Source: Dehalococcoidia bacterium (GTDB taxonomy: Bacteria; Chloroflexota; Dehalococcoidia; Lucifugimonadales; UBA3495). From it: a stretch of DNA of 48,858 nt. The notes under the pieces were generated by a model, which saw only the letters and a list, made by a program, of their open reading frames with translations, ran no database searches and was not told the DNA's origin. How positions within the stretch are numbered: position 1 is the stretch's first letter; every line of letters begins with the position of its first letter. This document shows, piece by piece, positions 1 to 48,858 of the stretch. The position numbers and the translations under genes were made by a program. The stretch is taken from assembly GCA_012959605.1 (NCBI GenBank), contig DUCU01000006.1:1-48858 (forward strand), written 5' to 3'.

Positions 1-1098
1 GGCCGGGGCCAGTTGAAAAACACTCAACACTCGGCCCCGTAGCTCAGGGGGCACGTTAAGCTGGATTAGTGTGTTAGCCAACGGGGTGAAAAACCCGAAA
101 CTAGTCGCTCCCACGAATAATAAGATTATCCAGGATGCCCAGAACCATGATGACCAGGCGAATAGGGTCAGGAACAAGGAAAGAAAAATCACCGATGCTA
201 AGAGCAGTCGCGCCTTGCTTTGAAAGTCACCCAGCGAGGCTAGTATTAGACTGCCGAACAGTGATCCCAATCCCGCTGCCAGCAGCAATAATCCGGTCCC
301 ACCCGCTCCAATCTCCAGAACTTCTTTGGTAAAGGCGGGCATAACGTTACGATATGACACAGCGAAGAAAGCAAAAGCCAATGTCATCCCTATCACGGTA
401 TATAAAATGGGAGTCGACCGAATGCATTGAAATCCTGCTCGGAGATCTTCCAGCACCGTAGCGTCCCCGGAACCGAATCGGGGCGGCAAAGCTCTAATCA
501 ATAACAAGAAGACGATTCCCGACAGATACAGCCCCGCATTGACTATAAGCGCCGGACCTATCCCCACCAACTCGATAATCCCCCCTGCAGCTGCCGGTCC
601 CAAGATTTGGCCCGACTGATTGACCATGCCGTGTAACGTGATGGCGTTCATAAGGTCATTCCGATCCACTAGATCCGCAACTATGGCCATGCGGGCCGGC
701 CCGTTCAGCGCTTGAAGTGTTCCCAATAGGGACGAAACGGCGTAAACGTGCCAGATCTCCAGAAAATCAGTTATTCTCAGAATCGCAAGAGCGAATATTA
801 AGGCTGACACACACAGCCGCGTGGATATCAACAGCTTAAGTCGGCTGGCGCGGTCGGCAATGATTCCGCCAACCATGGCGAAGGTCAGGTTAGGGAGGCC
901 GAACGCGAAGATCACCAATCCCAGCCGAGAGGAAGATCCGGTGATTTCCAACACCAGCCAACCCAGGATCAGAAACTGCATCCCCTGACCCATGGCCTGG
1001 GTGGCGCCGTTCAACCAAAACCAGCGAAAGTTGCTGTAACGAAGAGCGCTGAAGGCTTGGAACCGATGACTGGCCTTCGAGTTCTGTACATCCGCCAT
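1..1098 (-). CDS. MFS transporter, C-terminus cut off by the window edge
   Basis: Reading the minus strand from the ATG at 1098 gives 366 uninterrupted codons that run off the left edge. The protein is hydrophobic throughout with about ten membrane segments visible. It opens MADVQNSKASHRFQAF followed by RYSNFRWFW, the usual start of the EntS-like MFS_3 branch (efflux of siderophores, macrolides or drugs). A loop after helices 2-3 has the MFS signature-like GGIIADRASR, and PPELRGRVLSVF near the edge matches the conserved loop of the C-terminal half. Substrate is unknown. The gene diverges from the recombinase gene to its right, and the 270 bp between them shows no other gene. If the recombinase marks an ssrA-integrated island, this gene would lie inside it. 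Confidence 0.8.
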   Translation of the reverse strand, partial: MADVQNSKASHRFQAFSALRYSNFRWFWLNGATQAMGQGMQFLILGWLVLEITGSSSRLGLVIFAFGLPNLTFAMVGGIIADRASRLKLLISTRLCVSALIFALAILRITDFLEIWHVYAVSSLLGTLQALNGPARMAIVADLVDRNDLMNAITLHGMVNQSGQILGPAAAGGIIELVGIGPALIVNAGLYLSGIVFLLLIRALPPRFGSGDATVLEDLRAGFQCIRSTPILYTVIGMTLAFAFFAVSYRNVMPAFTKEVLEIGAGGTGLLLLAAGLGSLFGSLILASLGDFQSKARLLLASVIFLSLFLTLFAWSSWFWASWIILLFVGATSFGFFTPLANTLIQLNVPPELRGRVLSVFQLAPA

Positions 1099-1371
1099 AC
1101 CACTTAGCCTTTGTTTCTAATCGTAAAATAGCGTCACCGCTAGGTCTCGCCATTACTAATAATGAAGTGAACCAGATACTAAGATGGTGGTTCAATTTAT
1201 TATCTTATAAAGAAACCCAATAGTTAGAAAGAGAACAAGGGGCTACTTGGAATACGGGTGGCCCTTTAATTTTGCCCTTTTCCAGTCATTTGTTCAATTT
1301 CGGCCAAAAGAAAAAGCCCCTGAGTGTGGGGTCCAGAGTGTTGGCAACCACGCAGCATGGACCTTCCCTAG

Positions 1372-2082
1372 GTGAAGAATCTGATGGGACTGGAACATAC
1401 TCCAAGAGAACTTGCCGTACTCCACCTTTTAGTCGGACACGGCTGGCGGCAGCATGAGTTGTTGGAGATAAAGGCCAGAGACGTTCGTTCCATGGAACGG
1501 GGTTGGATCTGGTGCTACGGGAAAGAGCGGGAGGAGTTCGCACCGATCCTTCCCGAGACGGCTGCTCTCCTTCTGAGCCTCATAGACGACCTGGAAGATG
1601 ACGAGCAGGTGATCGGGAGTGTGCGAGGTAGGCACGAACGATTCGGCAGTGGAGGCCTGAGGGTCATGGTGAAACGGTTACTGGCCCAGGCCGGTCTGAC
1701 CGGCTTCACCGGCCACAATATGAGGGACACCTTCGCCACACTTGTGGAGCGTAAGGCCGGTGATCTCACGGTCTCCATGGCTTTGATCAGGGACAAGGTA
1801 CCGGGTGTGGCGTCCAGGTACGTTACGAGAGATCTACCGTCTCTCTTGGAGAATCACTCCCCGCTGCGGCAGATCGGGGGAGAGCACTCTCCTGGTCTGG
1901 CAGAACGGAGAGAGCCCGGGCCAGAAGACGAAAAAAGAGGCGCCCCGGGCTCAGTTGAGCCTGGAAACGCCTTTTTAAGTGCTTCTGGTGGAGACGGGGG
2001 AGAGTTGAACTCCCCGTCCAGAAGAGACCATAGGTCGGATATACTACAAGCTTATTCGGCGGTTTATTCCTCGCCCTATTAA
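1372..2082 (+). CDS. Tyrosine recombinase (phage integrase) catalytic domain, N-terminally truncated
   Basis: The frame opens with GTG at 1372, directly after an in-frame TAG; ATG at 1384 is an alternative. Residues 1-165 form a tyrosine recombinase catalytic domain: Arg I in GHGWRQHEL (R26), the beta-hairpin Lys in CYGKERE (K51), the HxxR box in TGHNMRDTF (H115, R118) and the nucleophile in ASRYVTRD (Y150). The His/Trp usually found between HxxR and Tyr is not obvious. No N-terminal core-binding domain is present, so this is about half the usual length. After residue 165 the frame runs through a hairpin terminator and into the antisense of ssrA, so the real end is probably near 1870 and the tail fortuitous. 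Position and orientation fit an integrase of an element inserted at the tmRNA 3' end. It may be a remnant. Confidence 0.6.
   Translation: MKNLMGLEHTPRELAVLHLLVGHGWRQHELLEIKARDVRSMERGWIWCYGKEREEFAPILPETAALLLSLIDDLEDDEQVIGSVRGRHERFGSGGLRVMVKRLLAQAGLTGFTGHNMRDTFATLVERKAGDLTVSMALIRDKVPGVASRYVTRDLPSLLENHSPLRQIGGEHSPGLAERREPGPEDEKRGAPGSVEPGNAFLSASGGDGGELNSPSRRDHRSDILQAYSAVYSSPY
1931..1977 (-). terminator. Bidirectional hairpin terminator downstream of ssrA
   Basis: A nested stem lies just past the tmRNA 3' end: outer arms AGGCG/CGCCT at 1938-1942 and 1968-1972, inner arms GGCTC/GAGCC around an AGTT loop. It is flanked by A6 at 1931-1936, which is a T run on the minus strand, and by T5 at 1972-1976 on the plus strand. 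It can therefore stop both ssrA and the convergent recombinase transcript. Confidence 0.7.
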
Positions 2083-2339
2083 GGCACTGCCGACACAGCC
2101 TTTTTAGGGACAGCCAGTTTTTCTTAAGCCGCCGTTACCGGCATCGGGCGGTCCGCATCCCAGATTTATGGCGCCTGACCTCCCCGACTCCGGGAATACC
2201 GGGGAGCAGACGAAGCCGCTTTAGGCGGCTAGAGCGAATTCACGTTCGCCAATTGTTTTTGCTACCGGATTTACGAGGGAGATAGCATCCTCGGCTTGCA
2301 ATCCGCTACGGAACGCCCCTGTCGAACCCGCGCGTCCCC
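1986..2339 (-). ncRNA. ssrA: tmRNA (transfer-messenger RNA)
   Basis: The minus strand starts GGGGACG at 2339 and ends CGTCTCC-A-CCA at 1986. These arms pair as a 7-bp acceptor stem with one G-U, and CCA is encoded. Just inside the 5' end is the tmRNA-typical GGTTCGACAGGGG. The 3' end carries a T arm and loop reading GGGGAGTTCAACTCTCCCC on the minus strand. Between them lies a tag frame ending in ALAA. The length of about 354 nt is normal for one-piece tmRNA. tmRNA with SmpB rescues stalled ribosomes and tags the nascent chain for proteolysis. The recombinase gene abuts its 3' end, a well-known integration target. Confidence 0.93.
2221..2262 (-). other. tmRNA proteolysis-tag reading frame
   Basis: Within the tmRNA the minus strand reads GCA AAA ACA ATT GGC GAA CGT GAA TTC GCT CTA GCC GCC TAA split into codons, giving the 13-residue tag AKTIGEREFALAA and a stop. 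The ALAA ending is the canonical degron recognised by ClpXP-type proteases, and the resume codon is Ala GCA. A short stem-loop (GCCGCC...GGCGGC-like) covers the stop region, as in other tmRNAs. Confidence 0.85.
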
Positions 2340-2350
2340 TTACTAGTGTT

Positions 2351-2380
2351 ATTGTCCCACAGCAGGCTTCAGAGGGTCAA
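2351..2380 (-). promoter_or_regulatory. Candidate sigma70-type promoter of ssrA
   Basis: On the minus strand TTGACC (plus 2375-2380) and GACAAT (plus 2351-2356) are separated by 18 nt, and the mature tmRNA 5' end lies 11 nt further down. The -35 matches the consensus at five of six positions and the -10 at four of six. A second TTGACA lies farther upstream. Found by eye only. Confidence 0.4.
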
Positions 2381-2453
2381 CGAATCAGTGTCAACTTGTC
2401 TTAAATCTCGCCGGATTATTGCCGGTTTAAAACGGTGACTCGCGCTTCTTGCC

Positions 2454-2885
2454 ATGCCGGATTCCGCATCGACCCATTCGATGCTCGGCAGAGACCGGGT
2501 GCACCCACTATTGGTCATCAGAGCGCCCAGCCTGACAATGTTCTTCACGCTGGTGCTGACTGGCAATTCTTCTGTGGTCATGGTGATACTGACGGGCGGT
2601 CTAGCCATGGCCTTGGTTGTGAGTCTTTAGCTGAACGCGTGGCGAAAAGACCAACCCGATATGGGCTTGGTCTTAGGCGCCATCATTGTTAGCGTCCTTG
2701 CCGCAGGTCTCAAGGCGTCCGGCGTCCACTTCACTATGGGCGGTTTAGCGTTTAACCCCAACTCCCTATATCACCTAGCTCAGATGCCAGCCCTCCTAAT
2801 GTTGCTGGTCGCCGTCCAGCGACAGGCCGACGGCACCGATAGGCCCCTTGTCTCCGCCACTGTCCGCATGGCAGTTTCAACCTGA
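2454..2885 (+). pseudogene. Decayed membrane-protein gene (DUF6962-like)
   Basis: One frame runs from ATG 2454 (MPDSASTHSMLGRD) through two hydrophobic segments to an in-frame TAG at 2628-2630. It then resumes in the same frame with LNAWRKDQPDMGLVLG and further hydrophobic helices to the stop at 2885. The C-terminal part, with a LKASGVHF segment and then NSLYHLAQMPALLMLL, resembles the end of small multi-helix DUF6962 membrane proteins, where a long-chain NxLYH pattern precedes the last helix. The N-terminus is short and the middle is interrupted. TAG is used as a normal stop elsewhere in the window, so recoding is unlikely. Family assignment is from memory and moderate. Confidence 0.45.
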
Positions 2886-3034
2886 TCTGAGCTATGATTG
2901 CTCAGGCAAATGGTCGTCGCACGATCCAACCCACCAGCAATCTGCTCTTCCCTTTTTGAACGTCTGTTGCGTTGGCAGTGTTAGTGCTTAGGCGACTCGG
3001 CTGCCCAAACCCGTGACCGAGCAGGAGCAATGAA

Positions 3035-3802
3035 TTGACTGACTGGAATCCCGCGCAATACCTACGCTACGGCAGCGAGCGACTCAGACCCGCCCTAGAC
3101 CTGATGTCTCGCATCCAGGTGGAGTCTCCGGAGACGGTGTATGACCTAGGGTGCGGCACCGGAACTATCACTGGTATCTTGAAAGAACGGTGGCCCGACG
3201 CCAAGGTGACCGGCGTAGATTCATCCGCCAGCATGCTAGAACTCACTCAAGACGTGGAGACCGGGGTGTACTGGCAGCACTCCGACCTTAATCACTGGCA
3301 ACCAGAGAACGCTGCAGATGTTGTTTACTCCAATGCCGCGTTGCACTGGCTGGATGGCCACGAACAGTTGTTCCCCCGATTGATGGAAGCGGTAAAACCC
3401 GGCGGGGTACTGGCAGTTCAGATGCCAGAGAATTTTGGAGCACCCAGTCACACATCCATCGCCGACACCGTCAGAGAGGGTGCTTGGGCCGAACGACTGG
3501 CACCGTTTCAGCGGGAGCATCCAGTAGCTGAACCTGCTTTTTACTACGACTTGGTCAGTCAAATGTCCAGTTCGGTAGATATGTGGGAGACAACCTACAT
3601 GCACATCCTGGAAGGCGAGGACCCAGTGGTTGAGTGGACTAAGGCAACGATGCTCCGTCCCTTATTCGACAACCTCAATGATGAGGAAGAGGCGGCGTTC
3701 CTGAAGTCTTACACGGAGAAGGTGGCTAAGGCCTACCCTCACAGCGCCGATGGCAAAACGGTCTTGCCCTTCAAGCGGTTATTCATAGTAGCAGTCAAAT
3801 AA
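3035..3802 (+). CDS. tam: Trans-aconitate 2-methyltransferase
   Basis: The 255-residue protein opens MTDWNPAQYLRYGSER, the hallmark start of Tam, followed by the SAM-binding motif DLGCGTG (37-43) and the motif II Asp in VTGVDSSASML. YSNAALHWLDGH and LFPRLMEAVKPGGVLAVQMP are also typical. It methylates trans-aconitate, a spontaneous isomerisation product of cis-aconitate that inhibits aconitase, using S-adenosylmethionine in the cytosol. The start is TTG at 3035, preceded by GGAG at 7 nt spacing. Length matches the family (about 250-260). It is monocistronic, closed by a strong terminator at 3833. Confidence 0.9.
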   Translation: MTDWNPAQYLRYGSERLRPALDLMSRIQVESPETVYDLGCGTGTITGILKERWPDAKVTGVDSSASMLELTQDVETGVYWQHSDLNHWQPENAADVVYSNAALHWLDGHEQLFPRLMEAVKPGGVLAVQMPENFGAPSHTSIADTVREGAWAERLAPFQREHPVAEPAFYYDLVSQMSSSVDMWETTYMHILEGEDPVVEWTKATMLRPLFDNLNDEEEAAFLKSYTEKVAKAYPHSADGKTVLPFKRLFIVAVK

Positions 3803-3832
3803 CCCGTCAGCAGTTCTAGTTTCGCCAAAACA

Positions 3833-3866
3833 AAAAGGCCTCCTTCTAAAGAAGGAGGCCTTTTAA
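3833..3866 (+). terminator. Rho-independent terminator after tam
   Basis: Perfect inverted repeat AAAAGGCCTCCTTC / GAAGGAGGCCTTTT around a TAAA loop, with the T run included in the 3' arm. It is symmetrical and could act on both strands. Confidence 0.85.
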
Positions 3867-4101
3867 AATTTTAGCATAATGAGTTTTTGTTGGGCAAAAA
3901 AATCGCCCCAACATCTGTTGTTGAAGCACTCCGTCTATCTCAGCACATAGAACACCAACTTGCCAAGTGTTTACGCCTAGATTCGCCTAATAGGTCTAAA
4001 TCCGAGCAGCTACAAAATCAGCCTGTGAGTTTTTCAACTGCTCATGTAGAATAACTGAGGCTCACTTCAGAACCTAAAATCTCCAACCGGAGGGTCCAAA
4101 C

Positions 4102-4593
4102 ATGCCAGACCTAACATCACTCGCCATGCCGGCGGCAACATTATTAAAAGAAAGCGGCCAGAGCATCGCCGTGGCCGACTCATCATGTGGTGGCCTAATC
4201 TCAGCCGCTTTAGTGTCCATTCCGGGCGCGTCAGACTATTACGTCGGCGGGAGCACCATCTACACCCGCGTAGCCCAGAAGGGACTATTGCTAGTTCCAG
4301 ACGAGACCATGGTTGGCATGCGTGCCAGCAGCGAACCGTACGCCCTACTCAACGCCAAGACCATCAAAGCCGCTTTGGGAACCGACTGGGGATTGGCCGA
4401 GACCGGCGCCAGCGGCCCCACCGGCAACCGCTACGGTGACTCTTCCGGGCACGCCTGTTTCGCCGTGACTGGGCCCGCGGAGAAAACCCTTACTGTCGAG
4501 ACCGGCGACACTGACCGGGAAAAGAACATGTGGGTCTTCGCCAAGGCAGCACTCGATCTGTTGATTGAATGCATCAACGAGTCCAAGAAATAA
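4102..4593 (+). CDS. CinA C-terminal domain protein (PncC-like, variant motif)
   Basis: This 163-residue single-domain protein matches the CinA C-terminal (nicotinamide-nucleotide amidohydrolase, PncC) fold: VSIPGASDYYVGGSTIY corresponds to the conserved SVPGSS..F.GG..SY block, and LAETGASGPTGNRYG (about 98-112) to the AVTGIAGPGG loop. Known PncC enzymes deamidate NMN in pyridine-nucleotide salvage. Here the active-site ESCTGG is DSSCGG (26-31), so the Ser position is kept but Glu is Asp and Thr is Cys; activity on NMN is therefore uncertain. A GGAGGG ribosome site precedes ATG 4102. It shares a transcript direction with the RidA-like gene 33 bp downstream. Confidence 0.75.
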   Translation: MPDLTSLAMPAATLLKESGQSIAVADSSCGGLISAALVSIPGASDYYVGGSTIYTRVAQKGLLLVPDETMVGMRASSEPYALLNAKTIKAALGTDWGLAETGASGPTGNRYGDSSGHACFAVTGPAEKTLTVETGDTDREKNMWVFAKAALDLLIECINESKK

Positions 4594-4626
4594 TCCAGCA
4601 CCAACCGAACTCAATCCGGAGAAACC

Positions 4627-5094
4627 ATGTCTGTAGTTGAATCCAAGCTCGTGGAATTGGGGTACACTCTTCCATCTCCTCCTGAGCCCATCGGAAATTA
4701 CCGAGCAGCAGCCCGCAGTGGCAAAGTCATGTGGATGTCGGGAGTGGGATCACGTCGGGCAGACGGTTCAACGATTAACGGCAAATTGGGCGCTGACTTG
4801 ACCGTGGAGCAAGGCTACGAGGCCGCTCGATCGTGCGCGTTGAACCTGCTGGCTCGGATGAAAGTGGAACTGGGGGACCTGGACCGTGTCACAGGGATAC
4901 TCAAGGTGGTTGGCATGGTCAACAGCTCCCCTGACTTTGAAGAGCAAGCGAAAGTGGTGGATGGAGCCTCAGACTTGTTCGTGGAACTCTTTGGCGAAGC
5001 CGGACAACACAGTAGGTCAGCTCCGGGGATGGCCGTGCTACCAAAGAACACAGCCGTAATCGTAGACTGCGTCATTGAGATCGCAGAGGGTTAA
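4627..5094 (+). CDS. RidA/YjgF family protein
   Basis: The 155-residue protein has the RidA (YjgF/UK114) pattern: VMWMSGVGSRRADGS, LTVEQGYEAARSCALNLL and the C-terminal block HSRSAPGMAVLP (128-139), whose Arg130 aligns with the conserved substrate-carboxylate-binding Arg. RidA proteins hydrolyse reactive enamine/imine intermediates; the long subgroup (about 150 residues with PEPIGNYRAA near the start) is seen in many catabolic clusters with less defined substrates. GGAGA precedes ATG 4627. It probably forms an operon with the CinA-like gene, ending at the terminator at 5194. Confidence 0.85.
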   Translation: MSVVESKLVELGYTLPSPPEPIGNYRAAARSGKVMWMSGVGSRRADGSTINGKLGADLTVEQGYEAARSCALNLLARMKVELGDLDRVTGILKVVGMVNSSPDFEEQAKVVDGASDLFVELFGEAGQHSRSAPGMAVLPKNTAVIVDCVIEIAEG

Positions 5095-5193
5095 TTCGCG
5101 CCTGAGCATCGGGTGAAAGTCGGCCAAAGATAACCGACGCTAAACCAGGGACTTAAGAATCTCTTGACGAAACTGAGGGCGGCCTAGAAAGCA

Positions 5194-5230
5194 CATGCCC
5201 CTAGCGGTTTTCCGCTAGGGGCATGTTTTT
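5194..5230 (+). terminator. Rho-independent terminator after the RidA-like gene
   Basis: Inverted repeat CATGCCCCTAGCGG / CCGCTAGGGGCATG with a short T-rich loop, followed by T5. It lies between the plus-strand RidA-like gene and the convergent zinc-ribbon gene. Confidence 0.85.
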
Positions 5231-5285
5231 ATCCACTTGTGGCTTGTTGAGTTAGAGAGTTGGTGAAACCCTCAGGATCAAAAGC

Positions 5286-5621
5286 TTAGTAACGTCCGCC
5301 GCCGCCGCCAGTTCCGCCACCCTGGCGGCTGAAGCAGTCACTGCAGTAGACGGGTCGGTCACCACGAGGTCGGAACGGTACTGTGGCTTCGTTGCCGCAC
5401 TCGGCGCAAATTACCGTGTGCATCTCGCGAGGTCCTCGGTCGAAACCGAATCCGCCGCCGCCGTCAGAAGGCCGGTTGGCTCGCCTTGACTGTCGGCAAG
5501 GGGGGCACCGCTTCGGCTCGTTCGTGTATCCCTTTTCGGCATGGTACGACTGGTCGTCCGCCGAGAAGATGAACGATTGTCCACACTCCACGCATGTTAC
5601 ATTTTTGTCCTGGTAGCTCAT
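5286..5621 (-). CDS. Zinc-ribbon protein with glycine-rich linker and tail
   Basis: The 111-residue protein has two zinc ribbons. The first uses C10, C13, C39 and C42 (TCVECGQ ... RCPPC), with QSYHAEKGYTNEPKRC typical of the zf-trcl type. The second uses C72, C75, C93 and C96 (ICAECGNEATVPFRP ... VYCSDCF), the CxxC-VPF-P-PVYCxxCF form common in Chloroflexota, including Dehalococcoides. A Gly/Ser/Asp linker joins them, and the tail is GGGTGGGGGRY. Nucleic-acid binding is likely by analogy and unproven. The best upstream promoter-like site is about 160 nt before the ATG, implying a long 5' leader. Confidence 0.8.
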   Translation of the reverse strand: MSYQDKNVTCVECGQSFIFSADDQSYHAEKGYTNEPKRCPPCRQSRRANRPSDGGGGFGFDRGPREMHTVICAECGNEATVPFRPRGDRPVYCSDCFSRQGGGTGGGGGRY

Positions 5622-5783
5622 AGATGACTTCCCTGTTCGTGTAGAGTTGGCAAAAGTCTGGTCATCGAGACGAAAAGACCCGGAATGTTAGATGAGGACC
5701 CCAAAGGACGTATTTGCCCGTGGATACCCGTAGACCGATCTATTATGCCTTTAGAAGAGCACAGAATACTGCCACCGCGAGCG

Positions 5784-5792
5784 AGTATAACA
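5784..5792 (-). promoter_or_regulatory. Candidate extended -10 promoter of the zinc-ribbon gene
   Basis: The minus strand reads TGT-TATACT here, an extended -10 element with TATACT matching TATAAT at five of six positions. No clear -35 is present. Transcription from here would leave a leader of about 155 nt before the ATG at 5621. A second, weaker CATAAT lies about 40 nt closer to the gene. Confidence 0.35.
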
Positions 5793-5862
5793 TATATTCG
5801 ATTGCACGGTAGGCACGAAATGTGGCTAGAGGATACCCAAGACCGGCTTATCTAGGCGTGGA

Positions 5863-6759
5863 TTACCCGGTGGCGCCAAATATCACCAGAATCACGCCCA
5901 CCACGCTCAGCATGGTCCCAGCCACTACCAAGAAGTCGATGGTCTCCATGCGTCTCAAGAAGGTGTGGGCCAAGATCAAGGTTATCACCGGTGTGCAAGC
6001 GTAAATCGGGCTGACCACAGTCACCGGCGCACGACTCAGCGCCTGAAACAACGACGCCACTGCTAAGCCCTGGAAGAGCCCGGCTAGGGCGCAGATCAGA
6101 AGGTAATTCCGAGGCAATGTCCGGATGCTTCTGATGACCTGCCGGTGGAGCAGCACGGTTAGGATGGCCCCGCCGACCGCCAGCGCTAGGCCTGATGTGA
6201 CCAGAGGGTCGGAGATAGTGGACACTACGTGCCGGCTAATCACGTCTCTGGTGGCAAAGGTTGCCGCACCGCCTAAGGCCAGTAGGTAACCCAGTCGTCT
6301 AATCTGTACAACCTGCCCCGCTGAGCTTGCTCCGCGCCTGGGCATCACCACCAAAAAGAGACCGGAGACGATGATTGGCGTTCCCAATATGATCAGCAGA
6401 TTAGGTCGTTCGTCAAGTAATATCACGCCCAGCGTGAAAGCGATCACCGGCTGGATTCCGGACATGGGAACCGCCCTCGAAGCTCCAACCATTGATATCC
6501 CGCTAACCAATAGCAGGCGGGCCATGGGGTACCCCATGATTCCCAACAAGACAATCCAACCGATGGACTCAAGAGACAGGGATTTGATGTCTTCCAAGTT
6601 CAGGATCAGGGCCAATCCGCCCACCAGCACCACGCCGCTCAGCACCGTCAGTAGGGCTGCCGTGGGGGCTGGCACCTTCTGAGTGCCCACCCTAACCAGG
6701 ACATTTCCGCTGGCGAACCCGCACGCTGCTAAGAAAGCAAAGGCGACAGCTACCGCCAA
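5863..6759 (-). CDS. EamA/DMT-family membrane transporter
   Basis: This 298-residue protein has about ten hydrophobic helices in two homologous halves, the drug/metabolite transporter (EamA) plan. The first half ends in IIVSGLFLVVMPRRG and the second in MLSVVGVILVIFGA, both typical of the last helix of each repeat, and LIILGTPIIVSG and APVTVVSPIYACTPV are recognisable EamA blocks. The start is TTG at 6759 with GGGAGGGG at 4-9 nt upstream. It is the last gene of an apparent minus-strand operon: isochorismatase-like hydrolase, GMC oxidoreductase (74 bp upstream), transporter. Export of a product of those enzymes is a guess; the sequence gives no substrate. Confidence 0.85.
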   Translation of the reverse strand: MAVAVAFAFLAACGFASGNVLVRVGTQKVPAPTAALLTVLSGVVLVGGLALILNLEDIKSLSLESIGWIVLLGIMGYPMARLLLVSGISMVGASRAVPMSGIQPVIAFTLGVILLDERPNLLIILGTPIIVSGLFLVVMPRRGASSAGQVVQIRRLGYLLALGGAATFATRDVISRHVVSTISDPLVTSGLALAVGGAILTVLLHRQVIRSIRTLPRNYLLICALAGLFQGLAVASLFQALSRAPVTVVSPIYACTPVITLILAHTFLRRMETIDFLVVAGTMLSVVGVILVIFGATG

Positions 6760-6833
6760 TGGCCCCTCCCAACCTTCCGGTTGTTACGCTTTTAACAGCC
6801 CGTTACACGAATCAATCACTGTCTGGTTTGAAC

Positions 6834-8363
6834 CTAAGCCACCCAGTCGGCCACCCGTTCGCCAATCATAATTGCGGTGGCGTTGGCGTTGGCCCTAGGC
6901 ACCTGCGGCATCACCGACGAATCGGCAATCCACAATCCCTGGAAACCCTTTACACGACACTCTTGATCCACCACGGCCATTGGATCTGAGTCCGGGCCGA
7001 TCTTGCAGGTACCGGACACGTGCCTGGCTGTGCCTACTGTCTGCCTGATCCACAGGTCAAGACTGTCGTCATCTGCCAAAATGTCATCAGACGGCGCAAC
7101 TTTCTCATCTGAGACCTCTTTGTAGGAGTCGGTGTTCAAGAGTTTCACCGCCAGACGGATGCCGTCCCGCATGCGGCGCATGTCCTCCGGGTGGCTGAAA
7201 TACTTGTAGTCAAAAGCTGGCTGAACCGCCGGATCCGCCGACGCAAGACGGACGAATCCGGATCCAGCCGGTAACTCGATGACGCAAGAGATGCGACCAA
7301 TCCTATCGGGCAATTCTTCCCCGGTGAAGGGGTTGAAGACCGAGCTGGTAGTCATCATCATGTCGTTTGATTCTTTGGAACCCTTGGCCGTGTAGCGCAG
7401 AGCCACTCTAGCTCCTGCCGCATCTGGGGCCAGTTTGATGCCCTCTTTGATCTTGTATGAGATGGGGGCAATTGGGTGGTTCCTGAGGTTGGCGCCCACA
7501 CCAGGGGTGTCCTGGATAACCGTAACGCCAAACTCTTCCAGTTGATCTTTGGGGCCGATGCCAGAGAGCATCAGAATGTGAGGAGATTTTAGCGCACCAG
7601 CAGAGAGGACAACCTTGTTGCTCTCCACGGTGAATACCTCTCCGCCGCTCTCAACCTCAACGCCAGCGACCTGGCCGTTCTCCATGAGTACCCGACGGAC
7701 AAAGACGTTGCCTCGGATAGTCAGGTTTAGTTGGTGTCGCATGGGGCCAAGGTGCGTAATGGCGGTGCTCATCCTAACGCCATTCTGATTGTTCATCGGC
7801 ACCATACCAATGCCGGTGGGGTTGGTGCCGTTCATGTCATCAGTAGTGTCATAACCGTTCTGCAGGCAAGCAGTCTGGAAGGCTGACTGAATAACCGGGA
7901 TGGTCTCGTTAAGCTTCCGGGTGATCGGAAGCGGGCCTTCTGTCCCGTGGAAATCGTCCTTGATGTCAAGGTCGGTCTCCATCTTGCGGTAGTAGGGCAG
8001 CACCTTGGTATAGGACCATTCTTCGTTGCCCCAAGACTGCCAGTCGTCGAAGTCCTGGGGGATGCCTCGTAGAAATACCTGGCCGTTGATCGAACCACCG
8101 CCGCCAATAACTTTGCCTTGGGCCACATGAATCTCGCCTTGTTCCTCAGTAATCGTCCCGTGCAGCGCCCAGTTGTGCGGCGAATTTACGTCCTCCGCTC
8201 CTTTGGTATGGCCAAACTGGATGTCAAAGGGCAGGTTGCTTAGATCGGGGTAATCGTTCCCCGCTTCCAGCAGTAATACCGTCTTGTTTGGGTCTTCAGC
8301 CACTCTGGCAGCAACTACTGATCCGGCGGAGCCACCGCCGACCACGATTACGTCGTACTTCAT
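6834..8363 (-). CDS. GMC-family FAD-dependent oxidoreductase
   Basis: The 509-residue protein belongs to the glucose-methanol-choline oxidoreductases. It starts with the FAD-binding VVGGGSAGS (7-15) and LLLEAGNDYPDL, then GMC signature 1 (GKVIGGGGSINGQVF, about 83-97) and signature 2 (GALKSPHILMLSGIGP). The C-terminal active site has His448 in TARHVSGTCKIG and the Asn in PRANANATAIM (about 490-497). Such enzymes oxidise alcohols to aldehydes; the choline-dehydrogenase-like branch is abundant in marine and soil heterotrophs. GGGAG lies 8 nt before ATG 8363. It is 40 bp downstream of the isochorismatase-like gene, indicating co-transcription. Substrate unknown. Confidence 0.9.
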   Translation of the reverse strand: MKYDVIVVGGGSAGSVVAARVAEDPNKTVLLLEAGNDYPDLSNLPFDIQFGHTKGAEDVNSPHNWALHGTITEEQGEIHVAQGKVIGGGGSINGQVFLRGIPQDFDDWQSWGNEEWSYTKVLPYYRKMETDLDIKDDFHGTEGPLPITRKLNETIPVIQSAFQTACLQNGYDTTDDMNGTNPTGIGMVPMNNQNGVRMSTAITHLGPMRHQLNLTIRGNVFVRRVLMENGQVAGVEVESGGEVFTVESNKVVLSAGALKSPHILMLSGIGPKDQLEEFGVTVIQDTPGVGANLRNHPIAPISYKIKEGIKLAPDAAGARVALRYTAKGSKESNDMMMTTSSVFNPFTGEELPDRIGRISCVIELPAGSGFVRLASADPAVQPAFDYKYFSHPEDMRRMRDGIRLAVKLLNTDSYKEVSDEKVAPSDDILADDDSLDLWIRQTVGTARHVSGTCKIGPDSDPMAVVDQECRVKGFQGLWIADSSVMPQVPRANANATAIMIGERVADWVA

Positions 8364-8403
8364 GTGTTTTCTCCCAAATCACAAGTTCTTGATCAAGTGG
8401 TTG

Positions 8404-8925
8404 TTAAATGGCGTTCAGGAATTCCTCGGCGTTGACCACAGTGCCAAATCGGGGATAGACCTTCTCGGTCAGTACGCGGTGCACCTCGGGGTCGGGGTCG
8501 GAACAGCCGTCCGATACCACCACGAACTTGTAATTCACGTCCACTGCCCAACGGGTACAGGACAATACGCAACCGCTGGTGGATACGCCCATAATTACGA
8601 TGGTTTCACAACCCATCTCACGCAGGGTTACGTCCAGCTTGGTGGTGGAGAATGGGCCGGGGCGGACCTTGGTCAGAATCAGTTCCCCATCTTCCGGCAA
8701 TACACCTTCGTGCAGTTCCACGTCCGGTGCGTATTCGATAAGACCACCGCCTCGGTGAATCACATAAATCACCGGAATACCAGCGCCGCGCGCGCCGGCC
8801 AGTACCTGGGCTGCTTTCTTGACCACATCCTCCGGGTCACTGGCAGTGTTGTTGATCATTCTCTGCTGGAAATCCATTATCAAGACCGCAGTTTTTTCGC
8901 GGTCGATTTTTAGATTCTGTGTCAT
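8404..8925 (-). CDS. Isochorismatase-family cysteine hydrolase
   Basis: A 173-residue single-domain hydrolase with the family triad: Asp18 in LIMDFQQ, Lys86 in LTKVRPGPFSTTKLD and nucleophile Cys119 in GVSTSGCVLSCTRWA, the last with the usual cis-peptide-type STSGC context. Members cleave amides (nicotinamide, N-carbamoylsarcosine, ureidoacrylate) or isochorismate ethers. The Cys and Lys context favours amide hydrolysis, but the substrate cannot be read. Its ATG at 8925 follows GAGAGGA. It is the first gene of the operon with the GMC oxidoreductase and DMT transporter. A second, longer and only distantly similar isochorismatase lies at 46022. Confidence 0.85.
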   Translation of the reverse strand: MTQNLKIDREKTAVLIMDFQQRMINNTASDPEDVVKKAAQVLAGARGAGIPVIYVIHRGGGLIEYAPDVELHEGVLPEDGELILTKVRPGPFSTTKLDVTLREMGCETIVIMGVSTSGCVLSCTRWAVDVNYKFVVVSDGCSDPDPEVHRVLTEKVYPRFGTVVNAEEFLNAI

Positions 8926-9140
8926 GCGAAGGGTCCTCTCTTGGTTGATGAATCTGCTTTAAAATCGGCAGTAAGCCTGTCTGACCGGAGGTGGGCCGCG
9001 GGCTATTATAAGCGCAATCCTCAATACAGCGGTACCCTAACTGCGGGTACGGAACAAACCGGTGTTCTAATCCGTCTAGAAGATATGAAACAAATCACTG
9101 AACCAGTGGGTCACTAGTGGAAACGCCGGGATAAACATCC

Positions 9141-9793
9141 ATGAAGAAGATATTTTTGTCATAGCCGGGCTCTTTGTGGCCTTGGCTGTCGCCTGCTCAG
9201 CCGCTCCAACGGTGGCCACCAAGGCACCTACCTAGACACCGGTTACGCAAACAGAGGTACCTACGCCCTCGCCTCGCCCGGTGGCTGAGTGGGCACTGGA
9301 GGAAGTCTCAGTCAACCAAGACACGGTCATCGTGTCTGTGTTTCTTCACTCAACCGCTGTCATCACCGTGACGCTGGATGGTAACTCGCCTACCCGGAGC
9401 GACGATACTGCCATTCCGGTCCTGAATTACGTATTCGAAGCTGTGCCAGCTGGACAGCACTCGATCCACATCATTGACGTCATGGGCAACGCGGAGACCA
9501 CCTCAGTGTTGGTGGACTGGACCAAACCCATCGAGGATATTGCTCCGGAATGTCTGGCCGACCTGGAAGTCAAAGCTCTGGATAATCCGCCCAGGTCTAT
9601 CACGAAGTACCAGACTAAGGGCGAGACTGTCTACTACGTGGTCAAGGAATGCTGTGACCAATTCAGCGACCTGTTGGGCGCCGACGGCGAACTCATCGGG
9701 CACCCCGACGGCGGTATCGCCGGTCGCGGCGACGGCGTGACTATCTTCGACCCGACCGACCTTAAGGGTGAGGAAATCTGGCCAGCGCCTTAG
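9141..9793 (+). pseudogene. Lipoprotein gene broken by a T-tract frameshift and an in-frame TAG
   Basis: ATG 9141 begins MKKIFLS and hits a stop at once. The body frame (last readable from 9281 to 9793) extends upstream as a lipoprotein signal, FVIAGLFVALAVACSAAP, with lipobox AVAC. Adding one T to the T5 run at 9153-9157 joins MKKIFF to this signal. A second lesion, TAG at about 9233, falls in the Thr/Pro linker (...KAPT*TPVTQ...), where CAG would give Gln. The body (GTG 9281 to the tandem TAG TAG at 9791) reads as a beta-rich domain (VIVSVFLHSTAVITVTLDG) followed by a Cys-containing segment YYVVKECCDQFSDL. I do not recognise its family. Either it is decaying or the T tract is miscalled, but the TAG argues for decay. 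Confidence 0.55.
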
Positions 9794-9807
9794 TAGCTGG
9801 TTTGGCT

Positions 9808-10797
9808 TTAGTCGCCGTCGATCCAGGACGTAATCAGGTGATGAGCGATGGCAATAGGCTGCGGCACGTTGAGATTCTCGTTCTTGCCCTGCAGGGCTGA
9901 TACCACTTCGTCCCTGGAGAACCAGCGGACATCATTCATCTCATCGGCGTCAAAGTTGATCTCGGTGGTCGCAGCGTCCGCGTGGCAGCCAATCATCAGC
10001 GATGACGGGAAGGGCCAGGGTTGGGATGAGTGATAACGCACTTGGCCAACCTGAATGCCGGCCTCTTCCATCACTTCCCGCGCTACGGCTTCTTCTATGG
10101 ACTCACCCTGGTCAACGAACCCAGCCAAAGCAGAGTAGGTGTTGGTCCGGTTCAGACGACCACGGCGGGACTGCCCCAACAGACAACGGTCGCCGTCGGA
10201 TACCACCACGATGATAACGGGGTCGGTCCTCGGGTAGTTTTCTTTCTCGCACTTGGAGCATTTACGCACCTGGCCACCACGTCCCATCAGGGTTTCGCCG
10301 CCGCAGATGGCGCAGAAACCATTCACGTTGTGCCAGTTTATCTGAGCCCTGGCCTGGGCAACGATGCCGGAGTCGGCCGGGCTGAGAATGTCCGTCACCG
10401 ACCTGGCGTCTACAAAACGAAACCCGTTTCCCTCGCTAAATTCCGCCACCGCTTTTTCCTGGCCGGATATATCGACGGTGAAGTGGGCGGTGTCGTTCAA
10501 AAGACCCAGAAATATGGGAGTGGTATCGATGCCCAAACGTTCTAGGTCCGCCGCGCCAACCCAGCCTAGGCCCTCAGCAGCGCCATCAGTTACCAATATA
10601 TTTAGGTCTCTAAGGGGTAGGAATTTGCTGCTTGAGTCCTTGCTTTTATCTGAGATCCATTCATCGTCGCGGCGTACTGTTTCGCCACGGTCGACCGGGT
10701 TTCCCGAGTAAACGTGAGAGAAATTCAACTGTGAGTCCTTCAAAATCAATTTGTTGGCCGGGGTGATTCGCCGTAGTTTATCCGATTCTACCCACAA
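9808..10797 (-). CDS. nudC: NAD(+)/NADH pyrophosphatase, Nudix hydrolase
   Basis: The 329-residue protein has the full NudC layout: an N-terminal region with a poorly conserved fold, a four-Cys zinc ribbon (C162, C165, C180, C183 in FCAICGG...RKCSKC), NYPRTDPVIIVVV, and the Nudix box GFVDQGESIEEAVAREVMEE (226-245) with its REVMEEAG core. It is followed by the NudC-specific motif SQPWPFPSS (258-266). NudC hydrolyses NAD(H) to NMN(H) and AMP and removes NAD caps from RNA. The start appears to be TTG at 10797, since an in-frame TGA lies two codons upstream. It diverges from the AhpD-fold gene; the 80 bp between must hold both promoters. Confidence 0.92.
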   Translation of the reverse strand: MWVESDKLRRITPANKLILKDSQLNFSHVYSGNPVDRGETVRRDDEWISDKSKDSSSKFLPLRDLNILVTDGAAEGLGWVGAADLERLGIDTTPIFLGLLNDTAHFTVDISGQEKAVAEFSEGNGFRFVDARSVTDILSPADSGIVAQARAQINWHNVNGFCAICGGETLMGRGGQVRKCSKCEKENYPRTDPVIIVVVSDGDRCLLGQSRRGRLNRTNTYSALAGFVDQGESIEEAVAREVMEEAGIQVGQVRYHSSQPWPFPSSLMIGCHADAATTEINFDADEMNDVRWFSRDEVVSALQGKNENLNVPQPIAIAHHLITSWIDGD

Positions 10798-10877
10798 TAT
10801 TCATCTTGCCGTGCCGGTGGTTGGTGGTTATCATGCGGCCAAAGTCATTAAACCGCCCATCAATTAGGAGTGAACAC

Positions 10878-11432
10878 ATGGCACGAACACCAACAGTAAC
10901 CAGAGACCGGATACCAGAGAAATACCGAGAGGCCTTTGACCATGAAGTGGCCATCAGCAAGAACGCCATGGAGAACGGCCCCGGATCAGTGATGATCAAC
11001 AGCCCAGAAATGCGCAAACGGGCCAATCACCTGGTCTTCTATTTCAGAGAAGAGTCTGAACTTCCGCAGAACATTCAAGAGATGGTCATGATCATGACCG
11101 CACGGGCAAAAGACTGCCAGTACATCTGGTTTGCCCACGCCGCTCGCGCCCGAAAGGAAGGCATCAGCGACGCGTTTGTCGATGCCCTACGCGACAAGAA
11201 ACCGTTGCCCAAGCTGCAAGGAGCTGAGCAAATTGTGGTTGATTACGCCACGGAATTGTTTGGCACCAACCGGGTGAGCGACGCCACTTTCAAAACGGCC
11301 ATCGACCACTTCGGTGCCCTGCTACTGACCGAACTGACCACGATGATGGGCTACTACTCCATGTTGGCTCTGAACGTGAATGCATTTGAAGTCGACGTAC
11401 CGACTGGCGGTGAAGCGCCACTGTTGGTCTAA
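10878..11432 (+). CDS. Carboxymuconolactone decarboxylase (AhpD-fold) family protein
   Basis: The ATG at 10878 is preceded by AGGAG at 7 nt; an upstream in-frame extension to 10806 has no ribosome site and no family similarity. The 184-residue protein has the all-helical CMD pattern: SPEMRKRANHLVFYFRE, LPQNIQEMVMIMTARAKDCQYIWFAHAARARKEGIS, and LTTMMGYYSMLALNVNAF at the end. His87 follows Cys80, but the CxxC pair of peroxidase-active AhpD is absent (DCQYIWFAH), so thiol peroxidase activity is unlikely. Such CMD proteins are frequent beside aromatic or halogenated-compound degradation genes. It is monocistronic with its own terminator. Confidence 0.85.
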   Translation: MARTPTVTRDRIPEKYREAFDHEVAISKNAMENGPGSVMINSPEMRKRANHLVFYFREESELPQNIQEMVMIMTARAKDCQYIWFAHAARARKEGISDAFVDALRDKKPLPKLQGAEQIVVDYATELFGTNRVSDATFKTAIDHFGALLLTELTTMMGYYSMLALNVNAFEVDVPTGGEAPLLV

Positions 11433-11460
11433 CCCAGACAAGACCTGTCTCCGGTTTATT

Positions 11461-11500
11461 AAAAGCCCCGCCCATCAATTTGGGCGGGGCTCTTCGTATT
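11461..11500 (+). terminator. Rho-independent terminator after the AhpD-fold gene
   Basis: Stem GCCCCGCCCA (11465-11474) pairs perfectly with TGGGCGGGGC (11481-11490) around a six-base loop. A T-rich stretch follows, and A4 precedes it. Confidence 0.8.
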
Positions 11501-11605
11501 TTACGCAACTGCTGAAGCCAGACCGGCCCAATTATGATAGTGGCGGTTACCGGTTATTCCTTTGCATCACTGGTTGGAAAACTGCTCAATTGATAAAATT
11601 CTCGG

Positions 11606-12751
11606 ATGTTTACGTCGGCCCAAAGGCTACTCGGCATCGCCTTAACGGGGTTACTTCTGACGGTTGCTTGTGGTCAGGAGAATCCCCAGGACGCCGACTG
11701 CGTGGGCTGCGTGCTCAGGGACCAGATAGAGGCGGCCCAACCCGGCGAAACAATCCACATCTCTGCCGGCACCTACACGCTATCCGGCGGCGAACTCCTG
11801 ATTGACAAAGACCTTGTTCTTGTTGGAGCTGGCTCTGAATCCACGATAATCCAAGCAGCGGTTTCCTTGGAGTTGGCAACCCACAGAGTAATGCGAATCA
11901 CTGAAGGCACAATTGTTTCCATCTCCGGCGTGACTGTCAGATACGGCAGCGAGACATCAACGGAGTTACGCATGATTCCCTTCCACTCTGAAGCAGTGGG
12001 AATGATTTCCAGTGGCATTGAGCAGATGGGAGCCGAGTTTGGCGGCGGCATCTACACCCAAGGAACACTCACCATCGTCGATTCCGTGGTCACTGACAAT
12101 TTCTCCGGCGGCGGCGGCGGAATTTTCAACGGGGCCAAGATCATCATTAAAAACAGCTCTGTCAGCGGGAATGGATCGCGAGGTCTCGGCGGCGGTGTCT
12201 TCAACGGCGGCATTCTTGAGGCGACAGGATTGGTCGCCAATGATAACCGCAGCGGCAGCGGTGCTGGTATAAGCAATTGGGGCCAAGCGACGTTATATGG
12301 GTCGACCATCAGCGGTAATCACGCGAATTATTACGGCGGCGGTATTCAGAATCACAGCGTCGGCTCCATGACCCTGGACTCTTCCACGGTGAGCAATAAC
12401 CGAGCCTCCATCTCAGGCGGCATCAACAACTCGGAGCTGTTAGAAGTGAGCAACAGCCACGTCGATGACAACACAGCCGGGCTTGGCGCGGGGATCGATA
12501 CCAGTGGAACTCTGACATTATCCAACACCACCGTCAGCGGCAACACGGCCCAAGAGGGCGGCGGGCTGTTGGTTAGGTTCATCGTCCGCGAGAAAGGGGC
12601 CGTGGTCTCCAACACCATCATCACGGGAAACACCGCAGATCATGGGCCAGACTGCATGGGTGTGGTTGATTCGCTGGGAGGCAATTTGATTGGTGTGAGC
12701 AATGGTTGTGACTTCATGGGATTAGAGAGCGACAATGTCGGGTCTAAGTAA
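11606..12751 (+). CDS. Secreted right-handed beta-helix lipoprotein
   Basis: A 381-residue protein with a lipoprotein signal: MFTSAQRLLGIALTGL, hydrophobic core, and lipobox LTVAC with Cys at residue 22. The mature part starts with paired cysteines (DADCVGCVLRDQI), then GETIHISAGTYTLSGGELLI and about ten imperfect turns of the pattern L-x-I-x-[DN]-[ST]-x-[VI]-[ST]-x-N-x-A-x-x-[GA]-G-G-I. This is the polymorphic outer membrane protein/parallel beta-helix repeat (for example TLTLSNTTVSGNTAQEGGGL). The repeats suggest a surface-anchored adhesive or polysaccharide-binding solenoid. No catalytic residues of pectate lyases could be assigned. The strong terminator at 12775 closes it. Confidence 0.8.
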   Translation: MFTSAQRLLGIALTGLLLTVACGQENPQDADCVGCVLRDQIEAAQPGETIHISAGTYTLSGGELLIDKDLVLVGAGSESTIIQAAVSLELATHRVMRITEGTIVSISGVTVRYGSETSTELRMIPFHSEAVGMISSGIEQMGAEFGGGIYTQGTLTIVDSVVTDNFSGGGGGIFNGAKIIIKNSSVSGNGSRGLGGGVFNGGILEATGLVANDNRSGSGAGISNWGQATLYGSTISGNHANYYGGGIQNHSVGSMTLDSSTVSNNRASISGGINNSELLEVSNSHVDDNTAGLGAGIDTSGTLTLSNTTVSGNTAQEGGGLLVRFIVREKGAVVSNTIITGNTADHGPDCMGVVDSLGGNLIGVSNGCDFMGLESDNVGSK

Positions 12752-12774
12752 AACCAGAGATTTTGGGAAACAAG

Positions 12775-12813
12775 AAAGGTGCCCCATTCTGATATCAGAA
12801 TGGGGCACCTTTA
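12775..12813 (+). terminator. Bidirectional terminator between beta-helix and NHL genes
   Basis: A nearly perfect palindrome, AAAGGTGCCCCATTCTGA followed by TATCAGAATGGGGCACC and TTT, with short A and T runs outside. It separates two convergent genes and probably serves both. Confidence 0.85.
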
Positions 12814-12833
12814 ACGTCTGCACCGGACACTCG

Positions 12834-13832
12834 CTATAGATTAAGAGAGTGCTCTTCGTAGTCTTTCACCTTGTCGTACACCTGTAGTCGGTGGCGGCCG
12901 GCCTCTAGAACAAATATTGAGTCATTCTGGTCCACATTCACCGCCACGGGACGGCGAAAACGCCATTCAGGTTCCATGTTTGCCCGCCGACGGGCCTTGA
13001 TAATGTCAGGGTTGGCATCGATATAGGTCTGTGTCCACGGAGATGGCTGCTGAGCGTCGCCCACCAAAGTGGTGACGAAATGACCATCGGAGCCAAACAC
13101 CTGCACCCGATGGTTGCCCCAGTCTGTTATGTACACGTCGCCTTCGGAGTCCACTGCCACCCCGGTCGGTCCATGGAGGTCCCCAACACCGTTGTCATTC
13201 CCTTCGAACATGACCTTAAAATTGCCGTCGGCATCGAAACTCTGAACGCGATTATTTTTCCAATCGGCAACGTAGACATCACCTGCCCGGTCTACGCAGA
13301 TACCCCAGGGGAGGTTGAATTCTCCATCACCGTTGCCTGGTTGTCCAAACCCACCTAGAAACGCCCCTTCTTTGGTGAACTTTTGGATTCGGTTGTTGGC
13401 GCTATCTACGACCAGCAGATTGTCGTCACCGTCAAAGGCTATGCCAGACGGCCCAGCCAATTCCCCTTCACCACTGCCCACTTCTCCCCAAGAGGACAAG
13501 AATGTTCCCTCTTTGTCGAAGATGGATATCCGGTTCAAGAAATCGTCCGATGCGAAGACGTTGCCCTGACTGTCCAGATCGATTGACCGTGGCCACACAA
13601 ACTGACCATCTCCTCTTCCTGATGCGCCAAACTGACCCAGGAATTGGTGATCACGGGTAACACGAGTGATGCGCTGGCCAATCTCCTCAACGCCTCGACT
13701 GATGACGTAAATAAGGTCGCCTTCCCCAAAGACGAAATCTTGGGGCGACCAGAATCCCTGCCCGGACATGCCATACATGCCTATGCAGTAACTGTAATCA
13801 AATACACGCCCAGCGGCGACGGTTGTTAACAT
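12834..13832 (-). CDS. NHL-repeat beta-propeller protein, cassette A
   Basis: Third gene of cassette A. The start is ATG 13832 (MLTTVAAGRVFDYS), preceded by AGAGGAG at about 7 nt; the longer frame to 13943 overlaps the DUF1501 gene and is not supported. The 332 residues form about six NHL repeats of the pattern GxGxGQFxxPxxIxxDxxGNVYVxDxxNxRIQxF (for example FNLPWGICVDRAGDVYVADW and GPTGVAVDSEGDVYITDW), a six-bladed propeller as in peptidylglycine-lyase-like and tripartite-motif NHL domains. No signal peptide is visible. A conserved tail, ARRRANMEPEWRFRRPVAV, is shared with cassette C. The cassette C protein is exactly the same length. Likely a protein- or ligand-binding partner of the DUF1501/DUF1800 pair; the role is unknown. 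Confidence 0.85.
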   Translation of the reverse strand: MLTTVAAGRVFDYSYCIGMYGMSGQGFWSPQDFVFGEGDLIYVISRGVEEIGQRITRVTRDHQFLGQFGASGRGDGQFVWPRSIDLDSQGNVFASDDFLNRISIFDKEGTFLSSWGEVGSGEGELAGPSGIAFDGDDNLLVVDSANNRIQKFTKEGAFLGGFGQPGNGDGEFNLPWGICVDRAGDVYVADWKNNRVQSFDADGNFKVMFEGNDNGVGDLHGPTGVAVDSEGDVYITDWGNHRVQVFGSDGHFVTTLVGDAQQPSPWTQTYIDANPDIIKARRRANMEPEWRFRRPVAVNVDQNDSIFVLEAGRHRLQVYDKVKDYEEHSLNL

Positions 13833-13890
13833 TCTGTGCTCCTCTTGAGGTTCCAGATAAACGTTGGGCGACGTTGGAAGATTGAGCGTA

Positions 13891-15027
13891 TTAGACGAAC
13901 TGAATCTGCTCGAATTTGCCGCCGACGATTGGAACTGGGTCAAGTCCTAGCCATTGGTCTATGACGCTGGAATAAAAGCCTCTGAAGTCATAGCTCGGGT
14001 CCAGGTCACCCTGGTTCAGGTCTTCTGGTTTGAGTGATGGATATGAGCCATACATCCCGCCTTTGACTTGGTCCCCGATGATGAAGGCACCGCCTCCGGC
14101 ACCGTGATCGGTGCCCGTGCCATTGTCACGCACCCGACGACCAAACTCCGTGAAGATCATCATGACCACATTGTCTCCGGCGTCATGTTCGTGCAGGTCA
14201 TCGAAGAAATCGCTGATTGCCGCAGAAACTTCCGTCCACAACCTGGTGTGCATGGGAGTCTGGTTGAAATGGGTGTCGTAGGGAGCGTGGGAGGTGTAAA
14301 AGACCTGGGTGCCCAGGTCTGCCAGATGCACCCTGGCCACGTCTCGCAGGTATTTGGCAATGGCGTTGTCGCCATACTCCACGGTTGAACTGTATTTCTC
14401 GGGGGCCGATTTGATGATGTCAGCGCCCTTTAGAGCGTCACGACCGGTCTGGCCCAGGTAATCCATGGTTGCGCCGGTGCCGATGGCCGGGGCATACATC
14501 CTGGCGAACCGGTCCATCAAACGCGTTCGGTCTTGCTCACTGGCAACACCTGGCACGCTGGACATCAAACCGTATGACTCAAGGTTGGATACAGATGTAA
14601 TCGGCACACCGCGCAGGGCCAAGGCTCTTGGTAAACCCTGACCAAAGTTGACGCACTTGAGCACGTTCTCGCCCTGAGGATCCAGGTCTCGGACCAATTT
14701 AGCGACCCATCCTTCTGTACCAACCACGTCTGGTTCGCAGGTATGCCAGATGTCCATGGCCCTGAAGTGCGACCGCGGCGAGTTCTCAAAGCCGATGCCG
14801 TGAATTATGGCGACCTTTCCGTCGTCATACATCTGTTTAAACGGAGCCATATTGGGATTGAAAGCCAGCTCATCGTCTATGGGCAGGACCTTGTCCTGTG
14901 GGATACCAACCTTGGGGCGGTTGTCGTGGTAATGGCCGTTGGTGTACGGGATTATCGTGTTGAGATAGTCGTTTGCCCCGGTGAGTTGTAGTATCACCAA
15001 TACCGGGTCTTTCTTAGTTGCAGTCAT
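13891..15027 (-). CDS. DUF1501 family protein, cassette A
   Basis: The 378-residue protein matches DUF1501, a branch of the alkaline phosphatase/sulfatase-like fold. It shows LQLTGANDYLNTIIPY near the start (family form GGNDGLNT), ENSPRSHFRAMDIWHT, SHAPYDTHFNQ (form WDTHxNQ), and IFTEFGRRVRDNGTGTDHG with its metal-ligand-like Asp/His. Typical DUF1501 proteins carry a Tat signal (RRxFL); this one begins MTATKKDPVLVI directly, so it looks cytosolic. GAGGTGAG precedes ATG 15027. It lies 60 bp after DUF1800 and 58 bp before the NHL gene. By eye about 70% identical and equal in length to the cassette C copy. Biochemical function unknown. Confidence 0.88.
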   Translation of the reverse strand: MTATKKDPVLVILQLTGANDYLNTIIPYTNGHYHDNRPKVGIPQDKVLPIDDELAFNPNMAPFKQMYDDGKVAIIHGIGFENSPRSHFRAMDIWHTCEPDVVGTEGWVAKLVRDLDPQGENVLKCVNFGQGLPRALALRGVPITSVSNLESYGLMSSVPGVASEQDRTRLMDRFARMYAPAIGTGATMDYLGQTGRDALKGADIIKSAPEKYSSTVEYGDNAIAKYLRDVARVHLADLGTQVFYTSHAPYDTHFNQTPMHTRLWTEVSAAISDFFDDLHEHDAGDNVVMMIFTEFGRRVRDNGTGTDHGAGGGAFIIGDQVKGGMYGSYPSLKPEDLNQGDLDPSYDFRGFYSSVIDQWLGLDPVPIVGGKFEQIQFV

Positions 15028-15087
15028 GTGCTCACCTCGTCCTGAGTATCCTCAAATACCACCTGGAATATCGATGGATGAAGGGGT

Positions 15088-16491
15088 TTAAGCGAATTGG
15101 AAATCTCTGGATGCCCCGATCAGTGCCAGCATCACGCCAATTTTCTGCTTTGACTTTTCAGACTCTGCTTCCGACTCCCAATTTAGGCCACCGTCTTCGG
15201 TCGCCTGATCAAGGAGTTCGGATTTAGTAGCCTCGCTGAAATCCAGCGGTCCCACCAAATCCAGACAGCCGTCCACAAACTCCTGGGGTGAAGTCGCGCC
15301 CCGGTGCTTGAGGTCGGAGATGATGGTTTTCACTCCAGGAAGGGATATGTCGCCCATAAGACCCGCGGCGAAATTCACCCGTCGAACCAACGCTCCACCG
15401 TCGATCCATTCCCCTCCCGTATGCCAGCTTTCCACGCTGGGCGGGTTCAACAGTTCCTGACCTTGGTAATTGCACTCAAAGGCCAAGCTGTTAAAACCCG
15501 GGCGTGGCCCCTCGAAATTACCCGCCAGCCGAACGGTGCTAACAACCAGTTCTGCCGGGCTTTTCACGTGGGCAAAGCGGGCATTTTTGAAGAAATCAGA
15601 ATTGAACAGCACCCGCAGCATCGCCCGCAAATTGCCATCTGATTCGTCGTAAGCTGCTACCAGTTGGTCGATGGCATCTGGGTCGTTCGGAGGGTTGATG
15701 TTCCAACTGGGTACCTGGGGCTCATCGGCAACGAAGAAGTTATACAGATGCCTCGCCAGGAAACGGGCGGTGGCCGGTTGCTTGACCACAATGTCTATGA
15801 TGTCTTCCCCGTTGAAACGGCCTTCGTGGCCCAGGAAACTCTTTTCGCCATCATCGTGGTCTTCGGGTCGGTATTCAAAGTTCCAGTAGAACCGGCCCAG
15901 GGGGTTTCTCGGTATCTTGGGCTCAATGGTCCACCCGGTAAAGGCACGGGAGGCATCCTTGATATCGTCTTCGGAGTAGTTACCAACGCCCATGGAGAAC
16001 AGTTCCAACAACTCCCGACCCCAGTTTTCGTTGATGGCGCCGTTGTGATTGCCGTTGTTATCCAGCCAATAGATCATGGCCGGGTTCTTGGCCAGCTCAA
16101 CCAACAAGTCACGAAAATCACCAAACGCCTGACGCCGAAACATCGCTATCTGCTGAGTGATCTCTGGGGGGTTGTCCACCTTTGAATTACCGGTGGCGAA
16201 AAGTTGATGCCAGAAAAGCGCCAGCTTCTCTTCCAGAGGGCGTTCAGTGTTCACCATTCGGTAGACCCACTCCGCCTGGTTGATGGGAGGGCCAAGTGCG
16301 CCTTCGTATCCCGGCATGTACCGGTACAAAATATCTTCGTCAATCGGAGGCTTCTCCTCTGGATGGAGAAGTTCTTCCACCGTGGCCTCATAGCTTTTGG
16401 TTGCTCTCTCTTCCAACTCTTGTCTGGCCGCGCCAAACCCGGCGCGCCGCATGAGATGTCCCATAAGAGCAATTTGTTCTTTATCTGGCAT
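15088..16491 (-). CDS. DUF1800 family protein, cassette A
   Basis: First gene of cassette A, preceded by a very strong AAAGGAGGG ribosome site before ATG 16491. The 467-residue protein shows the DUF1800 hallmarks: HLMRRAGFGAARQELEE at the N-terminus, EEKLALFWHQLFATGNSKV, NENWGRELLELFSMGVGNYS followed by EDDIKDASRAFTGWTI, and EDHDDGEKSFLGHEGRFNGE, plus a C-terminal LLNPPSVESWHTGGEWIDGG block. DUF1800 genes are nearly always beside DUF1501 genes in bacteria; the function is not established. No export signal is seen. Length is identical to the cassette C copy (467). It diverges from the LLM oxidoreductase gene; the 279 bp between contain no further gene. Confidence 0.88.
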   Translation of the reverse strand: MPDKEQIALMGHLMRRAGFGAARQELEERATKSYEATVEELLHPEEKPPIDEDILYRYMPGYEGALGPPINQAEWVYRMVNTERPLEEKLALFWHQLFATGNSKVDNPPEITQQIAMFRRQAFGDFRDLLVELAKNPAMIYWLDNNGNHNGAINENWGRELLELFSMGVGNYSEDDIKDASRAFTGWTIEPKIPRNPLGRFYWNFEYRPEDHDDGEKSFLGHEGRFNGEDIIDIVVKQPATARFLARHLYNFFVADEPQVPSWNINPPNDPDAIDQLVAAYDESDGNLRAMLRVLFNSDFFKNARFAHVKSPAELVVSTVRLAGNFEGPRPGFNSLAFECNYQGQELLNPPSVESWHTGGEWIDGGALVRRVNFAAGLMGDISLPGVKTIISDLKHRGATSPQEFVDGCLDLVGPLDFSEATKSELLDQATEDGGLNWESEAESEKSKQKIGVMLALIGASRDFQFA

Positions 16492-16770
16492 CGGTTCCCT
16501 CCTTTAATCGCAAACAAATATTGTTAAGCCAAGGGATTGCGAGACGATAATTCATTTTTTAACTGGATACATGCTACGGAGGGAGAAATAGTGTGTCAAG
16601 GATAGCAATCAATCATCTATCTGTGGATTATTGACGATATTCGCAAAACGAGCCTAAAATCCACGTTACATCTCTTGTCTCAGGTTCAACCAAGAGCCGG
16701 TCAAGTTTCTTGACTGCCTGGCTGCTGGCAATCGGTTATAGTGTCCCCAGCAAAAATCTTGGGAGGAACG

Positions 16771-17964
16771 ATGGTTGATCAATTAAGCAGGCCAAAAGAC
16801 ACCATGGACGTCTATTGGTTTTCTGAGCAGGCCCAAGGGTATATATCTGATGGTGAGCTGGAAAAATTTGAATCGGGACGTCTAGCGTTCCCCAACTCCC
16901 ATTTCGATCCTGAAAAAGCGCACAACCTCTACAACCAATACCACGAGCAGTACGCTCTGGCCGACGAGATAGGGTTCGACGGCATCATGACCAACGAACA
17001 TCACTCGGCGTATTGGTGTGGCAAACCGGCAGTCAACCTGGACGCTGCCGTGCTGACCAAGATCACCAAGAAGGTCAAAATCGCGATTCTAGGCAACGTC
17101 ATTGCGGTCAATGACCCCATCAGAATGGCCGAAGAGATTGCGATGCTCGACTGCTATTCCGGAGGGCGAATCATCTCAGGCTTCGTACGCGGTGGCGCGG
17201 TCGAGACCTTACAAGCAGGCATCGACCCCACCCAGAATCGGGAACGGTTTGAAGAGGCCCACGACCTGATCGTCAAATGCTGGACCGAGCCTGGCCCGTT
17301 CCGGTACGAGGGAAAGCACTACCAGTACCGGGTGGTCAATCCGTGGGTTATGCCCATGCAGAAACCCCGCCCAGATATTTGGTTCCCCGGCACTGGCAGC
17401 CCAGAGAGCGTGGTGTGGGCGGCCCAACACGGCCACCCCTACATGAACCTCGGCGCGGTCATGGATACCACCGAGTGGCTTAAACAGATCTACATCGACA
17501 CTGCCCTGGAAGCCGGATATAAAGCCGGCCCCGAGCACTTTGGCTACCTGCTAAAGGTTCTGGTCGCCGACACAGAAGAGAAGGCCCAGGAAATTGGCCG
17601 AAACTTCGTTTGGACGGAAGGACACCGACAGAGAGGACCCCGGGAACACGTGGACCCGCCCGGTTACCAGTCACGGGAGGCCGTTGCCGTGAAACGAGCC
17701 CGTCCCACCGGCGCTTTCGCCGGAAACATGGGACAGGCCCAGTCTTACGAGAACCAGCAAGAAGCCCGTATCGTAATCGTTGGCACACCAGACTCGGTGA
17801 TTGAAAAGCTGAAATACGTGGTTGAGAACCTCAGCCCTGGTTATATGCTTATTTACGGAAATGAAGGCCCCATGAAGCATGAAGACTCCATGCGGTCCAT
17901 CGAGCTACTGGGCAAGGAAGTCATCCCCGCGTTGAAGGAGATCAAGCTTCGGCCTTACGACTAA
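16771..17964 (+). CDS. LLM-class flavin-dependent oxidoreductase (luciferase-like monooxygenase)
   Basis: ATG 16771 has GGGAGG 4 nt upstream and is preferred over the in-frame GTG at 16741. The 397-residue protein has the bacterial-luciferase-like TIM barrel features: LADEIGFDGIMTNEHHSAYW, KVKIAILGNVIAVNDPIRMAEEIAMLDCYSGGRIISGFVRGGAVE, and IWFPGTGSPESVVWAA. These bind reduced flavin supplied by a reductase and insert oxygen into aliphatic, sulfonated or other substrates. SAR202 Chloroflexota are known for large expansions of such enzymes, which have been proposed to attack recalcitrant organic matter. The gene stands alone, ended by a hairpin at 17990. Confidence 0.88.
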   Translation: MVDQLSRPKDTMDVYWFSEQAQGYISDGELEKFESGRLAFPNSHFDPEKAHNLYNQYHEQYALADEIGFDGIMTNEHHSAYWCGKPAVNLDAAVLTKITKKVKIAILGNVIAVNDPIRMAEEIAMLDCYSGGRIISGFVRGGAVETLQAGIDPTQNRERFEEAHDLIVKCWTEPGPFRYEGKHYQYRVVNPWVMPMQKPRPDIWFPGTGSPESVVWAAQHGHPYMNLGAVMDTTEWLKQIYIDTALEAGYKAGPEHFGYLLKVLVADTEEKAQEIGRNFVWTEGHRQRGPREHVDPPGYQSREAVAVKRARPTGAFAGNMGQAQSYENQQEARIVIVGTPDSVIEKLKYVVENLSPGYMLIYGNEGPMKHEDSMRSIELLGKEVIPALKEIKLRPYD

Positions 17965-17989
17965 CTTGGTCGTCTCACAGTCACAAAGG

Positions 17990-18021
17990 CAAAGGCCCGG
18001 CTGATTAGCCAGGCCTTTGTC
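17990..18021 (+). terminator. Terminator after the LLM oxidoreductase gene
   Basis: Stem CAAAGGCC / GGCCTTTG with an inner CGGCT/AGCC pairing, followed by a T-containing stretch. Weaker T run than the other terminators here. Confidence 0.6.
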
Positions 18022-18047
18022 TTATATCCAGTTAGGTTGTGCCGCAG

Positions 18048-18482
18048 CTACGTAGTGCGACCTTTCAGACCCAGGCTGGCCACCGTGGCCACCACTGCCG
18101 CTCACAAGCACATGATAAACACCAGTCCCAGGCCATCAACGTCCACGTCACTAGCTCCCAGGATTCCAGCTATGATCGCAGACCCGGTTAGGCTGCCCAG
18201 GTAGCGACTGGTTGATTACAGCCCGGCAGCCGAACCGGCTTGGTTGCTGTCTACAGGTGCTACGGCTGATATCTGCAAGCCCGGCGATACGAGCCCAATT
18301 CCCACCCCAACCAACGACAAGCCCGATACTAGAACCGTTACCGAAACGTCTTGACCCGCAAGAGCCATGAGTATAATCCCTACTATTAGAATCACCAGGC
18401 CCATGGTGGTGGTAATGCCGCGGCCAACTCGGTCAATCATCTTCCCGCCCACGTAAGACGAAACGGTCATGCCTGCTGACAT
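18048..18482 (-). pseudogene. MFS transporter C-terminal remnant
   Basis: The minus-strand frame from 18482 reads MSAGMTVSSYVGGKMIDRVG with two to three transmembrane helices and SPGLQISAVAPVDSNQAGSA, typical of helices 10-11 of DHA-type major facilitators. It meets a TAA right after AAGL. The same frame then continues STSRYLGSLTGSAIIAGILG and LGLVFIMCL, hits a TGA, and ends AAVVATVASLGLKGRTT with TAG at 18048. Two different stop codons and the lack of the N-terminal two-thirds show a decayed gene rather than recoding. The upstream boundary is next to the PEP-mutase-like gene start, suggesting a deletion. Confidence 0.65.
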
Positions 18483-18574
18483 TGCAAATCTGCCTGGCCA
18501 GTGCGCAATCTCTGCGACAAAGCGTATGATTTAGCGAATCCAAAACCGAACCAAGAAAATATTAGGTGGCAGTC

Positions 18575-19435
18575 ATGTCCGTAGCCCGCGAAAAGTTCCG
18601 GCAGGTACTCGCAAAAGGCACCTGCACCTTGGCAGCAAACATCTTTGACCCGCTGTCAGCGCGCATTGCCCACATGCTGGAATACGAAGTCTGCGTCCTC
18701 TCTGGTTCAGTGGGCAAAGTAGCAAACTTGGGCGTCCCGGATGGTGTGCTGACAAACATGTCTGATGTAGTAGACCACTGCCGACGCATCACCCGCATCG
18801 CCGACGTGAGCCTGATGGTTGACGCTGAAGACGGGTTTGGCAACGCAGTCAACGTTATGCGCACGGTGCGGGAGTTGGAAGCAGTGGGCGTATCTGGCAT
18901 CGAGATTGAAGACAATTTCGTGCCCCGAAAGTTCAACGTCCAAGACGCAGGTCTAATTACCAAGGAAGAACAAATGGGTAAGCTCAGAGCAGCCGTGGCA
19001 GCCCGCACTGACCCAACCACGGTCATCGTCGCCCGCTCTGCCGCCTTTGGGTTGTGCCCCTTGGATGAAGCCGTTGATCGTCTGTCTGCCTACTCGCAAT
19101 CCGGCGCCGAGGCTGTGATGCTGACCGGGGTGAAGAGCCGCGAACAGATAAAAGCCGCCCACGCCGCCACATCACTGCCCATCACAATCTTGAACCCGCC
19201 TATTGAGGCAAGGAATGACTCAGCCTTCTTGGCCGACAACGGGGTCCGCCTCCTCATGTTGGGCAACCCGACCTTCGCCGTGGCCGTGAAGGCCATCTAC
19301 GACAGTTATAAGCATCTGCAAGATGGCGGAGCCATGGAAGACTTATCAGATAGCCAAGCGCCTAGAGAGCTTCTGCTGGCAGTTAACCGCACCAATGAGT
19401 TCATCCAACTTCAAGAAGAGTACGTCCGGGACTAG
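18575..19435 (+). CDS. Isocitrate lyase/PEP mutase superfamily protein, oxaloacetate decarboxylase-like
   Basis: ATG 18575 has AGG 8 nt upstream; GTG 18566 is an alternative. The 286-residue TIM-barrel protein has LMVDAEDGFGNAVNVMRTV (metal-site region, family form DADTGYGN), GVSGIEIEDNFVPRKF and a KLRAAVAAR stretch. It closely follows the PA4872-type oxaloacetate decarboxylase pattern (IEDTLLPAKFG... VGKIRAALEAR). The KKCGH catalytic loop of isocitrate and methylisocitrate lyases is absent, so those activities are unlikely. VARSAAFG replaces the usual ARTDA/ARTNA, a notable substitution near the active site. It probably acts on a 2-oxo- or phosphono-acid; the exact reaction is open. A DinB gene follows after 32 bp. 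Confidence 0.75.
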   Translation: MSVAREKFRQVLAKGTCTLAANIFDPLSARIAHMLEYEVCVLSGSVGKVANLGVPDGVLTNMSDVVDHCRRITRIADVSLMVDAEDGFGNAVNVMRTVRELEAVGVSGIEIEDNFVPRKFNVQDAGLITKEEQMGKLRAAVAARTDPTTVIVARSAAFGLCPLDEAVDRLSAYSQSGAEAVMLTGVKSREQIKAAHAATSLPITILNPPIEARNDSAFLADNGVRLLMLGNPTFAVAVKAIYDSYKHLQDGGAMEDLSDSQAPRELLLAVNRTNEFIQLQEEYVRD

Positions 19436-19467
19436 GGCACCAAATCAACAACCAAGGGAGAGATGTT

Positions 19468-19995
19468 ATGTCTGGTAACCGAGCAATCTTATCAGCATTG
19501 GAACGCAACTGGCAGATGGTGACTTCCGCAGTGTCGGATGTGAATGAACCGCTCTTGTCGGCACAGCCCAACGAGGAATCCAACTCGATGAGTTGGCTGG
19601 TCTGGCACATGGCGCGAGTAACCGACCGCTTGATACACATGCGTCTGCAAGACGCCCCGCAAATCTGGTCAGTTGACGGCTGGTTTACGAAATTCAATAT
19701 GCCAGACGAGCCCGACGACATGGGCATGGGCTGGAGCAAAGAGCAGGTTTCCGCGTGGCAATCGCCGTCCAAAGAAATCTTGATGGAGTATTTCGCCAAG
19801 GCGAACAGCGCGGCCGCCAACTACATCAGTTCACTGACCGACGCAGACCTTAGCCGGGAAATTCCGTGGACTGCCCCAACGGTAACCATGCCCATGGAAG
19901 AAGCCTTAGGCATTCTGCTCTGGGACAACATCGTCCACGGAGGCCAGGTGGCCTATCTGCGTGGGTATCACCAGGGCATGGGCTGGCACCGTTAG
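19468..19995 (+). CDS. DinB family protein
   Basis: A 175-residue helical-bundle protein of the DinB_2 type: SMSWLVWHMARVTDRLIH supplies His47, and DNIVHGGQVAYLRGYHQGMGW supplies His157, two of the three metal ligands expected. The IHGGQ-Y-R-GYHQGMGW ending is typical for actinobacterial and Chloroflexota members. DinB proteins include thiol-dependent transferases (BSH, MSH or glutathione-linked), often DNA-damage or stress linked, though most are uncharacterised. GGGAGAG precedes ATG 19468. It may be co-transcribed with the PEP-mutase-like gene 32 bp upstream. Confidence 0.8.
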   Translation: MSGNRAILSALERNWQMVTSAVSDVNEPLLSAQPNEESNSMSWLVWHMARVTDRLIHMRLQDAPQIWSVDGWFTKFNMPDEPDDMGMGWSKEQVSAWQSPSKEILMEYFAKANSAAANYISSLTDADLSREIPWTAPTVTMPMEEALGILLWDNIVHGGQVAYLRGYHQGMGWHR

Positions 19996-20020
19996 GTCCT
20001 GACCGAAGCGGCTTGGTCGG

Positions 20021-20881
20021 TTACAGGTCTATCTTAAACAGTTCTTCGGAGAACACTATGTCGCCGTGGTACACGCGTTGCATTCCCAGGTAGGTCTGGT
20101 CGAAAGGTGCCTGGGACGATAGGTTAGGGCCCATGTGCACCAGCACCAGCTTTTTCACACCGGCTTCCTGAGCCATCTCGGCTGCTCCGGTGGTGCCGCA
20201 TTGGCCAGGGGCCTCCCCGGTTGCATTCATAACATCCTGGTCGTCCCAGCACATGCAAAGCATCATGTCGGCGTCCCTGGCCAAGTCGATGACCGACTGG
20301 CAGGGTTGGGTGTCTCCGGTGAAAACCACGCTACCGTCCGGGGTGTCCACCCGGTAGGCCAGGGAATCCAAATAGGGTTGTACGTGCTCTGCTAGAGCGG
20401 CGGTCACCTCCCAGTTCTTGCCGGATGCCACCTCCCCCGGCCCAATATTCTTGGCCTGGGGGTTGGGCGGTAACCGGGGAAGCGTGCCCCCTCGGTTTTG
20501 GTAGACCTGTTGACTCAGCGGATGGCCAACGCGCGCCCGCCAGTCTGCCGAGAACACGCCATTTTCGCCAATTATGCCATCAGTGATTTCTTCTGTGAGT
20601 GATGGTCCGTAAACATTCAACTCATTGATGTTGCCCGCACCTTGATCCCAGCGACAAAGCAAAAAGCAGGGGTAATCGATATTGTGGTCAAAATGGTGGT
20701 GGGTGAAGAACAGGTTATCCACCTGCGTCGGAAATAGACCGGCCTTCACCAACTTGTGTGTCGCTGCCGGACCGCAATCGAACATCAATGTTTCTTCACC
20801 AATCTTCAAAACATGGGCACTGCCAAAACGTTCTGCAGTCGGGGTTGGTGTGCCACCGCCAAGTACGAAAATCTCTGCCAT
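20021..20881 (-). CDS. MBL-fold metallo-hydrolase
   Basis: This 286-residue protein has the metallo-beta-lactamase signature THHHFDHNIDYP (60-71). Before it come LGGGTPTPTAERFGSAHV and LMFDCGPAATHKLV, the RNase Z/arylsulfatase-like start, and after it VVFTGDTQPCQSVIDLARDADMMLC and LVLVHMGP, which supply further metal ligands. Such enzymes hydrolyse phosphodiesters, sulfate esters or lactones; the subgroup cannot be fixed. ATG 20881 follows GGAGTTCC. It is the last gene of the apparent VOC-Rieske-MBL operon (99 bp from the Rieske gene), so a role in opening or hydrolysing an oxygenated intermediate is plausible. Confidence 0.85.
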   Translation of the reverse strand: MAEIFVLGGGTPTPTAERFGSAHVLKIGEETLMFDCGPAATHKLVKAGLFPTQVDNLFFTHHHFDHNIDYPCFLLCRWDQGAGNINELNVYGPSLTEEITDGIIGENGVFSADWRARVGHPLSQQVYQNRGGTLPRLPPNPQAKNIGPGEVASGKNWEVTAALAEHVQPYLDSLAYRVDTPDGSVVFTGDTQPCQSVIDLARDADMMLCMCWDDQDVMNATGEAPGQCGTTGAAEMAQEAGVKKLVLVHMGPNLSSQAPFDQTYLGMQRVYHGDIVFSEELFKIDL

Positions 20882-20980
20882 TGGAACTCCATTTTAGGCC
20901 AACAGAATAATCTTCCCAAATTACGAGGATTATTTCCTGAATCAAATTTAAGTTATCTCTTTTAAGTTATTTCGGTGTGT

Positions 20981-22234
20981 CTACGGGTGCATTCGGCTCA
21001 ACAAGGATTCTCTCCAAGCCTCGCCTTTGGAGTACATCCCTTCGGCTGCCCGTACGTGGTAGTACGTCGGCGCGACCCCCAATGGCTCCCCGTCGTCTTT
21101 GACTGTATCCATGGCCTGCTCCAAGAGCTTACGAGCTGCGACAATGGCAATGTCTGACGGCCCCAAGAACTCCAACGTCCGGTCAACTATCGAGCCCATA
21201 CTCTCTTGGATCGCCCGGTCTTGTGCGTTGATGCCATGAATGCCGGTGAATGTTTGGGTCTTTTGGACATCTCGGTCTAGCATGTAGTTGTTGTCCCGAT
21301 TGCGTATTGACCGGAAGCCATTGGCCGGGTCCACGTCTTCGTCCAAATTGTTGCCCGAATCTTTCAGTGCGCTCTCGTTTTCAGGTAGGGGATCGGCGCC
21401 CCAACTGTATCCAAAGTTGTAGACCATGACATTGTAATCGTCCATAGGCACCCAAAAATGGCCGTCGACTACCTCTTTCCCATAGCGACTGGGTCTGAGT
21501 TGGGTGAACGGCATCACGTATTGGTAGCCGCGCACGAATGTCTGATCCTCGCCTATTGGCCTTATACCAAAGTAACGGTAGCCATAGTCGGTGGTTTCCA
21601 CCTCTACGTCCGGAGCAGCCCCCTGAAGGAATGGGGAATTTGGAGAGATGCCCGGCTCATCGGTATCATCGGTCAATTTGCGATGCAAGATGGGGGCATG
21701 GGAGGTGTCGATCCCACCCTCCATTGCCTGAAGCCAGTTGCACTCCTGCCAGACTTTGGTCATGTACCGGTGGGTCTCCGGCGCTTTTGTTAGTTCGAAC
21801 TCAGGTGGGGCTGGTTTCTTATCCGGCGGGCCCAGATAAGCCCAGATTACTCCGCCCATATCCAGCGTCGGGTACGCAGTTATTTTGACCTGGTCATTGA
21901 ATTGTCGCGGCTCGTTCATTTGGTCAACGCAATTTCCGTCAACATCGAATTTCCAGCCGTGATAGACGCAACGAATTCCGCATTCTTCATTACGGCCAAA
22001 ATACAAGCTGGCGCGGCGGTGAGGGCAGGCTTCTTGAACGAGACCGACCAGACCATTGGTGTCACGAAATGCGAGCAAACTTTCGCCCATCAATGCCACC
22101 CGGACGGGAGGGCAATCAGGCTCAGGTATCTCAGTGGAAAGGAGAGCAGGTAGCCAATACCTGCGCATGGTTTCGCCCATGGGTGTTCCCTGGCCAACCC
22201 GGCTCAAGGAATCATTCAAAGCATGGTCCAGCAT
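20981..22234 (-). CDS. Rieske aromatic ring-hydroxylating oxygenase, large subunit
   Basis: The 417-residue protein carries a Rieske [2Fe-2S] site, C70-P-H72 and C89-V-Y-H92 (EACPHRRAS ... IRCVYHGWKF). The mononuclear iron site lies in LQAMEGGIDTSHAPILHR, with Asp176, His179 and His184. The N-terminus (GTPMGETMRRYWLPALLSTEI) is typical of the phthalate 4,5-dioxygenase/vanillate O-demethylase-like branch, which works as an oxygenase component with separate reductase proteins. No reductase or ferredoxin is encoded nearby. It lies 43 bp downstream of the VOC gene and is very likely co-transcribed. A ring hydroxylation or O-demethylation reaction is inferred; the substrate is unknown. Confidence 0.88.
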   Translation of the reverse strand: MLDHALNDSLSRVGQGTPMGETMRRYWLPALLSTEIPEPDCPPVRVALMGESLLAFRDTNGLVGLVQEACPHRRASLYFGRNEECGIRCVYHGWKFDVDGNCVDQMNEPRQFNDQVKITAYPTLDMGGVIWAYLGPPDKKPAPPEFELTKAPETHRYMTKVWQECNWLQAMEGGIDTSHAPILHRKLTDDTDEPGISPNSPFLQGAAPDVEVETTDYGYRYFGIRPIGEDQTFVRGYQYVMPFTQLRPSRYGKEVVDGHFWVPMDDYNVMVYNFGYSWGADPLPENESALKDSGNNLDEDVDPANGFRSIRNRDNNYMLDRDVQKTQTFTGIHGINAQDRAIQESMGSIVDRTLEFLGPSDIAIVAARKLLEQAMDTVKDDGEPLGVAPTYYHVRAAEGMYSKGEAWRESLLSRMHP

Positions 22235-22277
22235 TCTATATCTCCCAAATTGTTGACGTGTTCGGTGTCGTTATGTT

Positions 22278-22730
22278 TTAGGCTATTGCCCCTTGGCGAG
22301 ACCCACCAGTGAGAATTTCCTCAAGGGGGGTCTTCTCGAATTCAGGGGCATCGGCAAATAGCTCAATCTCAATGCCATCAGGGTCGCGGATGTATAGGCC
22401 TTTGGTCTCGCCGTGGTCGCCGAAGCCGGCAATATCGACTTTGTTGTCCAGCACAACCTGGTAGGCGTCTTTGAGTTCATCCATGTCTGCCAGTTCCCAG
22501 GCCATGTGGTACAGACCAACCTGGTCAGGGAAGGGTCCAACGGCGTTTGGGCCCAACTCTGCCAGAGCTATTTCGTGGTCTATCTCTGGGTTGCTGGTGA
22601 GGAAAACCATCTTGCCGCCCCGGGTGCGGTTTTTGACCTCCAATCCCAACACATCGTGATAGAAATCTTCAGAGCGCTTCGCGTCCCGCACTCTAATCAC
22701 CAAATGACCTAGCATTTTGGGTTTAATCAT
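22278..22730 (-). CDS. VOC-family dioxygenase/glyoxalase
   Basis: Start ATG 22730 is preceded by AGGTGAT; the longer frame to 22832 lacks a ribosome site and family similarity. The 150-residue protein has the vicinal-oxygen-chelate pattern with metal ligands His9 (MLGHLVIRV), His75 (GLYHMAWEL) and Glu123 (GIEIELFADAP). FYHDVLGLEV and GLYIRDPDGIEIELF are the typical strands of extradiol catechol dioxygenases and related isomerases. Beside a Rieske oxygenase, ring cleavage of a catechol-type product is a reasonable reading, though glyoxalase-like roles are equally possible. First gene of the operon, divergent from DUF1501 of cassette B. Confidence 0.85.
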   Translation of the reverse strand: MIKPKMLGHLVIRVRDAKRSEDFYHDVLGLEVKNRTRGGKMVFLTSNPEIDHEIALAELGPNAVGPFPDQVGLYHMAWELADMDELKDAYQVVLDNKVDIAGFGDHGETKGLYIRDPDGIEIELFADAPEFEKTPLEEILTGGSRQGAIA

Positions 22731-22995
22731 CGCATCACCTATATAATTCGGAATCTTGCAGTCAAAATCTGGAATTTCAATTTCGTTGGCGACAGTATAC
22801 AAGAGACCGCAAAATTGCTGTGGCGTCTGCATTTTACCGCTGGTTTAAATTATTCCTGGTCAGCGTCCCTTATAGGCCTCGAAAACGCTGCTAACAAAAG
22901 GTACAATATTGGCCTCTGATGGGCCGACATGTGAACAGGCATATTTGCAGAGAGAAAGCCGAATACCCACGTCCCCAAAACAGGAGTTCGCCCAC

Positions 22996-24129
22996 ATGAC
23001 CACCAACAAGCGTGAAAAGAGTCTGATTGTCATGCAGCTCTCGGGTGGCAACGACTATCTGAATACAATTGTCCCGTACGCCGAGGGCAAGTATTACGAC
23101 TCCCGCACCACGGTCAACATACCTCAGGATCGGGTGATTCCCATCAATGACCAGTTGGGATTCAACCCCAGCATGGGGCCGATCAAGGCTCTTTGGGACG
23201 AGGGGAAAGTCGCCGTGATCAACGGGATCGGCTATCAAAACCCCAACCGCTCCCACTTCCGCTCCATGGACATATGGCACACTGCAGAGCCGGACACCAT
23301 CGGCAAGGAAGGCTGGCTGGGGCGGGCGATTCGCGATATTGACCCCTTGGGCGAAAACGTGCTCACCGGCATCAACTTTGGCCGCGGCCTGCCCCGGGCT
23401 CTAGCCTGCCCCGGCGTGTCTGTAGCGTCAGTTGGTGATTTGGCGACCTACGGCCTGTTTCCCGACGTTCAGGATGAAGAGCTACGTATGTTCACCCTGG
23501 AGGCATTCTCCAAGATGTACGGCGGCGCCGCGGGACGAGACCCGGTGATGGACCTGCTGGGTCAAACCGGCAAGGACGCCCTACAAGGTGCAGACATCCT
23601 GCGGACGGCTCCCGGCATGTATTCATCAACGGTAGAATACGCCCCCGACGCCCTGGCACAAAACGTCAAGAGTATCTCCCAAGTGTTCCACGCAAACTTG
23701 GGCGCCAAGGTCCTCTACACCCAGCATGGACCGTTTGACACACACTCTGGAGAACTCCTCTCCCACGCCAAGTTGTGGAACGAAGTTGCCGGCGCGATCG
23801 GCTCCCTGATGGAAGACCTGAAAGAACACGGCACCGAAGATGACGCTACGATTTTGGTTTTCTCGGAGTTTGGCCGCCGCATCAAGGACAACGGCTCTGG
23901 CAGCGACCACGGCTCCGGTGGCGGCGCGTTTCTGATTGGTGGCGCGGTGAACGGCGGGCTGTACGGCGAATACCCGTCCCTGGCCGAGGCGGAACAGATC
24001 GAGGGCGACCTCCGCTCCAACAACGACTTCCGTTCCGTCTACACCAACATCCTGGAAGACTGGATGGGCCTGGACGCCGCGCCCATCGTCAACGGACAGT
24101 TCGAGAAGTTCGACGTATTCAAGTCGTAA
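22996..24129 (+). CDS. DUF1501 family protein, cassette B
   Basis: ATG 22996 follows AGGAG at 9 nt; the in-frame extension to 22909 is not supported. The 377-residue protein has the same landmarks as the other two copies: MQLSGGNDYLNTIVPYAEG, NPNRSHFRSMDIWHTAEP, HGPFDTHSGELL, and LVFSEFGRRIKDNGSGSDHG. It is visibly more divergent (roughly half identical by eye) from copies A and C than those are from each other. In this cassette DUF1501 comes first, before DUF1800. No Tat or Sec signal is seen. The 163-bp region upstream, shared with the divergent VOC gene, must contain its promoter. Confidence 0.88.
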   Translation: MTTNKREKSLIVMQLSGGNDYLNTIVPYAEGKYYDSRTTVNIPQDRVIPINDQLGFNPSMGPIKALWDEGKVAVINGIGYQNPNRSHFRSMDIWHTAEPDTIGKEGWLGRAIRDIDPLGENVLTGINFGRGLPRALACPGVSVASVGDLATYGLFPDVQDEELRMFTLEAFSKMYGGAAGRDPVMDLLGQTGKDALQGADILRTAPGMYSSTVEYAPDALAQNVKSISQVFHANLGAKVLYTQHGPFDTHSGELLSHAKLWNEVAGAIGSLMEDLKEHGTEDDATILVFSEFGRRIKDNGSGSDHGSGGGAFLIGGAVNGGLYGEYPSLAEAEQIEGDLRSNNDFRSVYTNILEDWMGLDAAPIVNGQFEKFDVFKS

Positions 24130-24171
24130 GTTCCTGAAACAACGTTTACCCAATTATTTATCCAATAGGGA

Positions 24172-25596
24172 ATGATGATGATAAGTAACGACACAGGTCT
24201 GATGGCCCATCTGCTTCGGCGCGCCGGTTTCGGCGCTACTCGTGACGAACTTGAAAAGTATCTTGCTCTGGGATACGAGGGCGCAGTAGAAGTTCTACTC
24301 AACCCTTCTGAACCCAACAACATGCCCGACGACCTGATCCGTCGCTACCACGTGGAGCAATCAGAGTTGCGTGACATAGCCGGTTCTGCTGCCTACTGGA
24401 TGTACCGCATGATCAGCACCTCGTGTCCGCTGGAGGAAAAGACCGCCCTCTTCTGGCACGGATTATTCGCCACCGGCTACGCCAAGTTGAACCAGGCCCG
24501 TTCATTGCTCAATCAGGTGGACATGTTCCGACGGTCCGGCATGGGTAGTTTTGAAGACCTGTTGGTGGAGTTGTCTCAAGACCCGGCCATGATCGTTTGG
24601 TTGGACAACATTGAGAACCATGGTTCAGCCATCAACGAGAATTTCGGACGTGAACTCCTGGAGCTCTTCTCCATGGGCATCGGGAATTACACAGAGGATG
24701 ACATCAAGGAATGTTCTAGGGCCTTTACCGGTTGGACCCTGGGCAATGCTGAATATATGTCCATCAGAGCTGCCAAGGACTCCATCTGGCCCTACGGACG
24801 TATCGCCTGGCACTTTGACTATCGGGAAGAAGATCACGACGACGGCGAGAAGACCTTCCTTGGAGAAACGGGCAACTTCAACGGCGAAGACATAATCGCC
24901 ATCATCGCCAAGCAAGAATCCACAGCCCAATTCGTGGCAACCCGGCTGTTCCAATTCTTTGCCGCTGATGAAGTCACCGAATACGGAGAGAAGGCCATCC
25001 AGGCCATGATGGAAACCTATTTCTCCTCCGGCTACCAGGTCCGTGATATGTTGCGAACCCTGTTCCACTCCGATTATTTCAAGTCGGAGGAAGCCCGTTA
25101 CGCCCGCGTTAAGAACCCGGTGGAGATGGTGGTCGGCGCCATCCGCATGGCCGGCAGCTACCAAAATCCAGCCCTTGGCATCGAGAATGTGTCCCGGAAC
25201 ATGCTATTCATGGGCCAGGGCCTGCTTCAGCCACCGACGGTTGAAGGCTGGCATGAGGGCTCCGAATGGATTGACAGCGGCGCGTTGGTGGAACGGGTGA
25301 ACTTTGTCGCAAAAGAGCTGTCCAACGTCAAAAGCCCTGGCGTGCGCTCCATCATCGACCGCCTTGAAGCGGGATCAGACGCCGGGATACTTGACCCGGA
25401 TGAACTGGCTGACGGTTGCTTGGACTTGCTCGGCCCTATAGAGGTCTCCGAGGCCACACGGTCTGTGTTGGTGGAATATGCCGCACGCCTTGGTAACCTG
25501 GATCTGAAAGATCATCTACAGGGCGACCTTGCCGAGCAACGGGTCGGTAATATGCTCCGGCTGGTGGCGGCCACTAGGGAATATCAGCTGGCTTAA
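24172..25596 (+). CDS. DUF1800 family protein, cassette B
   Basis: A 474-residue protein starting at one of three consecutive ATGs (24172, 24175, 24178; AATAGGG upstream), reading ISNDTGLMAHLLRRAGFG. It keeps EEKTALFWHGLFATGYAKL, NENFGRELLELFSMGIGNYT with EDDIKECSRAFTGWTL, EDHDDGEKTFLGETGNFNGE and LLQPPTVEGWHEGSEWIDSG. It is slightly longer than the 467-residue copies because of inserts around NAEYMSIRAAKDSIWPYG. It lies 42 bp after DUF1501 and 24 bp before the NHL gene, so all three are surely one transcript. Function unknown; see the DUF1501 partner. Confidence 0.88.
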   Translation: MMMISNDTGLMAHLLRRAGFGATRDELEKYLALGYEGAVEVLLNPSEPNNMPDDLIRRYHVEQSELRDIAGSAAYWMYRMISTSCPLEEKTALFWHGLFATGYAKLNQARSLLNQVDMFRRSGMGSFEDLLVELSQDPAMIVWLDNIENHGSAINENFGRELLELFSMGIGNYTEDDIKECSRAFTGWTLGNAEYMSIRAAKDSIWPYGRIAWHFDYREEDHDDGEKTFLGETGNFNGEDIIAIIAKQESTAQFVATRLFQFFAADEVTEYGEKAIQAMMETYFSSGYQVRDMLRTLFHSDYFKSEEARYARVKNPVEMVVGAIRMAGSYQNPALGIENVSRNMLFMGQGLLQPPTVEGWHEGSEWIDSGALVERVNFVAKELSNVKSPGVRSIIDRLEAGSDAGILDPDELADGCLDLLGPIEVSEATRSVLVEYAARLGNLDLKDHLQGDLAEQRVGNMLRLVAATREYQLA

Positions 25597-25620
25597 TCTC
25601 TCCTGACCAAGGGAGCCCAT

Positions 25621-26652
25621 GTGAGCACGCAGACCAAATCTCCAGGCATCAGCTTGGATTACGTAAAAACCATTGGCATCGTCAATAACGGCTTCAATGG
25701 CCGGGGCTTTGCCAATCCCTATGACATAATCGCCGACGATGACGGCCAAATTTTCGTGTTGAACCGCTGTGACCCGGCTCGCGCCTCCGCCATCCGCATC
25801 GGTATCTGCAACCTGGATGACGAATACCTCGGCGAGTTTGGGCGCGGCAACGGCTCTGGCGACGGACAGTTTAACTGGGCCGTAGCAATGGCTCTAGATA
25901 GCCAAGGAAACCTGCACATTACCGACGAGTACAACCACCGCGTAACGACCTACACCACAGCGGGCGAATATGTTTCCCACTGGGGTACGCCGGGATCAGA
26001 AGACGGAGAACTGAACGGCCCGGCGGGGATAGCCTTTGATTCTGCCGACAATCTGTTTGTAGTAGACCAGCATAATTCCAGGGTCCAAAAATTTTCAGTT
26101 GATGGAACTTTCATCGCCAAATGGGGGAGCTCCGGCAGCGGCGATGGCAAATTCAACCTGCCCTGGGGTATCGCGGTGGACAGCGACGACAATGTGTACG
26201 TCGCCGACTGGCGGAACGACCGCATCCAAAAGTTCAGCAATGATGGCAAGTTCATCGCGGTGTTTGGCAGTTCCGGCCAAGGCGAAGGCCAGTTCCAGCG
26301 GCCCACAAGCATCACCGTAGATTTAGAAGGATTCATCTATGTGGCCGACTGGGGCAATGAACGCGTCCAGGTGCTGGCCGGCGACGGCAGCTTCCAGTTG
26401 CTACTAAAAGGCGAAGCCACGCTCTCCAAATGGGCCGACGAATACCTGGCCTCCAATCCGGAAGAAAAAGCCGAGCGGGACGTTTCCAACCTGACTCCTA
26501 ACCTACCGGCCCACCTGAACACCCCCTACCACACCTCATCCCAGACAGAGCCTTATTTCTGGGGGCCGGTCTCTCTGACTCTGGACAATCAAGGCCGACT
26601 CTACGTGGTTGAGACCAACCGGCACCGCTTCCAGGTCTACCAGAAGCGCTAA
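25621..26652 (+). CDS. NHL-repeat beta-propeller protein, cassette B
   Basis: GTG 25621 follows AAGGGAG at 6 nt; the overlapping ATG gives an immediate stop. The 343 residues form about six NHL repeats, such as FNLPWGIAVDSDDNVYVADW and GPAGIAFDSADNLFVVDQHN, with the blade ending -NRVQKFS. The N-terminus (ISLDYVKTIGIVNNGFNGRG) and the last linker (EEKAERDVSNLTPNLPAHL) differ clearly from copies A and C, while the propeller core is conserved. No signal peptide. It is the third gene of cassette B, as in the other two cassettes. Confidence 0.85.
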   Translation: MSTQTKSPGISLDYVKTIGIVNNGFNGRGFANPYDIIADDDGQIFVLNRCDPARASAIRIGICNLDDEYLGEFGRGNGSGDGQFNWAVAMALDSQGNLHITDEYNHRVTTYTTAGEYVSHWGTPGSEDGELNGPAGIAFDSADNLFVVDQHNSRVQKFSVDGTFIAKWGSSGSGDGKFNLPWGIAVDSDDNVYVADWRNDRIQKFSNDGKFIAVFGSSGQGEGQFQRPTSITVDLEGFIYVADWGNERVQVLAGDGSFQLLLKGEATLSKWADEYLASNPEEKAERDVSNLTPNLPAHLNTPYHTSSQTEPYFWGPVSLTLDNQGRLYVVETNRHRFQVYQKR

Positions 26653-26671
26653 CTCAATACGCAATTATTTA

Positions 26672-26697
26672 AGCCCGACAGGTGTGAACCTGGTGGG
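26672..26697 (+). terminator. Hairpin after cassette B
   Basis: Arms GCCCGACAGGT and ACCTGGTGGGC fold around GTGA with one internal mismatch. No clear T run follows (GATTACATTTCT), so it may stabilise the 3' end rather than terminate strongly. Confidence 0.45.
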
Positions 26698-26751
26698 CGA
26701 TTACATTTCTGCACCATTCATTCTTCGTCCATTCCTAAAGGAGCCATCGCC

Positions 26752-26898
26752 ATGAAAGCCGTTATCTACAAACGGCCATTCGAAGTCGCCGTAGAGAATG
26801 TCCCGGACCCGGAAATTAAACACCCCAACGACGTTAAGGAATCTCCCATAGGATCGCCTACCATAAAATGGTGGCATTGGTGCTGGGGACGAACATAA
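26752..26898 (+). pseudogene. Zinc alcohol dehydrogenase N-terminal remnant
   Basis: ATG 26752, with AAGGAG upstream, opens MKAVIYKRPFEVAVENVPDP and EIKHPNDV, the start of glutathione-independent formaldehyde dehydrogenase-like zinc alcohol dehydrogenases (about 390 residues when intact). Similarity ends after about 28 residues and the frame stops at 26898, so only 48 codons remain. In another frame the next 140 bp read SHRIAYHKMVALVLGTNII continuing to a TAA at 26980, which looks like the C-terminal end of a different protein that I cannot name. This points to a deletion joining two gene ends. Confidence 0.6.
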
Positions 26899-27010
26899 TT
26901 CGCAAAGAATTGGGCTTGGCTGAAGTGCCCGTGCGAACTGCAGATCCGCTTTACTCCTTCAGTGGTCCGATCACTTAAACCCTTCTCAAGCAAATTTAGG
27001 AGGCTGATCC

Positions 27011-27934
27011 ATGCGTATCGCAATTCCGGACTTGATATCGAACTCTTATTTCCCTGCAGTGGCGGCGGTTGAACTCGGATTTTTCAAAGCGGAGGGTTTA
27101 GACGCTGAACTGGAATTGATATTTCCCGTCCCGAAAACCATGGAAGACCTGCGGGACGGCAAGTTGGACTTCGTGGCCGGCGCTGCCCACGCCACCCTGC
27201 AGGCGTTTCCCAATTGGAAGGGCGCCAAACTACTGGCAACCTTGGCCCAAAACACCTACTGGATGCTGGTGCTCCGATCTGATTTGAACGTAGAGATGGG
27301 CGATGTGGAAGCGGTGAAAGGCCTTAGGATTGGGGCTGCACCCGGTCCGGATTCAACCATCCGGCAACTTTTGGTTGAATCTGGAATCGACCTTGAAAAG
27401 GACAAAGTGTGGGTTGGTCCTGTTCCAGGATCCACCGGGGCTGGCGTTTCTTTTGGAGTAAACGCAGCCAAAGCCTTGGAAGAAGGCGTTATCGACGGAT
27501 TCTGGGCCAACGCCATGGGCAGCGAGGTGGCCGTCCGAAGCGGAATTGGCACCGTAGTGCTCGACGCCAGGCGCGGCATCTGCCCTCCGGCTGCGGTGCA
27601 CTATACATTTCCGGCGCTTGTCACATCCGACAAAGTAATCGAAAAAGACCCGGAGAGCGTGCGTGCTGCCATCAGGGCAATCGTGAAAGTTCAAAAGGCT
27701 CTCAAGGAAGACCCTTCCCGGGCGACCGCAGTTGGGGAGAAACTATTTCCGGCCATGGAGGCGTCAATGATTGCCGGTCTGATCGAAAGAGACCTGCCTT
27801 TTTACGACCCCATGATTTCCGAAGATAAAGTAAACGGCATGAACGGGTTTGCCAAAGAGATAGGACTTCTAACGGAGACCGTTACCTACGATCAAGTTGT
27901 GGCCACGGAATTTATCAGCCTCTGGACCGAGTAG
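27011..27934 (+). CDS. NMT1/THI5-like (NitT/TauT-type) substrate-binding protein without signal peptide
   Basis: The 307-residue protein follows the periplasmic-binding-protein type 2 pattern of the NMT1/SsuA family: SNSYFPAVAAVELGFFKAEGLDAEL, MEDLRDGKLDFVAGAAHATLQAF, LATLAQNTYWMLVLRSDL, KGLRIGAAPGPDSTIRQLL and ALEEGVIDGFWANAMGSEVAV. Such proteins deliver pyrimidine precursors, sulfonates, nitrate or aromatic acids to ABC importers. Here the Met at 27011 (AGGAGG upstream) leads straight into the first strand with no export signal, and no permease or ATPase lies nearby. It may be cytosolic, a ligand sensor or enzyme-like, or truncated at its N-terminus. It is convergent with the CoA-transferase pair. 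Confidence 0.75.
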   Translation: MRIAIPDLISNSYFPAVAAVELGFFKAEGLDAELELIFPVPKTMEDLRDGKLDFVAGAAHATLQAFPNWKGAKLLATLAQNTYWMLVLRSDLNVEMGDVEAVKGLRIGAAPGPDSTIRQLLVESGIDLEKDKVWVGPVPGSTGAGVSFGVNAAKALEEGVIDGFWANAMGSEVAVRSGIGTVVLDARRGICPPAAVHYTFPALVTSDKVIEKDPESVRAAIRAIVKVQKALKEDPSRATAVGEKLFPAMEASMIAGLIERDLPFYDPMISEDKVNGMNGFAKEIGLLTETVTYDQVVATEFISLWTE

Positions 27935-27955
27935 CTTCAGCAGCGCTTGGATCCG

Positions 27956-29227
27956 CTAGATAGCCCCGGTCTTCTGCAACGCTTCCAGACCGGTCTTGGA
28001 AATGCCCAACTCGCCACCTAGTATTTCCTCATTGTGCTCGCCAATTAGCGGTGCGCGACGAGTTATGCGCCAGGGCGAGGCGTTGTAGATGGCCGCCCCG
28101 CCAGGATAGGTAAACTCCTGGCCCAACTCTGGGTGCTCCACAGACACGAAAAACTCCCGGTCTTCTAGGTGCGGGTCGCCCATGATCTCTTCCATGGTGC
28201 GAACCGCTCCCCAGGGGAAGTTCAGTTCTTGCCCGCCTTCATAGGCTTCCACCAGCGGCATGTTGGCAAAGAAGTTTTTCAGGACGTCAGCGAAATGCTG
28301 GCCCGCTTCCTCAACTACCTTCAGGTCTTGGTACTTGTCATCCAAGAGGTCATCCGCCAGCCCGTGCTCGTCCATCCACGATGCCAGAACCTTGATTCTG
28401 GCCGGGGTGAGGTTGCTACCCGAACGGGTGGTGTTGATAAAGCCGCCGTCATTGGTGGCATGCTGGATGCCAGGGGACATGTCAACGGATGCATGCCGAC
28501 CGGTATGTCGACGCACCACGTCACCAGTTGAGAGGTAGATCGCGATCGCGCCCTCGGTGGTCAGTGAGCAGGCTTCGTGGACTGAAACATCGATGTATTG
28601 CCCTTCTCCGGTGAAATCCCGGTGGTAGAGCGCGCCCATAATCCCAATGTACGCGTAGTGGCTGGCGATATGCCAGGCGTTGCCGCCACCAGGCGCGATG
28701 GGCGGAGCGTCGGGTATGTCTTCCACGTCATATCCAGATGATGCCATCTGCCCGCCCGCTCCCAGATGCAACAGATCGGTTGTCTTGTAGTCTCGCCAGG
28801 GACCGTCCTGCCCAAAGGGCGTAACCGAACACATGATCAGTCCCGGGTTGTTCTCCGATAGCGCCTCGTACCCCAAGCCGATACTTGGTAGGTAACCGGC
28901 AGGGAAGCTCTCTAGAATCAGAGTCGCTGTGGCGGCGAGTTTCTTGAAGACTTCTTGTCCCTCGGGCAGGGTGATATCCAAGGTCAAACCCCGTTTCGAG
29001 GTGTTGTAATGCCAGAAGTAAAGGCTGCGCTCCAGGTGTTCTTCGTCTTTTAGGAACGGGCCAACCTTCCGGGTTTCTTGTCCGCCCGGCGGTTCAATCT
29101 TAATCACATCTGCGCCCAGGTCGGCCATTAACTTGCCGCAGAATTGGGCGTGCTCACCGGTCAGTTCCAGGACCCGCACACCAGCCAAAGGGCCTGGCAG
29201 ATTATTTTCAGTATTGGTCGAGGTCAT
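27956..29227 (-). CDS. Family III (CaiB/BaiF) CoA-transferase, subunit lacking the catalytic Asp
   Basis: The 423-residue protein has the CaiB/BaiF fold: LAGVRVLELTGEHAQFCGKL, LGADVIKIEPPGGQETRKVG, LILESFPAGYLPSIGLGYEAL, and the end RRAPLIGEHNEEILGGELGI. In active members an Asp before the IGxxxAL helix carries the acyl group. Aligned by eye from the ALxHR anchor, this protein has His186 there (GNAWHIASHYAYIG). Its ATG overlaps the stop of the upstream CoA-transferase gene by 4 bp (ATGA), indicating translational coupling. By analogy with benzylsuccinate CoA-transferase (BbsEF), it may be the non-catalytic subunit of a heteromer. Confidence 0.85.
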   Translation of the reverse strand: MTSTNTENNLPGPLAGVRVLELTGEHAQFCGKLMADLGADVIKIEPPGGQETRKVGPFLKDEEHLERSLYFWHYNTSKRGLTLDITLPEGQEVFKKLAATATLILESFPAGYLPSIGLGYEALSENNPGLIMCSVTPFGQDGPWRDYKTTDLLHLGAGGQMASSGYDVEDIPDAPPIAPGGGNAWHIASHYAYIGIMGALYHRDFTGEGQYIDVSVHEACSLTTEGAIAIYLSTGDVVRRHTGRHASVDMSPGIQHATNDGGFINTTRSGSNLTPARIKVLASWMDEHGLADDLLDDKYQDLKVVEEAGQHFADVLKNFFANMPLVEAYEGGQELNFPWGAVRTMEEIMGDPHLEDREFFVSVEHPELGQEFTYPGGAAIYNASPWRITRRAPLIGEHNEEILGGELGISKTGLEALQKTGAI

Positions 29228-30591
29228 TTTCTCGCCTCTTCAATCGCCTGTTCAACGTAGGGGAACTTGGGAGTTGTTTCCGGCCAGAACACGCCTTCGT
29301 CGTAGCCTTCCAGCAGTTCCGCGTTACTCATACCCAGCAGGTCGCCCATGATGCTCGTGGTGTGCTGTCCAATCATTGGTGGCGGACCTTTCACGGCAAT
29401 TTTATTGCCGTCCAGACGGAAGGGAGCGCCTTGGAACTTCCAATCACCCAACATGGGGTGATTCACCTCGGTGAACATGCCTCGGTGGCGAAGCTGAGGG
29501 TCGTTCTCAACACGGTCTTCAGAGCTCTGCACCGGCATGGCCCGCACACCGGCAGCCTGGCACACGTCAGCCAGTTCGTACTTGGCCAAAGTGCTGGTCC
29601 ATTCCTCTATGCCTTTGTCCATCTCGTCCTGGTTGGCCAGACGACCTTTCAGGGTCGAGAATTTGCTATCTTTGGCCCAAGCTGGGCTGCCTAGGACTTC
29701 AATTAGAGTGGTCCATTCGTCATCAGAAAGGCAGGCGATGACACACCAATCGTTGTAGCCGCCGCCAAGCGTGCGGTAAGCGTTGTGGGGGGCGGCGATG
29801 GGGCCGCGGTAGTTGTTCATCACCGGAGCGCCAGGCCAGACCGTCCGATTACCGGGTGGATAGCCTTTCCGCCGTGACTCCCGGCCGTTAATTGACTTAT
29901 CCAAGAACGCCGAGCCGGTGAGGGTGATGCCGGTAATCATTTGGGACAGGTCAACGTGCTGGCCTTGACCAGTGTTATTGCGGTGCTTGAGGGCGGTCAG
30001 CGCGCACATTGCGCCGTACATTCCGCCGGTGTCATCCAGGTAAGACCAGCCCCAACCGGCGGGTTGTTCGCCGGGCAGGCCAGACAGATGGGTAAGCCCA
30101 GACAACGCCTGAGCGGCCGGCCCCATTGTGCCAAAGTAGTGTTGGCGTCCCGTCTGACCAAAACCAGCCATGGAGACATAGACGACGTCCGGTCGCAGTT
30201 TCTTCAGTTCCTCGTAACCCAAGCCCCAACGCGACATGATACGTGAGCTAAAATTCTCGATGACCACGTCGGAGACCGAGATCAGACTCTTGATGGCGTC
30301 CAGGCCCTTGGGATGGCGGACGTTAATCGAGAGGCCCAACTTCCCTGCGTTGGTGTCGGCAAACTGGCCGGTGGAGTTTGGTCCCGGCTCCACACCCGGA
30401 GGCACGGTGAACCGGTTCAGCCGAAGCATGTCCATGTTCTCCGGCCACTCTACCTTGATTACTTCCGCGCCCAAGGTGGCCAGCCAGCGGGCTGCCCACG
30501 GTCCTGCCCGGACCCAAGTGAAGTCCACGACGCGGACTCCCTCCAGTGGTTTGTCTTTGCGACGCTTGCCGTTCTGATTGTCAGCCTGCAT
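29224..30591 (-). CDS. Family III (CaiB/BaiF) CoA-transferase, catalytic-type subunit
   Basis: The 455-residue protein begins LEGVRVVDFTWVRAGPWAAR and LGAEVIKVEWPENMDMLR, has VVIENFSSRIMSRWGLGYEE and VYVSMAGFGQTGRQHYFG, and keeps the catalytic Asp in WSYLDDTGGMYGAMCALTAL (D186/D187). GQGQHVDLSQ follows. Such enzymes move CoA between carboxylic acids (formyl/oxalate, carnitine, benzylsuccinate, mesaconate types). The ATG at 30591 follows GAGGA. Gene order HAD, then this gene and its Asp-less partner downstream, with thiolase and DUF35 further upstream on the same strand, suggests a CoA-thioester degradation module. Substrate unknown. Confidence 0.88.
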   Translation of the reverse strand: MQADNQNGKRRKDKPLEGVRVVDFTWVRAGPWAARWLATLGAEVIKVEWPENMDMLRLNRFTVPPGVEPGPNSTGQFADTNAGKLGLSINVRHPKGLDAIKSLISVSDVVIENFSSRIMSRWGLGYEELKKLRPDVVYVSMAGFGQTGRQHYFGTMGPAAQALSGLTHLSGLPGEQPAGWGWSYLDDTGGMYGAMCALTALKHRNNTGQGQHVDLSQMITGITLTGSAFLDKSINGRESRRKGYPPGNRTVWPGAPVMNNYRGPIAAPHNAYRTLGGGYNDWCVIACLSDDEWTTLIEVLGSPAWAKDSKFSTLKGRLANQDEMDKGIEEWTSTLAKYELADVCQAAGVRAMPVQSSEDRVENDPQLRHRGMFTEVNHPMLGDWKFQGAPFRLDGNKIAVKGPPPMIGQHTTSIMGDLLGMSNAELLEGYDEGVFWPETTPKFPYVEQAIEEARK

Positions 30592-30635
30592 GGTCCTCGA
30601 TCAGCCTTGAATCAATATTTTAGGGTTTTGCTGTA

Positions 30636-30980
30636 TTACTTGAGCCAGGGCTCTGAAACAGCTTCGTCGGGCCAGAAGAATTCGAATCCTGCGGCCAACG
30701 CATATTGCTTATCGAGGTCTTCTCGGTCTCCTATGTGGTAGTAGACATCGGCCTCGAATTTGGCTTTAACATCGGACAGTTGGTGTTTGGAAACAGCAAA
30801 GTCATAGGCAATACCATGCTTTTCCCAAATAGCTCGCTGTCCACTGATGGGACGGTCAGAGCAACTGCCGACGATTATCCCTGCCTCTTGGGTCTTGCGG
30901 ACTAATTCCATGGTCAGTACGCCAGGAGGATCACCCACCTCCAGAGTACCGTCGATATCGAAACTTATGAGTATAGCCAA
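30636..30980 (-). CDS. HAD-superfamily hydrolase, short form
   Basis: A 114-residue protein with HAD motif I FDIDGTLE (Asp8 and Asp10), motif II region VGSCSDRP, and a late GDREDLDKQYALAAG with the acidic motif IV. It is shorter than most HAD phosphatases and lacks a cap domain, so it resembles minimal C0 members. The start is TTG 30980; an in-frame TGA lies a few codons upstream and GAGGAGAG sits about 12 nt away. It is encoded between the thiolase and CoA-transferase genes on the same strand, 44 bp before the latter. A phosphatase or housekeeping role is likely. Confidence 0.75.
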   Translation of the reverse strand: MAILISFDIDGTLEVGDPPGVLTMELVRKTQEAGIIVGSCSDRPISGQRAIWEKHGIAYDFAVSKHQLSDVKAKFEADVYYHIGDREDLDKQYALAAGFEFFWPDEAVSEPWLK

Positions 30981-31038
30981 GTGGGTTCATCTCTCCTCAA
31001 ATTTGGTGCGTTTGGGAGTGAATGCTTTGTGAGCACTC

Positions 31039-31082
31039 GCCCCCACCCTAACCTTCCCCCTTGCGAGGGGAAAGGGATTTTA
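31039..31082. repeat. REP-like palindromic intergenic element
   Basis: Plus-strand CCCCCACCCTAACC is followed by CTTCCCCCTTGCGAGGGGAAAGG, whose arms CCTTCCCCC and GGGGAAAGG pair with one G-U around TTGCGA. This CCCTAACC plus palindrome form is a widely scattered intergenic repeat type in bacterial genomes. Only one copy is in the window, so repetition here is inferred. Confidence 0.4.
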
Positions 31083-31107
31083 GTTGCTCTTGGTTGATTG
31101 GGTTCGG

Positions 31108-32439
31108 TTAGTCTGGGGTTGCGCTCCACACTGTGAAGTTGCCACCCATGGGCATGGGACCACCCGATACGCCAATCTCAGGCTTCACACCGGTTATGGT
31201 GCGGGCTCCGGCCCTCCCCTGTATCTGCTGGATGCAGTCTGTGTGCATCCAGAACCGGCTGCGGCCACTGCCAATGTTGCCGCCGCTGGGAAGAACTGGG
31301 TCTGGCCCCTCGATGCTGATGTCTTTCTGGTAGAAGTCCAGCGCGTCTCCGTTCTGCATCCCCCGGTAGCGGAGGCCTTCCAAATGGAACTGGTGGAACA
31401 GTGCGAAGCCGTCGTACATATTCTCAAAAGAAAGGTCGGCAGCGGTGATTCCAGCGCCCTCATAGATCTTGCGACCTGTTGACGCGGTTTCCGCTTCAAC
31501 CTCATCCAGGGTTGGTAGAATGCTGCGCTGGGTGCCTCTGCTCGAGGCATGGTTGATGATATAAACGGGCTTCTGCTTCATGTCCTTAGCGCGCTCGGCG
31601 GTGGTGAACAGGTAAGCGCCAGAAACCATGATTGGAATGTCGTTATCAAATAGATTCGCCGGTTTGGCGATCCAACGGGCGTTCAGGTAGTCCTCTTCCG
31701 TCAGATGCTCTGGCCGGTGCTGGGCCCAATAGCCTTCCGGGAACAGCAGGCCGTTGCGCCTGGAGTTCGACATGAACGGGGCCATCATATCGTGGGATTT
31801 GCCGTACTTGCGGCAGTACTCGGCAAATTGTAGAGCCGTACCATAGGAGCCAGGAGCGCCCCAAAGTGTGCGACCCGGAGCCATGGCAAAGCTGCCTGGA
31901 ACGGACTCTGAAGCGCTGATACCGGCCTGGTTGTAGCGGCCTTCCAGGTTGTGCCAGCTCTTGAGCACCAGGCAAGTGTGAGTACGGCCTTCGCCAACGG
32001 CCTGAGCCGCCACGACGATGGCATGAGACATACAGCCGGGGCCATACATGGTGAACTTAACGTTCGATAGCTCCGGCATGTTCTTCAGAATCCACTCGGC
32101 GCTCAGCTTGGCGATACCGTCCAATGGGTCGTCGGTCTGGTTGTAAGCGTTAACCACATCCATTGGGATGGGGTCGCCTTCCGGCCAGTGCGCGCCGGTG
32201 GTGGTTACGGGGTCAAGCACCAGACCATCGATCTGGCTCGGGTCAACGCCGGCGTCTGCAATCGCCTGTCTCAGTGCAAAGATGCTATTGGCGCCCATGG
32301 TGTTTTCGGCGGTTCCGTCCCAGCGTCTGGTAGTTGGCGAGTGGCCAACACCGACGGCTGCTACTTTGCCTTTATGTTCCCAGACTCCCAGCCCCTCGGT
32401 TGTTCGGTACATGGAAGCTGGAGCATTTTCTGTAGCCAT
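31108..32439 (-). CDS. SCP2-type thiolase/lipid-transfer protein
   Basis: The 443-residue protein has the thiolase fold: KVAAVGVGHSPTTRRWDG at the start, LRQAIADAGVDPSQIDGLVL, MYGPGCMSHAIVVAAQAVGEG, where Cys136 sits at the nucleophile position, LSFENMYDGFALFHQFHLEGL, and GGNIGSGRSRFWMHTDCIQQIQGRAG near the end. This branch (SCP2-thiolase, Ltp-like) works with a separately encoded DUF35 protein, which is the next gene upstream here (32515). Known pairs are BbsB/BbsA (benzoylsuccinyl-CoA thiolase) and Ltp2/ChsH2 (steroid side-chain retro-aldolase). AGGAG precedes ATG 32439. Confidence 0.88.
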   Translation of the reverse strand: MATENAPASMYRTTEGLGVWEHKGKVAAVGVGHSPTTRRWDGTAENTMGANSIFALRQAIADAGVDPSQIDGLVLDPVTTTGAHWPEGDPIPMDVVNAYNQTDDPLDGIAKLSAEWILKNMPELSNVKFTMYGPGCMSHAIVVAAQAVGEGRTHTCLVLKSWHNLEGRYNQAGISASESVPGSFAMAPGRTLWGAPGSYGTALQFAEYCRKYGKSHDMMAPFMSNSRRNGLLFPEGYWAQHRPEHLTEEDYLNARWIAKPANLFDNDIPIMVSGAYLFTTAERAKDMKQKPVYIINHASSRGTQRSILPTLDEVEAETASTGRKIYEGAGITAADLSFENMYDGFALFHQFHLEGLRYRGMQNGDALDFYQKDISIEGPDPVLPSGGNIGSGRSRFWMHTDCIQQIQGRAGARTITGVKPEIGVSGGPMPMGGNFTVWSATPD

Positions 32440-32514
32440 AGTTAACTCCTGTGCGGGGTATTTCCTGTTCGGGGGTATTTATTAAGCGTATTTAGTAATT
32501 TAATCTAGGAAAGG

Positions 32515-32925
32515 CTAGCCTATTACTCGCCATTCAGGGACTTTCTGACCGTTGGCTGTCTCCTCAAATATCACTTCCACGGCGGCACCAACGGGGACAT
32601 CGTCCACCGGAGTGCCGGGAAGGTGGGAGTACATCTGAATGCCAGAGTCTTCATCCAGCGTTATGACTGCCAGGTTGAACGGCTGATCCTGTTGCAACAA
32701 CCTAACGGGGCAGTCATAGACCACACCGTAGTTGTAGATCGTGCCCTTGCCACTCATAAGTTTCCATTCCAAGTTGTCGCCAGACTTACATCGTGTGCAG
32801 GCCGCCACCGGGGGATTGTGGAGCCGGTTACAGGCGCTGCAATTTTGTATTTCCAATCTGCCTGCATTGGCGGCGTCCCAAAATGGTTTCGACAAATCGT
32901 CGGGTATCACACCCTGTTTTACCAT
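32515..32925 (-). CDS. DUF35 Zn-ribbon/OB-fold acyl-CoA-associated protein
   Basis: ATG 32925 has AGGTGGG 4 nt upstream and is preferred over GTG 32934. The 136-residue protein has FWDAANAGRLEIQNCSACNR, a zinc ribbon (C29, C32, C43, C46) and then an OB fold: WKLMSGKGTIYNYGVVYD, FNLAVITLDEDSGIQMYSHL and VPVGAAVEVIFEE. This is the DUF35/OB_aCoA_assoc family, partner of SCP2-type thiolases and aldolases, where it helps bind the CoA substrate. It is the first gene of the minus-strand run DUF35, thiolase, HAD and CoA-transferase pair. Confidence 0.88.
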   Translation of the reverse strand: MVKQGVIPDDLSKPFWDAANAGRLEIQNCSACNRLHNPPVAACTRCKSGDNLEWKLMSGKGTIYNYGVVYDCPVRLLQQDQPFNLAVITLDEDSGIQMYSHLPGTPVDDVPVGAAVEVIFEETANGQKVPEWRVIG

Positions 32926-33077
32926 AATTCCCACCTACTTCTGAATTTTATTGAGCGTAATTGATAACAAAGGTTTTACCGAGTCAACAATATTAACATT
33001 TCCCGATTATGTCAAAACCTAATGGTAGCGAGTTTAGATGTAATTGGCGGTGCCGACCGTTGATCAGTAAAAGTCCA

Positions 33078-33550
33078 TCAGTAATCAAACAACCCAAAAA
33101 TCCACCGGGAAATTGCCGGATCCAGTGGGTTGCAGGGCTGAAGCGCAACGTCTCTTCTCAGATGGCTTGGGCCTCCTGTGGCAATGCGAGGGGCCGGATC
33201 AGCGGCCATACACAGCCCGTCTTGGATACCGTCACCAAGACGAATGATGTCAGAGTCCACTTTGAAAATCTGTTTTGGCGAGTCTGAACAAGGCCTTAAG
33301 AATATCAGTGAACCTGCCCTCGTTCCATCAGCCTCAAGACACAGATCGTACGCTTCCATAAATATCTGCCCAGGGCCGGGGTAATCAAACGCGAAAAATT
33401 CGTCCTCGGCAGTTTCAATTAGTTTGCAGGTGTGGACTTGTAGGGCGACATGTAACCTAACGGCGGCCCCCGAACCGGGAACGTCTAGGCAGTAAAACTG
33501 AGGCTCGTCCATAGGAGCACGGCAACTAAGATTGCAATCTTTTTCGGCAT
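33078..33550 (-). pseudogene. Ricin-B-lectin-like secreted protein, signal peptide out of frame
   Basis: The body frame (to the stop at 33078; an internal ATG at 33512 gives 144 residues) reads PQFYCLDVPGSGAAVRLHVA, LCLEADGTRAGSLIFLRPCS and LQPCNPLDPAISRW, a beta-trefoil ricin-like pattern with paired cysteines. From ATG 33550 a clear signal peptide, MPKKIAILVAVLLWTSLSF, runs in the neighbouring frame and ends at TAG three codons later. Adding one T to the T4 run (A4 at plus 33494-33497) joins it exactly to FYCLDVPGS. Without that base the lectin would have no export signal. This could be a sequencing error, a recent mutation or slippage control. The ligand is unknown. Confidence 0.55.
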
Positions 33551-33770
33551 TGAAACGGAGTATAGCGTTTAAAAACCGTCCCCGCCAGAATGCCTCGACA
33601 CTCTTGAACTACCAACTGACGGATCTTCAATAATTGAGCGTACCGGTGGCCTGCGACATTGACACTTTCAAGCGCCAAACCTACGATGTCTTAGATTGCT
33701 TTATACGTGCTGACCTTACTCATCGGCACGGTTTCTAATGCGCCTTGGCGCTATATTCGGAGATTCGAGC

Positions 33771-35174
33771 ATGCCCACCAAACAAGACATTGCCCTGATC
33801 GCCCATTTGATGCGACGCGCCGGCTTCAGCGAGCCACGTGCCGACCTCGTAGCTCGCGCCGACAAGGGCTACGAAGCTGTTGTCGAGGAACTGCTCCACC
33901 CGGAAGACCAGCCTCCAATTGATGAAGAGCTGATGTATCGGATCCTTCCGGGCTACGAAGGCGCTCTCGGCCCGCCAATCAGCCAGGCTGATTGGATGTT
34001 CCGGATGGTCAACACTCAGCGCCCATTAGAAGAAAAAATCGCACTGTTTTGGCATCAGATGTTTGCCACCAGTAACTCTAAAGTGGACAACCCGCCGGAG
34101 ATTGGCCGCCAGATTGCTATGTTCCGGGAGTATGGACTGGGCAAATACGGTGAGCTGTTGGTTGAATTGGCCAAGTCGCCCGCCATGATTTTCTGGCTGG
34201 ATAACCACGGCAACCACGACGGTTCCATCAATGAGAACTGGGGCCGGGAATTGTTGGAACTCTTCTCCCTTGGAGTGGGCAACTACACCGAGGACGATAT
34301 CAAAAGTGCCGCCAGGGCCTTCACTGGCTGGACCATTGCCCCTAAGATTCCCCGGAATCCCCTAGGCCGTTTCTTCTGGAATTTTGAGTACAAACCCGAG
34401 GATCACGACGACGAAGAAAAGACGTTCTTGGGTCACACGGGAAACCTGAACGGCGAAGACATCATGGGCATCATCGTGGACCAACCAGCTTCGCCACGGT
34501 TCTTGGCCCGACACCTCTACAGGTTCTTTGTTGCTGACGAACCAGACGTTTCTAGTTGGAGTTCCACACCACCCAACGACCCTGCAGCCATCGAGATTCT
34601 GGTTGACGCTTACAACGAATCACATGGAGATATAAGGGCAATACTGCGGGTGCTATTCAACTCTGACTTTTTCAAGACCTCCCAGTTTGCCAGGGTCAAG
34701 AGCCCGGCTGAGCTAATTGTCGGCACTGTGCGCATGGCCGGGAACTATGAAGGGTTCAGGCCCGGATTCAACAACCTGGCTCTAGAGTGCGCATGGCAGG
34801 GACAGGAACTGCTCAACCCGCCCAGCGTGGAAGGTTGGCACACTGGCGCGGCCTGGATCGACGCTGGTGCATTGATGCGCCGTGTCAATTTCGCGGCGGG
34901 TGTCCTGGGAGATATTTCCCACCCTGGTGTCCGAGCAATCGTCGACCGGGTCCAGTTGCAACCGAACAACTCGGCACAAACCATGGTCGCCGTTTGCCTC
35001 GACTCCATAGGACCGCTGCAGGTCAGCGACACAACCCTGAAAGAACTACTCAGCCACGCCCTAAAGGGCGGGGAATTAGCCTGGAACACGCCCGAAGAGA
35101 TCAGCTCCTCAGAAGATAGAGTGAGCAAATTATTAGCCCTGATTGCCGCCTCAAAAGACTATCAATTCGCCTAA
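33771..35174 (+). CDS. DUF1800 family protein, cassette C
   Basis: ATG 33771 (MPTKQDIALIAHLMRRAGF) has GGAG 8 nt upstream and matches the start of copy A (MPDKEQIALMGHLMRRAGF), so the longer frame to 33738 is rejected. The 467 residues equal copy A in length and share nearly all landmarks: LFWHQMFATSNSKVDNPPEI, NENWGRELLELFSLGVGNYT, EDHDDEEKTFLGHTGNLNGE and PPSVEGWHTGAAWIDAG. It is the first gene of cassette C, 49 bp before DUF1501, in the same order as cassette A. No export signal. Function unknown. Confidence 0.88.
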   Translation: MPTKQDIALIAHLMRRAGFSEPRADLVARADKGYEAVVEELLHPEDQPPIDEELMYRILPGYEGALGPPISQADWMFRMVNTQRPLEEKIALFWHQMFATSNSKVDNPPEIGRQIAMFREYGLGKYGELLVELAKSPAMIFWLDNHGNHDGSINENWGRELLELFSLGVGNYTEDDIKSAARAFTGWTIAPKIPRNPLGRFFWNFEYKPEDHDDEEKTFLGHTGNLNGEDIMGIIVDQPASPRFLARHLYRFFVADEPDVSSWSSTPPNDPAAIEILVDAYNESHGDIRAILRVLFNSDFFKTSQFARVKSPAELIVGTVRMAGNYEGFRPGFNNLALECAWQGQELLNPPSVEGWHTGAAWIDAGALMRRVNFAAGVLGDISHPGVRAIVDRVQLQPNNSAQTMVAVCLDSIGPLQVSDTTLKELLSHALKGGELAWNTPEEISSSEDRVSKLLALIAASKDYQFA

Positions 35175-35223
35175 CCCAGGTCGCCTAGCCAAACACCCGG
35201 AATAACTCCGGGGGAGATAGATA

Positions 35224-36360
35224 ATGGCAACAACATCCAAAGACCCCGTCCTGGTCATACTGCAACTCACCGGGGCCAACGATTATCTGAACACGATTGT
35301 TCCCTATACCAACGGCCATTACTGGGACGCACGACCCAAAGTCAACATCCCGGCCGATCAGGTGGTGCCCATTGACGACGATCTAGCTTTCCGGTCGGAT
35401 ATGGATCAGTTCAAAGATATCTACGACAAAGGCAATATGGCCATCGTCCACGGCGTCGGATTTGAGAACTCGCCTCGGTCGCATTTTAGGGCAATGGACA
35501 TTTGGCACACCTGTGAGCCGGACAAGATCGGCACCGACGGCTGGGTGGCCAAGGTAATCAGAGACCTGGACCCCACCGGGGAAAACGTGCTGAAGGGTGT
35601 GAACTTTGGACAAGGTCTGCCCAGGGCAATGACCATGCGTGGTGTGCCGATCACCTCTGTTAATCACCTGGCGACCTACGGCGTGTTCTCATCGGTCTCC
35701 GGGATTAACTCTCAAGACGAACGAACCCAGCTTCTGGACAGCTTTGCTCGGATGTACTCCCCAGCCATTGGCAATGGACTCACCATGGAATACATAGGTC
35801 AGACCGGACTGGATGCTTTGAGGGGCGCCGACATCATCAAGGTTGCTCCTCAGCAGTATTCGTCGACTGTCGAGTACGGCAGCACGTCGATTGCGACCAG
35901 CCTGAAGGACGTGGCCCAGGTGCACTTAGCGGGCCTGGGCACTCAGGTTTTCTACACCTCGCACGGCCCCTTTGACACCCACTTCAACCAGGGCGGCTCC
36001 CACGCTAAGCTCTGGATCGACATCTCCGAGGCCGTGGACAGTTTCTTCGCCGATCTCCAGGAGCACAACGCCAGCGAAAACGTGGTGATGATGATCTTCA
36101 GTGAGTTTGGCCGCCGCGTCCGCGACAACGGTACCGGCACCGACCACGGAGCAGCCGGTGTTGCCTTTGTCATTGGCGACCGAGTCAAGGGCGGAATGTA
36201 CGGAGCGTACCCTTCGCTGAAACCTGAAGACCTCACCCAGGGAGACCTGGAACCGAACTACGACTTCAGAGGCTTGTACTCCACGATAGTGGACAAGTGG
36301 ATGGGTCTGGACGCCGTGCCAATAGTGGGCGGTCAGTTCGAACAAATGTCGTTCGTCTAG
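35224..36360 (+). CDS. DUF1501 family protein, cassette C
   Basis: The 378-residue protein starts MATTSKDPVLVILQLTGAND; GGGGGAGATAGATA precedes the ATG. It keeps FENSPRSHFRAMDIWHTCEP, SHGPFDTHFNQGGSHAKLW and IFSEFGRRVRDNGTGTDHG. Length equals the cassette A copy, and by eye about 70% of residues are the same; the DNA at the 5' ends also aligns without gaps at roughly three-quarters identity. No Tat signal. It is followed after 78 bp by the NHL gene. Alkaline-phosphatase-like metal chemistry is inferred from the fold family; no substrate is known. Confidence 0.88.
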   Translation: MATTSKDPVLVILQLTGANDYLNTIVPYTNGHYWDARPKVNIPADQVVPIDDDLAFRSDMDQFKDIYDKGNMAIVHGVGFENSPRSHFRAMDIWHTCEPDKIGTDGWVAKVIRDLDPTGENVLKGVNFGQGLPRAMTMRGVPITSVNHLATYGVFSSVSGINSQDERTQLLDSFARMYSPAIGNGLTMEYIGQTGLDALRGADIIKVAPQQYSSTVEYGSTSIATSLKDVAQVHLAGLGTQVFYTSHGPFDTHFNQGGSHAKLWIDISEAVDSFFADLQEHNASENVVMMIFSEFGRRVRDNGTGTDHGAAGVAFVIGDRVKGGMYGAYPSLKPEDLTQGDLEPNYDFRGLYSTIVDKWMGLDAVPIVGGQFEQMSFV

Positions 36361-36438
36361 AACACACGGGCATTACGGGCGGGAATATAATTTTTTTTTG
36401 GGCGGGCCTGTTTTGGGTCAGCCTTTTGGAGAGCCGCA

Positions 36439-37437
36439 GTGCTGACAACAGTCGCCGCCGGTCGGGTTTTCGATTACAGCCATTGCATCGGAATGTACAG
36501 CCAGTCTGGCCAGGGATTCTGGACTCCCCAGGATTTTGTATTGGGCAAGAATGGCCGTGTCTATGTACTGAGCCGTGGTGTGGAACAGCTAGGCCAAAGG
36601 GTCAGTAAGATCAGCCTTGACCATGAGTTCCAAGGCCAGTTTGGGTCATTCGGCGGTGAAGACGGACGCTTTATCTGGCCTCGCTCAATAGACGTTGACC
36701 AGGACGGACGCGTCTACGTTTCCGACGAATTTACCAACCGCATTTCTGTATTTGACGCCGAGGGCGCTTTCCGCTTTAACTGGGGCCGGTTTGGCACCGA
36801 TGATGGTTTGCTGAGCGGTCCATCAGGGATCGCCTTCGACTCGCAAGACGACCTCTGGGTAGTCGACAGCCTGAACCACCGGGTGCAACGCTTCGCCAAG
36901 ACCGGTGGGTTCAAGTCGAATTTCGGCCAACAGGGCACTGAAGACGGAAGCTTTGAAATGCCTTGGGGCCTCTGCATCGACCGTAACGACGATATTTACG
37001 TGGCCGACTGGGGCAACAACCGCGTGCAGAAATTCTCCCCGGACGGAAAGCTGCTGGTGAAATTTGAGGGTACGTCAAACGGACTGGGTTCGCTAAAAGG
37101 GCCTTCCGGCGTGGCCGTGGACTCAGAAGGCGACGTATACGTGACCGACTGGGGTAATCACCGCGTTCAGATTTATGATGCCGATGGCCGTTACATCACA
37201 ACCTTGGTGGGAGATGCCCAAGAACCGTCACCCTGGACGCAGACCTACATCAACGCCAACCCCGAGATGATTAAGGCCAGACGGCGGGCCGACATGGAAC
37301 CAGAATGGCGCTTCCGCAGGCCTGTGGCGGTGAATGTCGACGCCGATGACAGGATTGTAGTCTTAGAGTCATACCGCCACCGACTTCAAATCTACAACAA
37401 GCTCAAGGACTACCAGGAACACTCGCTGAACCTGTAG
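36439..37437 (+). CDS. NHL-repeat beta-propeller protein, cassette C
   Basis: GTG 36439 (MLTTVAAGRVFDYSHCIG) has GGAG upstream and aligns with the start of copy A. The 332 residues equal copy A in length and contain about six NHL blades, for example FEMPWGLCIDRNDDIYVADW and GPSGVAVDSEGDVYVTDWG. The conserved tail ARRRADMEPEWRFRRPVAV and YQEHSLNL is shared with copy A but not B. No signal peptide. It is the third gene of cassette C and is convergent with the SMP-30 gene 23 bp away. Confidence 0.85.
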   Translation: MLTTVAAGRVFDYSHCIGMYSQSGQGFWTPQDFVLGKNGRVYVLSRGVEQLGQRVSKISLDHEFQGQFGSFGGEDGRFIWPRSIDVDQDGRVYVSDEFTNRISVFDAEGAFRFNWGRFGTDDGLLSGPSGIAFDSQDDLWVVDSLNHRVQRFAKTGGFKSNFGQQGTEDGSFEMPWGLCIDRNDDIYVADWGNNRVQKFSPDGKLLVKFEGTSNGLGSLKGPSGVAVDSEGDVYVTDWGNHRVQIYDADGRYITTLVGDAQEPSPWTQTYINANPEMIKARRRADMEPEWRFRRPVAVNVDADDRIVVLESYRHRLQIYNKLKDYQEHSLNL

Positions 37438-37459
37438 CCCGAATTCGCAGTCGCCAGTC

Positions 37460-38368
37460 TTACGCGGGGAACAGCACTGACCCCTTGTGCCCTGTGTTGG
37501 CGACTTTGAACAGATGTCCGCCGTGGGTGGTCACGTACAGTATATCCAATCCGCGCCCGCCAAAGGCACAGTTGGTTGGCCAGTCAACTGGCGTCGGGTG
37601 GGTTTCCAACACCCGCCCTGAAGGTGAAAACACGTAGATCATCGGTCCCGGTCCAGCCTGACGCCAACCACCGCAAGCAATGATGTTCCCCTCGGTGTCC
37701 AAACACATGCCGTCCAGTCCTCGGTGCACGCCCCTGAAGTCCTCCCCAAACGAGTGCAAAACCATATGTTCGCCCAAGGTATCGTCATCCAGCAGAGGAT
37801 AGGCGCGCAGTTCCCGTACGCCATCGTAATCACTCTGAATCACATAGAGTGTCCGTTCGTCATCGGATAGCAGCAGGCCGTTGGGCGCCGTCGTCCCGTA
37901 GGTCATGCGCTGAAGAGTCCAACCGCCTTCAGCATCAAGATCTGGGTTTAACCGCAGCACCGAGGCGTGGTCTATCTCTCGATTCTCAGCGAGAATCTGC
38001 CGGTTTGGGTCGGTGAACCAGATGCGGCCCTTCAGGTCAATGGCCAGGTCGTTTGGCGTATTGTGGCGTTTGCCGTCCAGCAGGTTCGGCAACGGCATGT
38101 TGGAGCCGTCTGGTGCGAAGTGGAGTATCGTCCGTCCGCCACCGGAACAGCCAAACAGGCGACCTTCAGCGTCGAACATCAGCCCGTTTGTGCCGTTGGT
38201 GTTCGTCCGGTACTCGGTGACCTCTCCGGAGTCCGGGTTATAACGCATGATTCTGCTGTTTGGGATGTCGGTAAACAGCATGGCTTCACCGTCCCATGCT
38301 GGGCCTTCCGAAGTTCCACCGTAGGGCCCGGCAACCAGTTCAAAATCCCAGTCCATTGCTCCCTCCAT
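37460..38368 (-). CDS. SMP-30/gluconolactonase-like protein
   Basis: The 302-residue six-bladed propeller has the SMP-30 metal-site pattern: GTSEGPAWDGEAMLFTDI (Glu21), HNTPNDLAIDLKGRIWFTDP (Asn), APNGLLLSDDERTLYV, and LDGMCLDTEGNIIACGG (Asp). These enzymes are calcium-dependent lactonases that open sugar or aromatic lactones. ATG 38368 (GGAGG 6 nt upstream) is chosen; TTG 38380 and ATG 38356 are in frame and possible. It lies 18 bp downstream of the large alpha/beta hydrolase gene and is surely co-transcribed, so the two hydrolases may act on successive ester or lactone intermediates. Confidence 0.85.
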   Translation of the reverse strand: MEGAMDWDFELVAGPYGGTSEGPAWDGEAMLFTDIPNSRIMRYNPDSGEVTEYRTNTNGTNGLMFDAEGRLFGCSGGGRTILHFAPDGSNMPLPNLLDGKRHNTPNDLAIDLKGRIWFTDPNRQILAENREIDHASVLRLNPDLDAEGGWTLQRMTYGTTAPNGLLLSDDERTLYVIQSDYDGVRELRAYPLLDDDTLGEHMVLHSFGEDFRGVHRGLDGMCLDTEGNIIACGGWRQAGPGPMIYVFSPSGRVLETHPTPVDWPTNCAFGGRGLDILYVTTHGGHLFKVANTGHKGSVLFPA

Positions 38369-38386
38369 CAATCCCTCCAAAGCCTC

Positions 38387-40363
38387 TTAGGCTGTCAGAT
38401 AGTCGTAGTGCTCACCGGCCAGGTCAACTATCCGATCCAAGTCTTCATCAAGCAGGTAACGCTGGTCAATCAAATCTTTAGTCGCCTGTTTCACCAACCC
38501 CAGGTACTGGTCTTTAGAGTCGTATCTCTCTTTGATGGACTGACGCTGGTCTCCGGACTCCTCCCGTTTTTCGCGGGTGGCCGGGAACGGAATCATGGAA
38601 CCCCGCAGCGTGCCGCCGGACGCCCCTCCGGTGCCAATAACCTGTCCGCCTCCGCCTATGTCCGGGTGACGCAGGTTCCAACCGGCGTGGGTGGCCAATG
38701 GCACAGTGATGAACGGGAGGCGGATGCCTGAGATTTCGTTGGCGTCTTCGTCAACTGCTGACACCTGATGCGGAAACACCTTTCCGATTACGGCTGGTGT
38801 CTTCGTTGGGACCATCGGATTAGGGCCAAAGTCCAGGCGGGTAAAGCGGCGGGCAGGGTTGGGCAGTTTCGCTCCTGGGATTCTGCCGAAGGCCTCCGCA
38901 ACACCTTCCGGACTAACCGCCGTGCCATCATCGATTCTTGGGTGCTGACTCGGCGGCGCGGCTTCTCCAGTAGTTACCCAGCGGTCTAGGTTGGTCAGAG
39001 CAGCCCGCAGCAGACCTCGGTACTCGATGATGTTGAACTTGTGCTGGCCGTGATAATTGTCCGCATCGTTGTCTACGGGCGGGAAAGCTCCCAGAGCATG
39101 CTGTGCTCCGGAAATGACGTAGATGCGCACTTCGTCGGGCGCTGCCATGTCTTTGTCTCCAGCGATGTTGCTGTGCATCAAAGAACCATGACCAGCCCAG
39201 TACTCCGACGGCGTATGGGTGTACATGATCTTGGGCAGTTCGCCTTGGGCAGATAGTCGAGTTAGGATTCCATCCGTCAGACCAGTCTCGGGGTCAGTCT
39301 GGGTGGCGTCGCTGAACGGGAACAGACTGTTGCCGCTCCGAGTGGCCTGGCTGGAAGGCTGGGCGAACCGGTTATTGAACTCGCCCATCTTGCCGCCGGC
39401 CACATGGGGCATGAAACCATCAAATGCTAAGCGTCCTTCTTCGTCACGATTTAGACCAAGATAGAGGAACAACCGCAAAAATCGTGCGCTTTGTGAGACG
39501 CCAAAGCTATAGGCGTAATCAATCAGTCCGGCCAGCGGGTTTCCTTCTGCTGACGATGCGTACCTGAAGAACGTAGCCGAGTCCCTGGTTGCCAGATTGC
39601 CGAGCCCTACTACCGGCGCGCCGGTGGTCGTATAGATTACCTGGTAAACCTTGCCCGGCTCGAAACCTGCTGGCAGGTGCACGTGGCTATCGTCCGCGAC
39701 GGCAGTCCCGTTCTCTAATCGGGCAAATGACCACTGGTCTCTGGGGACGATCTGCTCTGAAGCATCTTCATGTTCTTGTACAGTCATCACTGCGGACTGG
39801 TCATTAACGTCGCTGGCCTTGTAGGCCTGGTGGTTGCGACTGGAAAGGAATTCAACCTGAGATGGCGAGTTCAATTGGAAAGTTACGACAATCTTGCCGG
39901 AGACCGGTCCACCTGAAGTTACGGCATCCGGGATGTTGACCCGAAGCATCCCCGGTACATCGGGCACGTCATGCTGCCAGGCACACCAGACCACTGTGTA
40001 ACCCTGTCGCATCAAGAAGCCATTGCCTGGGTCAATGGGGGCGTCTGGCGACTGGTCCGGCGCACTGTTAATGTTTCTGAGGGCCAGTTGTTTTCCGCGG
40101 TTGGGCACATCCATCAGGATACGACGGTTGCCGAGTTTAGCGTCTACGGGCCTCAGGATACGAAAGTCCGAGTAAAACTCGACCAGTCCATCCGCGTTTC
40201 TGGGGGCCAGTTCTATGTCGGCGATAGTCTCGTTGGCACTGTGCTTTGGGTCCGCAACGAAATGAACCACGCCGTCCAGTTGCTCGTAGGCCCCGGCATC
40301 TCCGAAGACCTGGCCTCCGGCATACGGGTTAGTGGACTTGATCTCGATCGATTTGACTGGCAT
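38387..40363 (-). CDS. Alpha/beta hydrolase domain-containing protein (Abhydrolase_10-like)
   Basis: A 658-residue protein that opens VKSIEIKSTNPYAGGQVFGDAGAYEQLDG, as in large secreted or cytosolic esterases of the PF20091 type. The nucleophile elbow is SFGVSQSARFLR (Ser290, GxSxS), and GAQHALGAFPPVDNDADNY likely supplies the catalytic His. The C-terminus has RRFTRLDFGPNPMVP and THAGWNLRHPDIGGGGQVIG, conserved in this family. No signal peptide is visible. AAGGA precedes ATG 40363. The reaction is probably ester hydrolysis; the substrate is unknown. First gene of a two-gene operon with the SMP-30 lactonase. Confidence 0.82.
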   Translation of the reverse strand: MPVKSIEIKSTNPYAGGQVFGDAGAYEQLDGVVHFVADPKHSANETIADIELAPRNADGLVEFYSDFRILRPVDAKLGNRRILMDVPNRGKQLALRNINSAPDQSPDAPIDPGNGFLMRQGYTVVWCAWQHDVPDVPGMLRVNIPDAVTSGGPVSGKIVVTFQLNSPSQVEFLSSRNHQAYKASDVNDQSAVMTVQEHEDASEQIVPRDQWSFARLENGTAVADDSHVHLPAGFEPGKVYQVIYTTTGAPVVGLGNLATRDSATFFRYASSAEGNPLAGLIDYAYSFGVSQSARFLRLFLYLGLNRDEEGRLAFDGFMPHVAGGKMGEFNNRFAQPSSQATRSGNSLFPFSDATQTDPETGLTDGILTRLSAQGELPKIMYTHTPSEYWAGHGSLMHSNIAGDKDMAAPDEVRIYVISGAQHALGAFPPVDNDADNYHGQHKFNIIEYRGLLRAALTNLDRWVTTGEAAPPSQHPRIDDGTAVSPEGVAEAFGRIPGAKLPNPARRFTRLDFGPNPMVPTKTPAVIGKVFPHQVSAVDEDANEISGIRLPFITVPLATHAGWNLRHPDIGGGGQVIGTGGASGGTLRGSMIPFPATREKREESGDQRQSIKERYDSKDQYLGLVKQATKDLIDQRYLLDEDLDRIVDLAGEHYDYLTA

Positions 40364-40416
40364 TGCACGTCCTTTTTAAATCAGGTCTAAAGACAATTTT
40401 GATGTTGGCTGGGATT

Positions 40417-40650
40417 CTAACCCAAGTCGGTAAACAGAGTGACCGTTACCCCGGAAGATTCTATTCTTTCCCTTTCCGGCGCTGGAATCCCCAACAGGGT
40501 GCCAAGTAGGTATTCGTTATATTCGCCCAGTAACGGGCCAGGAGTCCTGACCTCTGCGGGGGTTTTGGAAAACCGGGTAGTTGGGGTATGAGCAAATCGA
40601 TTTTTGGCCGAGTCTCCAGGCATGTAACAAACAGTTAACATCTTCGACAT
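40417..40650 (-). pseudogene. CaiB/BaiF CoA-transferase C-terminal remnant
   Basis: The frame reads GDSAKNRFAHTPTTRFSKT then PAEVRTPGPLLGEYNEYLLGTLLGI, which is the C-terminal 60-70 residues of a family III CoA-transferase (form TPAxIRRPAPLLGEHNEEVLG). Everything before is missing: the catalytic domain would need another 330 residues, and the ABC transporter gene lies directly upstream on the other strand. It is a third CoA-transferase locus in the window, now only a fragment, and shows that the boundary before the transporter operon is a recombination scar. Confidence 0.65.
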
Positions 40651-40754
40651 ATGTACGAAACACCAACAAGCGATAATAACCGCTAATTGGTAATATTATT
40701 CTTTGTGGAAATCCCACTCTCCGTTGCCATTTTTGGCTACGCAGGAGTTCGTTT

Positions 40755-42455
40755 TTGCCCCTAACTCTGCCCTGGTCGAGTAAATCCAAACGAAAGACTG
40801 GTCTGTCGTCTTTTAACGGCCCAGAAAAATCGGACCAATCCGTAACTTCATCCCAGGACGGCCTGAGCCGATCCGATACTCACCCATTGCTCGCCCTGCG
40901 CGGCATCACCAAGCGATTTGGTGACCTGGTTGCCAACGACAACATTACCGTGGACATCTTTGGCGGAGAAGTCCACGCGGTGCTCGGCGAAAACGGAGCA
41001 GGGAAGAGCACGCTGATGAAGGTCATCTACGGCGTGAACCAGCCAGAAGAAGGCACCATCTTATTCAGGGGCGAAGACGCCCAGATCCGATCCCCGCGCG
41101 ACAGCCGAGCTCTGGGTGTGGGAATGGTCTTCCAGAACTTTGCGCTGATTCCCGCCCTGACCGTGACTGAAAACGTCGCGTTGTTCCTGCCTGACCAGGG
41201 GATGATTCTGAGTCGCCATGCCTTGAGCCGGCAAATAGAGGAAGTTTCAGAAAGATACAACCTGCACGTAAGTCCGTCGGCCAGAATCAGCGACCTCACT
41301 ATGGGTGAGCGCCAAAAGGTTGAGTTGATTAAGCTCATCATGGCCAAAGCCCAGGTGCTGATTCTTGACGAACCGACCAGCGTCCTGGCCCCCCATGAAG
41401 TTCAAGGATTATTCGAGGTCTTCAATGAACTGAGACGTGACGATTACGCCATCCTATTCATTACCCACAAGATTCCGGAGGTTCTAGCCTCCGCTGACCG
41501 CATCACGGTGCTTCGACATGGCGCTGTGGTCTCAACAGGAACGAGCGAAGGTGTCGACGGCGACAATCTGGTATCCCTGATGATGGGTATCGACCTCGAA
41601 TCGGTACCGCCAAGAGCCCGAATCCAAAGTGACATTGAATACGATTCCAAGAAGATTGCCTATCAAAGGGAAGTCGCTGAGGGTGGGGTTACTCCCGCAA
41701 TTGAATTCAAAGACGTGTGGACCAGTGAAGCAGACGACCCCAGGGGTTTGCACGGTATCAATTTCAAAGTGATGCCCGGCGAGATATTGGGAGTAGCCGG
41801 CATCTCTGGCAACGGCCAACAGGAATTGGGCGAAACCCTCTTGGGGGTGATTAACCAAAGAAGAGGAAGCATCTTCCTGGCCGGAGAAAACGTGAGAGGC
41901 TGGTCTATCGCCGACATCCTTGAAGCTGGTGTCAGCTATGTTCCAGAAGACCCTATTTCTATGGCCATGGTTCCGGAGATGCGGGTGGACGAGAACCTGG
42001 TACTTGGCGAACTCAGTAACTACGGCAACGGAGGAATCTGGCTGGACCTATCCGGCATCAGGGAAAAGATCAACACCGCTCTGAGCAATTTCCCGCTACG
42101 ATTGGCGCCCCATGACATGCGGGTGGACAAGTTGTCCGGCGGCAATGTCCAGCGGGTGGTCCTAGCCCGAGAGATGGAACTCACTCGTGATGCCTCGATC
42201 GCACCCAAGGTACTGATGGCCTATTACCCAACGCGAGGCCTGGACGTGATAACCGCCGAAGCCACCCGCCGTCTGATGCTGGATTATCGTGACCGAGGAG
42301 GGGCCATTGTCTTAGTCTCGGAAGACCTTGATGAACTTCTATCGCTCAGCAGCCACATGGTGGTGATGTTTCAAGGCAACATTGTCGACGAGTTCCCAAC
42401 TGAAGCAGCCTCTATCCAAGAGATTGGCGTGCTAATGACCGGAACCACCGAATAA
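40755..42455 (+). CDS. BMP-type ABC importer ATPase, two nucleotide-binding domains
   Basis: The 566-residue protein is of the RbsA/NupA type. NBD1 has Walker [10 protein letters not shown] (78-86), the signature [12 protein letters not shown] and Walker [13 protein letters not shown]2 has the usual degenerate [16 protein letters not shown], then [16 protein letters not shown] and an altered Walker B followed by YYPTRGLD. The start is TTG 40755 with AGGAG 7 nt upstream, which gives an unusual 45-residue polar N-terminal extension. Only 3 bp separate it from the first permease gene. With the two permeases and the BmpA-like lipoprotein it forms a complete importer of the class that carries purine nucleosides and related compounds. 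Confidence 0.92.
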
Positions 42456-42458
42456 CCA

Positions 42459-43517
42459 ATGACCACCCCAATCTCTTTAAACCAAGCCCGGGGCGTCGCC
42501 ATCACGCTGACGGACCGCCCCATTGTGCGGTCTCTAATGGCCGTTGCATTTGCGTTCATCGTCTTTGGTATCTTCATTGCCATCATCGGCCGAGACCCGT
42601 TTGAAGTCTATGCCAAGATGTTTGAAGGGACCCTGGGCAGCAAGGTGGGCCTAAGTGAAGTCGGAGTCAGGATGATCCCCTTCGTCCTAACGGCACTGGC
42701 AGCGTCAATTCCCGCCCGAGTAGGACTGATTAACGTCGGCGGTGAAGGTCAACTGTATATCGGCGCTTGGGCCGCCACTGGAGTGGCGCTCTATGTAGAT
42801 TTCCCGACCATTTGGCTCATGCTCCCGGCTATGGCTTTTGCCGGTTTTCTGGGCGGCGCTGTCTGGGCCGGATTTGCCATCGCGTTGCGGCATTTCCGAA
42901 ACGTGAACGAAGTCATTTCGACGTTGCTGTCTAACTATGTCGCCATCCTTTTCGTCAACGTGTTTGTCTTTGGCGCCTGGAAGAACCCTACCGGCTTCGG
43001 CTACCCCTACACCGCCAACTTTGAAGTCGAGTCCATCCTGCCGGCCATTGCCGACACTCGCTTGCACTTTGGCTTGGTACTCCCGGTAATCGGAATTATC
43101 GCAACCTACCTGTTCCTCAGCCGAACTAGGTGGGGGGCCAACATGCGTGCCGTCGGCGGGAACCCGGACGCGGCCCGTCGTCGCGGCATACCTGTCCTAC
43201 GCTACCTCATCATCGCCATGCTGGTCGGCGGCGGTCTAGCCGGTCTTGCAGGTATGAGTGAGGTGTCCGGAATCCAACACCATTTGCGACCTGGAATCTC
43301 CAACAGCCTGGGGTTCATGGGGTTCTTGGCTAGCTGGATGGCCAACCACAACCCGGTCGCCATCATTGGCACCTGTTTCCTGATTGCCGTGATCGTGGTT
43401 GGCGGCGATGTTCTCCAATTCAGCGGTAACCTGCCATCGGCAGCCATGTTGATTTTGATTGGTCTTGTCCTGTTTTCGATTCTCGGCTTTCGCCGTTTTG
43501 AGCGTAAGACAGAATGA
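42459..43517 (+). CDS. BMP-type ABC importer permease 1
   Basis: A 352-residue permease of the BPD_transp_2 family with eight to ten helices: FAFIVFGIFIAIIGRDPFEVYAKMFEGTL, ALAASIPARVGLINVGGEGQLYIGAWAA (the GLINxGxEGQ motif of nucleoside permeases), FRNVNEVISTLLSNYVAILFV and TRWGANMRAVGGNPDAARRRGI. The coupling-loop motif GxNPxAAxxxGI contacts the ATPase. It overlaps the next permease gene by 4 bp (ATGA) and follows the ATPase after 3 bp. Confidence 0.92.
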   Translation: MTTPISLNQARGVAITLTDRPIVRSLMAVAFAFIVFGIFIAIIGRDPFEVYAKMFEGTLGSKVGLSEVGVRMIPFVLTALAASIPARVGLINVGGEGQLYIGAWAATGVALYVDFPTIWLMLPAMAFAGFLGGAVWAGFAIALRHFRNVNEVISTLLSNYVAILFVNVFVFGAWKNPTGFGYPYTANFEVESILPAIADTRLHFGLVLPVIGIIATYLFLSRTRWGANMRAVGGNPDAARRRGIPVLRYLIIAMLVGGGLAGLAGMSEVSGIQHHLRPGISNSLGFMGFLASWMANHNPVAIIGTCFLIAVIVVGGDVLQFSGNLPSAAMLILIGLVLFSILGFRRFERKTE

Positions 43518-44437
43518 GCGACGTTTGGTTGGTACTTGGCGGTACACTGACCGGAGCGGTTGGCCCTGGGATATCCGTCCTCTACGCCACCTATGGTGAG
43601 TTGATCACCGAGCGGGCTGGCAGGATTAACCTGGGCATCGAAGGCTCAATGCTCATGGGAGCCTGCTTCGGCTTCATTGCCACCGTCGAAACAGGGTCAG
43701 TCACGGTGGGCATTTTTGCTGGCATGATTGGCGGCGGCGCTTTAAGCCTGATTCTGGCTTACTTGGTCATCTACAGAAACACGAACCAACTGGCCACGGG
43801 CTTTGCCCTGACTCTCTTTGGCGCGGGCATTACAGCCTACGCCGGACGCAGCTATGTGGACAGTACTATCGGGGGATTAAATCCGATTTCCATACCGTTC
43901 TTATCTGAGATACCCAAGCTCGGAAGCGCGTTGTTCGAGCAAGACATATTGGCCTACACTGCCTACGCGCTGGGGCCATTGCTCTTCTGGGGGCTGCATT
44001 ACACCCGAACCGGTCTGAGTCTGAAAGCAGTGGGCGAAAGCATCAGCGTTGCCTACGCAGCCGGAAGAAATCCTTACGTCATACAGATAGCCGCCATTGC
44101 CATCGGCGGAGCTTTGGCCGGTCTGGGCGGAGCCCAGCTCTCTCTGGGATTCACTCACACCTGGTCAGAAGGGATGACCGTCGGTCGCGGCTTCGTGGCC
44201 GTAGGACTCGTCATTTTTGCCATGTGGTCTCCACTCAGGGCCATGGTCGGCGCGTTCTTGTTCGGCGGTGCCATTGGTCTGCAATTACAGCTTCAGACGG
44301 TTGGCGCACCAGTATCGCCATTCATTCTGGACATGCTCCCGTATTTGATAATTATCTTCGTCATGGCCCTTTGGAGCCGTGCCTCAGCCCGCGCCATGCC
44401 AGAGGGGCTAAAGGGAGTGTTGAAAGCAACAACTTGA
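43514..44437 (+). CDS. BMP-type ABC importer permease 2
   Basis: The 307-residue second permease has ISVLYATYGELITERAGRIN and LGIEGSMLMGACFGF (the GRINLGIEGxML motif), TNQLATGFALTLFGAGI, and the coupling loop LSLKAVGESISVAYAAGRNP. GLGGAQLSLGFTHTWSEGM followed by GRGFVAVGLVIFAMWSPLR is typical of the family. It pairs with permease 1 to form the membrane channel. The 154 bp after it, up to the lipoprotein start, contain a weak hairpin (ACATGAC/GTCATGT at about 44483-44512) and no gene. Confidence 0.92.
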   Translation: MSDVWLVLGGTLTGAVGPGISVLYATYGELITERAGRINLGIEGSMLMGACFGFIATVETGSVTVGIFAGMIGGGALSLILAYLVIYRNTNQLATGFALTLFGAGITAYAGRSYVDSTIGGLNPISIPFLSEIPKLGSALFEQDILAYTAYALGPLLFWGLHYTRTGLSLKAVGESISVAYAAGRNPYVIQIAAIAIGGALAGLGGAQLSLGFTHTWSEGMTVGRGFVAVGLVIFAMWSPLRAMVGAFLFGGAIGLQLQLQTVGAPVSPFILDMLPYLIIIFVMALWSRASARAMPEGLKGVLKATT

Positions 44438-44591
44438 CGCATTCACCAACGTAGTTCAGCTAAAAACCAACCAAAGAATGACATGACCACCGTCTTATCA
44501 GTTAAGTCATGTTTTGAATATGCCGGGCTTTTCAATCACGTCGATTGCCCGAGTTCACCAAATAGTCCCTAAAAATTCAGGAGGAAGAAGT

Positions 44592-45917
44592 TTGTATAAC
44601 CGGATTCGGAAACTACCCATATTCACGCACTCCCATCGAATACTGATTGGGGTATTCATGCTCATGGCCATCGTGGCCTTGGCCGCTTGTGGCAGTGATG
44701 ACCCCACCGCTGTCCCAGCCCAGCCAACAGCAGTCCCAGCCAGTTCTAGCACTGACACTTCAGGACCAACGACAACCACGGCGACCACACCGTCCACCGC
44801 TGAACTCCACGGCGGCTCCCCAGATATATTCCTCAAGGGATTTGAGGATGCCGCTGCCGACAGTTCGTTCCGTGCAACCTCTAAGTTTGCCGCCGCAGCC
44901 AAACCCTTGGCCGCCGGTGAAAAATTGAAGGTTGGCTTCATATTTGTCGGTTCCCAGAAGGACCTTGGTTACAACCAGGCCGCCGCGGAAGGCAGCCAAT
45001 ACCTGGAAAAGGCCTTCCCAGACATTGAAGTTCTCCGCTCTGAGAACATCCCGGAGACCGCCGACGTTCAGGCAGTTGAAGAGCAGATGATTCGAGACGG
45101 AGCCACGATTATTTTCGCCACCAGCTATGGCTACTCAGGACCCACCAAGGCGATCATTGAAAAGCACCCGGATGTCATGTTCCTACACATGGGTGACGTA
45201 GAGAGCTTTGAAAACTACTCGTCATTCTTCGGCAACATCTGGCAGTTGGAGTACGCTGCCGGCCAACTGGCCGGTCACACCTCCAAGACAGGCAAATTAG
45301 GCTTCATCGCCGCATTCCCCATCCCACAAACATTGCTCAACGTGAACGCATTCCACCTCGGAGCGCAATCGGTTAACCCCGACATCAAAACAACATTCGT
45401 GTTGACCAGTAGCTGGTGCGACCCGGCCAAACAGGCCACTGCTGTACAGGCCATGGTTGAAGCTGGCGTGGACGTACTCACCCAGCACCAAGACTGCACC
45501 AAGACCATCGTTGAGGCTGCAGAGAGAGCGGGTATCTACGTCTCCGGCTACCACCAGGACGCCAGCCCGGCTGCCCCCAACGCATGGTTGACCGGCGCTG
45601 CCTGGAACTGGGGCCCGGTCTATTCTGAGATCGTTGCTGAGATCCGCCAGGGAACCTACAAGAGCTCGGTCATGTTCCAAGGATTGGACGCCGGCTGGGT
45701 TAAGTTGTCTCCCTTTGGCAGTTTCCTCTCAGATGAGGTGAAACAAAGCATTTTAGACACAGTTGAAAAGCTGCGTTCTGGCAATTTCCAACCCTTCACC
45801 GGCCCCATCACCGACCAGGACGGCGTGATTCAGATTGCCGACGGAGTGGTCCCGACCGATGCACAACTGCAAGGTACCGGTTACCTCCTACAGGGCATCA
45901 CCGGCAGGACCAACTAA
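44592..45917 (+). CDS. BmpA-family substrate-binding lipoprotein
   Basis: TTG 44592 has a strong AGGAGG 7 nt upstream and is chosen over the TTG at 44514. The 441-residue product has a long n-region, a hydrophobic core and lipobox VALAACGSDD, then a Thr/Ser/Pro linker (PTAVPAQPTAVPASSS). The mature domain is the BMP/PnrA type: LKVGFIFVGSQKDLGYNQAAAEG, ADVQAVEEQMIRDGATIIFATS, GNIWQLEYAAGQLAGHTSK and VDVLTQHQDCTKTIVEAAERAG, with the last ATCTDSxG-like loop changed. It should bind the imported solute outside the membrane. A 14-bp hairpin follows its stop. Confidence 0.92.
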   Translation: MYNRIRKLPIFTHSHRILIGVFMLMAIVALAACGSDDPTAVPAQPTAVPASSSTDTSGPTTTTATTPSTAELHGGSPDIFLKGFEDAAADSSFRATSKFAAAAKPLAAGEKLKVGFIFVGSQKDLGYNQAAAEGSQYLEKAFPDIEVLRSENIPETADVQAVEEQMIRDGATIIFATSYGYSGPTKAIIEKHPDVMFLHMGDVESFENYSSFFGNIWQLEYAAGQLAGHTSKTGKLGFIAAFPIPQTLLNVNAFHLGAQSVNPDIKTTFVLTSSWCDPAKQATAVQAMVEAGVDVLTQHQDCTKTIVEAAERAGIYVSGYHQDASPAAPNAWLTGAAWNWGPVYSEIVAEIRQGTYKSSVMFQGLDAGWVKLSPFGSFLSDEVKQSILDTVEKLRSGNFQPFTGPITDQDGVIQIADGVVPTDAQLQGTGYLLQGITGRTN

Positions 45918-45951
45918 CTTCAGGCATAATTAATGTTCATTAGCAAATATA

Positions 45952-45983
45952 GGGACAAGTCCGGCAATGGCCGGACTTGTCCC
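45952..45983 (+). terminator. Intercistronic 14-bp perfect hairpin
   Basis: GGGACAAGTCCGGC pairs completely with GCCGGACTTGTCCC around a four-base loop. No T run follows (GAATTCTCGG), and the next gene starts 38 bp later in the same direction. It probably protects or attenuates rather than fully terminates, allowing more of the binding protein than of the downstream enzymes. Confidence 0.6.
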
Positions 45984-46021
45984 GAATTCTCGGGGTTGCC
46001 CCACTTTCTAAGGAGTACACC

Positions 46022-46708
46022 GTGGCTACTACAGTTTCCGCCGACCCATACGAATGGCCCTACGACGGCGACATCGTTCCCAGTCACACGGCCCTGCTCC
46101 TCATTGACTGGCAGCACGACTTCTGCGGACCTGGCGGCTACGTGGATACCATGGGCTACGACATCTCCCTGACCCGAAGGGGCGTTGAACCAACCCGTAA
46201 CGTGCTGGAATCCTGCCGTCAAATACCCGGGTTCACCATCGTGCACACCCGCGAGGGCCACAAGCCTGACCTTTCAGACTGCCCGCCCAACAAGCTGTGG
46301 CGGTCGCGACAGATCGGCGCTGGCATCGGTGACGCTGGCCCCAACGGCCGAATACTCGTGCGCGGCGAACCCGGTTGGGAGATAATTGACGAGCTGGCTC
46401 CGCAAGAAGGCGAGCCGGTCATCGACAAGCCGACCAAGGGTGCATTCAGCTCCACTGACCTAGACCTGGTGCTCCGAAACAGGGGCGTCACCCATATAGT
46501 GCTCACCGGCATCACAACCGATGTTTGCGTGCACACCACCATGCGAGAAGCCAACGACCTTGGCTACGAGTGCCTACTACTGGAAGACTGCACTGGCGCC
46601 ACAGACGAAGGCAATTATGCCGCCGCCCTGAAAATGATCAAGATGCAGGGTGGAGTGTTTGGTGCGGTCTCTAATTCCAGTGATTTCATTAACGCAATTA
46701 CCCAATAG
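46022..46708 (+). CDS. RutB/BiuH-like isochorismatase-family amidohydrolase
   Basis: GTG 46022 has AAGGAG about 6 nt upstream; the frame to 45977 crosses the hairpin and is rejected. The 228-residue protein has Asp29 (LLLIDWQHDFCGPGGYVD), Lys136 (EPVIDKPTKGAFSSTDLD) and nucleophile Cys169 (TGITTDVCVHTT). The GPGGYVDTMGYDISLTR segment and the long insert before the Lys resemble ureidoacrylate (RutB) and biuret (BiuH) hydrolases more than nicotinamidases. It cleaves a C-N bond in a ureido or carbamoyl compound, by inference. It lies between the importer and an amidase gene (21 bp downstream), fitting stepwise release of ammonia from an imported nitrogen compound. Confidence 0.82.
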   Translation: MATTVSADPYEWPYDGDIVPSHTALLLIDWQHDFCGPGGYVDTMGYDISLTRRGVEPTRNVLESCRQIPGFTIVHTREGHKPDLSDCPPNKLWRSRQIGAGIGDAGPNGRILVRGEPGWEIIDELAPQEGEPVIDKPTKGAFSSTDLDLVLRNRGVTHIVLTGITTDVCVHTTMREANDLGYECLLLEDCTGATDEGNYAAALKMIKMQGGVFGAVSNSSDFINAITQ

Positions 46709-46729
46709 ATTCACAATGAATGGAGACCA

Positions 46730-48235
46730 ATGGATACCCGTACTAGTTTCCGGATTGCCGTAGAAGACGCCCAGGCCTTTGCCACTGACAAAGTAGACCG
46801 CAGACCCGGTTTCATCTCTACTGTTGCCAGGATGGGCAAGACCCAGAAGCGGGATATCCGTGCCCTGCCGAAAATAACCAACGGCCGGCGCGGGCCGGTG
46901 GGCGACGCGGGCCGCCTGATGGCCGAGGGCGCAACTTCCGCAGTTGAGCAGACCAAGATAGCCCTTGAGGTCATCAAACAGCTGCAACCGGAACTCAACG
47001 CCTTTGCCCACATCGCTCCGGAAGCTGAACTGATAGCCATTGCGGAAGCATTGGACGCAGAACGGGCCAATGGCAAGATACGTAGTCCAATCCACGGTCT
47101 GCCAATCTCAGTGAAAGACGTAATCCACGTAAAAGGTATGCCCACCAGCTCCGGCTCCAAAGTCATGGAAGGGTTCATGCCCGACGATGATGCCACCGCA
47201 GTCCGACTGCTAAGAGAGGCTGGCGCAATCATCATAGGGAAAGCCCACACCCATGAGTTCGCCCTGGGCGTGACCACACCACAGAGCAGAAACCCGTGGG
47301 ATACCAGCCGCGATCCGGGTGGCTCCAGCGGCGGTTCCGCAATCACTATTTCGACTGGCATGAGCCTACTCAGTTTGGGAACCGATACCAGGGCTTCCAT
47401 CCGAGTGCCCGCATCTTTGTGCGGCACCCTGGGTTACAAGCCAACCTATGGGCTGGTGTCCACCGACGGTATCGTGACCCTGTCTTGGACCATGGACCAC
47501 GCAGGATTGATGGGACGCACCAGCGAAGATGTGGCCATCATGATGAACATCATCCAGGGTTTTGACGCCAAGGATTCCGGGACTCTCGATCTGCCCAATG
47601 ACGACTACACTGATTACCTATTCAAAGATGTAACCGGCCTTCGAGTCGGCCTGGCAGTAGAGGCCTTGGAAGGCGCAGACCCTGAGACGCTAAAGACATT
47701 CAATGCCTGCGTGGAATTGCTGAAGTCACTGGGTGTTGAAATCGTTGAAACGAATCTGCCATCGGCCGACGATTTCCGTCTGGCAAACAACCTTGGGCTG
47801 ATTATCAGTCGGGTTGAAGCCGCGGCGTACCAACGGGCATTCCCCGATGCCGGGCCGTTATATATCAAGCAGGTTTTTGAACAGCTGGACGAGGCGTCAC
47901 AAATCAAGGCCGTGGATTATATAACCGCCCAACGGTTCCGGTCGGAGTTCCAAGAACGCATGCTCGCCGAGCTGAAAGGTTTTGATGCGTTCATTATGCC
48001 CACAACCCTGGTACCTGCGGTCAAAGCAGAAGAAACAGAGCAGTACCTGACCATACTTTCTAGGAATTGTATTCCCTGGAGCATGATTGGCTTCCCCACG
48101 CTATCGGTACCAGCTGGCCTCACCTCGGGTGGCCTGCCGGTTGGAGCGCAACTAGTAGGGGCGCCGTTCGATGACGGCATCATCCTGGCCCTAGCCTCAG
48201 CGTTGGAATCGGCCACCGAGGACCTCCGACCCTAG
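46730..48235 (+). CDS. Amidase-signature family hydrolase
   Basis: A 501-residue amidase with the Ser-cisSer-Lys triad: Lys129 (GLPISVKDVIHV), Ser200 (DPGGSSGGSAI) and nucleophile Ser223. The nucleophile stretch is TDTRASIRVPA instead of the usual TDTGGSIRxPA. KTHTHEF-like GKAHTHEFALGVT and the C-terminal GLPVGAQLVGAPFDDGIIL are also typical. About 70 extra residues precede the core, starting MDTRTSFRIAVEDAQAF. Relatives include allophanate hydrolase (AtzF), GatA and aryl amidases. As second step after a BiuH/RutB-like enzyme, an allophanate- or carbamate-type substrate is plausible but unproven. The next gene follows after 9 bp. Confidence 0.88.
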   Translation: MDTRTSFRIAVEDAQAFATDKVDRRPGFISTVARMGKTQKRDIRALPKITNGRRGPVGDAGRLMAEGATSAVEQTKIALEVIKQLQPELNAFAHIAPEAELIAIAEALDAERANGKIRSPIHGLPISVKDVIHVKGMPTSSGSKVMEGFMPDDDATAVRLLREAGAIIIGKAHTHEFALGVTTPQSRNPWDTSRDPGGSSGGSAITISTGMSLLSLGTDTRASIRVPASLCGTLGYKPTYGLVSTDGIVTLSWTMDHAGLMGRTSEDVAIMMNIIQGFDAKDSGTLDLPNDDYTDYLFKDVTGLRVGLAVEALEGADPETLKTFNACVELLKSLGVEIVETNLPSADDFRLANNLGLIISRVEAAAYQRAFPDAGPLYIKQVFEQLDEASQIKAVDYITAQRFRSEFQERMLAELKGFDAFIMPTTLVPAVKAEETEQYLTILSRNCIPWSMIGFPTLSVPAGLTSGGLPVGAQLVGAPFDDGIILALASALESATEDLRP

Positions 48236-48244
48236 TCGGGTGCA

Positions 48245-48858
48245 ATGACACTAACCACTACGCTGCTTGGCTCGAACCCTAGCCCCCGCACCGATGTGCG
48301 CCTTGCTCCCAAAGTCAGCAATATTGGCTTCAAAGCCAACCGCTACCTGAACACGGCCGCAGTTTCCGGCGAGGCCATTGTCGCCAGTTCCAGGGCCGTT
48401 TATATCACCACTGACTGCGGGAACATTTTTGCTGTATGCCCTCTGGACCAGCAACCGCATCCCAGGTCGTTGTTGACCGATCTGGACCTTTCGCATTTGC
48501 AGTTTGGGCTTCGTATCCGGGTCCAAGACGGGTCATTAAATTTCAGCAACGGCGTCGAGTTAGACCTAAGAGACAGCCAAGTTTGGCAGACAACGCCACC
48601 CTCAGTTTCCGACGCAGTTTCCCTCCCCGAGTTGGGAGACAGGTGCCAAGCACTGATACAGGCCGCCCAGGACATGCACCTCCGCGAATCTCAGGGCCAA
48701 GAGAACCTCGGCATGGCACTGCCGTTTTTTAGTCCGAACACCGCAGCCCCACAAGAGACTCAATTACCAAACGGCGCTTCGCCGTTGGTAACCGCTGGGG
48801 TTCAGCAGGTCAGAGAACTGCTGCCCTTATGTGGCTGTGGCAACTTTAAGACAGTTCT
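48245..48858 (+). CDS. DUF2877/AllH-like protein, cut by the right window edge
   Basis: From ATG 48245 a frame of 204 codons runs off the right end without a stop. The residues after about 40 read SGEAIVASSRAVYITTDCGN then IFAVCPLDQQPHPRSLLTDL, DLSHLQFGLRIRVQDGSLNF and GVELDLRDSQVWQTTPP. This resembles the N-terminal domain of DUF2877 proteins (form VFxRAxNLxxxDGxLxxL...GPxxL...A..W), which include AllH, a component of oxamate carbamoyltransferase in allantoin degradation. The conserved GPGLTPSGDD motif would lie past the edge, so this is a memory-based match at N-terminal level only. It is tightly linked (9 bp) to the amidase gene. Confidence 0.5.
   Translation, partial: MTLTTTLLGSNPSPRTDVRLAPKVSNIGFKANRYLNTAAVSGEAIVASSRAVYITTDCGNIFAVCPLDQQPHPRSLLTDLDLSHLQFGLRIRVQDGSLNFSNGVELDLRDSQVWQTTPPSVSDAVSLPELGDRCQALIQAAQDMHLRESQGQENLGMALPFFSPNTAAPQETQLPNGASPLVTAGVQQVRELLPLCGCGNFKTV

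Follow-up and report, generated by a model that had tools for sequence, protein, structure and literature searches.

Two overlapping genes in the window, the whole 48,858-nucleotide stretch of DNA analysed here, raise the question of whether neighbouring CoA-transferase genes encode two enzymes or the two parts of one. Both lie on the minus strand: the first (29224-30591) encodes a protein of 455 residues and the second (27956-29227) one of 423 residues, the stop codon of the former and the start codon of the latter sharing an ATGA at 29224-29227. A sequence-only reading of this DNA had described this overlap, assigned both genes to family III and likened the pair to the heteromeric BbsE/BbsF; overlap and family hold, the CoA_transf_3 profile spanning the full length of both proteins (E = 6.4e-96 for the 455-residue and 2.7e-75 for the 423-residue protein). 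Both score under the curated cut-off of the formyl-CoA transferase model TIGR03253 (196.9 and 157.9 bits versus 504.2). The window corresponds to contig C6 in a genome of 2.81 Mb (91.7% complete), and the nearest named relatives of the 423-residue protein among the matches listed, at 83-91% identity, are from SAR202-cluster and other Chloroflexota/Dehalococcoidia MAGs, on which basis the host is very likely a SAR202-type bacterium. The evidence set out below suggests that the two genes encode subunits of a single heteromeric family III (Frc-type) CoA-transferase, to which we give a probability of about 0.85.

The active site was located in an alignment of every CoA-transferase domain in the genome, to which fragments of 9fn0 (BbsEF, chains A and B), human SUGCT and 4ed9 were added. 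The column of the catalytic Asp is occupied by Asp186 (codon 30034-30036), the first Asp of YLDD, in the 455-residue protein and by Trp185 (TGG, 28673-28675) in the 423-residue protein, both 18 residues before the Arg of the ALxHR anchor. The first Asp of YLDD is the right one, since the BbsEF entry 9fol carries a D178-CoA adduct in its PDB title and this residue in chain B, number 173 of the aligned fragment (which starts at residue 6), sits in that column; our statements on 9fn0, 9fol and 9fun rest on their PDB names, sequences and titles. The sequence-only reading had correctly picked out the Asp in YLDDTGGMYG of the first protein and its loss from the second, but the residue it placed there, His186, lies 17 residues before the Arg and thus pairs with Asp187, the second Asp of YLDD. 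We therefore rejected His186 as the residue at the Asp position, since the full-domain alignment and the ALxHR spacing both put Trp185 there. Aligned with SUGCT, BbsEF and the others, one subunit has Asp in its active site, not both.

The same arrangement recurs throughout this genome. Its 49 PF02515 matches were read as 45 ORFs, comprising 15 adjacent pairs, three two-domain fusions, 11 unpaired genes and one fragment (on C40, left out of the residue table). Exactly one member has Asp at the column in every one of the 15 adjacent pairs, the partners having Gln (four), Trp, Glu, Leu or Tyr (two each) or Phe, His or Gly (one each), and Asp is present in all 11 unpaired CoA-transferases. Were the 30 proteins, 15 of them Asp-less, paired at random, 15 one-Asp pairs out of 15 would arise with a probability of about 2e-4.

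The closest paralogue of the window pair in the genome is itself a fusion of both halves, an 883-residue protein encoded on the minus strand of contig C60 (G000:C60:7301-9952, locus L043). Asn183 (AAC) and, in the second half, Trp occupy its Asp column, so neither half has Asp there; an 88% identical counterpart, L136, has the Asp. The other two fusions (G000:C85:66311-68740 and C92:23495-25801) read Cys/Asp and Ser/Asp at the column and fall outside the paired clades described below. They possibly represent an independent origin of the one-Asp design, and may be of the kind of DddD and PtmU4, which by the description available from PMC6006322 have two CoA-transferase domains per chain, as do the fused relatives of the window pair. 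A further CoA-transferase ORF (G000:C23:13700-15112) carries its Pfam pieces in swapped order, with profile positions 153-320 before 1-205, and may be the remnant of a fusion.

Pairing extends well beyond this genome. Genome contigs were scanned with an alignment of the Asp-less subunit, and the figures that follow refer to the best 80 loci of more; Asp-type and Asp-less-type groups at these loci were set by HMM score, not by residue. The 82 Asp-less-type domains found there have an Asp-type partner in tandem in 58 cases and fused in 16 (Asp half first in 14 of the 16), and no partner was seen for eight. Six of these eight are near contig ends, L163 and the inner L194 hold Asp-type fragments, and one, L181, is a clear solo, an Asp-less-type gene with no partner within 13 kb. 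Both sides could be read in 73 pairs, of which 71 are Asp/not Asp, one is Asn/not Asp (L139) and one is Asp/Asp (L169). Trp (35) and Tyr (33) account for most column residues in the 82 Asp-less-type domains, followed by Asn, Ser and Gly (three each), Ala (two) and Phe, Asp and Met (one each). The exceptions are of two kinds. At L122, L126 and L139, which come from two genomes that belong to a single genus and from an alphaproteobacterial MAG, the Asp-type subunit has Asn; at L123 and L169 the Asp-less-type subunit carries Asp. It is possible that the former are dead pairs and the latter reversions. Our two sets of relatives share some genomes, and their counts are not summed.

Phylogenetic trees were built with the Asp column masked, leaving out the C23 ORF and the partial 4ed9. 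In the tree of the genome's own proteins, a single branch (support 100/99) sets apart the 15 Asp-less subunits, the C-terminal half of the C60 fusion and BbsEF chain A, and a second (100/99) does so for the 15 partners, the N-terminal half of C60 and BbsEF chain B; the unpaired enzymes and SUGCT are outside both groups. Adding the Aromatoleum pair, two Variovorax sets and two actinobacterial fusions kept both groups, now of 22 rows each, at 100/99. A tree of 121 rows, to which E. coli FRC, YfdE and CaiB and 27 of the 80 loci, hand-picked for spread, were added and from which domains of 330 residues or fewer were left out, again sets apart 51 Asp-less-type rows at one branch (support 99) and their 51 partners at a second (100). 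None of the 51 Asp-less-type rows has Asp at the column; among the partners 49 have Asp and two have Asn. The trees make the Asp-less type one old clade spread over several phyla.

The two subunit trees also mirror one another. Mirror-tree correlations were 0.66 for the 15 pairs of this genome and 0.81 for the 51 pairs, the two pairs of L185 being matched crosswise in the latter, and neither value was reached in 20,000 permutations; the C119 pair does not follow this pattern. Unpaired enzymes share 94 conserved columns. If a column counts as kept when at least half of the rows retain it, 17 of these survive in the Asp-less type alone and 11, including the catalytic Asp, in the Asp type alone. 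Each subunit has thus lost some of the ancestral positions, which is what the survival of a single composite site would lead one to expect. On these trees each subunit has its place in one of two ancient sister-subunit lineages, of which BbsE/BbsF and very likely SptA/SptB are also members.

The nearest structures sort to the right subunits. The best PDB match of the catalytic subunit is 9fn0 chain B (E = 2.7e-67), followed by SUGCT (2.8e-50), and that of the Asp-less subunit is 9fn0 chain A (4.6e-58, the next at 1.9e-37). An AF2 model of the Asp-less subunit (pLDDT 83.8, pTM 0.80) likewise has BbsEF chain A as its top PDB match (Z 34.1), tied with SUGCT (33.4). As a proxy for the heterodimer, the natural fusion L136 gave a weak AF2 model (pLDDT 67.3, pTM 0.75). 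BbsEF, a benzylsuccinate CoA-transferase that a PDB title names as succinyl-CoA-dependent, is the one solved member of the lineage, and like the window pair it consists of two family III subunits, with Asp (D178) in chain B and another residue, Tyr, at the column in chain A. The window partner differs in having Trp at this position, and its likeness to BbsEF is distant (31-33% identity by structure alignment). Furthermore, the window pair sits on another branch in both subunit trees, grouping with C60 and the actinobacterial fusions, and 9fn0 groups with a Variovorax pair. No glycyl-radical domain (PF01228) was found in the 91.7% complete genome; control genomes gave matches. Given its separate branch and the lack of any glycyl-radical match in this genome, we conclude that the pair is not BbsEF itself, and the role in toluene degradation by fumarate addition that the comparison with BbsE/BbsF had brought with it is rejected on the same grounds.

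A second relative is SptAB, the succinyl-CoA:phthalate CoA-transferase of Aromatoleum aromaticum EbN1. Two adjacent overlapping genes on plasmid 2 of this organism (L209) have Tyr152 and Asp177 at the column and fall in the two subunit clades. Their record says only CoA transferase, and they are very likely SptAB, a name that we take from what PMC11659651 offers and from the UbiD/UbiX context. They differ from the window pair in that the Asp-less gene comes first and that they adjoin UbiD/UbiX decarboxylase genes, not a DUF35-thiolase set. Formyl-CoA transferase (FRC), CaiB, YfdE, SUGCT and mesaconyl-CoA transferase are homodimeric family III enzymes of the same fold. Those placed in the 121-row tree, FRC, YfdE and CaiB from E. 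coli and SUGCT from human, keep the Asp and lie outside both paired clades. Most likely, then, the window pair is of a design already known from BbsEF and SptAB, in which a heteromeric CoA-transferase has one working subunit. The heteromeric reading first proposed from the letters is supported by the sorting of the PDB matches, the single clade of each type, the mirrored trees, the fusions and the reciprocal loss of columns.

An alternative that we consider unlikely is that the pair is a heteromer of another activity, i.e. a racemase, isomerase or lyase built on the fold shared by AMACR, mesaconyl-CoA transferase and the two-domain DddD. AMACR and the mesaconyl-CoA transferases do have this fold, DddD is described as both CoA-transferase and lyase in what is available of PMC6006322, and the neighbouring genes name no substrate. 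However, racemases match both proteins far more weakly, and BbsEF, by its PDB title, and SptAB, in the part of PMC11659651 at hand, are named succinyl-CoA-dependent CoA-transferases. It is more improbable still that these are two independent homodimeric CoA-transferases adjacent by chance, the second using another residue such as His186 as nucleophile or base. A His does follow the Asp position in 12 of 12 aligned fusions (W647-H648) and in close relatives, but it is not kept in the wider Asp-less lineage, where motifs such as GYMI, GYNI and QAQF are found, and the natural fusions, the one-Asp-per-pair rule and the mirrored trees point to a single enzyme, BbsEF being a solved two-subunit enzyme of exactly these two lineages. 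That the second gene is a decaying copy heading for loss, as the missing Asp might suggest, is scarcely credible, and we rejected the pseudogene reading because the gene is full length, is conserved in five SAR202 relatives (83-91% identity) and at the other 75 of the best 80 loci (39-69%), has Trp185 in all close relatives among the matches listed and belongs to an old clade spanning several phyla.

The genes upstream of the pair suggest a CoA-dependent degradation step. In the same direction, on the minus strand, lie a DUF35/ChsH2-like Zn-ribbon OB-fold protein (32515-32934), a thiolase-like/lipid-transfer (Ltp2-type) protein (31108-32439) and, between the thiolase and the catalytic subunit, a small ORF of 114 residues (30636-30980) with weak similarity to DUF7124, below the Pfam cut-off. 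The order DUF35, thiolase, small ORF and pair is kept in five close relatives among the matches listed (L127-L130 and L151), and L165 has the same five genes rearranged. Homologues of the small ORF occur in nine of the best 80 loci, at the same place in L127-L130 and L151, and it is probably a real gene. The Firmicutes isolates L166, L168 and L171 have four consecutive genes, for thiolase, DUF35, Asp subunit and Asp-less subunit. Within this genome DUF35 and thiolase genes lie within about 1.5 kb of each other at seven places, three of which (C6, C14 and C85) adjoin a CoA-transferase pair or fusion. Of the best 80 loci, 15 have a same-strand thiolase gene no more than 1.2 kb from the pair and also a DUF35 match, so the link is real for some branches and not general. 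The thiolase is closer to the Ltp2-type entries 9myr and 6ok1 (1.2e-16 and 2.9e-15) than to the BbsAB entry 7pxp (4e-4), and the DUF35 protein scores 24.4 bits against the BbsA model, whose cut-off is 250; a benzoylsuccinyl-CoA thiolase of the BbsAB type was accordingly rejected as the closest kin.

Other genes of the window were noted alongside. An NMT1/THI5-like substrate-binding protein gene (27011-27934, plus strand) converges on the Asp-less subunit gene, and its product may supply substrate to the pair. The CoA-transferase cluster lies between two sets of DUF1501, DUF1800 and NHL-repeat genes (22909-26652 and 33738-37437), which suggests a duplicated module. At 20981-22832 a Rieske oxygenase gene (LigXa_C) adjoins a glyoxalase-family gene, and at 16741-17964 there is a luciferase-like monooxygenase gene of a kind reported to be enriched in SAR202.

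By analogy with the family, the two subunits would interlock as in other family III dimers, and Asp186 would attack an acyl-CoA donor, for which succinyl-CoA is the best guess. From the resulting acyl-Asp anhydride, CoA would then be handed on to a carboxylic acid as acceptor. Each dimer would have a single working site out of two possible ones, with the partner providing interface and pocket. The neighbouring genes suggest that the new CoA ester would go on to the DUF35-thiolase-like enzyme (Ltp2/ChsH2 type) for C-C cleavage, the whole serving in the breakdown of some organic acid by the SAR202 bacterium.

An abundance of such proteins in SAR202 has been reported before: the material available from PMC5395668 describes five single-cell genomes that together hold 62 CaiB/BaiF proteins of one family, DddD being the top hit of some of them, and that from PMC6306507 describes sponge symbionts as likewise rich in CaiB/BaiF proteins. 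The portions of these two papers at hand contain no mention of pairing among the SAR202 proteins. In the marine genome studied here the two-part design recurs about sixteen times, and it is also found in other bacterial phyla. On balance we lean towards a broader reading, by which the one-Asp heteromer has a single ancient origin, has since reached several phyla and has repeatedly been joined into one chain. The swelling of SAR202 CaiB/BaiF proteins would in this genome then be mostly a radiation of such heteromers (15 tandem pairs and at least one fusion, compared with 11 unpaired genes), each probably tuned to another organic acid, and the window pair with its DUF35, thiolase and small ORF would be one degradation module of that radiation.

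In genome surveys each CaiB/BaiF gene counts as one enzyme. Should the pairing rule hold, about a third of the CoA-transferase domains of this genome would be obligate partners, not enzymes alone; the Asp-less set makes up 18 of 48 domains or fragments (15 tandem partners and three fusion halves), the genome would have closer to 30 than to 48 distinct CoA-transferases, and expression tests on single genes would fail. The pairs offer a rule for annotation, namely adjacent or fused CoA-transferases with one Asp, and the natural fusions form a convenient set for structural work. The design itself is known, and the interest lies mainly in one old and widespread lineage that dominates the CoA-transferase set of this genome.
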